Assembly: GCF_026627255.1 (NCBI RefSeq)
Contig: NZ_JAPNLM010000008.1
Span: forward strand, 1-64,000
From: Streptomyces antarcticus
GTDB taxonomy: Bacteria; Actinomycetota; Actinomycetes; Streptomycetales; Streptomycetaceae
Direction of reading: 5' to 3'
Length of the DNA: 64,000 nt
Below are positions 1 to 64,000 of this stretch, piece after piece. Made by a program: the position numbers and the translations under genes. The notes beneath the pieces are model-generated. The model ran no database searches and was not told the origin of the DNA. It was given only the letters and a program-made list of their open reading frames with translations. Numbering within the stretch: the first letter of the stretch is position 1; each line of letters opens with the position of its first letter.

Positions 1-22
1 CGCCCGCAGTGAAGGAACAGCC

Positions 23-73
23 ATGACGCATACGCGTGTCCGCCCGCCGGCCGGCCCGGGGGCGGCGGCGTGA
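23..73 (+). other. Possible 16-codon leader ORF before sigK
   Basis: An ATG at 23 follows an AAGGAA-like ribosome site and opens a 16-codon frame. Its TGA (71-73) overlaps the GTG start of the sigma factor at 70. The arrangement would allow translational coupling into sigK. It could equally be the true sigK N-terminus in a strain with a different frame, or chance. The evidence is only the ribosome site and the GTGA overlap. Confidence 0.25.
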
Positions 74-657
74 GGCAGCAGACGGCCTTCGGCGCGCCGG
101 ACCGCTCCGGCGCCCCCGACCTCCCCGCCCTCATGGAACGCGTCGCCCGCGGCGACGAGGACGCCTTCGCCGCGCTCTACGACGTGGTCGCGGGCCCCGT
201 CTTCGGCATCGCCGTCAAGGTCCTGCGGGACCGGGCCCAGTCGGAGGAGGTCGCCCAGGAGGTGATGATCGACGTGTGGCGCCAGGCGCCGCGCTACCGG
301 GCCGACAAGGGCTCCGTCATGACCTGGGTGATGACCATCGCCCACCGCCGCGCCGTGGACCGGGTCCGCTCGGCCCAGGCCGCCGCGGCCCGCGAGCAGG
401 ACACCGCCGCCCGCGAGCACAAGCGCCCGTACGACGAGGTCAGCGAGCAGGTCGAGATCCGGCTGGAGAGCGAGCAGGTACGCCGCTGCGTCCGCGGCCT
501 GACCGAGCTGCAGCGCCAGGCCGTCACCCTCGCCTACTACGGAGGCCTCACCTACCGCGAGGTCGCCGAGACCCTGGACACCCCCTTGCCCACGATCAAG
601 ACACGCCTGCGCGACGGCCTCATCCGGCTGCGCGACTGCATGGGGGTGACCGCATGA
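70..657 (+). CDS. sigK: ECF RNA polymerase sigma factor, SigK type
   Basis: This 195-residue protein is an extracytoplasmic-function sigma factor that would direct RNA polymerase to a stress regulon. A region 2 domain (about residues 25-95) carries the expected acidic patch, with the DVWRQAPRY and MTWVMTIAHRRAVD segments. A region 4 helix-turn-helix lies at about 135-190 (LTELQRQAVTLAYYGGLTYREVAETL). The stop overlaps the next gene, an RskA-type anti-sigma factor, by 4 bases (ATGA), so the pair is translationally coupled. This is the usual SigK/RskA pairing of actinobacteria. The GTG at 70 is assumed as the start; a weak ATG frame upstream is noted separately. Confidence 0.92.
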   Translation: MRQQTAFGAPDRSGAPDLPALMERVARGDEDAFAALYDVVAGPVFGIAVKVLRDRAQSEEVAQEVMIDVWRQAPRYRADKGSVMTWVMTIAHRRAVDRVRSAQAAAAREQDTAAREHKRPYDEVSEQVEIRLESEQVRRCVRGLTELQRQAVTLAYYGGLTYREVAETLDTPLPTIKTRLRDGLIRLRDCMGVTA

Positions 658-1376
658 CCACCGACTCCGACCACCTGCACGCCCTGTCGGGCGCGTACGC
701 CGTGAACGCGCTGGAGGCCGGCGAACGGGACGCGTTCGCGCGCCACCTGACGCGGTGCCCGGTGTGCGCGCAGGACGTACGGGAGTTCTCCGCGACCGCG
801 GCCCGGCTGGGCTCGGCGGTCGCGCTGGCGCCGCCGCCGGCGATGCGGACCGAGGTGCTGGCCCGGATCGACACGGTCCGCCAACTGCCCCCGGCCCGGC
901 TCGGCATGGTCGCGCTGCGGCGGCGGGCGCTCCCGCTGGCACTCGCGGCGTGCCTGGCCGGCGGACTGGCCGGCGGCCTCGCCCTGGGCGGTGCGGCGCT
1001 GTGGTCCGGCGAGGAGTCCCCGCGGCCGGACCAGGCCCTCCAGGACCTGGCGTCGGTAATCACGGCGCCCGACGCCCGTACGGTGTCCGGCCGGTCGCCC
1101 GGCGGCGCGACGGCGACGGTGGTGCTCTCCGCACGGCAGGACCGGGCCGTGTTCCTCGGCTCGGGGCTGCCGCCCGCGCCGGAGGGCAAGACGTACCAGC
1201 TGTGGTTCGCGGACGGTTCCGCGATGCGGCCGGCCGGGCTGCTCGCCGGCGACGGCGGCACCCTGATGACCGGCTCACCGGGCCGGGCCTCGGCGGTCGG
1301 CCTGACGCTGGAGCCGGCGGGCGGATCGGCGCAGCCGACGACGGCTCCGGTGATGCTGATGGCACTGACCGCCTGA
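654..1376 (+). CDS. rskA: Anti-sigma-K factor, membrane zinc-binding protein
   Basis: This 240-residue membrane protein should hold the upstream sigma factor inactive. The cytoplasmic N-terminus has a zinc-associated anti-sigma motif H31-x3-C35-x2-C38. A single transmembrane segment rich in Ala, Gly and Leu spans about residues 94-118. The outer part (about 120-240) matches the RskA C-terminal domain, with the typical GKTYQLWFADG segment. In this family, regulated proteolysis of the anti-sigma factor releases sigma; the signal here is unknown. The ATG at 654 overlaps the sigK stop codon. Confidence 0.9.
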   Translation: MTTDSDHLHALSGAYAVNALEAGERDAFARHLTRCPVCAQDVREFSATAARLGSAVALAPPPAMRTEVLARIDTVRQLPPARLGMVALRRRALPLALAACLAGGLAGGLALGGAALWSGEESPRPDQALQDLASVITAPDARTVSGRSPGGATATVVLSARQDRAVFLGSGLPPAPEGKTYQLWFADGSAMRPAGLLAGDGGTLMTGSPGRASAVGLTLEPAGGSAQPTTAPVMLMALTA

Positions 1377-1451
1377 CGGAGCCGGCCGGCGGCCGGTGGT
1401 CCTGACCGCCTGACGGGGCGGGCGGCGCGTTGGGGCGCGCCGCCCGCCGGG

Positions 1452-2540
1452 TCAGAGCCAGCCGTTGCGGCGGAAGCCCCGGTGGATGGCGAAGCAGGCG
1501 AGCGCCATGACCCCGAGGACGAGCGGGTACCCGTAGGTCCAGTGCAGTTCGGGCATGTGGTCGAAGTTCATGCCGTAGACCCCGCAGACCATGGTGGGCA
1601 CGGCCACGATCGCCGCCCACGCCGTGATCTTGCGCATGTCCTCGTTCTGCGCGACGGTCACCTGGGCGAGGTGCGCCTGAAGGATCGAGTCGAGCAGGTT
1701 GTCGTACGCGCCGATCTGCTCGGTGGCCCGGGTCAGGTGGTCGGCCACGTCGCGGAAGTACGTGCGGACCTCTGGCGGGATGACCGGTATCGGCTGCGTG
1801 GCCAGCTGGGTGAGCGGGCGGCCGAGCGGCGCCACCGCCCGTCGCAGCTCCAGCAGTTCGCGCTTGAGCTGGTAGATCCGGCCGGCGTCGCCCCGGCCCC
1901 CGTACTCGCTGAACACGGCGGTCTCGACGGCGTCGATGTCGTTCTGGACGGCGTCCGTCACGGCCAGGTAGTCGTCGACGACGTGGTCGGCCATGGCGTG
2001 CAGGACGGCCGCCGGCCCCTTGGCGAGCAGGTCCGGGGAGGCTTCCAGCTCCTCGCGGACCGGGCCGAGGGTGCCGCGGCCACCGTGCCGGATGGTGATG
2101 ACGAAGTCGTCGCCGGTGAACGCCATGAGCTCGCCGGTCTCCACCACCTCACTGGTGGACGTCAGTTCCTCGTGCTCGACGTAGCGCACGGTCTTGAAGA
2201 CGGAGAACAGGGTGTCGTCGTACCGCTCGACCTTGGGTCGCTGGTGGGCGTTGACGGCGTCCTCGACGGCGAGCGGGTGCAGGCCGAACAGCTCCGCGAG
2301 CCCCGCGAGCTCCTCCTGCGCCGGCTCGTGCAGGCCGATCCACACGAAGCCGTGGCCCGTCTTGCGGACCCGGCGCAGCGCCTCCTCGGCCTCCGCGCAG
2401 CCGTCCTGGCGTACGCCGTCCTGGTAGACGACGCAGTTGACGACCGCGCTGCCGAGCGGGGAGCGGGCGGGGTGGCTGAGGTCGACGGCCCGCCGGTAGC
2501 TGCGGCGCACGGCCCGGCGCAGGCTGCTGAACATGGACAA
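1452..2540 (-). CDS. corA: CorA-family magnesium/cobalt channel
   Basis: The product is a 362-residue CorA-type divalent cation channel of the inner membrane. The long acidic cytoplasmic domain is followed by two C-terminal transmembrane helices. The diagnostic GMN motif (VYGMNFDHMPE) closes the first helix, near residue 325. The tail is basic (IHRGFRRNGWL). Two starts are possible. The TTG at 2540 has a GGGGAG ribosome site 7 bases upstream; the ATG at 2534 would sit 13 bases away and give 360 residues. The gene is convergent with sigK-rskA and appears to be transcribed alone. Confidence 0.93.
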   Translation of the reverse strand: MSMFSSLRRAVRRSYRRAVDLSHPARSPLGSAVVNCVVYQDGVRQDGCAEAEEALRRVRKTGHGFVWIGLHEPAQEELAGLAELFGLHPLAVEDAVNAHQRPKVERYDDTLFSVFKTVRYVEHEELTSTSEVVETGELMAFTGDDFVITIRHGGRGTLGPVREELEASPDLLAKGPAAVLHAMADHVVDDYLAVTDAVQNDIDAVETAVFSEYGGRGDAGRIYQLKRELLELRRAVAPLGRPLTQLATQPIPVIPPEVRTYFRDVADHLTRATEQIGAYDNLLDSILQAHLAQVTVAQNEDMRKITAWAAIVAVPTMVCGVYGMNFDHMPELHWTYGYPLVLGVMALACFAIHRGFRRNGWL

Positions 2541-2693
2541 CGGCTTTCTCCCCTTCGGCGGAACACCGGCAAGTGTGCCACCGCTGCCGCCCCCTTCCGA
2601 CGGGGCCGCCCGTCTCCGGGGCCGCGTCCGCCCGGGGAGCCGGTCCGGGGGCCGGTCCAGGCGGCGGTCCGGGGGCCGGTCCAGGCGGCGGAC

Positions 2694-3089
2694 TCACACC
2701 CGGTCGATGAACACGCTCGTGGACTTCACGCGGGCCGTCGCCCGCGCGCCGACCACGAGCCCGAGCTCCTCCACCGCCTCCCGCGTCAGCAGCGACACGA
2801 CCCGGTGCGGTCCGGCCTGGATCTCGACCTGCGCGTCGACCGTCCCGAGCTTCACCCCGGTGACGATCCCCGGGAAGGCGTTGCGCGCCGAGGTGTACGG
2901 GGCTCCCTCACCGCCCTCGGCGCCCTCCTGCGCGACCTGTACGCAGAACGCCGCCAGGTCCGGCCCCTCCACCATCCTGCGGGCCCCCTCCCGGCGGGTG
3001 GGGAACCGTTCCGCGTCCGCCCAGCGGCGCGCCGTGTCGACGCTCACGCCGAGCAGCCGCGCCGCCTGACCGATCGTGTAGGACTCCAT
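2694..3089 (-). CDS. MerR/excisionase-type HTH plus TOBE-domain protein
   Basis: This 131-residue protein joins an N-terminal helix-turn-helix (about residues 1-45, YTIGQAARLLGVSVDTARRWAD) to a C-terminal TOBE/Mop-like domain (about 62-131). TOBE folds in this family bind molybdate or tungstate, so a role in oxyanion-responsive regulation or binding is likely. No ABC transporter lies nearby to confirm it. It is 10 bases downstream of the argP-like gene on the same strand and may be co-transcribed. A truncated second copy carrying only the TOBE part is found at 36142-36425. Confidence 0.85.
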   Translation of the reverse strand: MESYTIGQAARLLGVSVDTARRWADAERFPTRREGARRMVEGPDLAAFCVQVAQEGAEGGEGAPYTSARNAFPGIVTGVKLGTVDAQVEIQAGPHRVVSLLTREAVEELGLVVGARATARVKSTSVFIDRV

Positions 3090-3099
3090 GGCCCGCAGC

Positions 3100-4017
3100 T
3101 TAGGTCTTGTCCGGTGAGGGCCGGCGCAGCGCCTCCCCGGCCGCCTCCGCGATGACCTCGGCCACCATCGACAGGACCGGCGAGTCCAGCTTCCACTGCT
3201 GCCAGTACAGCGGCAGGTCCATCGGCCGCCGCGGCGCCAGCAGCACCAGCTGCCCCGTCCGCACCAGCGGCCGCGCCTGCGTCTCCGGCACCATCCCCCA
3301 CCCCAGCCCGGCGACCACGGCGTCGCGGAACCCCTCCGACGTCGGCATGTAGTGCCGCACCGGTCCCGCCCCGGACGTCGCGTCCCCGGTGAGCGACCGG
3401 ACGAACGCGTCCTGGAGGTCGTCCCTCCGGTCGAAGGCGATCGTCGGCGCCTCCCGGAGGTCCCGCTTCAGCGTCCCCGTCAAGTACCGGGCCGCGAAGC
3501 CCGGACTCGCCGCCGGCAGGTACCTCGCCCGCCCCAGCCGCCGCACGGTGCATCCCGCCACCGGGTCCGGCGAGGAGGTCACCGCCGCCATCACCTGCCC
3601 CTCCCGCAGCAGAGCCGTCGTGTGCGACTCGTCCTCGCGGTACAGCTCGAAGCAGACCGGCGGATCCTGCGGTACCCGGGCCAGGGCGGGAAGGAACCAG
3701 GTGGCGAGGGAGTCCGCGTTCACCGCGATCGGCAGCCGGACCGGGCCCGCCCCGTCGGACATGCCCAGCTCGGCCCGCGCGTCCCGCTCCAGCCGGGACA
3801 GCTGCCGCGCGAAGCGGACGACCACCTCCCCGGACTCCGTCGCCCGCACCGGCTTCGTCCGCATCAGCAGGACCCGACCCGTCCGCTGCTCCAGCGCCTT
3901 GACCCGCTGGCTCACCGCCGAAGGCGTCACGTGCAGGACGGCGGCCGCCGCGTCGAAGGTGCCCTCGTCGACCACGGCCAGCAGCGTCCGCACCTGGTCC
4001 AGGGGAAGTTCTTCCAT
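3100..4017 (-). CDS. argP: LysR-family regulator, ArgP/LysG type
   Basis: This 305-residue LysR regulator is of the ArgP (IciA/LysG) subgroup. The N-terminal winged helix (about 1-60) contains the ArgP-like segment FDAAAAVLHVTPSAVSQRVK. The remainder is a LysR substrate-binding domain. It is divergent from a LysE/ArgO exporter, with 69 bases between the two starts. That is the classic LysG-LysE arrangement, in which basic amino acids act as co-inducers and switch on export. The ATG at 4017 (MEELPLDQ) was chosen because family members begin at this point; the open frame continues upstream without homology. Confidence 0.92.
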   Translation of the reverse strand: MEELPLDQVRTLLAVVDEGTFDAAAAVLHVTPSAVSQRVKALEQRTGRVLLMRTKPVRATESGEVVVRFARQLSRLERDARAELGMSDGAGPVRLPIAVNADSLATWFLPALARVPQDPPVCFELYREDESHTTALLREGQVMAAVTSSPDPVAGCTVRRLGRARYLPAASPGFAARYLTGTLKRDLREAPTIAFDRRDDLQDAFVRSLTGDATSGAGPVRHYMPTSEGFRDAVVAGLGWGMVPETQARPLVRTGQLVLLAPRRPMDLPLYWQQWKLDSPVLSMVAEVIAEAAGEALRRPSPDKT

Positions 4018-4086
4018 CACGAACGCTAAGGGTACGTAAAAATCTTTAGCTGTACTGAAATGTATGTGCTGTTTACGGTCGGTGTC

Positions 4087-4716
4087 ATGACACACGGCAT
4101 CATCACGGCGGCCCTCGCCGGCTTCGGCACCGGCCTCTCGCTCATCATGGCCATCGGCGCGCAGAACGCGTTCGTCCTCCGCCAGGGGGCCCGCCGCCAC
4201 GCCGTCCTCCCGGTCGTCGCCATCTGCGCGGTCTCCGACGCCCTGCTGATCGCCCTCGGCGTCGCCGGTGTCGGCGCCTTCGTGACCGCCTGGCCCGCCG
4301 CCCTGACCGTCGTCGGCCTGGCGGGCGGCACGTTCCTCATCGGGTACGGGATCCTCGCCGCCCGTCGCGTCCTGCGGCCCGCCCCGGGCGCCGCCCTCAC
4401 CGCCGACGGGGCCGCCCCCGCTCCCGGCTCGGCGCGCCGCGCCGTCCTGACCTGCCTGGCCATGACCTGGCTCAACCCGCACGTCTACCTGGACACCGTG
4501 CTGCTCGTCGGATCCCTCGCGGCCGACCGGGGCGACCTGCGCTGGGTGTTCGGCATCGGAGCCGCCGTGTCCAGCCTGGCCTGGTTCGGCACCCTGGGCT
4601 ACGGTGCCCGCCTCCTCAGCGGGCTGCTCTCCCGCCCCGCCGCCTGGCGGGTCCTCGACGGCTTCGTCGCCGTGACCATGGTCACCATGGGCGGACTCCT
4701 GCTGGCCCGCGCCTGA
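4087..4716 (+). CDS. lysE: LysE/ArgO-family basic amino acid exporter
   Basis: This integral membrane protein of about 209 residues has the LysE-family signature near its N-terminus (SLIMAIGAQNAFVLRQG). Five or six hydrophobic helices follow, with MTWLNPHVYLDTVLLVGS near the middle. It exports lysine or arginine when intracellular levels are excessive. The gene faces the ArgP-like regulator divergently, which almost certainly controls it. An in-frame ATG at 4060 lies within the likely promoter; the ATG at 4087 (MTHGIITAALAG) matches the usual family start and is preferred. Confidence 0.92.
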   Translation: MTHGIITAALAGFGTGLSLIMAIGAQNAFVLRQGARRHAVLPVVAICAVSDALLIALGVAGVGAFVTAWPAALTVVGLAGGTFLIGYGILAARRVLRPAPGAALTADGAAPAPGSARRAVLTCLAMTWLNPHVYLDTVLLVGSLAADRGDLRWVFGIGAAVSSLAWFGTLGYGARLLSGLLSRPAAWRVLDGFVAVTMVTMGGLLLARA

Positions 4717-4850
4717 CCGGGGCCGCCCGGCCCCGGCGGCGTACGGGGCCGCGCCGCCGACGCGCCCGCGGGGCGTGTCAGCGGCGGCCACCGGGCCGCG
4801 TACGGGGCATAGTGCTGGCCTGTCCGCCGCCGACCACCCCGGGGAGTCCC

Positions 4851-5933
4851 GTGACCGCCGAACCCGACCGCCCCTCCCCCGACGCGGTGCGCGCGGACCG
4901 CGCCGCCCGGCCGGCGCCGCTCGTGACCGCCGCCGCCGTCGTGCTGGACGCGCGCGGCCGGGTCCTCGTACCGGCCGGCGCGGACCCGTCGGAAGGCGGC
5001 CGGGGGCTGCCCGGCGGCCCGGTCGGGGAGCGCGAGACCCCCGAGGAGGGGCTGGCCCGGCGACTGGCACGGGACCTGGGCCTGCGCGCGCCGGTCGGCC
5101 GGCTGCTGGCCGTCGACTCCCGGCCGGGCGGCCCGCACGGCCGCTCCCTCGTCGTCCACGTCCACCTCGTCGGCCCGCTCGCGCCCGAAGCGGCCGCGGC
5201 GCTCCCGGCCCCGGCCGGCACGACCGTCAGCGCCCGGTGGCTGCCGCCGGACGAGGCGTACGGGGTCCTCCCCACGCGCGGCGCGTCCCGGCTGCGCGCC
5301 GCGCTGGCGGCCCTGTACACGGGCTCGTTCGCCCACCTCGCCGACGGCGTTCCGCAGCCGGGCTCCCCGGCCGGACTGGACCCGGACCGGCGCGCGGCCC
5401 TCGAACACTCCGGCTCGCTCGACTCCGCCAGCCACCGGGCCAACCGCCCCAAGTCCCTCACCGCGGCGAGCGTCCTGTTCACCGGGCCGGACGGCGGGGT
5501 CCTGCTCGTACGGCCCGCGTACGGCAGGTCCGGCCGCCACCAGCTGCCGGGCGGCGGGGTCGACAGCGACCTCGGCGAGACCCCGCGCGCCGCGGCCCGC
5601 CGGGAGGTCCTGGAGGAACTCGGCCTGGACATCGCCCCCGGCCGGCTCCTCGCCGTGAACTGGTCGCACAAGCCGGGGCGTCCGGCCCGGATCCGGTTCC
5701 TCTACGACGGCGGGATCCTCGACTCCCCCGCCCTGGACCGCATCCGGGTGCCCCCCGCCGAACTCCTCGGCTGGCGCACGGCGGCCCCGGCGGAGCTGCG
5801 CTCCCTGGTCGCGCCCTCGCTGCGCCGTCAGATCAAGGCCTGCCTGTCCGCGCGCGAGGCCGGCTCCGGCCCCCTCGAACTGCACGCGGGCCGCCCCGCC
5901 CGGAACGCGGAAGAGGCACCCCCGGACCTCTGA
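4851..5933 (+). CDS. Protein with two Nudix domains, the first degenerate
   Basis: The product is about 360 residues with two Nudix folds. The C-terminal domain (about 195-330) has a near-canonical box: GE, seven residues, then REVLEELGL, so it should hydrolyse a nucleoside-diphosphate-linked substrate. In the N-terminal domain (about 20-150) the matching box reads RRLARDLGL, so the metal-binding glutamates are replaced by R, R and D. That domain is probably non-catalytic. The GTG at 4851 is preferred because it follows a GGGGAG ribosome site; the open frame extends upstream to 4812. The substrate cannot be predicted. Confidence 0.82.
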   Translation: MTAEPDRPSPDAVRADRAARPAPLVTAAAVVLDARGRVLVPAGADPSEGGRGLPGGPVGERETPEEGLARRLARDLGLRAPVGRLLAVDSRPGGPHGRSLVVHVHLVGPLAPEAAAALPAPAGTTVSARWLPPDEAYGVLPTRGASRLRAALAALYTGSFAHLADGVPQPGSPAGLDPDRRAALEHSGSLDSASHRANRPKSLTAASVLFTGPDGGVLLVRPAYGRSGRHQLPGGGVDSDLGETPRAAARREVLEELGLDIAPGRLLAVNWSHKPGRPARIRFLYDGGILDSPALDRIRVPPAELLGWRTAAPAELRSLVAPSLRRQIKACLSAREAGSGPLELHAGRPARNAEEAPPDL

Positions 5934-6158
5934 GAACGCGGCCCGGGAGACCGCCCGCCGTACGCCGCCCCGGAGCGGGGCGCGGGCGACGCGCGGGCGG
6001 CGTACGGGCGACGCGCGGGCGATGTGCGCGCCGCATTCGGACGTGTCACGCTGGTCCGGACGAGTGGAGGGGCCTGATCGGGGCCGCCCACCGCAGCCGC
6101 CGAGCGCCGCGTTCCGACCGGGCGGCGCACAGGGACCGCCGAGAGGACGGGGCGTGCT

Positions 6159-7832
6159 GTGGTGCGAGAAGAGCGTTCCGTCTCAGCCCGCTCCGGAGCC
6201 GCCCGTACCCCGTCCTTCGGACGCCGCTTGGCCGGCGGGCTCTGCGCCCTGCTGCTCGTGGCGCTGGCTCCGGGCACGGCCGCCGCCGCGACGCCGTCAC
6301 CTTCACCATCACCGTCCGACGAGGCCGGGTCCGGCGGGCTCGACCCGCGGATCACGGAGATCATGCGGAAGCCGGAGTACCGCAACGCCCAGTGGGGCCT
6401 GCTCCAGAGCGACCCGGAGAACGGCCGGGTGACGCACAGCCGGTTCCCCGAGCAGTTCTTCATCCCGGGCTCGACGGCCAAGCTGTTCAGCGTCTCCGGG
6501 CCGTGGGACACGCTCGGCGGCGGCCACCGCTTCGAAACTCCCGTCTACGCGGTGGGCCCGCGCAGCGGGAGCACCCTGGACGGCGACCTCGCCCTGGTCG
6601 CGCAGGGCGACCTCACCATGGGCGGGCGCACCCGCCCCGACGGCACGGTCGCCTTCACCGACCTGGACCACACGTACGCCAACGACTTCCCCGGCGCCAC
6701 GCTGACCCCGCAGGACCCGCTGGCCGGGATCGACCTGATAGCGCGGCAGGTGAGGCGGTCCGGGATCACCCGCGTCGACGGCGACGTGATCGTGGACGAC
6801 CGCCTCTTCCAGCCCGAGCCGGTCCTCGACCCCACTCCGACGCCGCTGATCATCAACGACAACCTCATCGACCTGATGACGACCCCCGGCGACCGCGCCG
6901 GAGCACCGGTGCGGCTCGACTGGCGGCCGAAGGTCGCCCCGTACCGCGTCACCTCCACGGTGAAGACCGTGGCGGCGGGGAAGCCGACCGCCATCGCGGT
7001 GACGGCGTCGGCCGACGGCACCCGGATCAGCCTGTCCGGGACGATCGCGGCGGGCTCCGCCCCGCTGCTGCGGGTGTCCCCGATCGCCGACCCGGCGGCC
7101 TTCGGCCGCACCGCCCTGATCGAGGCGCTCGAACGGGCCGGGGTCGAGGTCACCGCGGAGCCGACGGGCCCCAACCCGGTCGCCGGGCTGCCGGGTTCCT
7201 ACGGGAAGGACGACCGCGTGGCCGTGTACACCTCCCCGCCGTACGCCGACTACGCCGAGCTCATCCTCAAGGTCAGCCACAACCTGGGGGCCAACCTCGG
7301 CATCTGCCTGATGGCGGTCGAGGCGGGCAGCGGGCAGTGCATGGACGGCTTCCCCGTGCTGGCCCGGTTCCTGGACCGCGCGGGCGTCGACCGCGAGCAG
7401 GTGGAGCTCCTGGACGGCCGGGGCGGCAACCCCGTGGACCGGGCGACACCGCGGGCCGAGGTACAGATGCTGACGTACTGGACGCGCACGCCCGAGGCGC
7501 GGCGCTTCCGGGAGGCGCTGCCGGTCCTCGGCGTCGACGGCCTGCTGGCGGACAACTGCCGCGACTGCCCGGCGCGCGGCAAGGTGTTCGCCAAGACCGG
7601 CGCCGCCGTCGGGCTGGACGCGCTCAACGACCGGCTGGGCGCGGGAGCCATCACGATCGCGGGCTACCTGGACCGGGGTGACGGCCGCTTCGACACCTTC
7701 TACGTCGGCGTCAACGGCGCCTCCACCCCGACGGCCGACCCCGCCGGCGTCCTGGCCATCGCCAACGACCTGGCCATGATCTCCGCCTATCTCCAGGAGT
7801 CGGCCGCACGGGGAACGGACCGGGGAGAGTAG
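6159..7832 (+). CDS. dacB: D-alanyl-D-alanine carboxypeptidase/endopeptidase (PBP4, peptidase S13)
   Basis: This 557-residue exported class C penicillin-binding protein trims peptide side chains of peptidoglycan. An N-terminal signal segment (RRLAGGLCALLLVALAPGTAAAA, about residues 22-44) is followed by a Pro/Ser linker. The three active-site motifs are present in order: S105-T-A-K108, S373-H-N375 and K479-T-G481. The length fits the S13 family, which carries large insert domains between the first two motifs. A tandem GTG-GTG pair serves as the start, after a GAGAGGACGGGG stretch. A strong hairpin ends the transcript at 7904-7939. Confidence 0.93.
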   Translation: MVREERSVSARSGAARTPSFGRRLAGGLCALLLVALAPGTAAAATPSPSPSPSDEAGSGGLDPRITEIMRKPEYRNAQWGLLQSDPENGRVTHSRFPEQFFIPGSTAKLFSVSGPWDTLGGGHRFETPVYAVGPRSGSTLDGDLALVAQGDLTMGGRTRPDGTVAFTDLDHTYANDFPGATLTPQDPLAGIDLIARQVRRSGITRVDGDVIVDDRLFQPEPVLDPTPTPLIINDNLIDLMTTPGDRAGAPVRLDWRPKVAPYRVTSTVKTVAAGKPTAIAVTASADGTRISLSGTIAAGSAPLLRVSPIADPAAFGRTALIEALERAGVEVTAEPTGPNPVAGLPGSYGKDDRVAVYTSPPYADYAELILKVSHNLGANLGICLMAVEAGSGQCMDGFPVLARFLDRAGVDREQVELLDGRGGNPVDRATPRAEVQMLTYWTRTPEARRFREALPVLGVDGLLADNCRDCPARGKVFAKTGAAVGLDALNDRLGAGAITIAGYLDRGDGRFDTFYVGVNGASTPTADPAGVLAIANDLAMISAYLQESAARGTDRGE

Positions 7833-7903
7833 GGCCCGGCCGGCGCCCGCGCCCGGGGGACGGCCCCGGCGCGGTCACCGGGCCGCGCCGCGCGCCCCGG
7901 AGC

Positions 7904-7939
7904 GCACGGACGGCTCCCGCTTCCGGGAGCCGTCCGTGC
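7904..7939. terminator. Perfect 16-bp hairpin between convergent genes
   Basis: Arms 7904-7919 and 7924-7939 are perfectly complementary (GCACGGACGGCTCCCG and its reverse complement) around a CTTC tetraloop. There is no clear U-tract, which is usual for Streptomyces. It lies between the convergent dacB and acyl-CoA dehydrogenase genes and can serve both. Confidence 0.85.
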
Positions 7940-7976
7940 GTGCGGGTGGCGTGCGGGTATCGGGAGCCGTCCGGGC

Positions 7977-9701
7977 TCAGGGGGCCATCTCGTACGTCCC
8001 GGCCAGCGCCTGCACGCGGTCCCAGACGCGGGCGGAGCGGTCGGCGTCGACGACCGGGCGACGGACCGCGCCGAGCGCCCAGGTCTGCTGCTCCGCGGTG
8101 GCCGAGTCCTTGCCGTGGAGCTCGACCGCGTGCGCGGAGAAGTCCCGTACGAGGACGGCGAACAGCTCGTCCAGCACGTCCTCGTCCAGACCGGTCAGGC
8201 GGGCCTGTTCCAGGATCAGCTGGCCGTGGACGACGAGTGCGAACAGCTGGCCCACGGCCAGGAGGAGGTCGAGGTCGCGGCTCTGCTCCTCGTCCGGGGC
8301 GGCCGTGGTGACGAACGCGCACAGGGCGTCGGCCTGCTCGCGGAAGCGGCCGACGTTGGGGAGGGCGGCGTACGCGTCGAAGGCCGGGCGCCAGTCGTGG
8401 AAGCGTACGGAGCCGAGGCCGCGGGCCGGGCCCTGGCGGAAGAGGAAGGCGTCGTCGGCCGCGTCGAGGCGGGTCGGCACGGGGGCGTAGTCCGCCGGGT
8501 CCAGGAGGTGGTTGCGCAGGAACTTCAGGATGAGGGCGAGGTTGACGTGGACCGTGCCCTCCAGCTTGGGCAGCCCGCGGATCTCGACGGCCGCCTGGGC
8601 GAAGTAGGTGTCCTTCTCGAAGCCCTTGGCCGCGATGACGTCCCACAGCAGGTCGATGACCTTCTCGCCCTCCGTGGTCACCTTCATCTTGGTCATCGGG
8701 TTGAACAGCAGGTAGCGGCGGTCGTCGGGTCCCGCGGAGCGGAAGTAGTCGACGGCGCGGTCGCTGAACAGCTTCATCCCGACGAGGCGGACGTACGCGT
8801 CGGCCAGTTCCCGGCGCACGTGCGGGAAGGCGGTGACGGGGCGGCCGTAGAGGACGCGGCCGTGGGCGTGGGTGACGGCCTCGTACATCGCGTGCTCGCA
8901 GATGCCGATCGAGGCGGTGCAGAGGTTGAACTTGCCTACGTTGACGGTGTTCAGGGCGGCGTCGAAGGCGGCGCGGCCGGTGTGCAGGACGTCGTCGGGG
9001 CCGACCGGGTAGTCCGTGAGGCGGAACTCGCTGACGTACTTGGAGGAGTCGACGACGTTCTTCACGAGCCCGTACGCCGGGTGGCGGCTGTCGGCGGCGA
9101 AGAAGACGTAGCCGTCGGGGCCCTCGACGTCGGTGCGGCGGCCGAAGACGGAGACCAGGCCGGCGGCGTTGCCGTTGCCGATGTAGTACTTGGAGCCGCT
9201 CGCGCGGAAGCCGCCGTCGCCGTCGGGCTCCAGCAGCATGTCGGTGGAGTAGATGTCGGCGCCGTGCGTCTTCTCCGACAGACCGAAGGCGAACACCTCG
9301 CCCTGTGCCAGGAGTTCGGCGGCGCGGTCACGGGCGGCCGCGTTGTCGCTCTGCCAGACCGGGCCGAGGCCGAGGATGGTGACCTGCCACGCGTACCAGT
9401 AGTCGAGGCCGTAGAAGCCGAAGATCTCGTTGAGGGCGGCGATCCGCGCGGTGTCCCAGCGCTTGTCCGGCTCCCCCTCGCCGGCGGCGGCCGCCGGGGT
9501 CAGGAACGTGGCGAAGAGCCCCTCCTTCGCCGAGAACGCGAGGAAGTCCGCCAGCCAGGCGCGGGAGCGGTAGTCCTCGATCAGCCTGCGCTTGCCGCGG
9601 CCCTCGAACCAGTCGACGGTGGCGCGCAGCAGCCTGCGGGTCTCGGGGTCGAAGTGGGCGGGGTCGTAGGTGCGCGGGTTGAACAGCAGGGCGGCGGTCA
9701 T
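7977..9701 (-). CDS. Acyl-CoA dehydrogenase/oxidase family protein
   Basis: This 574-residue flavoprotein belongs to the acyl-CoA dehydrogenase superfamily and is longer than the usual 380 residues, nearer acyl-CoA oxidases. The middle domain carries the FAD/substrate segment FGLSEKTHGADIYSTDM and KYYIGNGNAAG. The C-terminal helical domain includes EGEKVIDLLWDVIAAKGFEKD and a long tail. It would oxidise an acyl-CoA or related thioester; the chain length is unknown. It is read away from a PadR regulator gene that lies just upstream on the same strand, so regulation by that protein is plausible. Confidence 0.85.
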   Translation of the reverse strand: MTAALLFNPRTYDPAHFDPETRRLLRATVDWFEGRGKRRLIEDYRSRAWLADFLAFSAKEGLFATFLTPAAAAGEGEPDKRWDTARIAALNEIFGFYGLDYWYAWQVTILGLGPVWQSDNAAARDRAAELLAQGEVFAFGLSEKTHGADIYSTDMLLEPDGDGGFRASGSKYYIGNGNAAGLVSVFGRRTDVEGPDGYVFFAADSRHPAYGLVKNVVDSSKYVSEFRLTDYPVGPDDVLHTGRAAFDAALNTVNVGKFNLCTASIGICEHAMYEAVTHAHGRVLYGRPVTAFPHVRRELADAYVRLVGMKLFSDRAVDYFRSAGPDDRRYLLFNPMTKMKVTTEGEKVIDLLWDVIAAKGFEKDTYFAQAAVEIRGLPKLEGTVHVNLALILKFLRNHLLDPADYAPVPTRLDAADDAFLFRQGPARGLGSVRFHDWRPAFDAYAALPNVGRFREQADALCAFVTTAAPDEEQSRDLDLLLAVGQLFALVVHGQLILEQARLTGLDEDVLDELFAVLVRDFSAHAVELHGKDSATAEQQTWALGAVRRPVVDADRSARVWDRVQALAGTYEMAP

Positions 9702-9732
9702 GGCGTTCGCCTTTCGGGTCGAGGGCCGGGAG

Positions 9733-9803
9733 GGGGCCGGCGGTGGGTGCCGGGCCGGGTCGGCGGGGGGGGTGCGGGACCGGGGCCGGCGGTGGGTGCC
9801 GGG
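9733..9803. repeat. 22-bp direct repeat between padR and the acyl-CoA dehydrogenase gene
   Basis: GGGGCCGGCGGTGGGTGCCG followed by GG occurs at 9733-9754 and again at 9782-9803. The second copy ends immediately before the padR stop codon region. The space between the copies is G-rich and otherwise empty. Simple duplication is the likely origin; no function is assigned. Confidence 0.7.
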
Positions 9804-10358
9804 TCAGCGCTCGGCGAGCTGGTGGAGCGTGTCGAGTACGTCCTGGAGCCAGGCGAGCGTCATCCGCTCGTAGGCGATGCCGCCGCGGAGCACGACGTGC
9901 TGGAGCTCCTGACCGGCGTCGGGCCGTGCGGGGGCGTCCGGGCCCGTGAAGTCGCGCAGCTCCCCCGCGAGGTAGTGCGTGAGCCGGTCGGCGTGTGCCC
10001 GGTGGTGCCGTTCGACCTCGTGGATCAGTGCGGCCGGGTCGTCGAAGGCCGCACCGCGGATCTTCACCGCCAGCTCGTGCCGGACGCTGTCGGGCTGGAT
10101 CGGCTCGTGGAGCCAGGCGGCGAGGACGGCCCGGCCGGCCTCGGTGACGGAGTGCTCCCTCTTGTCAGGCCGAGCCTGCTGCGCCACCTCGCGGACGTCG
10201 ACCCAGCCGTCGGCCTCCATGCGCTTGAGCACGCGGTAGATCTGCTGGTGGGTCGCGGTCCAGAAGTAGCCGATGGACCGGTCGAACCGCCGGGCCAGCT
10301 CGTAGCCGGAGCCCGGCTGCTCCAGCAGGGAGACGAGGATCGCGTGCTCAATCGCCAT
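9804..10358 (-). CDS. PadR-family transcriptional regulator
   Basis: This 184-residue regulator has an N-terminal winged helix typical of PadR (about 1-80: LVSLLEQPGSGYELARRF, then HQQIYRVLKRMEADGWV). A helical dimerisation tail follows (about 100-184), as in the Vir_act_alpha_C type. A perfect TATGCA/TGCATA inverted repeat lies 14 bases upstream of the start and is a likely autoregulatory operator. The downstream acyl-CoA dehydrogenase gene on the same strand, about 100 bases away, is the natural candidate target. Confidence 0.9.
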   Translation of the reverse strand: MAIEHAILVSLLEQPGSGYELARRFDRSIGYFWTATHQQIYRVLKRMEADGWVDVREVAQQARPDKREHSVTEAGRAVLAAWLHEPIQPDSVRHELAVKIRGAAFDDPAALIHEVERHHRAHADRLTHYLAGELRDFTGPDAPARPDAGQELQHVVLRGGIAYERMTLAWLQDVLDTLHQLAER

Positions 10359-10371
10359 GCCCAGATCCTTC

Positions 10372-10389
10372 TATGCAACTCGGTGCATA
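10372..10389. promoter_or_regulatory. Inverted repeat, candidate PadR operator
   Basis: TATGCA (10372-10377) and TGCATA (10384-10389) form a perfect 6-6-6 inverted repeat just upstream of the padR start at 10358. The position and AT-rich character in a GC-rich region suggest an autoregulatory site. Confidence 0.65.
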
Positions 10390-10494
10390 AACAAGCGCAG
10401 CCGCCCCGGTGAGACGCGGCTCACCCGGTGCGGAAGGGGAGCCCCGGCGCGAAGCGGGTGCGCGGAACGATGGCCGCGAACCGGCTGGGAACGC

Positions 10495-11637
10495 TCAACT
10501 CGCCCTGTGGAACGTACGGTAGGCGGCCGCCACTTTGGTGAGCCAGGCGACTTCCGCGCTGAAGTTGTCCGTATCGCGGTCGTTGAAATCGCCGACGTCC
10601 TTGTTGTCGTGCGGGACGGTGCCGGTGCGCTTGGCGAGCAGGGCGCTTTTGATCTGGGCGGCTTCGGTGAACGCCTGCCGCGACTCCTCGCTCGTTCCGG
10701 CGCCGCCGTCGACCGTGCGGTCGATGTACGGGCGCAGGTCCCGCCAGCCGTCCCGTATCTCGACGGTCCGCCGGTGGAGCCGGTAGTCGAGGTCGCGGAA
10801 CGAGGCGCCCGGCGGCTCCAGGGCGATGTCCGGGCAGGACTCGTACAGGTCGCGCCACAGCGGGTAGAGCGCCCGGTAGGACCGGTAGGTGCGGACCCAC
10901 CCCAGGAGCCTCGCGGCCGAGGGGGCCCAGGACGGCATGGCCAGGCTCAGCGAGAGGGTGACGATGCCCAGCGCGTTGAGGACGGAGGCGACGGTCTCCT
11001 TCGCCGCCCCGATCTCGACCCCGGCGGCGATCGTGAGCACGTTGGCCGTCCGGACCAGGCCGTACAGGAGCAGGATCGCCGCCGCGAGGGACAGCATGCG
11101 CAGGGCCCGCCGCAGCGACGCGTTGCCGGTCATCCGGATGCAGGGCCCGCACTGCCGGAGCATCGTGACGCAGGGGATCGCCTGGGAGGCCAGGAAGGCC
11201 AGGAGGTACGCGAGGAGCAGCGGATCGCCGCTGCCGTCGAAGTCCAGCGGGGCCCGGGCGGGACCGTCGGCGAGGAAGAACAGGGCCGTCAGGAGTACGT
11301 CGAGGGCGATGCCGGTGGCCACCCAGAACCGCGTCTTGCGCGCGGCCTCCGCACCGACGGCCGCCCACCTCAGCAGGATGACCTGCGCGCTGACGCAGAA
11401 GGCCACCGCCGACAGGTGCATGAGGAGGATGGCGAGGTTTCCGACGCCGAGGAGGCTCGCGCTCTCCATCGCGACGGCGCCCAGCGTGAAGGTGAGGCAC
11501 TGGAACAGCAGGGTCGTGATCAGCGTGCGGTAGCCGGCGTCATTCCAGCCGCGCCGTCCCTGGCACAGCCGGTAGGCGAGTGCGGCGTACGACGAGAGCG
11601 CCGCTATGACGAAGCAGAGGGTTCTGGTGGTGTTCAC
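10495..11637 (-). CDS. DUF6545/MAB_1171c-like integral membrane protein
   Basis: This protein of about 380 residues has seven or more hydrophobic segments in its first 230 residues and a soluble C-terminal half with many charged residues (YRSYRALYPLWRDLYESCPDIAL). The segment WLTKVAAAYRTF closes it. The layout matches the actinobacterial MAB_1171c-like family of putative transporters, whose function is unknown. The GTG at 11637 (VNTTRTLC) was chosen because it follows a GGAAACCAGGA stretch and starts just before the first helix. The open frame upstream is Arg/Pro-rich and not conserved-looking. Confidence 0.7.
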   Translation of the reverse strand: MNTTRTLCFVIAALSSYAALAYRLCQGRRGWNDAGYRTLITTLLFQCLTFTLGAVAMESASLLGVGNLAILLMHLSAVAFCVSAQVILLRWAAVGAEAARKTRFWVATGIALDVLLTALFFLADGPARAPLDFDGSGDPLLLAYLLAFLASQAIPCVTMLRQCGPCIRMTGNASLRRALRMLSLAAAILLLYGLVRTANVLTIAAGVEIGAAKETVASVLNALGIVTLSLSLAMPSWAPSAARLLGWVRTYRSYRALYPLWRDLYESCPDIALEPPGASFRDLDYRLHRRTVEIRDGWRDLRPYIDRTVDGGAGTSEESRQAFTEAAQIKSALLAKRTGTVPHDNKDVGDFNDRDTDNFSAEVAWLTKVAAAYRTFHRAS

Positions 11638-11934
11638 GTCCTGGTTTCCTACGGGTACAGCACACGCGGCGAACGGTACGGCGGGAGCGGCGGGCGGGCG
11701 GCGCGGGGCGGGGCGGCCGTAACGGCTCTGACGGAGACGGACCGGAGATCGAGGGCGCAAACGGGGACGGCATCATCATGGAAGCATGACCGACGGCGTT
11801 TCCCGACTCGGAGTCGGCATGTGCCCGGGCAGCCTCGCCCGGGCACCGCGCCGCGTACGGTCCGGCCCCGCCAGGTCCCGCCTCCGTACGTCGGACACGG
11901 CACGCCGGTTCGTCCGGCGGACGAGGCGCGCCGG

Positions 11935-13161
11935 TCAGACCGCGCCTCCGAGCAGGGGCCGGCGGAGCCCGTCCCGTGCCTGCGCCCGCGCCTGCGCCTG
12001 CGCCTGCGCCTGCGCCTGCGTGACGACGGCCGCGCCGTCGCTGATGTGCAGGACCGCGTCGGCCGCGTCGAGCGTCGAGCGGTCGAGGGGGAAGTAGCCC
12101 TGCCGGGGATGGGTGTCGGTCCGCGTACGGGCGGGGGCGACCGCGGTCCCCGTGGTCAGGCCCCAGGTGTCGGTACGGCTCTGGAGGGAGCCCTCGTACG
12201 TGTCGGGCTCGGGGTCCTCGAGTCCGAGGGCCCCGCTGCGGCCCAGGCTGCCGGCGACGAAGGTGTACTGGTCGCCCAGCAGGGATCCGACGACGGTGCC
12301 GGCTCCGGACCAGGTGACGTCCATGTCCCCCTGGCTCCAGGCGCTCCGGCTGTGTTGGAGGTGGAGATTGTGGGCGAAGACCAGGGTCGGGCCCCGCCGC
12401 GCCTCGGTGCTGCGGATGTCGAGCAGGTTCTCGGCCATGAGCGCGTCCCGGACGCCGAGCAGGCGGGAGAGCCGTGCGCCGGCGTCGAGGCGCTCCGCCG
12501 ACTGGCGGTGGTAGCGCAGCAGGCCGAGGCCGGCGTAGAGGTGCGTCTTGGCGCGGAGCCACTCGGCGAGCGCAGTGGCCTCGGCCGGTCGCGGTGCGCG
12601 TGCGTGGAGCAGGGTGACCATGTCTTCGGCGATCCCGAGCAGGCTGTCGGCCTCTGCCGTGGCGCCGATCGACGCCTCGGGGTCCATGACCGCCTCCGTG
12701 CGGCTCCAGCGCTCGTCGTCGCCGAGCAGGTGCCGGAGGTCGAGGTCGAGGCGCAGGTAGTCGCGGACGTGCTCGAGATAGCGCCGCGGGCTGGGTGCGC
12801 TGGCGTTCTCCGTGGGGGTGTCGAACCCGTGGAAGGCCAGCCGCTCCCCCGGCGGTCGGTTCTCGTTGCGGTCGCGCATCCAGGTGATCAGCCGCCGGTT
12901 GTGCTCCAGGTCGCCGAAGCCGTGGGAGAAGCCCTCGCGCATCACCGCGTCGAGGCTTCCGGTCGCACCCTGCACGAAGTCGTTCACACGGAGCGCGGCC
13001 ACCCGGTCGGTTTCGAGGGCGACCGACCGGAAGCCGCGGTCGGCCAGTTGAACGAGCAGTTCGTTGCGGACCCACCCGAAGGCGTGTTCCTGGTGCGTCG
13101 GCTCGCCGAGTGCCAGTACGCCACATGAGGCCGTGACGAGGCCGTGAATGTCCTGTCTCAT
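11935..13161 (-). CDS. Erythromycin esterase family protein
   Basis: The product is about 408 residues and resembles the erythromycin-esterase superfamily. It has LALGEPTHQEHAFGWVRNEL near the N-terminus (a glutamate and histidines of the catalytic region) and LAFHGFDTPTE and VFAHNLHLQHS further on. Characterised members hydrolyse macrolactones; many Streptomyces homologues have unknown substrates, so macrolide resistance is not assured. The ATG at 13161 (MRQDIHGLVTAS) is chosen over the ATG at 13179. The C-terminus carries a run of Gln-Ala repeats from a GC-rich hexamer array. The gene lies downstream of a double-MerR regulator, and paired motifs precede both. Confidence 0.82.
   Translation of the reverse strand: MRQDIHGLVTASCGVLALGEPTHQEHAFGWVRNELLVQLADRGFRSVALETDRVAALRVNDFVQGATGSLDAVMREGFSHGFGDLEHNRRLITWMRDRNENRPPGERLAFHGFDTPTENASAPSPRRYLEHVRDYLRLDLDLRHLLGDDERWSRTEAVMDPEASIGATAEADSLLGIAEDMVTLLHARAPRPAEATALAEWLRAKTHLYAGLGLLRYHRQSAERLDAGARLSRLLGVRDALMAENLLDIRSTEARRGPTLVFAHNLHLQHSRSAWSQGDMDVTWSGAGTVVGSLLGDQYTFVAGSLGRSGALGLEDPEPDTYEGSLQSRTDTWGLTTGTAVAPARTRTDTHPRQGYFPLDRSTLDAADAVLHISDGAAVVTQAQAQAQAQARAQARDGLRRPLLGGAV
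11979..12020. repeat. Hexanucleotide microsatellite coding for Gln-Ala repeats
   Basis: About seven tandem copies of GCCTGC (one as GCCCGC) lie inside the 3' end of the erythromycin-esterase gene. They encode alternating Gln-Ala (AQAQAQAQARAQA) some 20 residues from the C-terminus. The unit is a multiple of three, so slippage would change length without breaking the frame. Confidence 0.9.
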
Positions 13162-13187
13162 GTGTCTCAATTGAATCATTGAGAGAA

Positions 13188-13255
13188 CGGTTGAGACTTT
13201 GGAGCGCTGTATCCCTGCACCGAGCCGCACAGGAGGCCGGCAAGTCTCAAACCGG
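13188..13255. promoter_or_regulatory. Inverted motif pair upstream of the esterase gene
   Basis: CGGTTGAGACTTTG (13188-13201) and CAAGTCTCAAACCGG (13241-13255) are inverted copies of one motif. They lie between the MerR stop and the esterase start. The same motif pair precedes the MerR gene itself. They are candidate binding sites of that regulator. Confidence 0.6.
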
Positions 13256-13270
13256 TCTTCAACCGGCGGC

Positions 13271-14077
13271 CTACCGTTCCGGTACGGGGGCGCGCGGCCC
13301 GGGCGCGGCGGGGCCGAGGTCGGGGCCGATGCCGATGCCGAGGAAGGACATGTAGCGGCCGCAGAGCCCGGCCGCGTGCAGCATCGCGAGCCCGCGGGCC
13401 GTCAGCCGGTGCCGCCAGTCGTCGAGGGCGCCGGACAGCGCTTGCGTGCCGCCGGCGGTACGGATCTGCTGGACGACGGTGGCGATGTGAGCCAGCGGAT
13501 AGCCGCCGCGCCGCAGGAGGTGGGCGAGTTCGGCGTCGCGGACGTCGTCGGCGCCGTACGTGCGGTGGGTGGTGACCGGGGTGCGAGCGGGGACGAGGAT
13601 GCCCGCCTCCTCCCAGTTGCGGAGGGTCGCCGCGGTGACGCGCAGGCGCCGGGCGAGTTCTCCGATGCTCAGCTCCTGGCCGCCCTCGGGCGCGCCCGAA
13701 GGCCCGCCCGCGGCGGTGCGCGGGCCGTCCGCGGCGGTGCCCGGGGCGGCCGCCAGGTTCTCGAGGGCCCGTCCTACGACGTCCAGCGTTTCCCGGTCGC
13801 GCAGCAACTGGGCGTGGCCGCGGTCGACGGCCGTCAGCGCGGCGTCCACCTCGCCCGCGTGAAGCGCCGTCATGATCTGCCCGCTCAGGGCGTGGCCGTG
13901 GGCCGGGACGAGGGCCAAGTAGGCGCGCAGGGCGGCCGCGTGCGCGGCGGTGTACGTCCGGTAGCCGGCCGGGGTGCGTTCGGCGGGCGGAATCCATCCG
14001 GCCTGCTCGTAGTTGCGAACCGCCTGCGTCGAGATGCCGTGCTCGCGGGCGAGGTCTACCGGGCGCAGGTGATCCAT
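13271..14077 (-). CDS. TioE-type regulator with two MerR helix-turn-helix domains
   Basis: This 268-residue protein contains two MerR-type winged helices. The first is at about 1-70 (LRPVDLAREHGISTQAVRNYEQAGWIPPAERTPAGYRTY); the second is at about 135-200 (LSIGELARRLRVTAATLRNWEEAGILVPAR). The arrangement matches TioE-family regulators. The gene is upstream of the esterase gene on the same strand. AAGTCTCAAACC directly abuts the ATG at 14077, so any transcript from that promoter would have little or no leader. Autoregulation and control of the esterase are inferred from the shared motifs. Confidence 0.88.
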   Translation of the reverse strand: MDHLRPVDLAREHGISTQAVRNYEQAGWIPPAERTPAGYRTYTAAHAAALRAYLALVPAHGHALSGQIMTALHAGEVDAALTAVDRGHAQLLRDRETLDVVGRALENLAAAPGTAADGPRTAAGGPSGAPEGGQELSIGELARRLRVTAATLRNWEEAGILVPARTPVTTHRTYGADDVRDAELAHLLRRGGYPLAHIATVVQQIRTAGGTQALSGALDDWRHRLTARGLAMLHAAGLCGRYMSFLGIGIGPDLGPAAPGPRAPVPER

Positions 14078-14131
14078 GGTTTGAGACTTTAGCGAACAGA
14101 ACCCGGCACGGTCCCGGGCAAGCCTCAACGG
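14078..14131. promoter_or_regulatory. Inverted motif pair at the MerR start
   Basis: GGTTTGAGACTTT (14078-14090) abuts the MerR start codon, and a weaker inverted copy, AAGCCTCAACGG, lies at about 14120-14131. The pair matches the one at 13188-13255. Confidence 0.55.
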
Positions 14132-14286
14132 ATCGCGGCCGTCCGGTGGAGCGGCACGCGGCGGCGCCCGCCGCAGGGTACGCGCCGCGCGGGCCGGCGC
14201 AACCGGAAGGCCCGCCTCGCGACCGGGGTGGTGCGGACCTACGCTGGTCCCGTTGCCCGCGTCCCCGGACGACCGGAGGCCATGTC

Positions 14287-15555
14287 GTGAAGCCACCCCC
14301 CATCCGACTGCGCCGGGCCTGCGCTGCCGCGGCCGCGGCAGGCGTGCTCGTGGCCCCGGCGGTCGCCGGCTCCGCGTACGGGGCGTCTCCCCCGGTGCTG
14401 TCCGCCCCCTCGGCCGCGACCCCCGCTCCGTCCGGCACTCCCGCTCCGTCCACCACCCCTGCCCCGGCCGCCGACAGCGACTTCGTGCGGCTGACGCCGG
14501 CCGTTGCGGCGCGACTGGACGCGGCCGTGCGCCGCGTCATGCGCGAGACGGGGGTCCCGGGCGTGACCGTGGGGCTGTGGGCCCCCGGCAAGGGGAGCTA
14601 CGTAAAGGCCTTCGGCGTGGCGGACAAGGCGACCGGCGCGCCGATGACGACCGGGCTGCACGTGCGCATCGGCAGCGAGACCAAGACGTTCACGGTCACC
14701 GCCCTGCTCCAGCTGGTCGACCAGGGAAAGGTGCGGCTGGACGACCCCGTGGCCAGGTACGTGCCGGGAGTTCCTAACGGGGACCGCATCACCCTGCGCG
14801 AGCTGGCGGGCATGCGGAGCGGACTCTTCAACTACAGCCTGGACGAGGACTTCATCAAGAAGTTCGAAGCCGACCCGGAACAGACCTTCCTGCCAAGGCA
14901 GTTGCTCGACTACTCCTTCAAGCATCCCGCGCTGTTCCAGCCGGGCGCGGAGTTCGACTACTCCAACACCAATCTGATCCTGCTCGGCCTGGTGGTGGAG
15001 AAGGTCACGGGCCGGCCGCTCCACGAGGTCGTGAAGCAGGACGTGCTGGAAGAGGCCGGGCTCCGCGAGACGGTCTTCCCCACGGGCCCTGAGCTGCCCG
15101 CTCCTTACGCACAGGGCTACACGAACCAGACGGCCTCCGGCGCGATCGAGGACGCGACCCACTGGAACCCCTCCTGGGCCTGGGCCGCCGGAGCGATGAT
15201 CTCCGACCTCCAGGACCTGCGCGGATGGGCCCGCACGCTCGCCACCGGCACGCTGCTGACGCCGGCGACCCAGGCCGAACGCCTGAAGACCACCCCGATG
15301 GACATCCCGGGCGCGGGCTACGGGCTGGGCATCTTCGACGTCCAGGGCTGGATCGGCCACAACGGCTCGCTCCCCGGGTACGAGGTGCTGCCCGTCTACC
15401 TCCCGCAGGCGGGGGCGACGATGGTCATCCTCCTCACCACGGACGTCCAGCACGAGGGCCAGGAGCCCAGCACCCTCTTCGGCGAGGCGGTCACCGGCAT
15501 CGTCAGCCCCGGCCACGTGTACCCGGGCCACAAGCCGCTGATACCGCCGAAGTAA
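14287..15555 (+). CDS. Serine beta-lactamase-like hydrolase / D-Ala-D-Ala carboxypeptidase
   Basis: This 422-residue exported serine hydrolase is of the class C beta-lactamase/R61 carboxypeptidase family. A signal peptide with an Ala-rich core (about 10-35) precedes an Ala/Pro/Thr linker. The catalytic motifs are in order: S130-E-T-K133, Y225-S-N227 and H358-N-G360. The HxG triad in place of KTG is typical of the R61 group. The product should act in the cell envelope on peptidoglycan or a D-amino-acid amide. The GTG at 14287 lies just before the basic signal start (VKPPPIRLRR). It is probably monocistronic. Confidence 0.9.
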   Translation: MKPPPIRLRRACAAAAAAGVLVAPAVAGSAYGASPPVLSAPSAATPAPSGTPAPSTTPAPAADSDFVRLTPAVAARLDAAVRRVMRETGVPGVTVGLWAPGKGSYVKAFGVADKATGAPMTTGLHVRIGSETKTFTVTALLQLVDQGKVRLDDPVARYVPGVPNGDRITLRELAGMRSGLFNYSLDEDFIKKFEADPEQTFLPRQLLDYSFKHPALFQPGAEFDYSNTNLILLGLVVEKVTGRPLHEVVKQDVLEEAGLRETVFPTGPELPAPYAQGYTNQTASGAIEDATHWNPSWAWAAGAMISDLQDLRGWARTLATGTLLTPATQAERLKTTPMDIPGAGYGLGIFDVQGWIGHNGSLPGYEVLPVYLPQAGATMVILLTTDVQHEGQEPSTLFGEAVTGIVSPGHVYPGHKPLIPPK

Positions 15556-15888
15556 CGAGGTCCCGGCTGCCGGCCGTTCCGGACCGCTCCGGAACGGCAC
15601 CCGAACCGCGGGTCAGGCCCCGTCCGCCGGCCACCTGTTCCCCGGCCGAGGTGTAACGACAGCTGCGCCCGCGCCACGGCGGCCGCACCGCTTCCGAGTC
15701 GGCGGGAAGGCGGCCGGACCAGAGCGGTGACCACAAGGTCACACACGCTACGTCGGCCGGGAATCGGTCATGTAGCCGTCAGGCAGATACCGATACCGGT
15801 GGCAGCCGCAACGTGTGCGTGGCTCGGCACTTCGCTCCTGCGGCCCGGTCACCCCGTCTGTGCAGCGTGAGCGGGCAGGATCGTCGCC
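15556..15888. other. Intergenic stretch without recognised features
   Basis: About 330 bases separate the serine hydrolase from the next gene. No tRNA, convincing ORF or strong hairpin was seen. The promoter of the downstream 147-residue protein should lie near its 3' end. Confidence 0.5.
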
Positions 15889-16332
15889 ATGAGCGAAATT
15901 CACGACACGGATCGTCCGGATGACCGTCATGTACGGCCGGACAGCGTCAGCGACGGCACCGTGCAAGCCCTCGGCACGCTGTCGGAGGCACTGGAAACGG
16001 CGGAGCAGGCTCGTGGACACCTCTACGCCTTCCACCAGCTGACCGGAGGCGCCGACCTGACCCTTGGCAAGGCGGTAGAGCAGCTGCGGGCGGCAGGCCA
16101 TGGCGAGCAGGCGGACCTGGTGGAGCGAGAGATCGTCGGCCGCAATGTCATCCCCGGCTGCTGGACCTTCCAGATCGTCGAGGCGTACAACGCCACCTAT
16201 TACGCGCCGTTCGCCGATGTCGAGCGCCAGGTACGCCAGGAGCTCGCCGAAGGCCGGACACATCTGTACGAGGCCGAAATGAAAGAGGCACGTCGGACCC
16301 GGGGCCACCCCGACCACACCGCCCGCCCCTGA
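15889..16332 (+). CDS. Conserved-looking hypothetical protein
   Basis: The product is a soluble 147-residue acidic protein. It has a helical core (QALGTLSEALETAEQARGHLYAFHQLTGGADLTL) and a Trp/Tyr-rich centre (IPGCWTFQIVEAYNATYYAPF). No signal peptide or membrane helix is evident. The good coding character and clean start (CGTCGCC then ATG) argue for a real gene. I do not recognise a characterised family; similar small proteins occur widely in actinobacteria. Confidence 0.7.
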   Translation: MSEIHDTDRPDDRHVRPDSVSDGTVQALGTLSEALETAEQARGHLYAFHQLTGGADLTLGKAVEQLRAAGHGEQADLVEREIVGRNVIPGCWTFQIVEAYNATYYAPFADVERQVRQELAEGRTHLYEAEMKEARRTRGHPDHTARP

Positions 16333-16532
16333 CCCCCCACGCCGAGAGAAGGTGAAGGCCCACACGGGACACGCGCTGCTCTCGGGGCAGTCCACGTCTG
16401 GGGCGATCACCACGTGGGCGCACGTCGGCGGTCATGCGCAAGCAGGCCGGTGTGAAGGCCCTACTTCCCGGTAGGGGCGCATTCTGGGTAGAAAGAGGAC
16501 ATCGCCTTTCGTAAGAAGGATGAGGACGTGAC

Positions 16533-17759
16533 GTGGACCGGCAACAGGACATGCTGGAAATGCTCACCCGGATCCTCGACGATGGGCACCTGCGTTCGTT
16601 CGATCAGGTACCGGCTCTCGTGGCCGAACACGCTGAGAGGGCCGGTTTCAGGAATGTGCGCATCTTCCTGGCCGATCTGCGCGAGCGGGTCCTGCGAGAG
16701 GCGACCGGCCGTGGCATAGACGCCGCTGAAGGCGGCGAATCGCTGCCCATCGAGAGCACGCTGCCCGGTCGCGTCTTCACCGGTATTCGTCCGTTGTCCG
16801 GCCCCGAGGCCGTGCCCCACGCCTGTTGGGTGCCCATTCTCGACGGGACCGAACGGATCGGCGTACTGGGCACAGAGCTCGCCGAGGGTGTTGGCCTGGA
16901 AGACGCAACCGCTCTGGCCTCCCTGGTGGGTTTGCTGGTGGTCGCGAAACGCCCGCACAGCGACGCCCACCCCCGTCTGGTACGCACCCAGCCGATGAAC
17001 CTCGCGGCCGAACTGCAGTGGAACCTGATGCCGCCACGCGCATTCGCCAACCAGGACGTGGTGGTCGCCGCGGCGATGGAGCCCGCCTACGCCGTCGGAG
17101 GTGACGCGTTCGACTACGCCATCGCCGGCGGCCAGGTCCACATCGGGATCTTCGACGCCATGGGGCACGACAGCCATGCCGGACTCGCCGCGAACCTGGC
17201 GGTAACCGCTTGCCGCAACCAGCGGCGGCAGGACACCGACCTGGTCACCACCAGCAAACGCGTAGAGGAAACCCTGCTCCAGCACTTCGGGCACACCACC
17301 TACGTCACCGCCGTGATGGGGGAAGTCAACGCGCACACCGGGGTATTCAGCTGGATCAACCGCGGACACCACCCGCCGATCCTCATCCGCGGCGGCCGCT
17401 GGACGACCGCCCTGTCCTGCCCGCCTGCCCACCCGCTGGGCACCGATCTGGGCCTGCCGATCACCATGTGCCGAGAGCAGCTGGAGCCCGGCGACCGCAT
17501 CATGCTCTACACCGACGGCATCACCGAAGCCCGCGACCGCAACGGACGCCCCTTCGGCATGGACCAGTTCACCGACTTCATCATCCGCCACCACGCCAAC
17601 GGCCTACCCGTACCCGAAACCCTGCGCCGCCTCATGCAGGCCGTCCTGGACCACCACGACGGACGCCTCGCCGACGACGCCACCGTCCTGATCCTGGAAT
17701 GGCACGGCGCCAGCCGCAACAAGCAACTACGCCCCACCGAGCCCAGTCAAGGCCGGTAG
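16533..17759 (+). CDS. PP2C-type (SpoIIE) protein phosphatase with GAF-like sensor
   Basis: This 408-residue protein has an N-terminal GAF-like region (about 5-140) and a SpoIIE/PP2C phosphatase domain (about 170-395). Metal-binding aspartates appear in EPAYAVGGDAFDYAIAGG, IFDAMGHDSHAG, LYTDGITEARD and LADDATVLIL. In Streptomyces such RsbU-like phosphatases act on anti-sigma antagonists in partner-switching cascades. No partner kinase or STAS protein lies nearby. The GTG at 16533 follows AAGGATGAGGACGT. Confidence 0.88.
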   Translation: MDRQQDMLEMLTRILDDGHLRSFDQVPALVAEHAERAGFRNVRIFLADLRERVLREATGRGIDAAEGGESLPIESTLPGRVFTGIRPLSGPEAVPHACWVPILDGTERIGVLGTELAEGVGLEDATALASLVGLLVVAKRPHSDAHPRLVRTQPMNLAAELQWNLMPPRAFANQDVVVAAAMEPAYAVGGDAFDYAIAGGQVHIGIFDAMGHDSHAGLAANLAVTACRNQRRQDTDLVTTSKRVEETLLQHFGHTTYVTAVMGEVNAHTGVFSWINRGHHPPILIRGGRWTTALSCPPAHPLGTDLGLPITMCREQLEPGDRIMLYTDGITEARDRNGRPFGMDQFTDFIIRHHANGLPVPETLRRLMQAVLDHHDGRLADDATVLILEWHGASRNKQLRPTEPSQGR

Positions 17760-17960
17760 AAGCCCGCGCAACATGCACGCCGATGTGCGGCCGGCCGCAC
17801 CCGCCTCTCCAAGGACCACCAAGAGGCCGCCAGGTCCCGGCCTCGATGACGGTCTCGACCGGGCCTTCGACCAGAACCGGGCCCCGCGCATCCACCGTCA
17901 CCCCGCGTGCCGGATCCTGCCGGACGCCAGGTGCGGTTCGGGGCTGTCATTCGGGGGCTG

Positions 17961-18400
17961 TCAGAGGTACTGGGCACGGATCACCACCAGCTCCTCGAGT
18001 TCCTCCGCCTCGCCTGCCAGGCCCTACTGCTCCAGCCACGCCCGGCGGGAGCGCGGCACGGGCCCCCAGGGCACGAGCACGCGGGCGGTGACCTCCGCGA
18101 TCAGCCCTACGGCTGTCAGCCGGTCGATGGTTTCCCGCGCTCCGCACATGCCGGAATGCACCTTTGGCAGGACACCACCCGGACGCAGAAGGTCGGGGGC
18201 GCTCGCGCAGATCCGGTCGATGACCGCCCGCCCGTCGCGGCCGGCGTCCCACGCACGCTCCGGCCCCCGCAACAGGAAGCACTGCTCCCGGGGCCGGGAC
18301 GCAGGGCGGATTGGCGAGGACCATATCGAACCGGCTACCGGCGACCGCTGAGGCGAAGTCGCCGTGGCCCAGACGCAGGGGCAGCAGCAGGAGCAGCCCC
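17961..18400 (-). pseudogene. Broken HemK2/MTQ2-like protein methyltransferase
   Basis: Reverse-strand frames contain matching pieces of an AdoMet-dependent methyltransferase. One frame has FDMVLANPPCVPAPG (the NPPY-type active-site motif, with C for Y). A second frame has GRDGRAVIDRICASAPDLLRPGGV and GLIAEVTARVLVPWGPV followed by RSRRAWLEQ. A stop then interrupts EELEELVVIRAQYL. At least one frameshift and one nonsense codon separate these parts, and the AdoMet-binding glycine loop is missing. The gene is therefore inactive. Confidence 0.75.
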
Positions 18401-18606
18401 GGGTGGCCTCCCCGCAGAAACCGCCGAACTGCCTGCTCGCCGCCGAAGGCCACGGGACCCGTCGGACCGGGAGCTGCTGAGGGCGGTGGTCAATGGCCTG
18501 AATGCGGGTAGGCGCCGTGTGCAGGGTTCCGGCGCGCCGGTTCGTCCCCTGCACCCAGCCTGCCGCTCCTTCCACCGTGGTGGACGAAGGAAAGTGACCC
18601 CTCACC

Positions 18607-19653
18607 ATGAATCCTCTGCAACAGGAGCGTCCCCCGCCCGCTCCGGCGGAAGCGGGCAGTGACTTCGCCCGGCTCTCCAAGAAGATCCAGGCGGCCGGAC
18701 TGATGGCCCGCCGCCCCGGCTACTACACGCTCCGCATCGCTGTCGTGACGGCCCTCTACGCCGTGGGCTGGGCGGTATTCGTACTGATCGGCGACAGTTG
18801 GTGGACGCTGCTCGCCGCCGGATTCCTCGCCTTCGTGTTCGGGCAGGTGGCGCTCTTGGCGCACGACGTCGCGCACCGACAGGTCTTCCGGCTGCGCAAG
18901 GCCAGCGAGCTGTCCGGGCGCATCGCCGGGAACCTCGGCATCGGCATGGGCTACGGCTGGTGGCAGGACAAACACACCCGCCACCACGCCAACCCCAACC
19001 ACGAGGACCTCGACCCCGACCTCGATCCGGACATCCTCGTCTGGACCCAGGACCAGGCACGCACCGCCAGCGGACTGCCGCGGCTGATCGGCCGCTGCCA
19101 GGCGTACCTGTTCTTCCCGCTGCTCACGCTGGAAGGGTTTAACCTGCACGTGTCCGGGATCCGGTCGCTGGCGGACAAGTCCCTCAAGAACCGTGCATGG
19201 GAGGCCGGCCTCCTCTTCGCGCACCTCTCGGTCTACCTGAGTGCGCTGTTCCTGGTGCTTCCGCCCGGCAAGGCGGTCGCGTTCCTGTTCGTGCACCAGT
19301 GCCTGTTCGGGATCTACCTGGGCTCCATCTTCGCCCCGAACCACAAGGGGATGCCGACCCTGCGGGGGACGGACCGCCCCGACTTCCTCCGCCGCCAGGT
19401 GCTGACCTCGCGCGACGTGCGGGGCGGCTGGTTCACCGACATCATGCTCGGCGGCCTGAACTACCAGATCGAGCACCACCTCTTCCCGAGCATGCCCAGC
19501 CCGCACCTGCGCCGGGCCCAGGCCATCGTCCGCGGCCACTGCCGGGAACTCGGAGTGAGCTACCTGGAGACCAGCCTGATCAACTCCTACCGGCAGACCC
19601 TCGCCAGCCTCCACCACGCCGCCGCCCCTATCCGACAGGCCCGAGCCACCTGA
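18607..19653 (+). CDS. Membrane fatty-acid desaturase
   Basis: This 348-residue di-iron membrane desaturase would introduce a double bond into fatty acyl chains. The three histidine boxes are H86-DVA-H90, H123-TR-H126-H127 and, near the C-terminus, QIEH290-H291. The HxxHH/QxxHH pattern resembles the acyl-lipid (Delta-6-like) subgroup. Four hydrophobic segments are visible. The ATG at 18607 lies after GTGACCCCTCACC. The desaturase stands close to cytochrome oxidase genes, but no operon joins them. Confidence 0.9.
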   Translation: MNPLQQERPPPAPAEAGSDFARLSKKIQAAGLMARRPGYYTLRIAVVTALYAVGWAVFVLIGDSWWTLLAAGFLAFVFGQVALLAHDVAHRQVFRLRKASELSGRIAGNLGIGMGYGWWQDKHTRHHANPNHEDLDPDLDPDILVWTQDQARTASGLPRLIGRCQAYLFFPLLTLEGFNLHVSGIRSLADKSLKNRAWEAGLLFAHLSVYLSALFLVLPPGKAVAFLFVHQCLFGIYLGSIFAPNHKGMPTLRGTDRPDFLRRQVLTSRDVRGGWFTDIMLGGLNYQIEHHLFPSMPSPHLRRAQAIVRGHCRELGVSYLETSLINSYRQTLASLHHAAAPIRQARAT

Positions 19654-19984
19654 GAGGCGCGGGGCGCACTGCCGCTGTCCCTCTGGGCCCGCGATCTCGT
19701 CGGCTGCGCCCCCGTACGAGCAGTGCGGCGGACGGCGCGATGGACGACGGTTGGCCCGATGGCGCGGGGGCACGCGCGGGTGGTCCCGCCACATCCAGGG
19801 CGATCGACGTCCGGGACGCGCGGTCCTGCCGGGGGACACGTCCAGGACGGCCGCCGACGATCAGGCACCGACCGGTACCCGCACGAGCGGACGGGACGGG
19901 CCGCCTGCCGCTTACCCGGGGCACGCCGATCGACTCGACGCGGCCCGGGGGCATCGTCCCGCACGGTATCCCCGGGAACGTGGT
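19654..19984. other. Intergenic stretch without recognised features
   Basis: Between the convergent desaturase and the small membrane protein gene I see no credible ORF, RNA gene or repeat. The open frames here are GC-driven. Confidence 0.5.
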
Positions 19985-20323
19985 TCAGGGGCGGCAGAGG
20001 AGGATCAGGACGGCCGTCCACAGAGCGAAAACGCCTACCGCCAGCCCGGTGGCGCGCCGGCACAGACGGCCGTACCGGTGTGCGTACTCGTCTTTGAGTT
20101 CCGCCGCCCGCGCCACGGTCGTGGCCAGCATCTCCCGGCGCAGGCTCAGGTGGCGCTGGGCGAAGCGGTCGCTGATCTCGTCCTGTTCGCCGGGGCCGAG
20201 CCACGTAAGGGTGCGCGCGAAAGCCTCCCCTTCCTCGCGCGCCTCCCGAAGGGCCGCCTGACTCATCAGGAAGCCTTCGATCCGGGCCAGGCCTGCCGCC
20301 GTCTCGTCCGGGTGCTCGGTCAT
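19985..20323 (-). CDS. Small membrane protein downstream of ctaD
   Basis: This 112-residue protein has a charged helical body (TLTWLGPGEQDEISDRFAQRHLSLRREML) and one C-terminal hydrophobic segment (ATGLAVGVFALWTAVLILLC), a tail-anchored layout. It starts 15 bases after the ctaD stop on the same strand, so the two are probably one transcript. I do not recognise a characterised family. An accessory role for the oxidase is only suggested by position. Confidence 0.65.
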   Translation of the reverse strand: MTEHPDETAAGLARIEGFLMSQAALREAREEGEAFARTLTWLGPGEQDEISDRFAQRHLSLRREMLATTVARAAELKDEYAHRYGRLCRRATGLAVGVFALWTAVLILLCRP

Positions 20324-20338
20324 CGGCGCGGTCCCCGG

Positions 20339-22078
20339 CTATTCGGCCTGGTCCGGACCCGACCCGGAAAGCGACCCTCGAGGACCGGAAGCCTTGTCCT
20401 GGTCGACGACGTCCCGTTTGGGGTTGACGGCGGAATCAAGGGCGGCGATATCCGGGTGGTGGAGATCGAAGGCCGGCGACTCTGACCGGATCCTTGGCAG
20501 GGTCTCGAAGTTGTGCCGGGGCGGAGGGCAGGACGTGGCCCATTCCAGGGAGCGGCCGTACCCCCACGGGTCGTCGACCTCTACACGGGGCGCGAACTTG
20601 GCCGTCTTCCACACGTTGTAGAAGAACGGCAGCGTCGAAGCACCAAGGAGGAACGCGCCGATCGAGGACACCGTGTTCAGTGCGGTGAAACCGTCCGCAT
20701 CCAGGTAGTCGGCGTAGCGGCGCGGCATGCCCTCGGCGCCGAGCCAGTGCTGCACGAGGAACGTGCCGTGGAAGCCGATGAACAGCGTCCAGAAGTGGAT
20801 CTTCCCGAGGCGTTCGTCGAGCATCGTGCCGGTCATCTTCGGCCACCAGAAGTAGAAGCCGGCGAACGTCGCGAAAACGACCGTCCCGAAGACCACGTAG
20901 TGGAAGTGGGCGACCACGAAGTACGAGTCGGTGACGTGGAAGTCCATGGGCGGGGAAGCCAGGATGATGCCGGTCAGGCCGCCGAAGAGGAAGGTGACCA
21001 GGAAGCCGATGGCCCACAGCATCGGCGTCTCGAACGAGAGGGAGCCCTTCCACATCGTGCCGATCCAGTTGAAGAACTTCACCCCGGTCGGAACCGCGAT
21101 CAAGAACGTCATGAAGGAGAAGAACGGCAGCAGCACCGCACCGGTGGCGAACATGTGGTGCGCCCACACCGTCAGCGAGAGGCCGGCGATCACGATGGTC
21201 GCTCCGACCAGCCCGAGGTATCCGAAGACCGGCTTGCGGGAGAACACAGGGAAGATCTCGGTGACGATCCCGAAGAACGGCAGCGCGATGATGTAGACCT
21301 CGGGGTGCCCGAAGAACCAGAACAGGTGCTGCCACAGGAGCGCACCGCCGTTCTGCGGATCGAAGACCTGGGCGCCGAACTTGCGGTCCGCCTCCAGCAC
21401 CAGCAGGGCCGCGGCGAGGACGGGGAACGCGAAGAGCACCAGCACCGAGGTCAGCAGGATGTTCCAGGTGAAGATCGGCATCCGGAACATCGTCATGCCG
21501 GGCATCCGCATGCAGATGATCGTCGTCACGAAGTTGACCGAGCCGAGGATCGTGCCGAACCCGGAGAGGGCGAGGCCCATAATCCACATGTCGCCGCCGA
21601 TGGACGGGGTACGGGTCGAACCGCTGAGTGGCGTGTAGGCGGTCCAGCCAAAGTCCGCGGTGCCGTTCGGAGTGAGCACGCTGCCCACGACGATGAGGCC
21701 GCCGAAGAGGAACAACCAGAACGACAGCATGTTCAGCCGCGGGAACGCCACGTCGGGGGCCCCGATCTGCAACGGCATGATCGCGTTGGCGAAACCGGCG
21801 AAGGTGGGGGTCGCGAAGAACAGCAGCATGACCGTGCCGTGCAGGGTGAAGATCTGGTTGTACTGCTCGCTGGACATGATCTGCATGCCGGGCCGGGCCA
21901 CCTCCGCCCGCAGCAGCAGCGCCAGAACTCCGCCGATGATGAAGAAGCCGAACGACGCGATCAGGTACAGGTGCCCGATCTTCTTGTGGTCGGTGGTGGT
22001 CAGCCAGGAAACCAGCACGCTCCCGAACGAGCGACCCGGTACCGGGATGGGCGTGACGGTCTCGGTCGACGTCGCCAT
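20339..22078 (-). CDS. ctaD: Cytochrome c oxidase subunit I (aa3 type), copy 1
   Basis: This 579-residue integral membrane subunit holds heme a and the heme a3-CuB centre. Visible ligand regions are [15 protein letters not shown] (heme a), [10 protein letters not shown] (the CuB His and cross-linked Tyr), [10 protein letters not shown] (CuB histidines) and [12 protein letters not shown] (heme a3 and heme a). The C-terminal [22 protein letters not shown] tail is typical of actinobacterial CtaD. The other oxidase subunits are absent from this locus. A second copy lies at 44981-46654, which is one residue of this window's striking duplication. Confidence 0.95.
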
Positions 22079-22572
22079 GGGCGATTCCTTATGTCAGATC
22101 ACACGGTCGGTCACGCGGTCGGTCACACAGGGCGCGCCGATAGCCGCCGCGGCGAGACTTACGCGCGGCTTACACATGTACTACGGAAAGTGACCATGGA
22201 CTGTATGACGGCCATGAGGTAACCCGCTTGGCTCACGCGGCGTAGCCGTCTGTCTCACGCCACCACGGTTCCGCCGGCAGCGGCTCAAGGAACCTGCCGT
22301 GATGGGTGTCGCTCCAGCGATCGGGTAGGCGACGCTCAGGAGGACACCACGGCTACCCACCACTCCCCCCACGCGGTTCCGTCGACCCAGGCGCACGCCT
22401 TTCCGGCAGCGCGTTCACGACCGAGAGCGGCACGCAGGCTTGAACACCCAAGTGGGTGCGCCGATTCACCGCGGGGTGCTCCGCTCCACCGTGCACGGCG
22501 ATGCGAACACGGAACTCGCGCCCCGCGGCCTCGAATTGCAGACCCGTGACCCCTGTCCCTCCGGATGACGGG

Positions 22573-22686
22573 ATGATCACCAAGCTCGGGCACAAGCACC
22601 TACGCCGACACGACCTCCGGCACACGGGCCTGAGCGTGCTGCGGGCGCCTCGATCGATACCCGCGCAGATCGTCGCGGTCCACTGA
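22573..22686 (+). pseudogene. Tyrosine recombinase (integrase) C-terminal remnant
   Basis: A short frame encodes ITKLGHKHLRRHDLRHTGLS, which contains the HLRRHDLRHT box of tyrosine recombinases, including its catalytic arginine. The following His-x-x-Arg and Tyr motifs are absent. It lies outside, and just left of, the left 44-bp repeat, so it may be debris from another integration at this site. Confidence 0.5.
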
Positions 22687-22755
22687 CGCGGTCAAGGCGG
22701 GTTGCACCCCCACGAGGTCCCCACGGGGTCCTCACATGGCCCTCAGGAACGATCA

Positions 22756-22789
22756 AGGGGCCGTTTCAGATTGCTCTGAAACGGCCCCT
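22756..22789 (-). terminator. 15-bp hairpin next to the partial tRNA-Pro
   Basis: AGGGGCCGTTTCAGA and TCTGAAACGGCCCCT form a perfect 15-bp stem with a TTGC loop. It stands about 17 bases from the left 44-bp repeat, on the side that follows the 3' end of the tRNA. It is probably the original tRNA-Pro terminator left behind by integration. A different hairpin of the same placement serves the intact tRNA at 55679-55708. Confidence 0.7.
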
Positions 22790-22806
22790 GATCTGCGACT
22801 TCGAAA

Positions 22807-22850
22807 AGTCGGGACGACAGGATTTGAACCTGCGACCCCTTGACCCCCAG
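22807..22850 (-). repeat. Left attachment repeat: 3' part of a tRNA-Pro gene (attL)
   Basis: This 44-bp stretch is identical and in the same orientation to 55728-55771. Read on the minus strand it is tRNA-Pro(GGG) from the anticodon loop (CTGGGGG) to the acceptor end and 2 bases beyond. The left copy lacks the 5' half of the tRNA. This is the standard signature of integration into the 3' end of a tRNA gene. Confidence 0.92.
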
Positions 22851-22942
22851 ATCGATGGGTCGGAGGAAATTTCGCGACATACGCCTCAATCTGAGGGCGC
22901 ACAGCGTGCACATACGTACCTGCCGTGCGCCCACCGACGTGG

Positions 22943-22966
22943 GCGCTGGTCCCCAACTGGTCCCCA
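22943..22966. repeat. 24-bp repeat near the left island end
   Basis: GCGCTGGTCCCC followed by AACTGGTCCCCA is repeated with one mismatch at 55643-55666. Each copy contains two CTGGTCCCC units. Both copies lie inside the island close to the attachment repeats, so arm-type recombinase sites are a possibility. Confidence 0.6.
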
Positions 22967-23032
22967 AGAGGCACCACATAACCCTCGGGCCCGCCCCCCG
23001 TCACAACAGACGGGCGCCAGGTGGAAAGCGGC

Positions 23033-23398
23033 TCAGGGAGCGGGGTGACGCCGCTTCCGTTCGGCTCGGCGTCGCAGGTCGCGGATGACCTCATACCAAC
23101 GCCAGGAGCCGTCCCAGTCGCAGTCCTCGTGCCCGCCGGGCTCCCAGTCCGCAAGCTCTTCCAGCTGCTTGATCAGGGCATCCGGTTCGACAGGAGCGCG
23201 GTAGGTGCGATCGTCGTCGAGCTGGCCGGCGATGTCGTGGAGTTGGTGGGCAGCGCGGTAGTAGGAGAGTTGGGTGTCGGTCAGCCGGCGCGCAGCGTAG
23301 CCGCCGCACTTGCTGCACCAGTCCCAGTCGTCACGGGCCAGCAGGTCGGAGACGCTCAGGAGGTCGTCGCCGTGTGCACGACGCACCCGCCCTCGCAC
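23033..23398 (-). CDS. Hypothetical protein, possibly 5'-truncated
   Basis: The frame encodes 121 residues, soluble and acidic. [12 protein letters not shown] motif near residue 28 could bind zinc. The C-terminal half is rich in Trp, Asp and Glu ([30 protein letters not shown]). The only start is a GTG at 23398, which overlaps the kdpB fragment, so the original 5' end may have been lost at that junction. I do not recognise the family. Confidence 0.5.
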
Positions 23399-23583
23399 AG
23401 GCCGACGTAGGCGTCGCGATGAACACCGGAACCTCGGCCGCCAAAGAGGCCGGGAACATGGTGGACCTGGACTCCAACCCCACCAAGCTCATCGAAATCG
23501 GCAAGCAACTTCTCATCACCCGAGGCGCGCTCACCACGCTCTCCATCACCAACGACGTGGCGAAGTACTTCGCGATCATCCCG
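23374..23583 (+). pseudogene. KdpB fragment (potassium-transporting ATPase B chain)
   Basis: About 70 residues match KdpB closely: [20 protein letters not shown], then [34 protein letters not shown] and [11 protein letters not shown]. These are the hinge and the part following the P-type ATPase ND motif. The phosphorylation domain, membrane helices and C-terminus are absent. The flanks switch to unrelated sequence, so only an internal segment survives. Confidence 0.88.
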
Positions 23584-23585
23584 GG

Positions 23586-24006
23586 GAGTCTCCGTACGCC
23601 ACCTGACGGCCGAGGACGCACAGGACCTGACCGCCCTCGGACCCAAGGCCGCCTGGATCCACTCGATCTGGGGCGGCCCGCACGCCCTGGCAAGCTCCGG
23701 CGCCGCCTCGGGCGCCTTCCAGCGAAACCACCTCCTCGCGGTGGCCTGCACGTACATCCTCGGCAGCCGCTACGAGGACATCGCCGTCCTCGCCGACCCG
23801 GCCACCGGCGCCAACACCTGGCCCTCGCCTGTGTCGCCGCCCTGTGCGCGGACATCGCGGCCCGCGGCCGCACCCCCAGCTGGAGCTGCTCCCGCGACAA
23901 CCGCCCCAGCCGCCTACTCGCCTGGTCGGCCGGCTTCCGCCTGACCCGCGAGTACATCCACTACGCCACCGGCCCCGCCCGCACCCGCGCCCCGCTCGCA
24001 GGCTGA
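23586..24006 (+). pseudogene. Frameshifted GNAT-like acetyltransferase
   Basis: Two frames together give one GNAT-like protein. The first reads [24 protein letters not shown] and then [22 protein letters not shown] shift near 23800 moves to [17 protein letters not shown], then [26 protein letters not shown]. The latter part matches the conserved GNAT C-terminus (DN-x-S-x-x-LAW-x-x-GF). The frameshift disables the gene. Confidence 0.7.
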
Positions 24007-24656
24007 CATCCTCCAAGGCCCACTTGTCCTGCGAGTTGAAGATGACGAGGCGTTCGACGGACTGTCGGACTCCTCCACTTCACTTCGCCCATGACGAGGC
24101 AGTGGTTTGTCGGCAGTTCCGGCCGCTGCTGCTTGCCGGGTTCCGGCATGAACCCGCCATGACGGCCTGGCTATCGTGGGGTCTGTGCCGGAAGGGGACT
24201 GATGGACGGGAACCCCGCCTACCAAGCGATCGCCCTCGGCGTGGCCACTCTGGCGGACGGCGGAAGGGGCCGTCCCGTCAAGTGGAGCAGGAGGTGCCGG
24301 TTCGGCTCCCGGCGACAGCTTTCCGCGCCCCCGCCGATCACCTCGCACCAGCCGTCCCTCTTCGCCGGATGCCCCGTTGCATCGAGGGAGCAACGACCAG
24401 CCGATACCTGTCACGAAGGAGCTGAAGTCGTCCCTCCTGACGTTCCGGGCCTCTGTCTGCCCGGCCGGAGTGATGGCTCCGGCCGTACAGCCACCGGCGA
24501 ACCAGGCCGACAGGCCTGGGCCTTCCATCGAGAGCGATGGCGGGAATGGGACCCGCGCTATCGGCTTGGGGATCGCTGATGCGCGGGGGTCGATGGCCTC
24601 TGGGGCGCCATCCGTGAGGGCCCTGCTGGCCCTGTCGACCGCCGGTGGGTTGTTGC
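24007..24656. other. Accessory stretch with no assignable gene
   Basis: About 650 bases with lower coding character. A frame from 24202 begins MDGNPAYQAIALGVATLADG after a GGAAGGGGA ribosome-like site, but it loses coding character after some 25 residues, so it may be a truncated gene start. No IS terminal repeats were found. Confidence 0.4.
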
Positions 24657-25325
24657 TCAGGCGGCTGTGCCGGTGGTGACGGGCAGGTCGCTCAGGCGCC
24701 ATTCGAGCATGCCCTCGGCCAGGCGCAGCGCGCGTCGGCCGCGGTGGTTGAGCAGGCGGACGGCGTCGTGGGCCAGGACGCAGTTGGCGCCTCGGCAGTA
24801 CGCGACGATCTCGGTGCCGGCGGGGAGTTCGGCCAGACGTGCTTCGAGTGCCTCCAGGGGGATGGAGAGGGCGCCGGGGATGTGGCCTGCCGTGTATTCC
24901 TCGGACGGGCGCACGTCGATGACGGTGGCGGTGCCGGCCGCGACGCGTTCCAGCAGTTCCTCGCGGGTGAGCTGGTCGGTGTCGGCGGGGCCGAGGTAGT
25001 CGGTGCGGGCGGCCTCGACAGCGGCGAGGTGCGTGCGGGCGACCTGCTGCAGCAGTGCGTAGAGGGAGGCGACGTCGCCTCCCGCGAGCCGGTAGTGGAT
25101 GCGCACTCCCTCGCGGCGTGTGGCGACCAGTCCTGCCTGCTTGAGGGTCTGCAGGTGGGCAGAGCAGGTCGTGAGACCCAGCCCCGCCGCTTTGGCGAGG
25201 GCGTCGACGCTGCGCTCGCCCTGGGCGAGCAGGTCCAGCAGTTCCAGGCGCTTGCCGCTGGCCAGCGCTTTGCCGGTGAGCGCGAGCGCCTCGTACATGG
25301 CGGCTTTGCGGGTGGGGTCTCCCAT
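24657..25325 (-). CDS. ArsR-family regulator fused to a rhodanese domain
   Basis: The product is about 222 residues. An ArsR winged helix (about 10-95: KRLELLDLLAQGERSVDALAKA, then TCSAHLQTLKQAGLV) is fused to a rhodanese domain (about 115-215) with the active-site loop YCRGANC. Such fusions sense sulfane-sulfur or control sulfur-oxidation genes. The ATG at 25325 follows GGAGGAAGCT; two upstream starts (25337 ATG and 25340 TTG) are less well placed. It is divergent from an MBL-rhodanese protein 89 bases away, which is the likely target. Confidence 0.88.
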   Translation of the reverse strand: MGDPTRKAAMYEALALTGKALASGKRLELLDLLAQGERSVDALAKAAGLGLTTCSAHLQTLKQAGLVATRREGVRIHYRLAGGDVASLYALLQQVARTHLAAVEAARTDYLGPADTDQLTREELLERVAAGTATVIDVRPSEEYTAGHIPGALSIPLEALEARLAELPAGTEIVAYCRGANCVLAHDAVRLLNHRGRRALRLAEGMLEWRLSDLPVTTGTAA

Positions 25326-25414
25326 AGCTTCCTCCATCAATCCATGGAATATTGTATGAGTAGGGAGGTGGTTGCGCCACCCTGACCCTGGTCCTACGCC
25401 CCTGGGAGTGTGTG

Positions 25415-26779
25415 ATGAGCTTCGAAGACCGCCATCTGATGCCGCTGGTCGACGAGGGCCTGGGCAACAGTGCCTACCTGGTCGACCTGGGTGACGGCCG
25501 GGCGCTGGCCGTCGACGCCGCCCGGGATCTGCGCGCCCTGCGGGCTGCCGCGGACCGGCGTGACCTGAGGGTGGCGTTCGCCGCCGACACCCACCTGCAC
25601 GCCGATTTCCTCTCCGGCGCGCTTCAGCTCGCCGCTGACGACGGCGCCCAGGTGCTGGCCTCCGCCGCCGGAAACCGGGCCTTCCTTCACACCGCTCTGG
25701 GCGATGGCGACGAGGTGGACCTCGGCGGGCTGACCCTGCGGGCGCTGGCCACCCCCGGCCACACCGATGAGCACCTGTCCTTCCTGTTGCTCGACGGATC
25801 GGCCGAGCTGGGGGTGTTCACCGGCGGGTCCCTGATCGTCGGCTCGGCCGCCCGCACCGACCTGCTCGGCGAGGAGCGGACGGTGGAACTTGCCCGCGCC
25901 CAGTACCGCTCCCTCCAGCGTCTGACCGCCCTCCCCGATGCGACCGGGGTGTGGCCGACCCATGGCGCCGGGTCGTTCTGTTCGGCACCGCCCGGATCTG
26001 AGCGGACCACCACCATCGGGGCGCAGAAGCGGGCCAACCTGCTGCTGACTGCCCCGGACGAGGACACCTTTGTGACGGCGCTGCTGTCCGGTCTCGGTTC
26101 CTACCCTGCCTACTTCGACCGCCTGGGCGAGATCAACCGCCGAGGCCCCGCTCTTATCGCCGCAGAGCCTGCCCTGCCGGCCCTGACCCCTGCCGAGGTG
26201 CGGACCCTGCTCGGCGAAGGCGCGTACGTGGTCGACGTGCGGCCGGTGGCGGAGTTCGCCTCCGGCCACATCCCTGGCGCGGTGTCCATCCCGCTGCGCG
26301 GCCAGTTCGCGACCTGGCTGGGCTGGCTGCTGCCCGACACCGTCCCACTCGTCTTCGTCGCCGGCCCCCGACAGGATCTGGCCGAGGTCACCTGGCAGTC
26401 CCTGAAGATCGGATACGAGCGCCTCGCCGGTCATCTGGGCGGCGGCATGATCGCCTGGAAGGCCGACGGCGGAGCAGAGCAGAGCATCGAGCTTCTCGCG
26501 CCCGGCCGCCTCGCCAACCGCCCGGTCCTCGACGTCCGGCAGGCGGCGGAGCACACCGCCGGGCACATTCCCGGCGCGCTGCACATCGAACTCGGCGACC
26601 TGGCATCGCACGCCGACCGGACCCCGGTCGGCGCCGTGGTCGCCTGCGGGCACGGCGAGCGCGCGATGACGGCGGCCAGCCTGCTGCAGCGCGCCGGACA
26701 CCACGGCCTCGCCGTCCTCGACGGCGGCCCCGGCGACTGGGCCGCCGCCACCGGCCGCCCCCTGCGGGAGAGCCGGTGA
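25415..26779 (+). CDS. MBL-fold hydrolase with two rhodanese domains (persulfide dioxygenase-like)
   Basis: This 454-residue protein has an N-terminal metallo-beta-lactamase domain with the DTHLHADFLSGA metal motif and GHTDEHLSFL, typical of persulfide dioxygenase/ETHE1-like proteins. Two rhodanese domains follow. The first (about 265-350) lacks the catalytic Cys (VFVAGPRQD in its place). The second (about 365-450) keeps it (VACGHGERAM). The combination should oxidise or transfer persulfide sulfur. The ATG at 25415 has GGGAG upstream. It overlaps the next gene (MFS) by 4 bases. Confidence 0.88.
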   Translation: MSFEDRHLMPLVDEGLGNSAYLVDLGDGRALAVDAARDLRALRAAADRRDLRVAFAADTHLHADFLSGALQLAADDGAQVLASAAGNRAFLHTALGDGDEVDLGGLTLRALATPGHTDEHLSFLLLDGSAELGVFTGGSLIVGSAARTDLLGEERTVELARAQYRSLQRLTALPDATGVWPTHGAGSFCSAPPGSERTTTIGAQKRANLLLTAPDEDTFVTALLSGLGSYPAYFDRLGEINRRGPALIAAEPALPALTPAEVRTLLGEGAYVVDVRPVAEFASGHIPGAVSIPLRGQFATWLGWLLPDTVPLVFVAGPRQDLAEVTWQSLKIGYERLAGHLGGGMIAWKADGGAEQSIELLAPGRLANRPVLDVRQAAEHTAGHIPGALHIELGDLASHADRTPVGAVVACGHGERAMTAASLLQRAGHHGLAVLDGGPGDWAAATGRPLRESR

Positions 26780-28047
26780 CCACCCCGCCCACCACCACCG
26801 GCCCTGCCGGAGGGATTCGGCTCGGACTGCGCGCCAACCTCGCCCAGTTCACCCTCCTCGTTGCCGTCAATGCCCTGGTCGGCGGCATGCTCGGCCAGGA
26901 ACGCACCGTCCTACCCCTGCTGGCCGACCAGACGTTCCACCTCGACGGCTACACCTCGGCCCTGACCTACATCCTGGCCTTCGGCGCCACCAAGGCCGTC
27001 ACCAACTTCTTCGCCGGCACCCTGTCCGACCGATACGGCCGCAAGCCCGTCCTGGTCGCGGGCTGGCTGATCGCCCTCCCCGTACCGGCGATGCTGGCCT
27101 GGGGCCCGTCCTGGGGCTGGATCGTCGCCGCGAACGTCCTGCTCGGCGTCAACCAGGGCCTGACCTGGTCCACCACCGTCATCATGAAAATCGACCTGGC
27201 CGGACCCGAACGACGCGGCCTCGCGATGGGCTTCAACGAGGCCGCCGGCTACGTCGCCGTCGCCGCGACCGCCATGGCCACCGGAGCCATCGCCGGCCAC
27301 TACGGTCTTCGCCCCGCCCCGTTCCTCCTCGGCGCCGCCTACATCGTGCTCGCCCTGGGCCTGTCCACCCTCGCCGTCCGCGAGACCCGCGACCACGCCC
27401 GTCTGGAGGCCACCCGGCATCCGGCACCCGACAACCCCGACCACCACGGTGAACTGACTACCCGCCAGATCGCCTGGCTCACCAGCGCCCGCGACAAGGC
27501 CCTGTCCGCCGCCAGCCAAGCCGGCCTGGTCAACAACCTCAACGACGCCCTCGCCTGGGGCATCTTCCCGCTGCTCTTCGCCGCCCACGGCCTGTCCATC
27601 ACTCAGATCGGTATCCTCGCCGCCCTCTACCCTGCCGTCTGGGGAGCCGGGCAGATGCTCACCGGCTGGTGGTCCGACCACATCGGCCGCAAACACCTCA
27701 TCACCACGGGCATGCTCATCCAGGCTGCCGCCATCGCCCTGGTCGCCGCAGGCACCACCTTCGGAACGTGGGCCGTCGCCCAGATCCTCCTCGGCGCCGG
27801 CACCGCGATGGTCTACCCCACCCTGCTGGCCACCATCGGCGACGTCGCCCACCCCGCCTGGCGCGCCCGAGCGGTGGGCGTCTACCGCCTCTGGCGCGAC
27901 GGCGGCTTCGCCATCGGCGCTCTCCTCGCCGGCATCCTCGCCGACGCCTACGGCCTCACCACCGCCATCTGGGCCATCGCCGCCCTCACCGCCGCCTCCG
28001 GACTCCTGGTCGCCGTCCGGATGTACGAAACCCACCCCCGCGCCTGA
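26776..28047 (+). CDS. MFS transporter in the sulfur cassette
   Basis: This 423-residue membrane transporter of the major facilitator superfamily has about twelve helices. The loop 2-3 motif is FAGTLSDRYGRKPVLVAG, and its counterpart in the second half is LTGWWSDHIGRKHLITTG. The GTG start lies inside the TGA of the MBL-rhodanese gene (GTGA), so the two are coupled. Its substrate is unknown. Position suggests a sulfur compound such as sulfite or thiosulfate; that is inference. Confidence 0.85.
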   Translation: MTTPPTTTGPAGGIRLGLRANLAQFTLLVAVNALVGGMLGQERTVLPLLADQTFHLDGYTSALTYILAFGATKAVTNFFAGTLSDRYGRKPVLVAGWLIALPVPAMLAWGPSWGWIVAANVLLGVNQGLTWSTTVIMKIDLAGPERRGLAMGFNEAAGYVAVAATAMATGAIAGHYGLRPAPFLLGAAYIVLALGLSTLAVRETRDHARLEATRHPAPDNPDHHGELTTRQIAWLTSARDKALSAASQAGLVNNLNDALAWGIFPLLFAAHGLSITQIGILAALYPAVWGAGQMLTGWWSDHIGRKHLITTGMLIQAAAIALVAAGTTFGTWAVAQILLGAGTAMVYPTLLATIGDVAHPAWRARAVGVYRLWRDGGFAIGALLAGILADAYGLTTAIWAIAALTAASGLLVAVRMYETHPRA

Positions 28048-28087
28048 GTCACAGCGCGTGATCGTTTGCCGCCCTCTCCCGTTGCCG

Positions 28088-28501
28088 TCAGGCCGTTTCG
28101 GTGGGGGTGGCCTCGATGATGTGGCAGATGACGCCGGGTTCGCCGCGGCCGGCGGCCTGGTCGGCGCGGTCGCGTGCACTCTTCAGCGTCTCCCGGAGGG
28201 TCTGGAGGTCCTCGATGCGGCGGTCGATCTCGGCGAGGTGTTCGTCGAGGAGGCTGGTGACCAGGTCGCAGGGCTGTGCGCCCTGGCGCTGGAGGTCCAG
28301 GATGCGTTTGATCTCCTTCAGGCTCAGGCCGAGGGCTTGGGCCTGGCGGATGAAGTGCAGTTCGGGCAGCGCCTTCTCGGGATAGCTGCGGTATCCGGCC
28401 GCGGTGCGCTCCGCCGGGTCGATGAGGCCGTTCGCCTCGTACAAGCGCACGGCTTTGGGGCTCAGTCCGGCTTGTTTGGCCACTCGTCCGACGGTCAGCA
28501 T
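28088..28501 (-). CDS. MerR-family heavy-metal regulator
   Basis: The protein has 137 residues with an N-terminal MerR winged helix ([27 protein letters not shown]) and a long dimerisation helix (about 80-112). Cysteines are at 78 and 126. Cys78 lies just before the dimer helix, as in MerR, PbrR and CadR, while CueR uses two Cys in the C-terminal loop, so the metal may not be copper. It is divergent from the CPx-ATPase gene, with a textbook MerR promoter between them. A near-identical promoter at 33054 is a likely second target. Confidence 0.9.
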
Positions 28502-28542
28502 GGGCTCGGTCTCCTGTGAGTGTGGATGCTGCCAGTGTGCGC

Positions 28543-28573
28543 TTGACCTTGCCCCAGGGGCAAGGTTTTAGCG
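28543..28573 (+). promoter_or_regulatory. MerR-type promoter of the CPx-ATPase gene
   Basis: A -35 TTGACC (28543-28548) and a -10-like TTAGCG (28568-28573) are separated by 19 bases, the over-long spacer of MerR promoters. The spacer holds a perfect inverted repeat, ACCTTGCCCC and GGGGCAAGGT around a central A (28546-28566). Initiation would fall at about 28580, almost at the ATG at 28582, so the transcript is probably leaderless. Confidence 0.9.
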
Positions 28574-28581
28574 TCAGGGTC

Positions 28582-30906
28582 ATGACGACCACTGACATAC
28601 CCGGAGCCGCCGCGGCGCCGGTGCAGACCGAGCCAGCGCGCACCGTCGACCTGTCGATCACGGGCATGACCTGTGCCTCGTGCGCGGCACGGATCGAGCG
28701 GAAGCTGAACAAGCTGCCAGGGGTGAGCGCGTCGGTGAACTTCGCCACCGCCGGCGCTCACGTCGGCTACGCCGACGATGTGACGACGCAGGACCTGATC
28801 GACGTGATCAAGGAGATGGGGTACGGGGCGGCCCTGCCCGCTTCGCCTGCTGCGGCCGGTGCGGAAAGCCAGGCAACCGACGCTGAGGGGTTCACCGGCG
28901 CGGAGGAGCGGCACGTACGGGCCCTGCGGGACCGGCTGATCTCTTCTGCGGTGCTGACGGTGCCGGTCGTGGTGATGTCGATGGTTCCGGCGACGCAGTT
29001 CCGGTTCTGGCAGTGGCTGGCGTTCGCGCTGGCCTCGCCGGTGGCTCTGTGGGGCGCGTGGCCCTTCCACCGGGCCGCCGCGCTGAATCTGCGGCACCGG
29101 GCCGTCACCATGGACACCCTCGTTTCGCTGGGTGTGCTGGCGGCCTGGGTGTGGAGTGTGTACGCGCTCTTCGTCGGCGGAGCCGGTGAGCCGGGGATGC
29201 GCATGGCGGTCTCGCTGCTGCCCCGCTCGGCCGCAGGCGGGCACGGCGGTCCGGCCGAGCTGTATCTGGAGGTGGCCGCGGCGCTGACCGCGTTCATCCT
29301 GGCCGGGCGGTTCTTCGAGGCGCGTGCCCGCAGGCGTGCCGGCGACGCGATCCGGGCGCTGATGGACCTGGGCGCCAAGGACGTCGCTGTCCTACGCGAC
29401 GGGCATGAGGTGCGGGTGCCGATCGAACAGCTGGCGGTGGGCGAGGAGTTCGTCGTACGGCCCGGCGAGAAGATCGCCACCGACGGGGTCGTAGCCGAGG
29501 GTTCCTCCGCGGTGGACGAGTCGCTGCTGACCGGTGAATCGCTGCCGGTGGAGGTCGGCCCGGGTGACGCGGTCACCGGCGCGACCGTCAACGCCGGCGG
29601 CAGGCTCGTCGTACGGGCCTCGCGGGTGGGTACGGACACCAAGCTGGCGCAGATCGCCCGCCTGGTGGAGGAGGCGCAGACCGGCAAGGCGGCCGTACAG
29701 CGCCTCGCCGACCGGATATCGGCGATCTTCGTGCCGATCGTGATCCTGATAGCAGCCGGGACGCTGGCCGGCTGGCTGCTGCTCGGCCACCCGGTGGCAC
29801 TCGCGCTGACCGCGGCGGTGGCCGTGCTGATCATCGCCTGCCCGTGCGCGCTCGGACTGGCCACGCCGACCGCGCTGATGGTCGGCACCGGACGCGGGGC
29901 CCAGCTCGGGCTGCTGATCCGAGGACCTGAGGTGCTGGAGTCCACCCGCCGCATCGACACGATCGTGCTGGACAAGACCGGCACCGTCACCGAGGGCCGC
30001 ATGCGGCTCGCCGAGGTCGTCACCGCCGACGGTGAGGACCGTACGGAGATCCTGCGCCTGGCCGGGGCTCTGGAGCACGCCAGTGAACACCCGATCGCCA
30101 AGGCGATCGCGGACGCCGCCACCGAGGAGAATGGCGGCCTCACCCCCGTGACCGGCTTCGCCAATCACGCGGGGCGGGGCGTCACCGGGACCGTCGACGG
30201 CCGTCAGGTCATCGCGGGGCGGGCGAGCTGGCTCGGGGCCGAGTGGGGACTGGAGGTTCCGCCCGCGCTGCTCCGGGCCCAGCAGCAGGCCGAACGAGCC
30301 GGTCGTACGGTTGTGTTCGCAGCCTGGGAGGGCAAGGTACGCGCGGCCCTGGTGGTCGCCGACACCGTCAAGCCGACCAGTGCCGAAGCCGTCGCCCAGT
30401 TCAAGTCGCTCGGGCTGACGCCGGTGCTGCTCACCGGGGACAACGAGGCGGCAGCCCGGCACGTGGCCGCCGAGGTCGGCATCGACACCGTCATTGCCGA
30501 GGTCCACCCCGAGGATAAGGTCGCCGAGGTCAAGCGTCTTCAGGGGCTGGGCAAGGTTGTCGCGATGGTGGGCGACGGAGTCAACGACGCGGCCGCCCTC
30601 GCCCAGGCCGACCTGGGACTGGCCATGGGTACGGGCACCGACGCGGCGATCGCCGCGGCCGACCTCACCCTGGTGAAGGGGGACCTGCGCGGCGCCGCCG
30701 ACGCGATCCGCCTCGCCCGTAAGACCCTTGCCACCATCAAGGGCAACCTGTTCTGGGCCTTCGCCTACAATGTCGCCGCCCTGCCGCTGGCCGCGCTCGG
30801 CCTGCTCAACCCACTGATCGCGGGGGCCGCCATGGCCTCCTCGTCGGTGTTCGTCGTCACCAACAGCCTTCGGCTGCGCCGCTTCCAGCCCGCCGGCCGC
30901 GCCTGA
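28582..30906 (+). CDS. copA: Heavy-metal (copper-type) translocating P-type ATPase
   Basis: This P1B ATPase of 774 residues exports metal from the cytoplasm. An N-terminal HMA domain has GMTC31-AS-C34. A membrane CPC motif is at 420-422, the phosphorylation site at D464-KTGT, then SEHPIAKA and [14 protein letters not shown]. The last two helices carry YN ([11 protein letters not shown]) and MASSS, the signature of copper-type IB-1 pumps. An MHG-type loop of 16 residues, rich in Gly, sits between early helices. The ATG at 28582 is preferred over the upstream frame because the promoter ends there. Confidence 0.93.
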
Positions 30907-30917
30907 GCCGGAAAACC

Positions 30918-30953
30918 GGACCGCCCCGGCGACTTCGGTCACCGGGGCGGTCC
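30918..30953. terminator. 12-bp hairpin between copA and the HMA gene
   Basis: GGACCGCCCCGG (30918-30929) pairs with CCGGGGCGGTCC (30942-30953) across a 12-base loop. It separates two convergent genes and may end both transcripts. Confidence 0.8.
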
Positions 30954-30967
30954 TGCGTGCACGGGCG

Positions 30968-31246
30968 TCAGGCGGCGGGCCGGGCCTGGTACTCCCCGGC
31001 CTCCTCGACCGCCGCGATGAGCACGGCGGTTGCCACGGTGGCGCCCTCTTCCAGGCGGACGACGGTCCGACCAGCACGGGTATCGGTGCTCGACGAGCGG
31101 ACGCCGGGGAGTTCCTCCAGCTCGTCGTCGATCAGCAGGCCGCAGCTGGTGCAGTGCATGCCCTCGACGAGGAGGACGACCTCTGTACCGGCTCCTGCTC
31201 CGGCCGAGGCATCGGACTTCGTCTTCTTACGGCTGAACAGGCTCAC
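30968..31246 (-). CDS. Small heavy-metal-associated (CopZ-like) protein
   Basis: The 92-residue protein has one HMA domain with the metal-binding GMHCTSCG loop (Cys near residues 32 and 35), preceded by a basic N-terminus (MSLFSRKKTKSDASAG). It probably hands copper or a similar soft metal to the nearby ATPase or to the TauE-cupredoxin protein. The GTG at 31246 follows CTGGAC. It lies 13 bases after the TauE-like gene on the same strand, which suggests an operon. The presence of a hairpin on its 3' side supports its end. Confidence 0.9.
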   Translation of the reverse strand: MSLFSRKKTKSDASAGAGAGTEVVLLVEGMHCTSCGLLIDDELEELPGVRSSSTDTRAGRTVVRLEEGATVATAVLIAAVEEAGEYQARPAA

Positions 31247-31259
31247 GTCCAGGGTCTCT

Positions 31260-32423
31260 CTACTTGAAGTCGATGCTGCCGGTCTGCATGCCCATGGCGC
31301 AGGTGAAGCGCAGGGTGCCCGCTTTGCGGGTGCCCAGGTCCACCGTGGTGTCGCCGTTGCGCTTGACGATCTCCTGAACGCCGAGTTCCGGGATGGTGAA
31401 GGCGCGGGCGCAGCCTCCGGAGTCCTTCCCGTGCAGCACCAGCGTGGTGGGCACGTCCGCCTTGGCGGTGAACTGGGTGGTCTCGTAGAAGTCAGTCACC
31501 GTCAGCGTGAGGATCTGCTGCCCGGAGGCGTCCATCCGTACGGGGGCGTCGGCCGCAGACGTCTTTCCGCTCCCGGCGTCTGCCTCGGCGCTGTTCTGGT
31601 CTCCGCCCTCGACGATGAACGGGCCGCTCGCTGCGGGCCGCTTGGCCGGGGAGTCGAAGGACACCCAGCCGCCGGCTTGCAGCCCGGACATGACGGTCCA
31701 GGCGGCGACCGCCAGCACCACCACACCAGTGAGGAAGGCGAGCTGGCCCGAGAGCGCCTTGCTGGTCCGGCGGAGTACGTAGCCGAGTACCGCGAACAGC
31801 GGCGCCGTCCCCAGCACGAATCCGAACATGACCGCAGCTCCGGCCACCGGCGAGCCGGCCGTGATCGCGAGCAGCTCCACGGACAGCGTCACCCCGCATG
31901 GTACGAGGACCGTGGCGAACCCGATCAGGGCCGGGGTGGCGGCCGAGTCGGTCTTCGCGCTGCGCCGCAGCAGCCGTCCGAACGAGGCGGGAGGCCGCGG
32001 CACCAGCCGCCCCACCGCCTTGACCCCGAATAGGTCGAGCGCGAACAGCACCATCAGCAGCCCGGCGGCGACCACCATCCCTGCCTGGACGCGGGGGCTG
32101 GGCTGCAATGCTGATCCGAAGATCCCCAGCAGCGCTCCGAGGAGAGTGTGCGAGAGCAGCTTCCCGGAGAGGAAGGCCCCCACCGGAGCCAGCTGCCCGG
32201 CCAACGGCTCGGGCGCCTGGGCCGCGGCGACCCGCTCAGCGGTGGCGGTACGGCCACCGGACTTCGGCCGCTTCGCGGACGCAGCGGCGGCGGGGACTCG
32301 GGCGGGGGTGCGGCGGGTGACCGCGCCGGCGAGGAGCCCCCCTTGGACGGCGGCGCAGGAAGCGCCACCGGCGAGCAGACCGGTGCTGAGACCGGTGATG
32401 AGCAAGGTGATGGACGACGGCAT
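31260..32423 (-). CDS. TauE/SafE-DsbD-like membrane protein with C-terminal cupredoxin-like domain
   Basis: This 387-residue protein has about six hydrophobic helices (GLSTGLLAGGASCAAVQGGLL near the start, then several later). The fold resembles the sulfite-exporter/DsbD-like transmembrane family. The C-terminal domain (about 290-387) resembles a cupredoxin (GGCARAFTIPELGV and LRFTCAMGMQTGSIDF), where Cys and Met residues could ligate copper. The fusion occurs in metal operons and could move copper or reducing power across the membrane; this is inference. An HMA gene follows it. Confidence 0.82.
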   Translation of the reverse strand: MPSSITLLITGLSTGLLAGGASCAAVQGGLLAGAVTRRTPARVPAAAASAKRPKSGGRTATAERVAAAQAPEPLAGQLAPVGAFLSGKLLSHTLLGALLGIFGSALQPSPRVQAGMVVAAGLLMVLFALDLFGVKAVGRLVPRPPASFGRLLRRSAKTDSAATPALIGFATVLVPCGVTLSVELLAITAGSPVAGAAVMFGFVLGTAPLFAVLGYVLRRTSKALSGQLAFLTGVVVLAVAAWTVMSGLQAGGWVSFDSPAKRPAASGPFIVEGGDQNSAEADAGSGKTSAADAPVRMDASGQQILTLTVTDFYETTQFTAKADVPTTLVLHGKDSGGCARAFTIPELGVQEIVKRNGDTTVDLGTRKAGTLRFTCAMGMQTGSIDFK

Positions 32424-32550
32424 GCGTCGTAACTCCTATTCTGCGACAGCGGCACGCGCAGAGGGAACGCACAGTGAAATCGGGCGTGCCGAGGCGGACA
32501 TGGGGACAGCGCGGCGTCCCGCGAGGCAGAGACTCACGAGAGGGGAGCTG

Positions 32551-32964
32551 TCACGTCCGTGACACACACAACCGATGTAGATCAGGAGGGGGCAGTACGC
32601 GCGGCGGCGTGTTCGGCTGCGACACCAGGGCAGCCGGCGGGCAGGTGGCCGTGTCCGGCGCGGCGTCGAGCACCGGAGCCGTCGGACCGTCGTTGACGAC
32701 GGTCCCCTTCGGCGCCTCGCACACCTGCCGGGAGGTCGGACACTCAGGTCCGCTGTCGCTGAAATCGCTCGCCATCACCACATGCCCCGCAGGGGCATCC
32801 GAGCCGACCGTCGCGGATACAGCACCCATCGGGCCCGTCATCGCCATCGGCATCGCCATGGCGGAACGCGCCAGCCCGGTCAGGCAGAACATCAACGCGC
32901 ACACCAGCAACGCCCCGGACCAAGTCCGGAGCGCCGGGGGCAGGCGTCGCGTCATGCGCGCCAT
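32551..32964 (-). CDS. DUF6153-like small membrane/secreted protein
   Basis: The 137-residue protein has one N-terminal hydrophobic segment (WSGALLVCALMFCLTGLARSAMA) and then a Met-rich stretch (MAMPMAMTGPMGAVSA). Several cysteines occur in the outer part (PECPTSRQVCEAP and TCPPAALV). Met- and Cys-rich exported proteins of the DUF6153 kind are common beside copper genes. It is read in the same direction as the TauE-cupredoxin gene, 127 bases upstream of it. No enzyme motif is seen. Confidence 0.65.
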   Translation of the reverse strand: MARMTRRLPPALRTWSGALLVCALMFCLTGLARSAMAMPMAMTGPMGAVSATVGSDAPAGHVVMASDFSDSGPECPTSRQVCEAPKGTVVNDGPTAPVLDAAPDTATCPPAALVSQPNTPPRVLPPPDLHRLCVSRT

Positions 32965-33053
32965 CGTAGGCCACAGCCTGCCGCCGCCCCGCCGCGACCA
33001 CTAGGGCGAACCATGACTTCCACCGATCCGGGCGACGAGCCGAACTGTCGCCC

Positions 33054-33084
33054 TTGACCTTGCCCCCGGGGGAAGGGTTTAGCG
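33054..33084 (+). promoter_or_regulatory. Second MerR-type promoter
   Basis: A -35 TTGACC (33054-33059) and -10-like TTAGCG (33079-33084) are again 19 bases apart. The operator is an imperfect inverted repeat, ACCTTGCCCC and GGGGGAAGGGT. It agrees with the copA promoter at most positions, including the downstream GCGTC, so the same regulator probably acts on both. Confidence 0.85.
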
Positions 33085-33161
33085 TCGTAGTGTCAGGCAT
33101 CTGGAGGTCTGCTCTCCTCCGTGGACCTGCGATGCCGCCAGAACGGATCGGAGGACGGGTG

Positions 33162-33386
33162 ATGGACAAGCTGCTGTACCTGCTGCCGCTGCTCGCATGC
33201 CCCATCGGCATGGGGCTGATGATGTGGTTCATGATGCGCTCCCGACATTCGGACACCGCGCAGCCGCCACAGACCGCCCCCACCACCGAACAGGAGCAGG
33301 AACTCATCCGCCTCCGCAAGGAGGTAGAGGCCCTGCGCAGTGAGATCACGCCGGAGACCGCTCCCGGCAAGGACGGCACACCGTGA
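33162..33386 (+). CDS. Small Met-rich membrane protein (metal operon gene 1)
   Basis: This 74-residue protein has one transmembrane segment packed with Met, Cys and Pro ([21 protein letters not shown]) and a charged cytoplasmic-type coiled tail ([21 protein letters not shown]). The ATG at 33162 follows GGAGGACGGGTG. It is the first gene of a three-gene operon after the second MerR-type promoter. I do not recognise a characterised family. A metal-sensing or metal-handling membrane role is inferred from the promoter. Confidence 0.65.
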
Positions 33387-33610
33387 CCGGCATCTGGCTC
33401 CCCCTGGCCGCGACTCTCCTCGCCGTCGCCTTCATGTACGTGTGCTGCATCCGCCCGATGCGGCGCAAGGCCGGCTGCTGTACGACTCCGCCCCCACGCA
33501 CCCGGGAGAGCGTCGACGAGGAGATCAGGAACACCCGTGAGGAACTGCGCGTGCTGCGTGAGCAGGCCGCCACGCGGGAGGCCCGCGCTCCCCGGGCCTC
33601 CGGCCGGTGA
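33383..33610 (+). CDS. Small Cys-rich membrane protein (metal operon gene 2)
   Basis: This 75-residue protein has one hydrophobic helix ([21 protein letters not shown]) with two adjacent cysteines at its end and two more soon after (KAGCCTT). A helical charged tail follows ([23 protein letters not shown]). The GTG start overlaps the stop of the previous gene by 4 bases. The next gene also overlaps by 4 bases. The topology mirrors its upstream neighbour, and the two could form a small membrane complex. The family is unrecognised. Confidence 0.65.
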
Positions 33611-33924
33611 CTGGGGACGAGGCCATGGAGCTCACCGTGCTGGCTGTGCCCGACTGCCCGAACGTTGCCCTACTGCTCCAGCGCCTGGAGCAGGCACTAC
33701 CCGAGGCGCGAGCGCCTGTCCGGGTCCACGTGATCACGACCGACGCGGAGGCGGCCCGCTTCGGAATGCACGGCTCACCGACTCTGCTCGCGAACGGAAT
33801 GGACCCCTTCGCCGCAGCGGGCGTCGGCACGAGTGTCTCCTGCAGGATCTACGGCGGCGCTGATGGACGCAGAGAAGGCGCCCCGAGTGTCGAGCAGCTG
33901 CGGGAAGTCCTTCAACGAGGCTGA
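33607..33924 (+). CDS. Thioredoxin-like small protein (metal operon gene 3)
   Basis: The 105-residue protein begins MELTVLAVPDCPNVALLLQRLEQAL (from an internal ATG at 33625), a thioredoxin-fold-like strand-helix start with a DCPN loop. FGMHGSPTLLANGMDPF provides the cis-proline region. Similar small proteins accompany mercury and other metal genes in actinobacteria. The GTG at 33607 overlaps the previous stop by 4 bases; the ATG at 33625 follows GGGGACGAGGCC and may be the real start. A redox or metal transfer role is inferred. Confidence 0.6.
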   Translation: MTGDEAMELTVLAVPDCPNVALLLQRLEQALPEARAPVRVHVITTDAEAARFGMHGSPTLLANGMDPFAAAGVGTSVSCRIYGGADGRREGAPSVEQLREVLQRG

Positions 33925-34103
33925 GTACTTGCGGGCTACGGGTCTACCCGGCTGCTGCCGTTGGCGCGCACCTGCGATGCCGCGGAGCTCGCCTCCTGCG
34001 ATCTGCCAGGTGATGGTGTCAGATGGATTGCAGTTTCGAGTCGGCATGCCTCATGCGATCGTCCACTGTGATCTGCGACGGGACGTTGTGCAGACTGCCA
34101 AGC

Positions 34104-35399
34104 ATGACCGACACCGCACCACCTGCCGATACCGCTGCCGACCAGGCCTGGCTCACCCGGGTCAAGGGCATCGGCGCGGCCAGCTTCCTGGCCCATGTCG
34201 GTCACGAGATCCCGACCGCCCTGCTTCCTTCGCTGCTGACCTCCACCCTTGGGGCGCCGGCTGCCGCGCTCGGCGCGATCGAGGGCATCTCGGACGCGCT
34301 CGCGGGTGCGGCCCGGTTCGGTGGGGGCTTCCTGGCGGACGACCCGGCCCGTCGCCGGAAGGTCGCCGTCGGCGGCTATGCCACCACCGCCGCCCTCGGT
34401 GCCGCCACCGCCGGGGCCACCGCGGTCTGGCAGGTCGGCCTGCTCCGCGCGGCGGCCTGGACGGCCCGAGGGCTCCGGGTCCCCGCGCGCAACGCGCTGC
34501 TCGCGGACATCGTCCCGGCGAAGGCGTATGGCCGCGCGTACGGCTTCGAGTGAATGATGGACAACCTCGGCGCGATCTTCGGGCCGTTGTTCGCGCTCGG
34601 ACGCGTCGCCTGGCTCGGCGTTCAGTGGGCCATCGGGCTCTCCGTCATCCCCGGCCTGCTGGCCGCGGCGGCGATCGTCTACGCGATCCGCAAGACCCCG
34701 AAGCCCACGAGCCGGGACAAGGTCCCGCTCAAGATCGGGGTCAAGCCGGTCCTCACCGGCGACCTCGGCCGGCTGCTGAGCGCGGTCGCGGCCTTCGAGG
34801 TCGGCAATGTCGCCGCCACGCTCCTGATCCTGCGCGCTTCGGACCTGCTGGCGCCCGGGCACGGCACGAAGACCGCGACCACGATCGCGCTCGGCCTCTA
34901 CACCGTGTACAACGTTGCCGCCACGATCGCCTCCGTCCCCGCTGGACGCCTGTCCGACCGGCTCGGCACCCGTGGCCCGGTGATCGTCATGGCCGCCGGA
35001 GTCGGGGCATTCGCCCTCTCGTACGGCCTGTTCACCATCGACGCCGCCGCCTTCGCCTTCCTGGCGGTCCCCTTCGTCCTGGCCGGCATCGGCATCGGCG
35101 CTGTCGAGACCGCCCAGCACTCCGCCGTCGCGGCCCTGGCCCCGAAGGACCTCCGAGGCTCCGCCTTCGGCATGCTCGCCACGGTCCAGTCCCTCGGCAA
35201 CCTCGCCGCCAGCACGATCGCCGGCATCCTGTGGACCGCGGTCTCCCCGACGGCCGCCTTCACGTACCTCACCGCCTGGATGGCGATCGCCCTGGCGGCC
35301 CTCCTCTTCTCCGCCGCCCGCGCGCGCGGGCGGCAACGCCTGCCTGAGAGACATACGCCTGGCCAACCGCTTCTGTGGGACCCCGAATTCGCGCCGTGA
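34104..35399 (+). pseudogene. MFS transporter interrupted by one in-frame TGA
   Basis: A 431-codon MFS gene with a single in-frame TGA at 34551-34553 (codon 150). The sequence before it ends AKAYGRAYGFE and after it runs MMDNLGAIFGPLFALG in the same frame. An arginine codon CGA mutated to TGA would explain it by one C-to-T change. The two halves are otherwise undamaged across about twelve helices. Alternative explanations are readthrough, or two half-size proteins with ATGATG restart. It lies near arsenic genes; the substrate is unknown. Confidence 0.82.
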
Positions 35400-35505
35400 C
35401 GCCCCGTGGCTACTCAGAGCACGCGAAATGCGTCTCGGAATCCGGGACCCTCGCCTGCCCGAGTGGCGCTCGTGGTGTGCCAGGGGGCCGCAGGCCGTTG
35501 TTGGC

Positions 35506-35640
35506 TCAGGCGATGGGGCCGTAGAGCCAGTTGCCGGCCGCGTCGACCCCGGGGCTGGTGTAGGAGTGGCGCATGGCAGCGAGGAGTTCGTCGACGCTCA
35601 GCTTGCCGCTGCAGTCCGTGTCGAGGGACCGAAGGCGGCC
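35506..35640 (-). pseudogene. EF-hand protein C-terminal fragment
   Basis: The reverse frame encodes LRSLDTDCSGKLSVDELLAAM then RHSYTSPGVDAAGNWLYG. The DTDCSGKLSVDE segment is a canonical 12-residue calcium loop. Only this last EF-hand and the tail remain; upstream sequence is unrelated. It is a remnant. Confidence 0.7.
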
Positions 35641-35929
35641 TGACGGTGTTCCGGCACGGTACGGAAGACCTATCAGCAGGGTGCCCCTCCCCTGGGACAG
35701 CGACCCTAGCGGTCGCGTCGCGTCCAGCTCCGGCATGCGGTCACGACGAGCCATGGCCGACTCGCCGAGAAGCCCCGACCGGCCCACCCCCACACCCTCA
35801 CCTTGCCCTCGCCGCCCCGGCCGCGACGAAATCGACGGCTCCCCGTCCCGCCGATCACCTACCGGATCCCCTTCGGCGCAGACGCCCGACTCTGGCGCCG
35901 AGCCCCGGAGACTGCGCCTCTCCTGCGCA

Positions 35930-36142
35930 GTCGTCTACGAAGCGTTCACCGAGATCCACTGGGTCGGCCCGGGCGATGCCGTCTCGGCCTGCCGCACCCT
36001 GGCTCGCCACCACTACGCCTCCGGGGCTGGAGCGTGGGAGCGGTCGCGCTCGTCGCGGGCTGGGCCGCCCGCACCTGGCCGGCCGGAACCCGGATCGCCG
36101 CGATCTTCCCCAACGGCCCCACCCGCTACCTCGACACCGTCG
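35930..36142 (+). pseudogene. Cysteine synthase-like PLP enzyme, C-terminal fragment
   Basis: Pieces in two frames match the end of a PLP-dependent cysteine synthase-like protein. [20 protein letters not shown] is followed by [16 protein letters not shown] in another frame, then [22 protein letters not shown] frameshift near 36020 separates them. The lysine and N-terminal half are absent. Confidence 0.6.
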
Positions 36143-36425
36143 GCGGATCGTCGACGGCCCGGATCTGGCGGCCTTCTGCGTCCAAGTCGCCCACGAGGCC
36201 GACACCGAGTACGGCGAGTCCTACACCTCGGCCCGCAACGCCTTCGCGGGCATCGTGACCGCGGTCAAAGTGGGCGACGTCGCAGCCCAGGTGGAGATCC
36301 AGGCCGGCCCGCACCGACTGGTATCCCTGCTGACCCGTGAAGCGGTCGAAGAACTCGGACTTGAGGTCGGCACGCAGGCCACCGCCCGGGTGAAGTCCAC
36401 CAGCGTCCACATCGACCGCGCCTGA
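36142..36425 (+). pseudogene. Truncated copy of the HTH-TOBE gene (TOBE part only)
   Basis: The frame reads [20 protein letters not shown], then [20 protein letters not shown] and SLLTREAVEELGLEVGTQAT to the stop. It matches the intact HTH-TOBE protein at 2694-3089 at roughly 80 per cent of residues over about 90 positions. The helix-turn-helix is missing, and it is joined directly to the PLP-enzyme fragment, so it has no start of its own. Confidence 0.85.
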
Positions 36426-36457
36426 CATACACGCACGCCCGACTCCTGGCCGGCGCG

Positions 36458-36880
36458 TCAGCTCTCCTGCTTCTTCGCGTCAATCTCGGCGATGAGGCCT
36501 TCGATGAGAATCTTGATCTCGTCGCGAATGGGGCGAACGGCCTCGACGCCCTGGCCGGCCGGGTCCTCCAGCTGCCAGTCGAGGTACTGCTTGCCGGGGA
36601 AGTACGGGCAGGCGTCGCCGCAGCCCATGGTGATCACGTAGTCCGAGGCCTGGACGGCCTCCGTCGTCAGCACCTTGGGTTTCTGGTCGGAGATGTCGAT
36701 GCCCAGCTCGGCCATCGCGGCCACGGCGGAGGGGTTGATCTGATCGCCGGGCACGGAGCCGGCGGAGCGGACCTCGACGCGATCCCCTGCGAGGTGGCGC
36801 AGGAAGCCTGCGGCCATCTGTGAACGGCCTGCGTTGTGGATGCAGACGAACAGCACGGACGCGAGCGGGGTGGCGGACAT
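36458..36880 (-). CDS. arsC: Arsenate reductase (low-molecular-weight phosphatase type)
   Basis: The 140-residue protein has the phosphatase loop VC13-IHNAGR-S20. Further cysteines lie at about 87 and 91 (MGCGDACPYFPGK), as in actinobacterial ArsC proteins that couple to thioredoxin or mycothiol. It reduces arsenate to arsenite. The ATG at 36880 (MSATPLASV) is chosen because AAGAAGAG precedes it; the frame opens upstream to 36934. It is divergent from an ArsR regulator, with two palindromes between them. Confidence 0.93.
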   Translation of the reverse strand: MSATPLASVLFVCIHNAGRSQMAAGFLRHLAGDRVEVRSAGSVPGDQINPSAVAAMAELGIDISDQKPKVLTTEAVQASDYVITMGCGDACPYFPGKQYLDWQLEDPAGQGVEAVRPIRDEIKILIEGLIAEIDAKKQES

Positions 36881-36960
36881 CGGCTCTTCTTTCATGGCTG
36901 CGGGGCTGCCGCACTCCACACTCCACGCACGCACGAAGGGACGGCTCAGCCCGGACTGGT

Positions 36961-36997
36961 ATCACTCCCGAGTGATGTGAAAGTATCAGTTCATGAT
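36961..36997. promoter_or_regulatory. Candidate ArsR operator palindromes
   Basis: ATCACTC-CC-GAGTGAT (36961-36976) is a perfect 7-2-7 inverted repeat in the arsC/arsR gap, and ATCA-GTTCA-TGAT (36985-36997) lies next to the arsR start at 36993. Both are AT-rich relative to their surroundings and suit dimeric ArsR binding. Confidence 0.65.
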
Positions 36998-37307
36998 GAC
37001 GTCAGTCGACACTGATCCGATCCGGGTTCTGGCCGACCCGCTCAGGCTCCGGATCGTGACCCTCCTCGCCAAGGAGACGCTCTGCACCACCCACCTCGTG
37101 GAGGAGACGGGTGCCAAGCAGACCAACCTCTCCAACCACCTGAAGGTGCTGCGCGAGGCGGGGTTCGTCGATACGGAGCCATGCGGGAGGTACATCTACT
37201 ACCGCCTGCGCCCGGAAGTCATCGAAGCCCTCGCCGGTCAGTTCGCCGACCTCGCCCAGACCGCGCGTGCCACCGCCGAAGCGAACCTCAAGCGGTCCTG
37301 CCCATAG
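36993..37307 (+). CDS. ArsR-family repressor (arsenic cassette)
   Basis: The 104-residue protein is a winged-helix ArsR/SmtB repressor (DPLRLRIVTLLAKETLCTTHLVEETGAKQTNLSNHLKVLREAG). The sensing helix reads TLCTTHL, so of the usual C-x-C pair only Cys31 is kept; another Cys lies in EPCGRY. It therefore differs from the E. coli arsenic site and may use a different cysteine set. It faces arsC and is followed by the aquaporin gene, and probably controls both. Confidence 0.88.
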   Translation: MMTSVDTDPIRVLADPLRLRIVTLLAKETLCTTHLVEETGAKQTNLSNHLKVLREAGFVDTEPCGRYIYYRLRPEVIEALAGQFADLAQTARATAEANLKRSCP

Positions 37308-37347
37308 TCTTTCCCGCTGTGCCTCACCTGCCCGAGGAGAACCCGTC

Positions 37348-38142
37348 TTGACCGTCACCGAGCCTGTTGACACCGGCCCCGCAGCGGAGGGCGTCATAGC
37401 CGCCGACGCGCCCCGGCCTGCACCTGGCGCCACCCCGCCCCGCACTCCGTTGATCGCCCGCGCCGCCGCCGAGCTGGTCGGTACCGGGGCCCTGGTCGTG
37501 GTCGTGGTCGGGTCCGGAATCCAGGCCACCAAGCTCACCGACGATGTGGCCCTCCAGCTTCTGGCCAACTCCACCGCCACCGTCTTCGGCCTCGGGGTCC
37601 TCATCGCGCTCCTCGGCCCGGTCTCCGGCGCCCACTTCAACCCGGCCGTCACGCTGGCCGAGTGGTGGACCGCCCGCCGCGGTGGCGCCGGTGTCACCGC
37701 ACGCGAGCTGGCCGTCTACGTGCCTTCGCAGATCGTCGGCGCCATCGCGGGCGCGATCCTGGCGGACGCGATGTTCGGCGAGCCCCTCGTGAAGTGGTCC
37801 ACGCACGACCGGTCCGCCGGGAACCTGCTACTGGGTGAAGTCGTCGCCACTGCCGGCCTGATCCTGCTGATCTTCGGGCTGGCACGCACCGACCGGCTCC
37901 GGTTCGCGCCCGTCGCCGTCGCCTCCTACATCGGTGCCGCGTACTGGTTCACCTCCTCCACCTCCTTCGCCAACCCGGCCGTGACCATCGGTCGCGCATT
38001 TACCGACACCTTCGCGGGCATCGCCCCCGCGTCGGTCCCGGCGTTCATAGGCATGCAGCTCATAGGCGCTGTGGTCGGGCTGGCGCTGGTGGCGGTCATC
38101 TTCATGCGCGCCAAGACGGTTGGCGGGCGGCCCTCCGCCTGA
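37348..38142 (+). CDS. Aquaglyceroporin-family channel (probable arsenite exit)
   Basis: The 264-residue MIP-family channel has both NPA motifs: SGAHFNPAVTLAEWW and SFANPAVTIGRAF, with six hydrophobic helices around them. In arsenic operons lacking ArsB/Acr3, such channels (AqpS type) release arsenite made by ArsC. No ArsB or Acr3 gene is present in this island. The TTG at 37348 follows GAGGAGAACCC; the frame is open further upstream. The gene lies 40 bases after arsR on the same strand. Confidence 0.88.
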   Translation: MTVTEPVDTGPAAEGVIAADAPRPAPGATPPRTPLIARAAAELVGTGALVVVVVGSGIQATKLTDDVALQLLANSTATVFGLGVLIALLGPVSGAHFNPAVTLAEWWTARRGGAGVTARELAVYVPSQIVGAIAGAILADAMFGEPLVKWSTHDRSAGNLLLGEVVATAGLILLIFGLARTDRLRFAPVAVASYIGAAYWFTSSTSFANPAVTIGRAFTDTFAGIAPASVPAFIGMQLIGAVVGLALVAVIFMRAKTVGGRPSA

Positions 38143-38207
38143 TGAAGTGGTTGGCCGGGGTGGCAGCGCTCCTGGTTCGACCTGGTGCGACGTCGTTCGC
38201 GAAGCCG

Positions 38208-38670
38208 TCAGACGATCGACGGACTCCGGCGCTCAAGGAGGACGACGTCGCGCCAGGCGCCGTGGTGACGGCCGATGCGCTCCCGAGTGCCGATGACCCG
38301 GAAGCCGGCGCGCTGGTGGAGGGCAAGGCTTGCGCCGTTCTCGGGGAAGATGCCGGACTGGATCGTCCAGATCCCCGCCGCCTCCGTGGACGCGATCAGC
38401 TCATCCAGCAGCGCCCGGGTGGACGTAGACGGAATGCTCCACTACGCCCGCGTACGCGCACCGGTCGGAGACCCGGCCGGCGGCGACCCAGCCCAGCACC
38501 TTGAGGTCCTCGCCGAGGGCGGCGAAACGGTGTTCGGGCAGCTTGGCGGCATCGAAGGCCGCCCACGTCGGTGCGGCGGTCTCGAAGGTGGCGTTGCCCT
38601 CGTCGATCCCGGCCTGGGAGATCGCCAGGACCTCGTCCGCGTGTTCCGGAAGCAGCGGAGCGATACGCAT
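38208..38670 (-). pseudogene. GNAT acetyltransferase (bar/pat-like), frame-disrupted
   Basis: The N-terminal part reads MRIAPLLPEHADEVLAISQAG, then NATFETAAPTWAAFDAAKLP and VVEHSVYVHPG. The expected acetyl-CoA loop (RGRGIG) is missing, and the rest continues in another frame: ALLDELIASTEAAGIWTIQ and LHQRAGFRVIGT. A deletion of some 20 bases with a frameshift near 38415 therefore destroyed the cofactor loop. It would overlap the ArsR transcript if active. Confidence 0.82.
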
Positions 38671-38675
38671 CCCCG

Positions 38676-39050
38676 TCAGGCCGCCTTCGTCGCGGCGGTG
38701 GTCAGCAGGGCGCCCATGGCTGCCAGGACGGCAGGCTCGACCCGGTAGTACACCCAGGTGCCGCGCCGCTCGGAGGACAGCAGGCCTGCGTCCTTGAGCT
38801 TCTTCAGGTGGTGGGAGACGGTCGGCTGCGAGACGCCGACGTCGGAGATGTCGCACACGCAGGCTTCCCCGCCCGCGTGGGAAGCGACCAGCGAGAACAG
38901 CCGCAGCCGCACCGGGTCACCCAGCGCCTTGAACATCTTCGACGTCCGCTCCGCCTCCTCCGCGCTCAGCGGGCGTTCGTTCAGCGGCGGGCAGCACGGC
39001 GCGACCGGCTCACTGAGGACCGGCAGCTCGACCACACTCGATTTCGACAT
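38676..39050 (-). CDS. ArsR-family repressor with C-x-C metal site
   Basis: The 124-residue ArsR protein has the winged helix FKALGDPVRLRLFSLVASHA and GVSQPTVSHHLKKLKDAGL. The metal-sensing helix has ACVCDISD with C64 and C66, the classic ArsR C-x-C pair, and an extra C19-C20 pair near the N-terminus. It is divergent from the flavoprotein gene. A palindrome centred on its own start codon (39044-39057) is the likely operator. Confidence 0.9.
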   Translation of the reverse strand: MSKSSVVELPVLSEPVAPCCPPLNERPLSAEEAERTSKMFKALGDPVRLRLFSLVASHAGGEACVCDISDVGVSQPTVSHHLKKLKDAGLLSSERRGTWVYYRVEPAVLAAMGALLTTAATKAA

Positions 39051-39057
39051 GTGTCGA
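39044..39057. promoter_or_regulatory. Palindrome over the ArsR start codon
   Basis: TCGACATGTGTCGA is a perfect 14-base palindrome, and the ATG of the arsR gene falls inside it. Related half sites (TCGATATTGACATCGG and ATATCGACA) lie at 39055-39070 and 39104-39112. Binding would block both arsR translation start and the divergent flavoprotein promoter. Confidence 0.65.
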
Positions 39058-39158
39058 TATTGACATCGGTCGATGCTGTGGTCCAAGCTCCAGGTGTCGG
39101 CCATATCGACAAACGCCGAAGCAGAAGATCGACGGAAGCCTGCCAAATGGAGCCCTCG

Positions 39159-40532
39159 ATGAGCGACCACACCACCCCCGCCACCTTGCCGACCGTGATC
39201 ATCGGCGCCGGCCCCATCGGCCTGGCCGCCGCCGCCCACCTCGCCGAACGCGGCCTGACGCCCCTGGTCCTGGAGGCAGGCCCGAGCGCGGGCACCGCGA
39301 CCCGCGACTGGTCCCACGTCCGGCTGTTCTCCACCTGGGCCGAGATCACCGACCCGGCCGCCGAGAAGCTCCTCGCCCCGACCGGCTGGGTCAAGCCCGA
39401 CGGCGCCACCTACCCGACGGGTGGCGACTGGGCGGAGCAGTACCTCCAGCCGCTGGCCGAGGTGCTGGGCGAGCAGATCCGCTACAACACGACGGTCACC
39501 GGGGTTTCCCGTGCCGGCCGCGACCGCGTCGTGGACGCCGATCGCGACGCCCAGCCCTTCACAGTTCACCTCACCACCGCCGACGGCCGTGAGGAGCGGA
39601 TCTTCGCCGCCGCCGTCATCGACGCCTCCGGCACCTGGTCGATCCCGAGCCCCATCGGCGGCGACGGCCTCCCCGCCGTCGGCGAACGGACGGCAGCGAA
39701 TCGCATCTCCTACCGCGTCCCCGACCTCAAGGACCCGGCCCAGCGTGCCCGGTACGCAGGCAAGCGCACTGCCGTCGTCGGCTCCGGCGCCTCCGCGTTC
39801 ACGGCCCTCGCCTACCTGGCCGACCTCGCGAAGGAGGAGCCCGGCACGCACGCCGTGTGGATCCTGCGGCGCGGTATCAGCGGCTCCACCTTCGGCGGCG
39901 GCGAAGCCGACCAGCTCCCCGCCCGCGGTGCCCTCGGCCTCGCCGCCAAGGCCGCCGTCGACAACGGATACGCCGACGCCGTCACGGGCTTCCGTACCGA
40001 CGCGGTCGAGCGCGACGCGGACGGCCGTCTGGTCCTCGTCGGGGAGGACGGCCGCCGCCTCGACCCGGTCGACGAGATCATCGGCCTCACCGGCTTCCGC
40101 CCCGACCTCACCTTCCTGGACGAGCTCCGCCTCGGCCTGGACGAGCGCCTCCAGGCCCCCACCGAGCTGGCCCCGCTGATCGACCCCAACCAGCACTCCT
40201 GCGGCACCGTCTACCCGCACGGCGTGGGCGAGCTCTCCCACCCGGAGAAGGGCGTCTACCTCGTCGGCATGAAGTCCTACGGCCGCGCCCCGACCTTCCT
40301 CGCCATGACCGGCTACGAGCAAGTCCGCTCCATCGCCGCAGCCCTCGCCGGCGACCAGGAAGCCGCCGAGCGCGTCGAACTCACCCTCCCCGAGACTGGA
40401 GTCTGCGGCGGCGCCGGCCTCTTCGACCAGCCCGAAACGGCCGCGGAGACGGGTGGCGGCTGCTGCGCCGCTCCCACCGCGAGCACGCTGCAGATCGACG
40501 TCGGCGCCCCCGTCTCCTCCGGCGGCTGCTGA
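39159..40532 (+). CDS. FAD-dependent oxidoreductase of arsenic clusters
   Basis: The 457-residue flavoprotein has a Rossmann FAD motif near the N-terminus (VIIGAGPIGLAAAAHLAERG) and a second NADPH motif (AVVGSGASAFTALAYLA). It resembles ArsO-like flavin monooxygenases found with ars genes. The C-terminus has clustered cysteines (GVCGGAGLF, GGGCCAAP and SSGGC) that may bind metal. The ATG at 39159 follows GGAG, 6 bases upstream; an ATG at 39147 is alternative. It faces the C-x-C ArsR, which probably represses it. The reaction is not known. Confidence 0.82.
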   Translation: MSDHTTPATLPTVIIGAGPIGLAAAAHLAERGLTPLVLEAGPSAGTATRDWSHVRLFSTWAEITDPAAEKLLAPTGWVKPDGATYPTGGDWAEQYLQPLAEVLGEQIRYNTTVTGVSRAGRDRVVDADRDAQPFTVHLTTADGREERIFAAAVIDASGTWSIPSPIGGDGLPAVGERTAANRISYRVPDLKDPAQRARYAGKRTAVVGSGASAFTALAYLADLAKEEPGTHAVWILRRGISGSTFGGGEADQLPARGALGLAAKAAVDNGYADAVTGFRTDAVERDADGRLVLVGEDGRRLDPVDEIIGLTGFRPDLTFLDELRLGLDERLQAPTELAPLIDPNQHSCGTVYPHGVGELSHPEKGVYLVGMKSYGRAPTFLAMTGYEQVRSIAAALAGDQEAAERVELTLPETGVCGGAGLFDQPETAAETGGGCCAAPTASTLQIDVGAPVSSGGC

Positions 40533-40771
40533 CCACCGTGGCCGCAGAACGCTCACGTTCGCCTCACGCTCGGCCAGACCGGTGCTCCCGATCGCTCCCA
40601 CCCCGCCGCACCCGGCGCCTACCCCTTGGGCTCCACGCGCACCAAGATCCGGACCATTTCCGGACCAGGCCCCTCCAAGAGGCCTCTGATGCCGCCCTTT
40701 TCGCTGGTCAGCATGGGCGCAGCTGCTGTACCACTAGCAGACGACGGGCGGCTCCCCCCGACGGCGCCCTG
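40533..40771. other. Intergenic gap before the STAND gene
   Basis: This 240-base gap includes TGCTGTACCACTAGCAG and Pro/Arg-rich frames only. No RNA gene or IS end was seen. The reverse frame GPEMVRILVRVEPKG resembles sequence often found near integrase ends, but it is too short to call. Confidence 0.4.
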
Positions 40772-43700
40772 ATGGCGCCCGACGACGAGCCGGACGTCGT
40801 CCGGCACTCCATGCAGCAGACCATCCGGGTCGAGGCCGGCACGGCGTACGGGGCCATCGGCGCGGACATCCACGTCTTCGGCAATGGCACCCCCGTCTAC
40901 CTGCTCTTCCGGCACCGGGCCACCCCCACCCCCGCCTCCCACTGGCTCACCGCACAGCCCAGCCGGATGCTCGACGCCCGTGCGGAGGTCCTCGCCTTCA
41001 CCGGCCGGGAGCAGGACCTCGCCGCCCTGATCGCGTGGCGCGACGGGCCGCCGAAGCTAACCGTCCGATGGCTGCACGGCCCCGGCGGGCAGGGCAAGAC
41101 CCGGCTGGCCCGGCATTTCGCCGCCCTCAGTGAAGCCTCCGGCTGGCTGGTGGCCGACGCCGTCCAGGGCGCCGACGCCCATCCGCCCACCGAGGACACG
41201 CAGGACCTGCGGATCCAGGACGCCACTGGTGTACTGCTGCTGGTCGACTACGCCGACCGCTGGCCGGTCAGCTACCTGAGCTGGCTCTTCCAGAACCGGC
41301 TGCTGCGCCAGCGGGTCCCGGTCCGGGTACTGCTCCTCGCCCGCTCCACGCAGACCTGGCCCGCCGTACGCGGCAAGCTCGCCAAGCGGCGTACCGGAGT
41401 CGAGACCTCCACCCACGCGCTCGCCGGCCTGCCCCCCGACGACGGCGCCCGGGTGACCCTGTTCACCGCCGCCCGGGACGACTTCGCCGCGCACTACCGG
41501 GCGATCCACCCCGCCGCCGTACGGGCCCTCGAGCCGCCCCCGTCCCTGCGCCACCCCGACTTCGGGCAGGCCCTGGCCGTGCAGATGGCCGCCCTGGCGG
41601 CCGTGGACGGGCACCGGGCCGGTGCCCCGGCGGCTCCCACCGACGTCCTCGGCCTCACGATCCACCTGCTGGACCGCGAGCACGAGAACTGGCGGCAGCT
41701 CTACGAGAACAAGGCCGCCGGCCTGGACTTCACCACCTCCGACCGGACCATGTCCCGCCTCGTGTTCACCGCCGTGCTGACCGGCCCCCAGCACCCCGGG
41801 GGCGCCGCCGATCTCGTTCGCCGGGTCCTGCCCGACGTACCCGCGGACCGGGCGCTCGCCGACCACGGACGCTGCTACCCGGCCACCGACCCCGACCGCG
41901 CCAACCTCCTCGAACCGCTCCTGCCCGACCGTCTCGCTGAGGACTTCCTCGCCCTCACGATCACCGGCCACGACCACCCCGACTTCCAGCCGGACCCCTG
42001 GTCCACCGACATCCCCGAGCTGCTCTTCGCCCCGGAGCACGACACGCCCCACCCGCCGCACGCCCCCCGCCTCCTGACGTACCTCAACTCCGCCGCCGAG
42101 CGCTGGCCCCATCTCCTGGGCGCCCTGGAGACCCTGCACGACCGGCTGCCGCCCGACGAGCACCTCAGCCTCGACCTGCCCGCCGCCGCCGTCACCCGCC
42201 GCCTCGCCGAGCACGCCCGGGCCACCACCGGCGACCCGATGACCCTCGCCTACTGGAACCGGCGGCTCGGTATCGCCTGCCTCAGGTCCGGGCAGGCCCT
42301 GGAGGCCACCCAGGCCCTCCAGGAGGCGGTGGACCTCCTGCGGGGCCTGGTCGGCGAGGACCCGGAGGAGCGCGACGAGCTCGCCGGGGCGCTCATCAGC
42401 CTGGGCAATGCCCTGTTCGACTCGGACCGGCTCGACGAGGCCATCGCCGCCACGGAGGAGGCGGTGGCCATCCTGCGCCCGCTGAGCCGGGACCTGGGCA
42501 AACACCGGGAGCTGCGCGTCCTTGCCCCCGCCGTCGACAACCTGGGCACCTACCTCTCCCTGGCCGGACGTGCCCAGGAGGCTCTGGCCGCCACCCGCGA
42601 GGGGGTGGACATCCGCCGTCGGCTCGCCGCCGCGCCAGGCTTGCAGGTGCGCGAGGCCGGCGGCATCCGTACGGCCAACGTCAACGTGGACACCGTCAAC
42701 CTCGGGGACGTACCCCCGCGCCTGGCCAAGTCGCTGGACAACCTCGGTTTGCGGCTGGGCGCCGTGGGCAACTTCGCCGATGCCGTCCTGCCCGCCGCCG
42801 AGGCTCTGGAGATCCGGCGCGGGCTCGCCGAGGAGGATCCGGACACTCACCTGCCGTGGCTCGCCAACTCCCTGCACAACACGGCACTGTGGCTGCTGCG
42901 GATCGGCGTGCTCGACGAGGCCCGCGAGCTGATCGCGGAGGCCGCCGCGGTCCGCCGCCGGCTCGCCACCGTCAACCCCCGCGTGTACCGGGCCGAGTTG
43001 GAGCGTACGGAAGCGCTGCGCGACGAGATCTGGGCCGCGCGCGGGGTACGGCCGGACGGCGCCGGGACCTGCGACGCGCGTCCGGCGCCTGACCAAGCCG
43101 CCGCCCTGCTGCCCACGCTGGCCGTGCTCCGCGCCGAGGGCTTGCGCCGCACGGAGGAACTGCAGGCCCTGGAGACCCACCGGCGGGCCCTGGCGTACGC
43201 CAGGGCGCGCGGCGACCGGGCCGGCGAGGCCGCGCTGCTCAGCGACATGGGCAGCCTCCACCGCCGACTTGGCCGGAGCGAGGAGACGGTCGCCGCCTGC
43301 CGCGAGGCCGTCGACGCCTTCCGCACCCTGGGCAATCCGGGCGCTCTCGCCGCGGCGCGCGGCAACCTCGGCAGCGCACTGCGCGACGCCGGTCGGCTCA
43401 CCGAAGCCATCCGCATCCTGCGGGGCGCGGCCGACCAGCACCGGGCGCTGGGCGACCCGGAGAACGAGGGCATCGCGCTCACCAACTTGGCCCGCGCCCT
43501 GCTCGACGTGGACCGCCCCCAGGAGGCGGAAACGGCCGTCCGGACGGCGGTGGAGCGCTATCGGGCCATCGGCGACCGCCACCACGAGTCGGAGGCCCTG
43601 CTCGTCCTGTCCGACGCCCTCCACGACCAGGACCGCTACGAGGAGGCCCTGGAGACCTACGAGCGCAACGCGGAGCTGAGCGACGCACTCAACGACCGGC

Positions 43701-44830
43701 ACCGGCGCGCCGAGGTGCTCGCCCGCGCCGAGGTGCTCGCCCGCGCCGCGCGGACCCGGTGGGCACAGGGGGCGAAGGCCAGTGCGGCGCGCATCTACGA
43801 GGCCTCGGCCGATCTGTACGAGGAAAGCGGCGACGAGACCGAGTCCGCCGAGGCGCTCTTCAAGGCGGCGATGGCCTTGGCCGGCCTCGGGGATACCCCC
43901 GAGGCCGCCACGTACCTGCAGGAGGTCGCGGAGACCTTCGCCCGGTTGGGCGAGCCGCGCCGCCGCGCCGACAGCCTCGTAGCTCTGGGCCGTGTCCTGC
44001 GCTCCGCCGGGCAGTTGATCGGTGCCCAGGAGGCGCTCCGGCAGGCGGTGGACATCTGCCGCGAGCTCGGCGAGCGCACCGGCGAGGGTCACACCCTGGC
44101 CGAACTCGGCGTCGTCCAGCAGCAGGACCACCTGTACGAGGCGACCGTCGGCAGCTCCCGCGAGGCGCTGCGGCTTTGCCGGGAGGAGGGCTACCAGGAG
44201 GGCGAGCGCGTCGCGCTGAGCACCCTCGCGCTCGCCCTTCGCCACCTGGGGGAGTACGAGGAGGCACTGCGCACCCACCGTGCGGGGACGGCGCTCTGCC
44301 GGGCGGTGGGGTCGCCCGAGCAGGTGGCCGGCGAACTCAACAACCTCGGCACCACCTTGCGGGAGACGGGCGCCTACGGCGAGGCGGCCCAGGTGCTCGC
44401 GGAGGCGGTGGAGCTCTACCGGGCCCTCGGGAACACGGAGCGGCTCCGGGTGACCCGGTACAACCTCGCACTGACCCGCCAGGGCCGGCGCGGTGTCAGC
44501 GGCGCGGCCGACCGGCTGCGCGCCGCGTACGCCCGCCGCCTGGCCGCCCAGGCCCGGGGGCACCTGGCCAAGGGCCGCCACGAGAGGGCCCTCCATGCCC
44601 AGCGCGGCTGCTGCCACTACTGGCGCAAGCTCGGGGACCGCCACCGCGAGGGCCTCGCCGTACTCGACCTGCGCTCGACGCTGCTGGCGCTGGGGAAGTA
44701 CGCGGAGGCCGAGCGCGCGAGCGACTACGCCGCCCAGATCTTCCACTACAGCGGCCATACCGCCCTCGAACACACGGCCCGGTCCCACCACACCCGCGCC
44801 CGCGAGGCAGCGGCGGCCGCCGCGGACTGA
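40772..44830 (+). CDS. STAND-type NTPase with many TPR repeats
   Basis: This 1352-residue protein begins with a short conserved segment (GAIGADIHVFGNGTPVYLLF) and then an NTPase domain. The Walker A loop is GPGGQGKT (103-110) and the Walker B strand is LLLVDYAD with D159. About residues 480-1340 form TPR-type helical repeats (A-L-x-x-L-G and E-A-x-x-x-x-x-x-A patterns, for example AYARARGDRAGEAALLSDMG and GDTPEAATYLQEVAETF). No N-terminal effector such as TIR, nuclease or protease is visible. Such STAND proteins act as regulators or as immune sensors. The ATG at 40772 lacks a strong ribosome site; the upstream frame is not conserved. Confidence 0.82.
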   Translation: MAPDDEPDVVRHSMQQTIRVEAGTAYGAIGADIHVFGNGTPVYLLFRHRATPTPASHWLTAQPSRMLDARAEVLAFTGREQDLAALIAWRDGPPKLTVRWLHGPGGQGKTRLARHFAALSEASGWLVADAVQGADAHPPTEDTQDLRIQDATGVLLLVDYADRWPVSYLSWLFQNRLLRQRVPVRVLLLARSTQTWPAVRGKLAKRRTGVETSTHALAGLPPDDGARVTLFTAARDDFAAHYRAIHPAAVRALEPPPSLRHPDFGQALAVQMAALAAVDGHRAGAPAAPTDVLGLTIHLLDREHENWRQLYENKAAGLDFTTSDRTMSRLVFTAVLTGPQHPGGAADLVRRVLPDVPADRALADHGRCYPATDPDRANLLEPLLPDRLAEDFLALTITGHDHPDFQPDPWSTDIPELLFAPEHDTPHPPHAPRLLTYLNSAAERWPHLLGALETLHDRLPPDEHLSLDLPAAAVTRRLAEHARATTGDPMTLAYWNRRLGIACLRSGQALEATQALQEAVDLLRGLVGEDPEERDELAGALISLGNALFDSDRLDEAIAATEEAVAILRPLSRDLGKHRELRVLAPAVDNLGTYLSLAGRAQEALAATREGVDIRRRLAAAPGLQVREAGGIRTANVNVDTVNLGDVPPRLAKSLDNLGLRLGAVGNFADAVLPAAEALEIRRGLAEEDPDTHLPWLANSLHNTALWLLRIGVLDEARELIAEAAAVRRRLATVNPRVYRAELERTEALRDEIWAARGVRPDGAGTCDARPAPDQAAALLPTLAVLRAEGLRRTEELQALETHRRALAYARARGDRAGEAALLSDMGSLHRRLGRSEETVAACREAVDAFRTLGNPGALAAARGNLGSALRDAGRLTEAIRILRGAADQHRALGDPENEGIALTNLARALLDVDRPQEAETAVRTAVERYRAIGDRHHESEALLVLSDALHDQDRYEEALETYERNAELSDALNDRHRRAEVLARAEVLARAARTRWAQGAKASAARIYEASADLYEESGDETESAEALFKAAMALAGLGDTPEAATYLQEVAETFARLGEPRRRADSLVALGRVLRSAGQLIGAQEALRQAVDICRELGERTGEGHTLAELGVVQQQDHLYEATVGSSREALRLCREEGYQEGERVALSTLALALRHLGEYEEALRTHRAGTALCRAVGSPEQVAGELNNLGTTLRETGAYGEAAQVLAEAVELYRALGNTERLRVTRYNLALTRQGRRGVSGAADRLRAAYARRLAAQARGHLAKGRHERALHAQRGCCHYWRKLGDRHREGLAVLDLRSTLLALGKYAEAERASDYAAQIFHYSGHTALEHTARSHHTRAREAAAAAAD

Positions 44831-44980
44831 GCGGTCCCCGCGACGGCCGCAGTTGCGGAGCCGTTGAGCACGGCAGCCGGGGTACACGACCGGCGTCCCC
44901 GGCGCGCCGCCGGTTCGCAGGACGCCACAGCCTGTAGGGGAAGGGGTGCAGGTGCCGCGGCGAGGCTTTCTGGAGGACGG

Positions 44981-46654
44981 ATGACGTCGGTGGACCGTTC
45001 ACCGGAAGAGGCACTACCCGACGACCCGACCGGGCCGAGGACCGCGCGGCGGGCCGGCCAGGGCTCCGCCGTCCTGGGATGGCTGTCGACCACCGACCAC
45101 AAGGTGATCGGCAACCTCTACCTGGTGACGGCCTTCGCCTTCTTCCTCTTCGCCGGCGTTCTGGCCATGCTCATGCGCGCCGAACTCGCCCGCCCCGGGC
45201 TGCAGATCATTTCGAACCAGCAGTACAACGAAGCATTCACCATCCACGCCACGATCATGATGCTGCTATTCGCGACCCCGACATTCACCGGATTCGCCAA
45301 CGCGATCATGCCGTTGCAGATCGGCGCGCCGGATGTCGCGTTTCCTCGGCTCAACGCCTTTACCTACTGGGTGTACCTGTTCGGGGGCCTCTTGGTGGTC
45401 TCCGGCTTCCTGACCGCGGACGGGGCGGCGTCCTTCGGATGGTTCGCCTACGCACCACTGAACGGTGCCCGGTACTCCCCGGGAACAGGCCCCGACCTGT
45501 GGGCCATGGGGCTGGCCGTCTCAGGGCTCAGCACGATCCTGGGGTCGGTGAACTTCATTACCACCATCGTCTGTCTGCGCGCCCCCGGCATGACCTTGTT
45601 CCGCATGCCGATCTTCACCTGGAACGTGCTGTTCACTTCCATTCTGGCGCTCCTGGCCTTTCCGGTCCTCACGGCGGCACTGCTGGTCCTGGAGGCGGAC
45701 AGGAAATTCGGTTCGCATGTTTTCGACCCTGCCAATGGAGGCGCCCTGCTGTGGCAGCACCTCTTCTGGTTCTTCGGGCATCCGGAGGTCTACATCGTGG
45801 CTCTGCCGTTCTTCGGGGTGGTGAGCGAGATCCTCCCCGTCTTCAGCCGGAAGCCGATGTTCGGCTACGTGTCCCTGATCGGTGCGACGATCGCCATCAC
45901 CGGACTGTCCGCGACTGTGTGGGCGCATCACATGTTCGCGACGGGCGCCGTTCTGCTGCCCTTCTTCTCCCTGCTGTCCTTCCTGATCGCCGTGCCGACC
46001 GGCGTGAAGTTCTTCAACTGGATCGGGACGATGTGGAAGGGATCGCTCTCCTTCGAGACACCGATGCTGTGGTCCATCGGCTTCCTCGTCACCTTCCTCC
46101 TGGGCGGCCTGACGGGTGTTCTGGTGGCGTCACCGCCGCTGGACTTCCATCTGACGGACAGCTATTTCGTCGTCGCCCATCTTCATTACGTCCTCTTCGG
46201 CACCATCGTCTTCGCCACCTTCGGCGGCTTCTACTTCTGGTGGCCCAAGCTGACCGGGCGGATGCTGGACGAGCGGCTCGGCAGAATCCACTTCTGGACG
46301 CTGTTCATCGGCTTCCAGACGACCTTCCTGGTCCAGCACTGGCTGGGTGAGGCCGGCATGCCGCGCCGGTACGCGAACTACCTCCCGAGCGACGGCTTCA
46401 CGCTCCTCAACACGGTGTCCACCCTCGGGTCCTTCCTGCTGGGCCTCTCGACGCTGCCCTTCCTCTACAACGTCTGGAAGACCCACCGCTACGGCGAGCG
46501 GGTCACCGTCGACGACCCCTGGGGATGGGGCCGCTCCCTGGAGTGGGCGACGAGCTGCCCGCCACCACGGCACAATTTCCACGCCCTGCCCCGGATCCGC
46601 TCGGAATCCCCGGCCTTCGACCTTCACCACCCGGAGGTGCCCCGTGAAAGGTGA
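44981..46654 (+). CDS. ctaD: Cytochrome c oxidase subunit I, copy 2
   Basis: This 557-residue second subunit I is similar throughout to the copy at 20339-22078. The ligand regions are intact: [34 protein letters not shown] and FVVAHLHYV. The C-terminal [17 protein letters not shown] tail is shared. It starts with an ATG after TGGAGGACGG. Its stop overlaps the subunit IV gene by 11 bases, so they are one operon. Codon pattern is somewhat less GC-biased (ATTTCG, TTCATT) than its neighbours, which fits separate origin. Confidence 0.95.
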
Positions 46655-47042
46655 GGCCTGGCTCTTCACCGGCACGGCCCTGTTCTTCGCGGCGACCACC
46701 ATCGTCTACGGCTGGTTCTCCCGGGAGCCGGCGGGCAGCGCCGCACTCTGCGTCTCCTTCGTCATGGCGAGCCTCGTCGCCGCCTACCTCTGGCGCCAGT
46801 ACCGGCGCGGCGGAGAGCGGCCGGAGGACCGTGAGGAGGCCGAGGTACGAGAAGCCGGCGGCCGGCACGCCTTCTTCCCTGCCCGCAGCTACTTTCCCGT
46901 ACTCGCGGCCGCGGGCAGCGCGCTGATCGGCCTGGGGGTGGTCCAGGGCCTGTGGCTGTGCCTCATCGGATTCGGCGTCCTGCTGCCGGGGGTCCTGGGA
47001 TTCGCCTTCCAGAACCTCGGGACCCCGGACAGCGAGGAATAG
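46644..47042 (+). CDS. ctaF: Cytochrome c oxidase subunit IV, actinobacterial type
   Basis: The 132-residue protein has four hydrophobic segments ([59 protein letters not shown] and [14 protein letters not shown]), the layout of actinobacterial subunit IV (CtaF). The GTG at 46644 lies inside the 3' end of ctaD copy 2, with GGAGGTGCCCC upstream. It would assemble with that copy. The gene lies tail-to-tail with the qcrB-like gene. Confidence 0.85.
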
Positions 47043-47043
47043 T

Positions 47044-48705
47044 TCAGCCGCCCTCGGCAGACCCGTGAGCATCCGGTCCCGCGATGGTCGCGTCGATCTT
47101 CCGGCGCTCTTCGGCGGTCGTGGGGTAGGCGATCTGGTCCTCGTAGTACCAGGCGCTGATCGCCGACCGCACCCCGTCCAGCCGACGGCGCAGGACACCG
47201 CGGTCGGCGTCGGCATCGTCGACGGGGCGCAGCGGCCGTGGCCGCTCCCTGGCGAGCACGGCGTACCGCTCGACGGCCGTGAGGGCCCGAAGCTGCGGGT
47301 GGAAGCCGCCCTCGGCGCTCTGGTGCACCAGGCCGGACGCGTCCCCCTCGGCCAGCAGTCGGCCCTCGCGCGACTGGAGAGCCAGGCACAGCCGCCGGGT
47401 GAGCCAGAAGACCGTCACCGGTACCGCGAAGAACCCGACGCGCAGCACCCAGGTCAGTGCGTGCACGGGCACGTCGAAGACGAAGGCGAGGATGTCCTGG
47501 CCGCCGGCGAGGAGCAGCACGGCGTAGCAGGAGAGTGCCGCCACACCCAGAGCTGTGCGGACGGGCCGGTCACGCGGACGGTCGCACAGATGGCGCTCCC
47601 CCGCCGCGCCGGTGATCCAGCGTTCGAAGAAGGGGTAGGCGTAGAGGATCCCGAAGAGGATGCCGGGCAGGACCACCGCCGTCAGCAGGGGGTTCCACAT
47701 GATCGTGTGCCCCCACAGGCGTGTTTCGACACCGGGCATCAGCCGCAGCGCCCCCTCCAGGAACCCGACGTACCAGTCGGGCTGGGCGCCGGTGGAGACC
47801 ACGTCGGCGCGGTAGGGGCCGTAGGTCCAGATGGGGTTGATCTGCGCGACGGCTCCCAGGACGGCCATCAGTCCGAAGACGGTGAAGAACAACCCGGCGG
47901 ACTTGGCCACGTACTGGGGGAAGAAGGGCAGGCCGACGACGTTGCGGCCGGTCCGGCCGGGCCCCGGCCATTGCGTGTGCTTCAGGGTGAAGACGAGAAG
48001 GATGTGCACCGTGATCAGGCCCAGCAGCAGGCCGGGGACCAGCAGGATGTGCATGGGGTAGAGGCGGGACATGATGTCGTCCCCGGGGTACTCGCCGCCG
48101 AAGGCGAAGAAGCTCAGATAGGTGCCGGCGACTGGGATCGACAGCATGATCCCCTGGGCGATCCGCAGGCCGGTGCCCGACAGCAGGTCGTCGGGCAGGG
48201 AATATCCCGCAAAGCCCTCCAGCAGTGCCAGCAGGAACAGTGTCACGCCCACCAGCCAGTTGGTTTCGCGGGGCCGGCGGAAGGCGCCGGTGAGGAACAC
48301 CCGCAGCATGTGCGCCCCGATGGAGGCGAGGAACACCAGCGCGGCCCAGTGATGGATCTGACGGATCAGCAGCCCGCCCCGTACTTCGAAGCTGATCCTC
48401 AGGGTGGAGAGGTAGGCCTGCGACATGAGCACGCCACGCAACGGCTCGTAGGGACCCTGATAAGGAGTTTCTCGCATCGACGGATCGAAGAAGAAGGCGA
48501 GGAACACCCCGGTCAGCAACAGCACGATGAAGCTGTACAGCGCCAGCTCGCCCAGCAGGAACGACCAGTGGTCGGGAAAGACCTTCCGCACGACCGACCG
48601 AGCCAGCTCCGACAGCGGCAGCCGCGCGTCCAAGCCGTCGGCCCCCCGCACCACCGCACGCCGTGCCTTGTTCCTCAGCCGCGCTTCCCGCCTTGAACCC
48701 GGCAC
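47044..48705 (-). CDS. qcrB: Cytochrome bc complex cytochrome b subunit (QcrB-like)
   Basis: This 553-residue membrane protein of the bc1 complex has eight or more helices. Heme b ligand regions are RQIHHWAALVFLASIGAHMLRVF and YPMHILLVPGLLLGLITVHILLVF. The PEWY-type quinone site appears here as PDWY (GAQPDWYVGFLEG). The C-terminal extension is typical of actinobacterial QcrB. The GTG at 48705 follows GGAGGTGCAGG. No qcrA or qcrC gene is nearby, so it may be a spare subunit that relies on chromosomal partners. Confidence 0.92.
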   Translation of the reverse strand: MPGSRREARLRNKARRAVVRGADGLDARLPLSELARSVVRKVFPDHWSFLLGELALYSFIVLLLTGVFLAFFFDPSMRETPYQGPYEPLRGVLMSQAYLSTLRISFEVRGGLLIRQIHHWAALVFLASIGAHMLRVFLTGAFRRPRETNWLVGVTLFLLALLEGFAGYSLPDDLLSGTGLRIAQGIMLSIPVAGTYLSFFAFGGEYPGDDIMSRLYPMHILLVPGLLLGLITVHILLVFTLKHTQWPGPGRTGRNVVGLPFFPQYVAKSAGLFFTVFGLMAVLGAVAQINPIWTYGPYRADVVSTGAQPDWYVGFLEGALRLMPGVETRLWGHTIMWNPLLTAVVLPGILFGILYAYPFFERWITGAAGERHLCDRPRDRPVRTALGVAALSCYAVLLLAGGQDILAFVFDVPVHALTWVLRVGFFAVPVTVFWLTRRLCLALQSREGRLLAEGDASGLVHQSAEGGFHPQLRALTAVERYAVLARERPRPLRPVDDADADRGVLRRRLDGVRSAISAWYYEDQIAYPTTAEERRKIDATIAGPDAHGSAEGG

Positions 48706-48851
48706 TGGCCTGCACCTCCTGTCCGAATCCTCGCTACCGGTTCAAGCAAGTCATCCGGAGTGCACGCATAAAACTACCGAGAGCCACCATTCGCTATCAA
48801 TTCAGACACGGCGCCGGACGGCTTGCCTCGGCAGGATCGCCGCCCGTTGCA

Positions 48852-49664
48852 TCACTCCCGGTGCCCGAGCCGTTCCAGCAGCGCGGGAAGGTCGGCGAAG
48901 GAGTCGAGGACGTGGTCCGGTGTACCGTCGGCCGCCCGGTGCGTCTCGGGCAGGTATTTGCCGGTCCTGACGAGTACGCCGGTGATTCCGCTGCGCTGGG
49001 CCGCCAGCACGTCGGATTCGATGTCGTCGCCCACCATGAGGGCTTCGGACGGGGTGGCGCCCATCTGCGTGAGGGCGGAGGCGAAGAACGCTTCGGCGGG
49101 TTTGCCGGTGATCTCCGCCTCGACCCGGGCGGCCCGTTCCAGTCCCAGGAGGAAGGCCCCGGTATCGAGGTCGAGGCCGGTGGCGGTACGCCAGTACAGA
49201 TTCCGGTGCATGGCGACGAGACGCGCACCACGCTGCAGATGCCTGAAGACTCGGTTGAGGGCCCCATAGCTGAACGCTTCGCCCGCTCCCCCGAAGACGA
49301 CCACATCCAGCGCGGCGCCGTCCGCATCCGATTCCGCTTCGTCGACGAGCGTCAGGCCCGCGAGATCGTCACGGACGTCGCCGGTGTTGACCAGCAGACA
49401 GCGGGCGCCGGGGTAGTGCTCCCGCAGGTATGCGGCGGTGACGGCGGGTGCGGTGAAGATGTCGTCGACGCCGACGGGGAAGCCCGCACCGGATAGTTTC
49501 GCGACGATCGAGGCGCGAGTCCGTGAGGTGTTGTTGGTGACCAGCGCCAGCGGGAGTCCCTCGGCCCGGAGCTGCCGCATGGCCTCTACGGCGCCGGGCA
49601 GTGGCTTCCACGACACCGTGAGCACACCGTCGATGTCGATCAGGACCGCTCGGATTCGTTCCAT
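48852..49664 (-). CDS. HAD-superfamily (class IIA) hydrolase
   Basis: The 270-residue HAD phosphatase of subclass IIA has motif I LIDIDGVL, motif II LVTNNTSRTR, and the C-terminal GKPAEAFF and MVGDDIESDVLAAQRSG motifs. The cap between them resembles the NagD/Lhpp group. The substrate is a phosphate monoester that cannot be specified. The ATG at 49664 (MERIRAVL) fits the family; the frame opens further upstream to 49772. It is read alone. Confidence 0.88.
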   Translation of the reverse strand: MERIRAVLIDIDGVLTVSWKPLPGAVEAMRQLRAEGLPLALVTNNTSRTRASIVAKLSGAGFPVGVDDIFTAPAVTAAYLREHYPGARCLLVNTGDVRDDLAGLTLVDEAESDADGAALDVVVFGGAGEAFSYGALNRVFRHLQRGARLVAMHRNLYWRTATGLDLDTGAFLLGLERAARVEAEITGKPAEAFFASALTQMGATPSEALMVGDDIESDVLAAQRSGITGVLVRTGKYLPETHRAADGTPDHVLDSFADLPALLERLGHRE

Positions 49665-49854
49665 ACGCCGACCGTCCCCGGCTTGCGCCGAAGTCGCAAA
49701 TGGGGTTGCTTCGAAGTAGGTGTGTACAGGGTTCCGTCTCCCCTCATTGGGGTGAACCACCATGATGTTCACTGATCGCGCGGACTCTGGACAGCGGCGC
49801 GGCCCGGTTCGTCCGGCGGTACGGCGCCCACGGGTACGACCGGCGGTGATGCGC

Positions 49855-50306
49855 TCAGCGCCGATAGGTCCCGATCAGGGTGCCGGAGGCGAGCTCTCTA
49901 CCCTTCAGGGCACGGTGCACGTCCTCGACACCCGGACGGTCGTGCAGCGCCAGCGGCTCGGACAGGGCGTACAGGTGGAAGAAGTACCGGTGCGGCCCGT
50001 GCCCCGGTGGAGGCATCGGCCCTCCCCAGCCCACGCGCCCGAAGCCGTTGGGCCATGGCAGGCCGCCGTGGGGCTTCTGGCCCTCCGCCACCCCGGTCGT
50101 CCCCGGATCGATGCCGGTCACCAGCCAGTGCAGGAAGGTCGTCCCTTGGCGCGTCCGGGTCCTCGCACAGGAGCACCAGCTCCGTGGCCCCCTGGGGTAC
50201 CCGACCAGGTCAGGGGCGGTGAGATGTTCTCTCCCTCCCCGCTGTACCGGCGGGGGATCACCGTTTTGTCGTCGAACGCGGTGCTGCTGAGTTCAATTCC
50301 GCTCAT
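49855..50306 (-). pseudogene. YbhB/YbcL (PEBP) family gene broken by two frameshifts
   Basis: Three reverse frames supply one PEBP-like protein. MSGIELSSTAFDDKTVIPRR and ISPPLTWSG come first. LVLLCEDPDAPRD follows in a second frame. VTGIDPGTTGVAEGQKPHGG, GFGRVGWGGPMPPPGHGPHR and YFFHLYALSEPLAL complete it in a third. The breaks lie near 50200 and 50135. Every conserved motif is present, so the damage is recent or a read error. Confidence 0.85.
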
Positions 50307-50416
50307 GCGCCCCGCCATACCCGCGGGCGGCGGCGCCAGCACCGGTCCGCAGACCAAAACCCCCGTTCGGCCGATCTGACCCGGCCGCGCTCAGGAGCAG
50401 GGGTGAGGATGGCAGT

Positions 50417-50977
50417 GTGCCGACGAGGATCCTGCTCGAGGGCCGCCCTGGCGCAGGCAAGACGACCGCTCTCCGCCGGCTGGCCGCGCTACTGCCCGCC
50501 CACACGGCCGCCGGCTTTACCACGGAGGAGATCCGGCAGTCCGGCATCCGGGTCGGTTTCACCCTGGAGACCCTGGCAGGCCGACGCGAGGTGCTCGCCC
50601 ATGTCGACCTCCCTGGCCCGCCGCAGGTAGGAAAATACGGCGTAGACCTGAGTGTCATGGAACGACTGGCGCTGCCGTCGCTACGGCCGACGGCAATCGA
50701 GGAGGCGACAGGGCGGCTGGTACTCATCGACGAGCTGGGGCGGATGGAACTGGCGTGCACGGCGTTCCGGGACGCGGTCATCACGCTGTTCGCCGCGGAC
50801 GTCGACGTCGTAGCCACGATCCACGCGCACCGCGATCCGTTCACCGACGCCCTCAAGCGGCGCGCCGACATCGAGGTCATCCACCTCACCCCGGCCAACC
50901 GAGACGGCCTGCCCGAGAAGCTCGCGGCCCGGCTGCAGAAGCCCCGGACGCCCGAGCGGTCGCCTTCTCAGTTCTGA
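50417..50977 (+). CDS. THEP1-like nucleoside triphosphatase
   Basis: The 186-residue P-loop protein has GRPGAGKT (about residues 9-16), VLIDELGRMEL as Walker B with the THEP1-type GRME, and TIHAHRDPF. The family comprises small nucleotide phosphatases and kinases with broad nucleotide use; its biological role is unclear. The GTG at 50417 was taken as start. The neighbours give no functional hint. Confidence 0.85.
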   Translation: MPTRILLEGRPGAGKTTALRRLAALLPAHTAAGFTTEEIRQSGIRVGFTLETLAGRREVLAHVDLPGPPQVGKYGVDLSVMERLALPSLRPTAIEEATGRLVLIDELGRMELACTAFRDAVITLFAADVDVVATIHAHRDPFTDALKRRADIEVIHLTPANRDGLPEKLAARLQKPRTPERSPSQF

Positions 50978-51336
50978 GAACACGGCGGGACCCCCCGCTG
51001 GACGTCGTCGGCGCGCTCACCGGCAGACAGGGACCTACCGCCGGACGGCACGGCCGTTCGCAGGCGTGGCGCGCGAGCCTTGGCGCACCAACAAGGGAAA
51101 CGCACTGATCACGGCCGGTGTGAGGGTCGTGGTGATCGCAAGCTGGAGGCGTCGGCCTTCCCTCCGGCTCCTGAGGCGATCCCCATGCACGCCACCGCCG
51201 ACCGCGGCCGCACCGGTCGACTGCCGGAGATTCCGAGAGTGACAATTGTGGGTGAGTGCCGTGCCGGTCGGTTCACGGAGCGCAGGTCGCGGGTCCTGCT
51301 CGGATGGACCGGCTGCCGAGCCGGCAGGAGACGACG
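50978..51336. other. Intergenic stretch with nothing recognised
   Basis: About 360 bases between the THEP1-like and protease genes. No RNA gene, repeat or credible frame was seen. Confidence 0.45.
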
Positions 51337-52467
51337 ATGAACGGCTCCGTCCGTGTCGGACGTGTTGTCGGAGTACCGCTGCGGATGCACTGGAGCGTTC
51401 CGCTGCTGGTAGTGCTGCTCGCATACGGTCTCGGCCGCCAGACCCTCCCCGCATTGGCTCCGGGACGCTCGGATGCCGTGTACGCCGTCGCCAGTGTCGT
51501 AGGAGCGGTGCTGCTCATGGGCAGCCTGCTGCTCCACGAGACGGCACACGCCGCGACGGCCCGCAGGAGGAAGATCTCGGTACAGGACGTGACGCTGTGG
51601 GCGCTGGGCGGGATGACCAGGATGGGGCGCCCGCAGACCGCCGCGGCGGTCTTCGCGGTGGCGGTCAGCGGGCCCCTCGCCAGCCTGGCCATCGGAGGCG
51701 TAGCACTCGGAGCCGGAATAGGGCTGGATGCGCTGCTCGGCTGGGCGGTGCCCGCGGCCGTCCTGGTGTGGCTCGGCTGGGCGAACCTGTTCCTGGGCGT
51801 GTTCAACCTGCTGCCCGCCGCTCCGCTCGACGGCGGAAGGGTGCTCCAGGCGCTGCTGTGGTGGCGCACCGGAGACCGGCAGCGTGCGGATCGGGCGGCA
51901 TCCCGCAGCGGTCAGGTCATGGGAGTGCTGCTGGCAGCCGTCGGATGGATTCTCTTCCTGCGCGGGGCGCCGGACGGGCTGTGGCTCATCCTCGTCGGCT
52001 TCTTCATCACGGTCGTCGCCGGCGCGGAACGGCAGCGCGCCGTTCTCGACACGGCCGTACAGGGTGTGGGCGTGGCCGATGCAATGTCCAACCCGGTGGC
52101 CACCGGCCCCGACTGGCTGACCGTCCGGCGTTTCATCGACGACGTAGCAGTGAAATCCCGGCATTCCGCCCTGCCGCTGCTCGACTTCGAAGGCCGTCCC
52201 AGCGGAATCGTGCATATGCGCAGGCTGGCCTCGATCCCGGGAGCGAACCGGGAAGCGCTACGCGTACGCGAGGTGGCGACGGCGCTCGCACAGTGTGCGA
52301 CTGCCGCTCCGAACGAGCTTCTGAGCGAAGTTCTCGACCGGCTCGGCCCAGGGACCGGCATGCCCATCCTCGTAGTGGACTCCGGCCATCTGGTGGGGAT
52401 CGTCACCGCGAAGGACATATCCCGGCTGATGCAGCGCCACGCTCTGGGTGGCCAAGGGTCCAACTGA
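51337..52467 (+). CDS. Site-2-type membrane metalloprotease with CBS domains
   Basis: The 376-residue M50-family protease has the zinc motif H67-ETAH71 and, on a later helix, NLLPAAPLDGGRVL with D165. Six helices form the first 220 residues. The C-terminal part (about 245-375) has two CBS-like regions (DAMSNPVATGPDWLTVRRFI and GHLVGIVTAKDISRLM). Family members cut membrane-bound substrates; CBS domains often sense adenosyl ligands. The ATG at 51337 follows GCAGGAGACGACG. Confidence 0.88.
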   Translation: MNGSVRVGRVVGVPLRMHWSVPLLVVLLAYGLGRQTLPALAPGRSDAVYAVASVVGAVLLMGSLLLHETAHAATARRRKISVQDVTLWALGGMTRMGRPQTAAAVFAVAVSGPLASLAIGGVALGAGIGLDALLGWAVPAAVLVWLGWANLFLGVFNLLPAAPLDGGRVLQALLWWRTGDRQRADRAASRSGQVMGVLLAAVGWILFLRGAPDGLWLILVGFFITVVAGAERQRAVLDTAVQGVGVADAMSNPVATGPDWLTVRRFIDDVAVKSRHSALPLLDFEGRPSGIVHMRRLASIPGANREALRVREVATALAQCATAAPNELLSEVLDRLGPGTGMPILVVDSGHLVGIVTAKDISRLMQRHALGGQGSN

Positions 52468-52650
52468 GCCGTCGCAGCTGTGGTCCCGGCCGACGCGTTC
52501 TGGGCAGCCCTGAGAGCATCCGCACGCTCGAGACGCCACAACTGTGTTCGAACGCAGCGGTGAAGGGATCTCCTTCGACTCCAGTGCTATCGGCTTGAGC
52601 TCCGCAATGCACTGGATGTCGATTCCTGGCTGCGGTGATGCCGGATACAG

Positions 52651-52683
52651 AAGAGGCCCGGATCCATGGGATCTGGGCCTCTT
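52651..52683 (-). terminator. Hairpin after the initiator tRNA gene
   Basis: AAGAGGCCCGGATCC and GGATCTGGGCCTCTT form a 15-base stem with one G-T pair and an ATG loop. It lies 8 bases past the 3' end of the tRNA on its strand and is its likely terminator. Confidence 0.75.
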
Positions 52684-52690
52684 CCAGCAG

Positions 52691-52764
52691 TAGCGGGGAC
52701 AGGATTTGAACCTGCGACCTCTGGGTTATGAGCCCAGCGAGCTACCGAGCTGCTCCACCCCGCG
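52691..52764 (-). tRNA. Initiator tRNA-fMet(CAT)
   Basis: The minus strand folds as a tRNA with a CAT anticodon (loop CTCATAA). The anticodon stem has three G-C pairs (GGG/CCC), and the first acceptor pair is mismatched (C1 with T72). Both are hallmarks of the initiator. The T arm has GGTTCAAATCC. The CCA end is not encoded. It lies inside the putative island, which is unusual for an essential tRNA, though extra copies are known in actinobacteria. Confidence 0.9.
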
Positions 52765-52814
52765 TCGGTAATACCACCCTACGGCACTCCGGCACGTGCG
52801 ATGGTCGTGGCGGT

Positions 52815-53198
52815 CGCTTGGCGATCTGTTCCACCGTCCGGCGGGCCCTCGAGACCTGGGCGCCGGCGGCCGGACAGCTCGGCGCCGTGGTCCCCGTGCG
52901 CTTCGACGAACGGGTGTACGCCGCCGAGCCGGAGGACCTGCTGGAAGTGATGTCCGAGGTACCGGACGAGGGACGGACGCTGCTGCTCGTGGACCACAAC
53001 CCGGGCCTGGCGGATCTGGCCGTCCGCCTCGCCCGCGAGGCCGTGGACGGTGCGGATGCCAAGGCAATCGAATGCTTGCCCGAGCAATTTCCGACGTCCG
53101 CGATCGCGGTGCTTGCCTGCCCCGGTCCCTGGCAGCCGCTCGCGCCGGGCTCGGCCCGCCTGACCGACTTCGCCGTCCCCCGGGGCGCCGCCCGCTGA
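52815..53198 (+). pseudogene. SixA-like histidine phosphatase, N-terminally truncated
   Basis: The frame covers only the later part of the family: CSTVRRALETWAPAAGQLG, VRFDERVYAAEPEDLLEVMS and LLLVDHNPGLADLAVRLA, ending with [11 protein letters not shown]. The catalytic RHG segment at the N-terminus is absent. The usual GHNPG reads DHNPG here. It starts next to the initiator tRNA. Confidence 0.8.
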
Positions 53199-53229
53199 CC
53201 TACGCCACATGCCAACCGCACCGCCATCG

Positions 53230-54099
53230 GCCGAGGCCTTCGGCTGCCGGGTCGCCGCCTGCGGCGCCCCTCCGCTGAAGCACTCAGCACCGGTACCCGT
53301 GACGGAGACCCGTCGCTATCTGGAACTGCGGGAGCAGGCGCCGCAGCTGGTGGCCGAACAGCTGATCAACGGCATGCACATCCATGTGGGTGTCCCGGAC
53401 CGCGACCAGGGGGTGGCGGTCCTCAACCGAATCCGTGTGTGGCTGCCCGCACTGGTGGGAATGGCGGCCAACTCCCCCTTCTGGGGCGGCATGGACACCG
53501 GCTTCGCCAGCTGGCGTACGGTGGTCTTCGGACGGTGGCCGGTCAGCGGCCCCCCTCCCCGGTTCGACGGGCTCGCCGACCACGAGCGGCGGGTACGGTC
53601 CCTCGTGGCCGGCGGGGTCATCCGCGACACCGGCCAGATCTACTGGCAGGCACGGCTGTCCGAGCGCTATCCGACGGTGGAGATCCGGTGCGCGGACGTG
53701 CAGCTGCGTGCCCACGACGCCGTCCTGTTCGCCGGACTGGCCCGCGCGCTCGTCGCCACGGCTCTGCGCGAGGCCGAGGCGGCCACCCCCTTGCCCTCCT
53801 GCCCGCCCGAGATGCTCCAGGCAGCGAACTGGTACGCCGCACGGCACGGGCTCGGCGGGGCCCTCCTGACGGCCTGCGGTACCCGGCTGAGCGCCCGGGA
53901 GCTGCTGGACCGGCTGATGCACCACATCGCCCCGGCCCTCGCGGAGGCCGGAGACACCCAGGCCGTCACCGCCCGGCTCACCCGGCTCCTCCGCCGGGGC
54001 ACCCCCGCCGACCGCCAGCGCCACGCCTACGCCCACGGCGGCATCCGCGCGGTCCTCGACCTCATCACAGCAGCCACCGAACGGCCGGGTGACGGGTAG
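53230..54099 (+). pseudogene. YbdK-like carboxylate-amine ligase, N-terminally truncated
   Basis: The frame aligns with the middle and end of the glutamate-cysteine ligase-like YbdK family ([52 protein letters not shown] and [15 protein letters not shown]). The first 75-80 residues, including the VGVEEE nucleotide/metal segment, are absent. Without them the enzyme cannot bind ATP, so the gene is a remnant. It follows the SixA remnant by some 30 bases. Confidence 0.78.
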
Positions 54100-54130
54100 T
54101 CAGCATGACGCCTCGGAAAGGGGAGGGCGA

Positions 54131-54433
54131 TCAAGCGGGGTTGTGACGCGCCACAGAGCCGCCTACGCGTTCTCTCCGTGTCCGGGAGGTGATAGGCGAC
54201 GAGGCCGGGTTCGTGCCGGCCGAGCTCGCGGCACATCGTGAGGCCTGGGTGATGCACTCCCGCGCCTGGTGCAATTCGGTGTCCGCGAGCAACCGCACCT
54301 TGGCGTACGCGTACAGCGCGTACGTCAGGTAGGACTCATGCGCCGCGAGGTGTACGTCGGTCAGGCGTCGGCAGAGGGTCGCCGCGTCCTCTGCTCTACC
54401 CAGGGCCTCCTCGAACCCTCCCGCCTCGCCCAC
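54131..54433 (-). CDS. Hypothetical protein, possibly fragment of an HTH-TPR regulator
   Basis: The 100-residue frame is alpha-helical (ALGRAEDAATLCRRLTDVHLAA and YALYAYAKVRLLADTELHQAR) and resembles TPR-like tails of Streptomyces regulators. It lacks any DNA-binding domain. Its Arg-rich end does not look conserved. A gene fragment is most likely. Confidence 0.35.
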   Translation of the reverse strand: MGEAGGFEEALGRAEDAATLCRRLTDVHLAAHESYLTYALYAYAKVRLLADTELHQARECITQASRCAASSAGTNPASSPITSRTRRERVGGSVARHNPA

Positions 54434-54525
54434 GGCAGGCGGACGTGAACCGGCCGGGCGAGGTCACGAAAGAGAGAGACCGTCAGGGCCGGTAAGACCA
54501 TGACAGATCCGTGAGAGGGGTGGCC

Positions 54526-54927
54526 ATGTCACTCACCCGGTCCCGCCGCATTCGTAACCGTACTCGGGGAGCAGCCGTCGGCGCCGCCTGCGCCTTGCTC
54601 GCCATCGTCGGCGCCACAAGTACCAGCGCCGCGCCCCTGTCCCCACCCGCCAGCACGTCGACCGTCACGATCGAGGGTACAGAGGTTCGCATCCAAGGCC
54701 TCAAATTCATCCCTGCGGAGGTCAAGGTAACCGCCGGCGCAACAGTCACCGTGATGAACGAGGACTCGGCTCCGCACACCTTGACCGCCACCGAGGGCTA
54801 CGCCTTCGACACCAGCACGATCGAAGGCGGCGCGTCCGCCACCTTCACCGCACCGTCCAAGCCCGGCAGCTACCCCTTCTTCTGCTCCATCCACCCACAG
54901 ATGAAGGGGACACTCATCGTCAGCTGA
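54526..54927 (+). CDS. Secreted cupredoxin (plastocyanin/azurin-like)
   Basis: The 133-residue exported protein has a signal peptide (GAAVGAACALLAIVGATSTSAAP) and a blue-copper domain. Type 1 copper ligands are H84 (SAPHTL), C120, H123 and M126 (FFCSIHPQMKGTL). It may carry electrons or buffer copper outside the membrane, in line with the other copper-handling genes of the island. The ATG at 54526 follows GAGAGGGGTGGCC. It is close to a multicopper oxidase remnant. Confidence 0.9.
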   Translation: MSLTRSRRIRNRTRGAAVGAACALLAIVGATSTSAAPLSPPASTSTVTIEGTEVRIQGLKFIPAEVKVTAGATVTVMNEDSAPHTLTATEGYAFDTSTIEGGASATFTAPSKPGSYPFFCSIHPQMKGTLIVS

Positions 54928-55006
54928 CGCTGCACGTCGTCACCACGACCGGCCCGGCACGCCGACTGACGCGCCGGGCCTGTGCCCGAAGTCGGGGGCG
55001 CCGCGC

Positions 55007-55250
55007 TCAGGCAGCGCGGTAGGCCACGTTCGCCATCATTCCGGCTTCACCGTGATAGGCGTTGTGGCAATGCAGCATCCACTGGCCCGGGTTGTCTGCG
55101 TCGAAGAAGGCCGAGTCACGCCGTCGAGTGCTTTTCAGACCGACCATCGGGGACGGGGCGCCGCCCGATCCGGTACGCACCAGCGCAAGGCCGTTCGCGT
55201 TCCTTCCTTCGGCCAGCGCCACGAGCGGGAACACACCGTCCCGTTTCATC
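55007..55250 (-). pseudogene. Multicopper oxidase C-terminal fragment
   Basis: The reverse frame keeps DGVFPLVALAEGRNANGLALV and DNPGQWMLHCHNAYHGEAGMM, the last with the HCHxxxHxxxM type 1/type 3 copper motif. The segment linking them is abnormally short, so an internal deletion joined two distant parts. The N-terminal two domains are missing. Confidence 0.8.
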
Positions 55251-55264
55251 GGTGCCGACCGCAT

Positions 55265-55596
55265 GGATGCGCGTGGTGTGGTTGTCGATACCGCCCAGCC
55301 GGTGAGCCCACTCAGCCGTCAGCTCACCCAACCGTCGCAGTGTTCTGACGGAGGACCTGGAGTCGTTCGGGCTTGCCGGCCGCACTGGGAGCCACTGACG
55401 TGTGCCCACCGACGGCGGCTTCACGCGGGACCTGTTTGATCCCCGGCCAAGCGAGCGTGGGCGTCGATGGCCAACGACACGCCATGAACCCCCGGGCGGT
55501 GGCTCGGCACATGCCGACATGGGACGCGATCCGTCCCGCCAGGCGCAAATGAAGGCGGCTGGGCCAGGCCTCTGACCACCACGTCCCCGCTGCTGG
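55265..55596. other. Remnant-filled stretch before the right island end
   Basis: About 330 bases with fragmentary frames only. Reverse frames such as LTAEWAHRLGGIDNHTTRIH look coding but are not assignable. No IS ends were found. Confidence 0.4.
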
Positions 55597-55627
55597 AAGC
55601 GCACCTTGACCGGGTCAAGGTGCGCTT
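55597..55627. repeat. Perfect 31-base palindrome near the right island end
   Basis: AAGCGCACCTTGACC and GGTCAAGGTGCGCTT flank a single G. The arms contain TTGACC/GGTCAA. It sits about 100 bases inside the right attachment repeat. A protein-binding site or a terminator are both possible. Confidence 0.8.
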
Positions 55628-55642
55628 CGGACCCAGTCAAGT

Positions 55643-55666
55643 GCGCTGGTCCCCATCTGGTCCCCA
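55643..55666. repeat. 24-bp repeat near the right island end
   Basis: GCGCTGGTCCCC followed by ATCTGGTCCCCA, one mismatch from 22943-22966 and in the same orientation. It lies 61 bases from the right attachment repeat. Confidence 0.6.
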
Positions 55667-55678
55667 GAAATGGCCAAA

Positions 55679-55708
55679 AGGCCGTGTCGGATTTCTCCGA
55701 CACGGCCT
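55679..55708 (-). terminator. Terminator hairpin of tRNA-Pro
   Basis: AGGCCGTGTCGGA and TCCGACACGGCCT form a perfect 13-base stem with a TTTC loop, 21 bases past the tRNA 3' end on its strand. It differs in sequence from the hairpin at 22756-22789, so the island brought its own terminator to the tRNA. Confidence 0.8.
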
Positions 55709-55727
55709 CTGACCTGCGACTCTTTCG

Positions 55728-55803
<76 letters not shown>

Positions 55804-55914
55804 ATGCCCGTTGACCTGGGGTTTTCCCCTGGTTGAACGCGCAGGAGAACAATACCGCACTTCATGGGGTGGCCGCGCGCACCTTTCTGTTTCCCGGGCC
55901 GGGGAAACAGGCCC

Positions 55915-55945
55915 TTGACCTCAAGCCGACTTGAGGTTGCACGAT
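55915..55945 (+). promoter_or_regulatory. SoxR-like box and promoter before the transketolase operon
   Basis: A -35 TTGACC (55915-55920) and -10-like CACGAT (55940-55945) are 19 bases apart. Between them lies a perfect inverted repeat CCTCAAG-CCGA-CTTGAGG (55919-55936), matching the known SoxR box arms. Initiation would fall near the ATG at 55952. Confidence 0.8.
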
Positions 55946-55951
55946 CAGTGC

Positions 55952-56650
55952 ATGACACAGGCAACCGCGGACACAGGGCTCCGCCATGAGGATCTGGGCC
56001 GCCTGATCGCGCTCATGACCGGGGCCGAGAAGCACGGCCCCGCCGCCACCTCCACCCTCGACGTGCTGTGGGTGCTCTACGACCGCGTGCTCCGGGTGAC
56101 CCCCGGGACCGCCGAGGACGCCGGGCGGGACCGGTTCCTGCTGTCCAAGGGGCACGGGCCCATGGCGTACTACGCCGTACTCGCCGCGAAGGGGTTCTTC
56201 CCCGTCGAATGGCTCAGCGGCTTCGGCTCCTACGACTCCCCCCTCGGCCACCACCCGGACCGCACGCTCGTCCCCGGCGTGGAGATCGGCAGCGGCTCGC
56301 TCGGACACGGACTGCCCCTCGCCGTGGGCAGCGCGCTCGGGCTGCGCGCGCAGGGGCTCGACGAACCGGCGGTGTGGGTGCTGATCGGCGACGCGGAGCT
56401 GGACGAGGGCAGCAACCACGAGGCGCTCGCGTACGCCGGCTCGGCCGGGCTGGAGCGGCTGCACACCGTGGTGATCGACAACGACTCCGCCACGCACGGC
56501 TGGCCCGGCGGCATCGCCTCCCGCTTCGAGGCGTCCGGCTGGTCCGCGGTGACGGTGGACGGGCGGGACCACGCGGCCCTGTGGGCGGCCTTCACCGCAC
56601 CGCACCCCGGACGGCCGCACGTCGTGGTCGCCCGCGTCGAGAAGAAGTGA
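55952..56650 (+). CDS. Transketolase, N-terminal (thiamine diphosphate-binding) subunit
   Basis: The 232-residue protein is the first half of a split transketolase. It has the phosphate/Mg region GDAELDEGSNHEALAYAGSAGL and the ThDP contacts SKGHGPMAYYAVL and GSLGHGLPLAVG. The segment from RDRFLLSKGHG is conserved. It pairs with the next gene, 8 bases downstream. The enzyme moves two-carbon units in the pentose phosphate pathway. Its ATG at 55952 is close to the predicted transcription start after the SoxR-like box, so the message may be leaderless. Confidence 0.92.
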   Translation: MTQATADTGLRHEDLGRLIALMTGAEKHGPAATSTLDVLWVLYDRVLRVTPGTAEDAGRDRFLLSKGHGPMAYYAVLAAKGFFPVEWLSGFGSYDSPLGHHPDRTLVPGVEIGSGSLGHGLPLAVGSALGLRAQGLDEPAVWVLIGDAELDEGSNHEALAYAGSAGLERLHTVVIDNDSATHGWPGGIASRFEASGWSAVTVDGRDHAALWAAFTAPHPGRPHVVVARVEKK

Positions 56651-56658
56651 GGACAGCC

Positions 56659-57573
56659 ATGGACACCATGCGGGAACGGTTCATCTCGGTCACGTCGCGC
56701 CTCCTCGACGAGGACCCGCGGCTGGCGCTCGTGCTGGCCGAGATCTCGATGGACGGGTTCCGGCCGGCCCAGCGGCGCCACCCCGACCGGGTCGTCAACG
56801 TCGGCATCCGGGAGCAGCTCCTGGTCGGCGTCGGCGGCGGGATGGCACTGACCGGGCTGCGCCCCGTCATGCACACCTTCGCCAGCTTCCTCGTGGAGCG
56901 GCCGTTCGAACAGGTCAAGCTGGACTTCGGCCACCAGGGCACGGGCGGCGTCCTGGTCAGCGCGAGCGCGAGCTACGACTGGCCGGCCGGCGGGTTCACC
57001 CACATGGCACCGGGCGACATCGCCCTCCTGGACACCCTGGACGGCTGGACCGTCCACGTCCCGGGCCACCCCGACGAGGCCGAGGCACTGCTGCGCCACG
57101 CGTACGCCGCCGGGGACGACAAGGTGTACGTACGCCTCTCCGAGCAGTCGAACGCTGCGCCCCGCCCGGTGGACGGCCCGCGCCTGCGGACCGTACGGGA
57201 GGGGCGCGCGGGCGTGGTGGTCGCCGTGGGTCCGCTGCTCGACAACGTGCTGGCCGCCACCGAGGGGCTCGACCTGACGGTCCTGTACGCGGCCACGGTG
57301 CGGCCCTTCGACGACGCGGCGCTGCGGCAGGCCGTCGGGCGCTCCGTGCCCGCCGTGGTCCTCGTCGAGCCCTACCTCGCCGGCACCTCGGCGGCCGCCG
57401 CGGGAGCCGCCCTGGCGGACGTGCCCCACCGGGTGCTGGGGCTGGGCGTCGGCCGGGCCGAACTGCGGCGCTACGGCACGGTTCGGGAGCACACCGCCGC
57501 GCACGGGCTGGACCCGTACGGCCTGCGGGAGCGGATCACCGCGTTCCTGCTGCCCGCCGGGGCGGTGGGCTGA
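56659..57573 (+). CDS. Transketolase, C-terminal (pyrimidine-binding) subunit
   Basis: The 304-residue protein is the second half of the split transketolase. The pyrimidine-binding domain has RVVNVGIREQLLVGVGGGMAL (with the catalytic Glu of REQ) and ALTGLRPVMHTFASFLVERP. A C-terminal transketolase domain follows (VLYAATVRPFDDAALRQAV). The ATG at 56659 follows GAGGACAGCC, and the two genes form one operon. Both halves are needed for catalysis. Confidence 0.92.
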   Translation: MDTMRERFISVTSRLLDEDPRLALVLAEISMDGFRPAQRRHPDRVVNVGIREQLLVGVGGGMALTGLRPVMHTFASFLVERPFEQVKLDFGHQGTGGVLVSASASYDWPAGGFTHMAPGDIALLDTLDGWTVHVPGHPDEAEALLRHAYAAGDDKVYVRLSEQSNAAPRPVDGPRLRTVREGRAGVVVAVGPLLDNVLAATEGLDLTVLYAATVRPFDDAALRQAVGRSVPAVVLVEPYLAGTSAAAAGAALADVPHRVLGLGVGRAELRRYGTVREHTAAHGLDPYGLRERITAFLLPAGAVG

Positions 57574-57637
57574 CCGCGGTACGCGTACCGGGGTGCGGCT
57601 TCCGCGGGCCCGGCGGCCCCGGGATCACCCCGGGGCG

Positions 57638-58000
57638 TCAGCCGGCGCCCCCGCCCAGTTCGGGATGGGCCGCCGCCAGCCGTTTCGGGGCGGCCTGGAG
57701 CCAGGAGTCCGTCAGGATCGCCCGCAGCTCGGTCTCGTCCCCAACCGCCGCGAGGCGCACCCGGAGCCACGCGTAGTTGTCGTCGTGGCCCTCGCGGATG
57801 AAGAACTTCTCCGGCTCCGCCGCAATCAGTTCGGCCCGGTCCTCCTTGGGGCACTTGACGCCGATCGAGGTGTCGTCGTCCGCCAGCGCGGCGAAGATCT
57901 TCCCGCGCACCCGGAAGGTGGGCATGCCCCAGGCGAGCTTCTCGGTGCTCTCCGGGAGCGTAGTTGCGATCGAACGGACTTGCTGCGCGGTCGTGGCCAT
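57638..58000 (-). CDS. MmcQ/YjbR-family protein
   Basis: The 120-residue protein is of the MmcQ/YjbR (CyaY-like fold) family. It has the typical LAWGMPTFRVRGKIFAALADDD and VKCPKEDRAELIAAEPEKFF. The family is sometimes annotated as DNA-binding, and its function is unclear. It is transcribed convergently with the transketolase operon. Confidence 0.85.
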   Translation of the reverse strand: MATTAQQVRSIATTLPESTEKLAWGMPTFRVRGKIFAALADDDTSIGVKCPKEDRAELIAAEPEKFFIREGHDDNYAWLRVRLAAVGDETELRAILTDSWLQAAPKRLAAAHPELGGGAG

Positions 58001-58157
58001 CCCCGCGGCTCCTCTCCAGACGCAGATCCAGGGCCGGGCGGCCCGTGCCGGGCGGCCGTGCCGGACTCCAGACGGCGGACGCCGGAGTCCGGCATCGGGT
58101 GGAACCCGGTCCGCCGACCGTAGACCCCGCCTCTGACAATCGCCCGCGGCGCGCGCC

Positions 58158-58703
58158 TCAGGCCCGCCGGTCCTCCCGCTCGTGCACCAGCGCGACCAGC
58201 TCGGCCGCCAGCTCCTTGACGGCGGCCAGCCCCTGGGTCCCCCACCGCCGCGGCACCGCGTCCACCGCGCACACCGTGCCGAGCACGATCCCGCGCCGGT
58301 CGGTCAGCGGCGCGCCGAGGTAGGTGCGCACCCCGCTCCCGTCGACCACCGCGTTGCCCGCGAAGCGCGCGAAGTCCCGTACGTCCTCCAGGACCAGCGC
58401 CCGGCGGCGCACCACCACGTGCGGGCAGTAGCCCCGGTCGCGGGCCAGGACGCGCGCCGGGTACCCGCTCTGCGGGGCGTCGGGCGCGTGGTGCAGCCCG
58501 GCGAAGAACTGCCGTTCCTCACCGACGAAGTTGACCCCCGCGTAGGGCACGTCCAGTACCTCCGCGACGCGCCGGGCGAAGGCGTCCAGCTCGGCGTCCG
58601 TCCGCTCCCCCAGCCCCAGTTCGCGCAGCCGGACGGCGCGGGCCGGCGCCTCCCGGTCCACCGGCGTGAGCAGCAGGTGTCCGGTCGATTCGTAGTACGT
58701 CAT
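58158..58703 (-). CDS. GAF-domain protein downstream of a conservon
   Basis: The 181-residue protein has a GAF domain (about 50-170): VAEVLDVPYAGVNFVGEERQ, APQSGYPARVLARDRGYCPH and VRTYLGAPLTDRRGIVLGTVCAVD. A cysteine in RGYCPHVV may ligand a cofactor. It is the fourth gene in the order kinase, roadblock, DUF742, this gene, on one strand, 70 bases after DUF742. The usual fourth member is a GTP-binding protein (CvnD), which is missing here. Confidence 0.82.
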   Translation of the reverse strand: MTYYESTGHLLLTPVDREAPARAVRLRELGLGERTDAELDAFARRVAEVLDVPYAGVNFVGEERQFFAGLHHAPDAPQSGYPARVLARDRGYCPHVVVRRRALVLEDVRDFARFAGNAVVDGSGVRTYLGAPLTDRRGIVLGTVCAVDAVPRRWGTQGLAAVKELAAELVALVHEREDRRA

Positions 58704-58773
58704 GGCGGTTCCCCCGACTCCGAAGACGATGATCTGGCCGTGGACATGTGCTCGTCAGGCGGGCGCGCCGAGG

Positions 58774-59292
58774 TCACAGTCGGTTGCGCAGGCCATCGAG
58801 CACCGCCAGCAGAAGGGACCGGTCGTCGGCGACGAGCGGGCCGCCGCAGGCCGGGAAGCGCGGGGCGCGCGCCTCGAGGGCCCCGTGTTCCATGAGGTCG
58901 GACAGCAGCACCTTCACGACGCCCGCCGGCAGGCGCAGTTGTCCGGCCACCTCGGCGACCGTGACCGCGGCGGCGCCCGCGCACAGCCGCAGCGCCGAGG
59001 TGTGTTCCGGTCCCAGCGGGACGCGCGGGCGTACACCGGTCGCGGTGACCAGCGACAGCAGGTCGAGCGCGGCGGCGGACCGGGTCCGCCCGCCGCTGGC
59101 GGTGTACGGGCGCGTCACCCGGCCCGCCGAGTCGTCGAGCAAGGGCGAGTCCCACCCGCTGCCCATGCCGCTCCCCATGCCGCTCCCGATGCCGGGACCG
59201 CTGCCGACGCCGCTCCCGGCACCGCCGCCTCGGCCTGTGCCCCTGCCGTACGGACGTTGCGGCGCGCACGCCCCCGGGGCGCGGGTCTTCAC
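58774..59292 (-). CDS. DUF742 protein (CvnC-like)
   Basis: The 172-residue protein has a Gly/Met-rich N-terminus (IGSGMGSGMGSGWDSPLLDD) and the DUF742 core (RVTRPYTASGGRTRSAAALDLLSLVTATG, LGPEHTSALRLCAG, VAEVAGQLRLPAGVVKVLLSDLM and LLLAVLDGLRNRL). It is the third member of a conservon. The GTG start overlaps the roadblock stop by 4 bases (59289-59292). Confidence 0.88.
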   Translation of the reverse strand: MKTRAPGACAPQRPYGRGTGRGGGAGSGVGSGPGIGSGMGSGMGSGWDSPLLDDSAGRVTRPYTASGGRTRSAAALDLLSLVTATGVRPRVPLGPEHTSALRLCAGAAAVTVAEVAGQLRLPAGVVKVLLSDLMEHGALEARAPRFPACGGPLVADDRSLLLAVLDGLRNRL

Positions 59293-59723
59293 GGCCCCGG
59301 ATCGGCGGCGGGCCGCCGGGGCGGGACCGCCAGGTACGGCCGTACGCTCTTGACCAGCATCGCCATCTCGTAGCCGAGCACCCCGGCGTCGGCCTCGCGG
59401 TCGGCGAGGACCGCGAGGCAGGTTCCGGCCCCGGCCGCCGAGACGAACACGAGCGCGGTGTCCAGCTCGACCACCACCTGCCGGACCTCCGCGCCGTCCC
59501 CGAAGCGGGAACCGGCGCTGCGGCCCAGCGAGTACAGCCCGGACGCGAGGGCCGCCAAGTGGTCGGCGCTGTCGGCGTCGAGGCCGTGTACGCAGCCCAC
59601 GAGCCCGTCGGCGGTGAGGAGTACGGCGCTGCGCGTGTACGGCACTCGCTGGACCAGGCCGCTGAGCAGCCAGTCCAGGTCCGAGAGCGGGCCGCCGGTC
59701 TTCGTCGCCACTTCGCCTTCCAT
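59289..59723 (-). CDS. Roadblock/LC7 protein (CvnB-like)
   Basis: The 144-residue protein has a roadblock/LC7 fold (LDWLLSGLVQRVPYTRSAVLLTADGLV, SADHLAALASGLYSLGRSAG and VLADREADAGVLGYEMAMLV). Such proteins partner small GTPases and lie between the kinase and DUF742 genes of conservons. The ATG at 59723 follows AGCAAGGAGCGCACCCCC; a longer frame upstream is Pro/Arg-rich and not conserved. Confidence 0.88.
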   Translation of the reverse strand: MEGEVATKTGGPLSDLDWLLSGLVQRVPYTRSAVLLTADGLVGCVHGLDADSADHLAALASGLYSLGRSAGSRFGDGAEVRQVVVELDTALVFVSAAGAGTCLAVLADREADAGVLGYEMAMLVKSVRPYLAVPPRRPAADPGP

Positions 59724-59758
59724 GGGGGTGCGCTCCTTGCTGGGGTGGGGGGTCGGGA

Positions 59759-61783
59759 TCATGCCGGGTGCTCCGACTGGGCCAGTCCGAAGCCCCGTTG
59801 GAAGGCAGCCATCAGGCCGGGGTCGTGCAGGGGTTGTCCGGTGTCGTCGTCCCGGCGCGGGGCAGGGGCCTCGCGCAGCTGCGGGACGAGGTGCTCCTGG
59901 GCGCGGCGCCGGGGCAGCGAGGGCCGGTCGCCGCCGTCGCGGGCGGCGGGCACGGTCCGCTCGGCGGGGGCGTACGGGCGCTCGGGAAGCGGCACGGGTA
60001 CGAGGCCCCGCGCCTCCCCGGCCCGCCCGTAGGGGGCTTGGGCCGCGACCCCGGCGAGGGGCTCGTCCCGGGCGTCGTCCCGCCGGCCGGGGTCCGCCGG
60101 GCCGGGGACCCCCGGCACGGCATCCCACGGCGGGGTCTCGGCCGCGCCCCACGGCTCCGGCCCGGCCGTGCCCCACAGCTCCGGCCCGACCGCGCCCCAC
60201 GGCCCGGTCCGCTCCGGCTCCCACGGCCCGGCCTCGGCCGGCTCCCCGAACTCGGCCCGCTCGGACCGGTCGGACCGCTCGAGCCGGTCGGACCGCTCGA
60301 GCCCGTCCGCCTTCGCGGCCCACTCCCGTGAGGGCCGCGGCGGGCGGGCCGGCTCCTCCCACGCCGGCTGCGGCGGCGCGGCGCCCCAAGCCGGTTCAGT
60401 CCCCCATGCCGGTTCCGCCTCCCGGGCGGGCGCGGCCCCCCAAGCCGGTGCCGCCCGTCCCGCGTCCGGGGACTCCTGGCGCGGCGGCCCCACCCGTACG
60501 GGCTCCAGGGGCGGCGTCCCCGTCCCCGCACCGGTCCCCCAGGAGGTCGGCCGGGAGCCGCCCACCGCGTCGGCGGCGCCCGGCGCCTCCGCGCCCAGCA
60601 GTTCCTGCGGCAGCACCAGGACGGCGAGCACACCGCCGTAGATGTTGGACTTGAGCTCGACGGCGATCCCGTGCCGCCGGGCCAGGGCCGCGACGACGAA
60701 CAGGCCGATCCGCCCGTCGGCGAGCAGGTTCCGGACGCTGATCCGGTCGGGGTCGCCGAGCAGGGCGTTCATCCGGTGCTGCTCCGCGGGCGGCATGCCG
60801 AGTCCCCGGTCCTCCACCTCGACCGCGATCCCGGCGGTGACCCGCTCGGCCCGCAGCACCACATCGGTGTCGGGGGCGGAGAACACGGTGGCGTTCTCGA
60901 CCAGTTCGGCCAGCAGGTGCACCACGTCGGCGACGGCGTGGCCGCGTACGCTGCCGCCGGCCGGGGGTACCACCTTGACCCGGGTGTACTGCTCGACCTC
61001 CGCGACCGAGGAGCGGAGCACCTCGCTCAGGTCGATGGGCCGGGTCCACTGGCGGCGCGAAGCCGCGCCGCCGAGCACGGCCAGGTTCTCGGCGTGGCGG
61101 CGGATGCGGGTGGCGAGGTGGTCGACGTGGAAGAGCTCCTTGAGCAGGTCCGGGTCCTCGACCGTGTCCTCCAGGCCGTCCAGAAGCGAGATCTCCCGGT
61201 GGACGAGCGACTGCAGCCGGCGGGCGAGGTTGACGAACACCTCCACCTTCCGCTCGCTGTCGGACGGGGTGACCGGGCCGGCCAGCCGCGCGACGGTCGA
61301 GTACGCCTGCTCGCGGGCGCCCCGCAGCTCCTGGGAGAGCAGCCAGAACTCGTCCACGCCCGTCGGGTCGCCGCCGGGCGGCGGTCCGGTCGGGCCGCCG
61401 CGCACCGGGCGCGCCGGTGCCTCGCCGCGCTCCAGCCGGTCGGCGGCGGCCCGCAGTTCCTGCCGCCCGCGCACGCTCGAGCGGCGCAGCGCCTCGCACC
61501 GGTCCCGGACCGCCTTGGCGGAGCGCTGGGCTCCGAGGAGGGCCGCCGCGAGGGCGGCGACGACGAGCAGGGCGCAGCCGGTCAGTACGGGCCACAGCCG
61601 GGCGTCCAGCTCGCCCGCTCCGCCGCCGAGCTGGAGGGTGAAGATCACCGCGGCGGCGCCGCTGAGCCCGGCGGCGAGGGCGGGCAGCAGGGCGGCGCGG
61701 ACCAGCTGGGGCCTTATCTGCCGGCCCGGACCGGTGACGGCGTGTCTCGACGGGGAGTGGCGGGCGGCGCGAAGTCCGGACAT
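59759..61783 (-). CDS. Conservon sensor histidine kinase (CvnA-like)
   Basis: The 674-residue membrane protein has two hydrophobic segments near its N-terminus (LVRAALLPALAAGLSGAAAVIF and LWPVLTGCALLVVAALAAALLG). The dimerisation-type region has LFHVDHLATRIRRHAENLAVLGG. The ATP-binding domain has AELVENATVFSAPDTDVVLRA (N box), EVEDRGLGMP and DGRIGLFVVAALARRHGI. The C-terminal third is a low-complexity Pro/Trp/Glu-rich tail of about 230 residues with WGAA and ERSDR repeats. It starts the operon with roadblock and DUF742 genes. Confidence 0.9.
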   Translation of the reverse strand: MSGLRAARHSPSRHAVTGPGRQIRPQLVRAALLPALAAGLSGAAAVIFTLQLGGGAGELDARLWPVLTGCALLVVAALAAALLGAQRSAKAVRDRCEALRRSSVRGRQELRAAADRLERGEAPARPVRGGPTGPPPGGDPTGVDEFWLLSQELRGAREQAYSTVARLAGPVTPSDSERKVEVFVNLARRLQSLVHREISLLDGLEDTVEDPDLLKELFHVDHLATRIRRHAENLAVLGGAASRRQWTRPIDLSEVLRSSVAEVEQYTRVKVVPPAGGSVRGHAVADVVHLLAELVENATVFSAPDTDVVLRAERVTAGIAVEVEDRGLGMPPAEQHRMNALLGDPDRISVRNLLADGRIGLFVVAALARRHGIAVELKSNIYGGVLAVLVLPQELLGAEAPGAADAVGGSRPTSWGTGAGTGTPPLEPVRVGPPRQESPDAGRAAPAWGAAPAREAEPAWGTEPAWGAAPPQPAWEEPARPPRPSREWAAKADGLERSDRLERSDRSERAEFGEPAEAGPWEPERTGPWGAVGPELWGTAGPEPWGAAETPPWDAVPGVPGPADPGRRDDARDEPLAGVAAQAPYGRAGEARGLVPVPLPERPYAPAERTVPAARDGGDRPSLPRRRAQEHLVPQLREAPAPRRDDDTGQPLHDPGLMAAFQRGFGLAQSEHPA

Positions 61784-62073
61784 CTGCGTCCTCGGTACGT
61801 GGGGCCCGGCCCCCAGCGTTCTCGGGGCCGGTGTTGATCACCGGTTACCCACGCTAGACCGCACCCTCCCGCCCCGGACGGCGAGTTGGGGAAGTTGGGC
61901 AGGGTGCTTCCCGCTCCCGGTGGAGCGCTCGCACAACCGCCCGAATCCGCCGGGGCGCCTCCGGCGCGGGGACCGCGGTGGCCCCGCGCCGGACGACCCG
62001 CCCCCGCGGGCCGGTGCCTCCACGAGCCGACGGCCTCTTGGCGCACCTGCGACCCGACGGCCCCTCGGCGCAC

Positions 62074-63300
62074 CTACGACCCGACGGCCTCGGACTCCTC
62101 GCGCCCCACGGGACTCGGCGCCGCGGACGCCGCCGACGGTGCTTCTCCGGCGGCCGGGAAGGCCTCCGCCGTCTGCACGGTGCCCGCCGCCCTGGCCGCC
62201 ACGAACGGGCGCCACCACGGTGCGGCCGGGACCGAGGCCGTTCCCGGTTCGAAGGGCTGGCCCGGAATCGGCAGGGCGATGGCCGCCCCGCTTTCCCCGG
62301 CGGCGGCGACGGTGCCCTCGCCCGGCTCGTCCCACGGGTGGGGGGCCAGGTTGAAGGTGCCCCAGTGGATCGGCAGCATCGTGCCGTGCGGGATGCCGCC
62401 CTGGAGGTCGAGGTGGGCGCGCATGCCCTCCTCGGGGGTCATGTGGATGTCGGGCCAGTACTCCGAGTAGGCCCCGATCTGGATCATCGTGGCGTCGAAG
62501 GGGCCGTGCGCGGCGCCGATCTCGCGGAAGCCGGGGAAGTACCCGGTGTCGCCGCTGTGGTAGATCCGGTGGTCGTCGCCCGCTACCACCCAGGACGCCC
62601 ACAGGGTGTGCTGCTGGTTGCGCAGGCCGCGCCCGCAGAAGTGCCGGGCCGGGGTCGCCGTGAGGGTGAGTCCGGCGATCTTGGTGCTCTCGTTCCAGTC
62701 GAGCTCGCGCAGCCGGTCGGCCGGGACTCCCCAGCGCTCCAGGTGCGCGCCGACGCCGAGCGGGACCGCGAAGACCGTGTCCGTACCGGCCAGGCTCTTG
62801 ATCGTCGGGAGGTCGAGGTGGTCGTAGTGGTCGTGCGAGATCACCACGACGTCGACGTCACCCAGCGAGGCCAGGGGTACCGGCACCGGATGCAGCCGCT
62901 TGGGCCCGGCGAACGGGAAGGGGGAGCAGCGGTCGCCCCAGACCGGGTCGAACAGCACGCGTCGCCCGTCGATCTCGGCGAGCACGCTGGAATGGCCCAT
63001 CCAGGTCACGCGCAGCCCGCTCGCGGGCGGCCTGGCCAGTTCCGCGAGGGTGGTCGGGTAGACGGGGATCGGCGCGCCTGGGTTGCGGCGCAGCCGCTGT
63101 TCCTTGTGGAAGTAGATCTTGGCGAACTCCCGCATCGACCCGGAGGGCCTGGTCCGGGCGCCGACCGGGTTCTGGAAGACGCCGTCGGCGAAGTTCGGCG
63201 AGCGGCGGATGCGCTCCAGCCGGGCGCCGGACGGGTCCGCGCCGAAGGCTTCGGGCCGCAGGGCGCGCAGCCGTGGACGCAGGGGACGGGAGCCGGTCAA
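62074..63300 (-). CDS. NAPE-PLD-like metallo-beta-lactamase fold hydrolase
   Basis: The 408-residue MBL-fold protein has SHDHYDHLD (HxHxDH), WMGHSSVLAEIDGRRVLFDPVWGDR, TPARHFCGRGLRNQQHTLWASW and HSGDTGYFPGF. The layout matches N-acyl-phosphatidylethanolamine phospholipase D-like and UlaG-like enzymes. The substrate is unknown. The C-terminal 60 residues are Ala/Pro-rich. The TTG at 63300 has AGGAGGCGC upstream. It is transcribed alone on the minus strand. Confidence 0.88.
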   Translation of the reverse strand: MTGSRPLRPRLRALRPEAFGADPSGARLERIRRSPNFADGVFQNPVGARTRPSGSMREFAKIYFHKEQRLRRNPGAPIPVYPTTLAELARPPASGLRVTWMGHSSVLAEIDGRRVLFDPVWGDRCSPFPFAGPKRLHPVPVPLASLGDVDVVVISHDHYDHLDLPTIKSLAGTDTVFAVPLGVGAHLERWGVPADRLRELDWNESTKIAGLTLTATPARHFCGRGLRNQQHTLWASWVVAGDDHRIYHSGDTGYFPGFREIGAAHGPFDATMIQIGAYSEYWPDIHMTPEEGMRAHLDLQGGIPHGTMLPIHWGTFNLAPHPWDEPGEGTVAAAGESGAAIALPIPGQPFEPGTASVPAAPWWRPFVAARAAGTVQTAEAFPAAGEAPSAASAAPSPVGREESEAVGS

Positions 63301-63538
63301 AGCGCCTCCTGGGAGGATGGGTCACGCGGGTCGTGGACGTCTACCCCCATCCCAACGCACACGGGCCCCGAAGGATTCCTCTCCCGGCCGGGTGGTCCCC
63401 CGTGTCGCACGCGCCCCGGCCGTCCCGCCCCTCTCCCCTTTCCCCCGAGGGCGCCCCGCCGCCACCGCCCCGGCGTCTTGACACCCGGCCCCGACCCCCG
63501 ACCCCCAGCCCCAACCCCCGTCTCCCGTCCCCGCCCGT

Positions 63539-64000
63539 CTACAGCGGCAGCAGGTCCGGCCGCTTCGCCGCGACGTGGTCCCCGGAGGACTCCCCGCGCA
63601 GCCGCCGGCCGATCCAGGGGGCGAGGTGTTCGCGCGCCCACTGGATGTTGTCCCGGGTGGTGTCCACCGAGCCGCGCGGCCGCTGCGGCGGCCACGGCTG
63701 GTCGGGGTCGGCCGGCACCTGGATCCCCAGCACCTGCGCGGCGCGCAGGGCCACGCGCGTGTGCCCCTCGGGCGACAGGTGCAGCCGGTCGCCGTCCCAG
63801 GCCCGCCGGTCCTGTACGGACCTGAGGGACCAGAGGTCGAGCACCGGGCAGTCGTACCGGTCGGCGATGGAGCGCACGTGGGCGCTGTACATCGCCACCT
63901 TGCCGCGGAGGTGCCTGAGGACGGGAACGCCGCGGGTGTCGAAGCCGGTGGTGATCATGACCTGGCCTACGGACCCGGCGAGGTCGGCCACCGCGGCCTC
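63539..64000 (-). CDS. SGNH/GDSL-like esterase, 3' part only
   Basis: The frame runs off the right edge of the window, so its start is not seen. It has the block V signature DGDRLHLSPEGHTRVA with the catalytic Asp and His of SGNH hydrolases, and VAMYSAHVRSIADRYDCPVLDLWSLR before it. At least 153 codons are visible. The GDSL serine must lie upstream of 64000. It is probably an esterase or lipase-type enzyme. Confidence 0.82.
   Translation of the reverse strand, partial: EAAVADLAGSVGQVMITTGFDTRGVPVLRHLRGKVAMYSAHVRSIADRYDCPVLDLWSLRSVQDRRAWDGDRLHLSPEGHTRVALRAAQVLGIQVPADPDQPWPPQRPRGSVDTTRDNIQWAREHLAPWIGRRLRGESSGDHVAAKRPDLLPL

Follow-up and report, generated by a model that had tools for sequence, protein, structure and literature searches.

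Does a single metal-sensing switch in Streptomyces antarcticus control both a metal pump and a nearby operon of tiny membrane proteins and, if so, to which metal would it respond? The locus lies in a stretch of 64,000 nucleotides (positions 1 to 64,000 of contig NZ_JAPNLM010000008.1; hereafter the window), in which a preliminary description had linked a CPx-ATPase gene and three small genes into one MerR regulon. Judging from the sequence, one such switch very likely turns on a copper pump together with the neighbouring membrane proteins. The features concerned are:

28088..28501, minus strand: MerR-family regulator, CueR-like, 137 aa; closest solved structures are those of CueR; only two Cys, C78 and C126
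28543..28575, plus strand: promoter/operator 1, TTGACCTTGCCCCAGGGGCAAGGTTTTAGCGTC; TTGACC, a perfect 19-bp dyad and TAGCGT, between the divergent merR and copA genes
28582..30906, plus strand: CopA-type P1B ATPase, 774 aa, with GMTCASC close to the N-terminus; in an alignment with E. coli CopA the CPC, YN and SS motifs match
30968..31246, minus strand: HMA-domain CopZ-like protein, 92 aa
31260..32423, minus strand: fusion of a DsbD_2 (TauE/SafE-like) membrane domain and a cupredoxin-like domain, 387 aa
32551..32964, minus strand: protein of 137 aa, containing 9 Met and 6 Cys; its N-terminal part has a hydrophobic segment; homologs in syntenic loci
33054..33086, plus strand: promoter/operator 2, TTGACCTTGCCCCCGGGGGAAGGGTTTAGCGTC; frame as in operator 1, with C replaced by G at site position 19
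33162..33386, plus strand: MetTM, 74 aa, 6 Met; one hydrophobic segment with LACPxGMxxMMW, and a C-terminal heptad helix; DUF2933-like
33383..33610, plus strand: CysTM, 75 aa, 4 Cys; one hydrophobic segment, then CC-x-RPM-(x5)-CC, and a C-terminal heptad helix
33607..33924, plus strand: DF-type protein with a putative thioredoxin fold, 105 aa; C17-P18, SPT, DPF and C79; not conserved in the module

The two promoters were recovered exactly where they had been proposed, at 28543 and 33054: the operator consensus, with up to 3 mismatches allowed, matched twice in the window versus never in 100 dinucleotide shuffles. A looser pattern allowing no mismatch found 2 matches in the whole 8.5-Mb genome (0 for the reversed-pattern control), and a third site, on contig C50, is more diverged, with 3 mismatches. 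The dyad of operator 1 is perfect (CCTTGCCCC-A-GGGGCAAGG) and that of operator 2 carries one mismatch. In both sites the dyad is held between the −35 and −10 elements in a spacer of MerR type, i.e. of 19–20 bp (PMC9909328). As to the 19-base spacer initially assigned, the preferable reading of the −10 element is TAGCGT, which gives a spacer of 20 bp, TTAGCG with 19 bp being the alternative. The copA gene probably starts at ATG 28582, 6 nt past the end of operator 1, and its transcript would be leaderless; the mechanically assigned start, GTG 28516, which would place the operator inside the gene, was not adopted.

The E. coli copA promoter (TTGACCTTCCCCTTGCTGGAAGGTTTAACCT), which is under CueR control, has the same frame as the window operators. 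The likeness to the CueR-copA regulon extends to the overall arrangement, in that both pair a MerR-type activator with a Cu+-ATPase gene whose TTGACCTT...AAGGTTTA promoter has an over-long spacer. Unlike its E. coli counterpart, the window's sensor has Cys78 and Cys126 only, and an operon encoding small membrane proteins would be a second target.

Promoter 2 is conserved. It is also present in 8 of 79 loci that were retrieved by MetTM alone, where the operator is 85–94% identical to that of the window; the flanks of the 7 less related loci are 42–58% identical in gapped alignments. When at most 4 mismatches are allowed, the scanned loci contain 34 distinct sites (loci L053 and L159 overlap, so that two sites were counted only once). 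Fifteen lie upstream of copA, CDPS(-copA) or copZ and ten are promoter-2 sites, nine of them before MetTM and one before a gene for a 48-aa Cys-rich protein only; five more sites, elsewhere, precede the 48-aa gene, and for the remaining four (1–4 mismatches) no target gene was identified in the loci scanned. Among 246 genomes of the genus, 10 operator sites occur in 6 genomes, with 0 control matches, and a MerR ortholog (E ≤ 1e-40) in 5, all within these 6, a co-occurrence that is partly linkage, the MerR gene and the two operators being located on a single island. Downstream of promoter 2 in genome G298 comes the 48-aa gene, and MetTM was not found within the surrounding 20 kb; genome G411 has the copA-side site only. 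Together, the conserved operators and this co-occurrence support the shared MerR regulon that had been put forward.

The regulator has a DNA-binding domain and a dimer helix (Pfam PF09278, 76.6 bits; PF13411, 57.4 bits), and its best match among solved structures is CueR (E 2.5e-17). It scores 95.8 bits on the NCBIfam CueR model TIGR02044, below the 147.4 cut-off, and is also below the cut-off of each of the NCBIfam ZntR, CadR-PbrR and MerR models. As aligned, its residues depart from those of the usual copper type. The position of CueR Ser77 is a Cys (Cys78) in all 13 aligned actinobacterial regulators, the window's included. In the metal loop, C126, the equivalent of CueR C120, is present and the CueR C112 equivalent is absent; this first loop Cys is missing in 12 of the 13 and kept only by the C50 paralog in L160. 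Cys at the Ser77 position is described as marking divalent-metal sensors, and Ser monovalent ones (PMC11591864, PMC9909328), so that the rule, as quoted in PMC11591864, predicts divalent sensing. The regulator thus probes the published rule: it carries the Cys that marks divalent sensors, yet its putative target genes are copper genes.

Genetic context narrows the likely metal to copper, through the Cu+-ATPase motifs, the HMA protein and the DsbD–cupredoxin fusion. The ATPase scores 536.6 bits on TIGR01511 (cut-off 397) and has the CxxC HMA domain and the CPC, YN and SS motifs; YN and SS mark Cu+ pumps. CopC/CopD or DUF305 neighbours at some other loci also point to copper. The 137-aa protein encoded at 32551..32964 has no Pfam or NCBIfam match.

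MetTM and CysTM form a real two-gene module. In the set of 79 loci, which includes near-identical copies (e.g. L064/L065, L073/L074, L096-L098), CysTM directly follows MetTM in 52 and is absent from 27. With the loci from other searches added (four plasmid loci, L052 and the window itself), the pair is found in 58 of 85 loci (L050 and L051 duplicate L053 and L055 and were removed before counting, reducing 87 to 85). The two genes overlap by 4 nt in 50 of the 58 pairs, and in the window each of the three ORFs overlaps the next by 4 nt. Genes for CopA, TauE-cupredoxin, CopCD, HMA or DUF305 proteins accompany MetTM in 56 of the 79 loci, and a further 15 have CopY or M56 genes, giving 71 with either kind and 8 with none. 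CopY and M56 genes are each present in 38 of the 79 loci (27 and 28, respectively, of the 52 loci with the pair). Streptomyces accounts for 36 of the 79 loci, and the operator described here is missing close upstream of 44 of the 52 pairs. Across Actinobacteria, copper genes are accompanied by these two tiny membrane proteins, whose genes are translationally coupled.

The idea that the three small genes might never co-occur elsewhere therefore fails for MetTM and CysTM. The recurring three-protein metal module suggested in the preliminary description is reduced to these two genes, no homolog of the third having been found in the other 8 promoter-2 loci; the third gene was rejected as a core part and is regarded as local to the window. 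Its product scores 45.1 bits on the NCBIfam DF family (seleno)protein model NF049942, below the cut-off of 70. Its AlphaFold2 model (pLDDT 85) has mostly thioredoxins as top Foldseek matches, the best E value being only 0.022. Relatives elsewhere stand alone or precede a MerB-type domain: such a domain lies just downstream, as in a fusion, in 13 of 29 DF-type homolog loci, and Pfam confirmed one such fusion protein. The alignment of the family comprises the window protein and 28 of the 29 loci, L020 having been left out because of an in-frame TGA.

None of the three proteins had been assigned to a recognised family. This holds for CysTM, for which no convincing match was found, but not entirely for the third protein, with its sub-threshold DF match, or for MetTM, which profile comparison identifies as a remote DUF2933 relative. 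MetTM scores 16.1 bits on DUF2933 (PF11666; cut-off 21 bits), and 30 of 81 MetTM members match this family at E ≤ 0.1 (best 4e-4); CcmH matches at the same threshold were obtained for 18 of the 81. In hhalign, MetTM aligns with DUF2933 at 98% (E 1.6e-13), and at 95.9% with its TM half alone, versus 38% for a reversed-profile control. The MetTM profile also detects the DUF2933 gene of C50 (E 2e-4). Both families have a hydrophobic segment with a CPxxM motif, and some DUF2933 members share the C-terminal heptad helix; MetTM differs by its score below the cut-off and by a four-residue insert in the motif. No function was found for DUF2933 in the portions of the literature that name it. For CysTM, Pfam matches are weak and scattered over 16 families, none of which is matched by more than 5 of 56 members (lowest E 5e-4). 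Assignment of CysTM to DUF2933 was rejected (hhalign 40%, coiled-coil part only), as was paralogy of MetTM and CysTM: whole-length profiles align at 95%, but the TM halves at 8% and the coiled-coil halves at 87%, and common descent is not claimed since the similarity is confined to the coiled-coil half. The invariant residues are C13, P14, M17, M21 and W22 in MetTM and, beside the start Met, C22 in CysTM.

Parts of this arrangement occur in known copper clusters. In Alteromonas and other marine bacteria, merR-copA-cupredoxin-DUF2933-isoprenylcysteine methyltransferase clusters have been tabulated (PMC8478169), so that DUF2933 had already been placed beside merR-copA. They share with the window a MerR protein, a Cu+-ATPase, a cupredoxin protein and a small DUF2933(-like) protein, but they form a single row, and the passages on them in PMC8478169 describe no CysTM or second MerR promoter. 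Other such systems are the CopY/BlaI-M56 copper islands of Streptomyces plasmids, for example S. mirabilis pI (L046). As in the window, MetTM and CysTM overlap by 4 nt and MerR, CopA, CopZ and TauE genes are present; the operator precedes CDPS-copA. There, however, the pair belongs to a CcdA-peroxiredoxin-glutaredoxin-MetTM-CysTM-CopCD row with no operator in front. According to the sections of PMC9195940 on pI, copYZ had no effect on copper tolerance, and losing the plasmid left tolerance nearly unchanged; this result neither tests nor supports the MetTM–CysTM pair.

We consider it probable that the locus is a copper-induced MerR regulon with two promoters, in which the MetTM–CysTM pair handles Cu(I) at the membrane. 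A CueR-like MerR dimer would sit on both over-long promoters and, upon binding metal (Cu+ being the likeliest, with Ag+ or divalent ions as possible further ligands), would untwist the DNA so that RNA polymerase starts. Promoter 1 would then provide CopA for Cu+ export, and promoter 2 MetTM and CysTM. Each of these two is predicted to span the membrane once, with its Met and Cys residues in and just inside the membrane, and their C-terminal helices could pair with each other. The likeliest role of the pair is that of a membrane complex binding Cu(I), which would buffer or relay copper in the vicinity of CopA. The DF-type protein, added to the operon in this strain, may keep thiols reduced.

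Other readings have to be weighed against this one. That the regulon is real and senses divalent soft metals (Hg, Cd, Pb, Zn) instead of copper, the thioredoxin-like gene being a mercury-handling part, appears unlikely. This reading would account for Cys78, the residue said to mark divalent sensors (PMC11591864, PMC9909328), for the loss of the CueR Cys112 equivalent and for the MerB-type domains next to DF-type homologs. However, the ATPase motifs, the neighbours and the operator frame are those of copper systems, none of the 16 proteins scanned at 24.6–38.1 kb reaches the MerA or MerB cut-off, a search of the window with the MerB domain of L049 gave no significant match, and DF-type homologs were not found in the other 8 promoter-2 loci.

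We find it possible but doubtful that the pair is not a copper-binding device but a structural or proteolysis-control partner, e.g. one that serves CopA, or the M56 protease encoded beside it elsewhere, as an adaptor. The frequent CopY and M56 neighbours fit an adaptor, as does the similarity of MetTM and CysTM in their coiled-coil half only; yet neither the window nor the other 8 promoter-2 loci gave an M56 or CopY match, and the invariant Cys, Pro, Met and Trp residues of MetTM and C22 of CysTM fit metal ligands. Promoter 2 is very improbably a decayed, unregulated duplicate of the copA promoter: its dyad mismatch would suggest decay, but the site layout is kept in 9 loci despite flank divergence, and the G at position 19 in all 10 promoter-2 sites.

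Within the copper-induced regulon favoured here, we tentatively propose, as a bolder and rather speculative version, that MetTM and CysTM are an obligate membrane heterodimer handing Cu(I) to CopA or holding it at the inner membrane face, induced by a two-Cys MerR sensor that breaks the Ser/Cys rule. The defined promoter, regulator and gene pair make the function directly testable. If the proposal is true, the heterodimer would be a new kind of membrane-bound copper relay, its MetTM side being related to tandem DUF2933 proteins in some copper clusters of other phyla. Of 5 plasmid loci viewed, 2 have tandem DUF2933 copies next to a P1B ATPase.

The preliminary description placed two matching promoters at 28543 and 33054. 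They belong to an island that reads, from left to right:

28088-28501, minus strand, MerR regulator
28543-28575, promoter/operator 1, between the divergent merR and copA
28582-30906, plus strand, CopA-type ATPase (copA)
after copA, minus strand, HMA protein
after the HMA protein, minus strand, DsbD_2-cupredoxin fusion
after the fusion and before promoter 2, minus strand, 137-aa Met/Cys protein of no family
33054-33086, promoter/operator 2
33162-33386, plus strand, MetTM (74 aa)
33383-33610, plus strand, CysTM (75 aa)
33607-33924, plus strand, thioredoxin-like protein of DF type (105 aa)

After promoter 2, each gene overlaps the next by 4 nt. Both promoters were indeed found at those places and a chance origin was excluded by shuffling: the operator pattern matched twice in the window and never in 100 shuffles. 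With a looser pattern, only these two sites matched in the 8.5-Mb genome; a third site, with three mismatches, lies on C50, another contig of the same genome. The two promoters share the frame TTGACCTTGCCCC-N-GGGG[C/G]AAGG[T/G]TTTAGCGTC, for which we prefer a -10 element TAGCGT with a 20-bp spacer, the 19-bp spacer originally proposed (with TTAGCG) being the alternative. The layout is that of the E. coli copA promoter (TTGACCTTCCCCTTGCTGGAAGGTTTAACCT), which is under CueR control. The ATG of copA (28582) lies 6 nt past the end of the operator site, so its mRNA is probably leaderless; 75 nt separate promoter 2 from the ATG of MetTM (33162). The ATPase itself is identical to E. coli CopA at 305 positions of a 796-column alignment and has in common with it the CPC, YN and SS motifs, which are marks of Cu+-ATPases.

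The regulator, whose best match among solved structures is CueR, resembles CueR in promoter layout and targets and departs from it in three membership tests based on residues or scores. Its only cysteines are C78, at the position of CueR Ser77, and C126, which matches CueR C120; the same two positions hold the only cysteines of ten aligned copA-adjacent relatives, and position 78 is Cys in all 13 aligned actinobacterial sequences. According to PMC9909328 and PMC11591864, Ser marks monovalent and Cys divalent metal sensing in MerR-type sensors, and almost all members carry two loop cysteines. By this rule C78 would make the protein a sensor of divalent metals instead of copper; its targets, however, favour copper, which we therefore keep as the likely inducer, with divalent sensing as the less likely alternative.

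The MerR regulon is real and conserved, and probably copper-induced. Ten operator sites were detected in 6 of 246 Streptomyces genomes (reversed-pattern control, 0), and the five genomes with a MerR ortholog (E <= 1e-40) are all among these six, an overlap with a probability of about 8e-10 under random placement, a figure weakened by linkage on one island. In the sixth, G358, the MerR is 52% identical to ours and the single operator site precedes a CopZ-like gene. A promoter-2 site also occurs in four of the five ortholog-bearing genomes, G411 having the copA-side site only; in G298 the gene behind this site encodes a Cys-rich protein of 48 aa, and MetTM was not found in the surrounding 20-kb stretch.

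A MetTM scan of one genome per species (84,980 species) yielded at least 79 loci from the best 80 matches. The operator lies 75-294 bp upstream of MetTM in the window and in 8 of the 79 loci listed (L053-L059, L061), with the 48-aa gene in between in five (L056-L059, L061), and CysTM is present in all nine. These eight operators are 85-94% identical to the window's; in gapped alignments, the flanks are 43-50% (100 bp upstream) and 42-58% (75 bp downstream) identical, leaving aside L054, a close relative of the window locus (83-84%). Position 19 is G in all ten promoter-2 sites (nine before MetTM, for example 33072 in the window, plus G298), and C in all 15 sites preceding copA, CDPS (cyclodipeptide synthase)-copA or copZ and in all five preceding the 48-aa gene elsewhere. 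A lasting affinity difference between the site classes would explain this split, and so would descent from two old copies. In the loci scanned, four further operator sites (1-4 mismatches) had no identified target.

Of the three small proteins proposed to form one module, MetTM and CysTM recur together elsewhere, and this pair is the new part of the regulon. CysTM is the gene directly after MetTM in 58 of 85 loci, 52 of them in the best-match set of 79, at an offset of -4 in 50 of the 58, -1 in four and other values in four. Judged by record title, 36 of the 79 loci listed are from Streptomyces, 9 from Arthrobacter, 5 from Cryobacterium and 8 from MAGs of Solirubrobacteraceae or Thermoleophilaceae; the rest belong to other actinobacteria with one or few loci each, to three MAGs of Chloroflexota type and to a single Nitrospirae MAG. 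Genes for CopA, TauE-cupredoxin, CopCD, HMA or DUF305 accompany MetTM in 56 of them, and CopY/BlaI or M56 genes in 15 more; the remaining eight have neither (L106 and L113 over a full 20 kb, the rest over shorter stretches, two of just 4-5 kb). CopA-like genes alone occur in 41 of the 79. The 8.5-Mb genome has nine CopA-like matches, a number that includes other P-type ATPases as well as fragments; a 20-kb stretch would thus contain one by chance in very roughly 2% of cases, although the thresholds differ. The pair is rare in Streptomyces: among 199 genomes, 12 had a CysTM match at E <= 0.01 and four below 1e-9 (window included). Neither regulon nor pair is described in the titles and abstract openings among the literature matches listed, mostly open-access papers, on Streptomyces MerR/CueR copper regulation or on actinobacterial copper small membrane proteins.

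The thioredoxin-like gene, by contrast with the pair, is a local addition to the regulon: a homolog is present in 3 of the 79 loci listed and lies outside the operon in all three, so that the three-protein module does not hold. It is likewise outside the operon in the plasmid locus L049, where a fusion of a DF-type thioredoxin domain with MerB (15673-16650; PF03243, 124.9 bits) adjoins a MerR gene. After CysTM, its place is taken by a secreted lipoprotein in L053 and L055 (promoter-2 loci) and L088; the promoter-2 locus L059 has CopCD matches. Within the order, 41 of 293 genomes, our own among them, have a homolog; a MerB-type domain lies directly downstream in 13 of 29 loci examined, one full protein being confirmed as thioredoxin-like plus MerB. 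The folds nearest to the AlphaFold2 model (pLDDT 85) are mostly thioredoxins, though with a best Foldseek E of only 0.022.

MetTM is invariant at C13, P14, M17, M21 and W22 (81 sequences) and CysTM, besides the start Met, at C22 (56 sequences). Because basic residues follow the membrane span in both, the positive-inside rule suggests that their C-terminal helices are probably cytoplasmic; the likeness between the two is limited to the coiled-coil half. As judged from profile comparison, MetTM is related to DUF2933 (hhalign 98%; TM half alone 95.9%; reversed control 38%); at E <= 0.1, PF11666 picks up 30 of the 81 MetTM sequences, none shown passing the cut-off. DUF2933 genes form tandem pairs near P1B ATPases in two of five plasmid loci viewed (Paraburkholderia, L143; Enterococcus faecium, L144), and on C50 MetTM adjoins a true DUF2933 gene. 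In the parts consulted, PMC8478169 tabulates DUF2933 in merR-copA clusters, PMC12582456 places it beside pcoG in CHASRI, and neither gives a function.

C50 (L160 6461-10823, 17198-17846) carries a second copper island, in which MetTM is present twice, along with one DUF2933 gene, TauE-cupredoxin, HMA, and fragments of ATPases. Its MerR, 51% identical to ours, is divergent from a 48-aa gene (L160 17338-17198, minus strand) that has a variant operator. This gene, to which nothing in the window is significantly similar, is preceded by such an operator also in L156 (12186-12329), L055, L056-L059, L061, L081, L085 and L159; its metallothionein-like product (about 48 aa, mostly 6-7 Cys, YRCPDxxCGCExTVTK...TCCCG) shows weak likeness to desulforedoxin (PF06397, below cut-off). 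In S. mirabilis pI (L046 1954-2661), a tRNA-dependent CDPS gene (PF16715, 243.9 bits) lies between operator and copA, as in L047, L048, L056, L057, L059, L061, L081 and L158; because of this location it is probably co-induced with the pump, which would yield a copper-linked cyclodipeptide; no title among the literature matches listed deals with one.

Around the window's island, an MFS gene directly past the operon (34023-35399) is interrupted by an in-frame TGA, PF07690 matching both halves, the first below cut-off. An arsenic-type cluster (36458-38142) near the copper genes comprises an ArsR-type regulator, an LMW-phosphatase, ArsC-like as judged by context, and a MIP channel. Sulfur-related rhodanese genes also adjoin the island at 24657-26779, where the gene of an ArsR-rhodanese fusion diverges from one whose product has two rhodanese domains.
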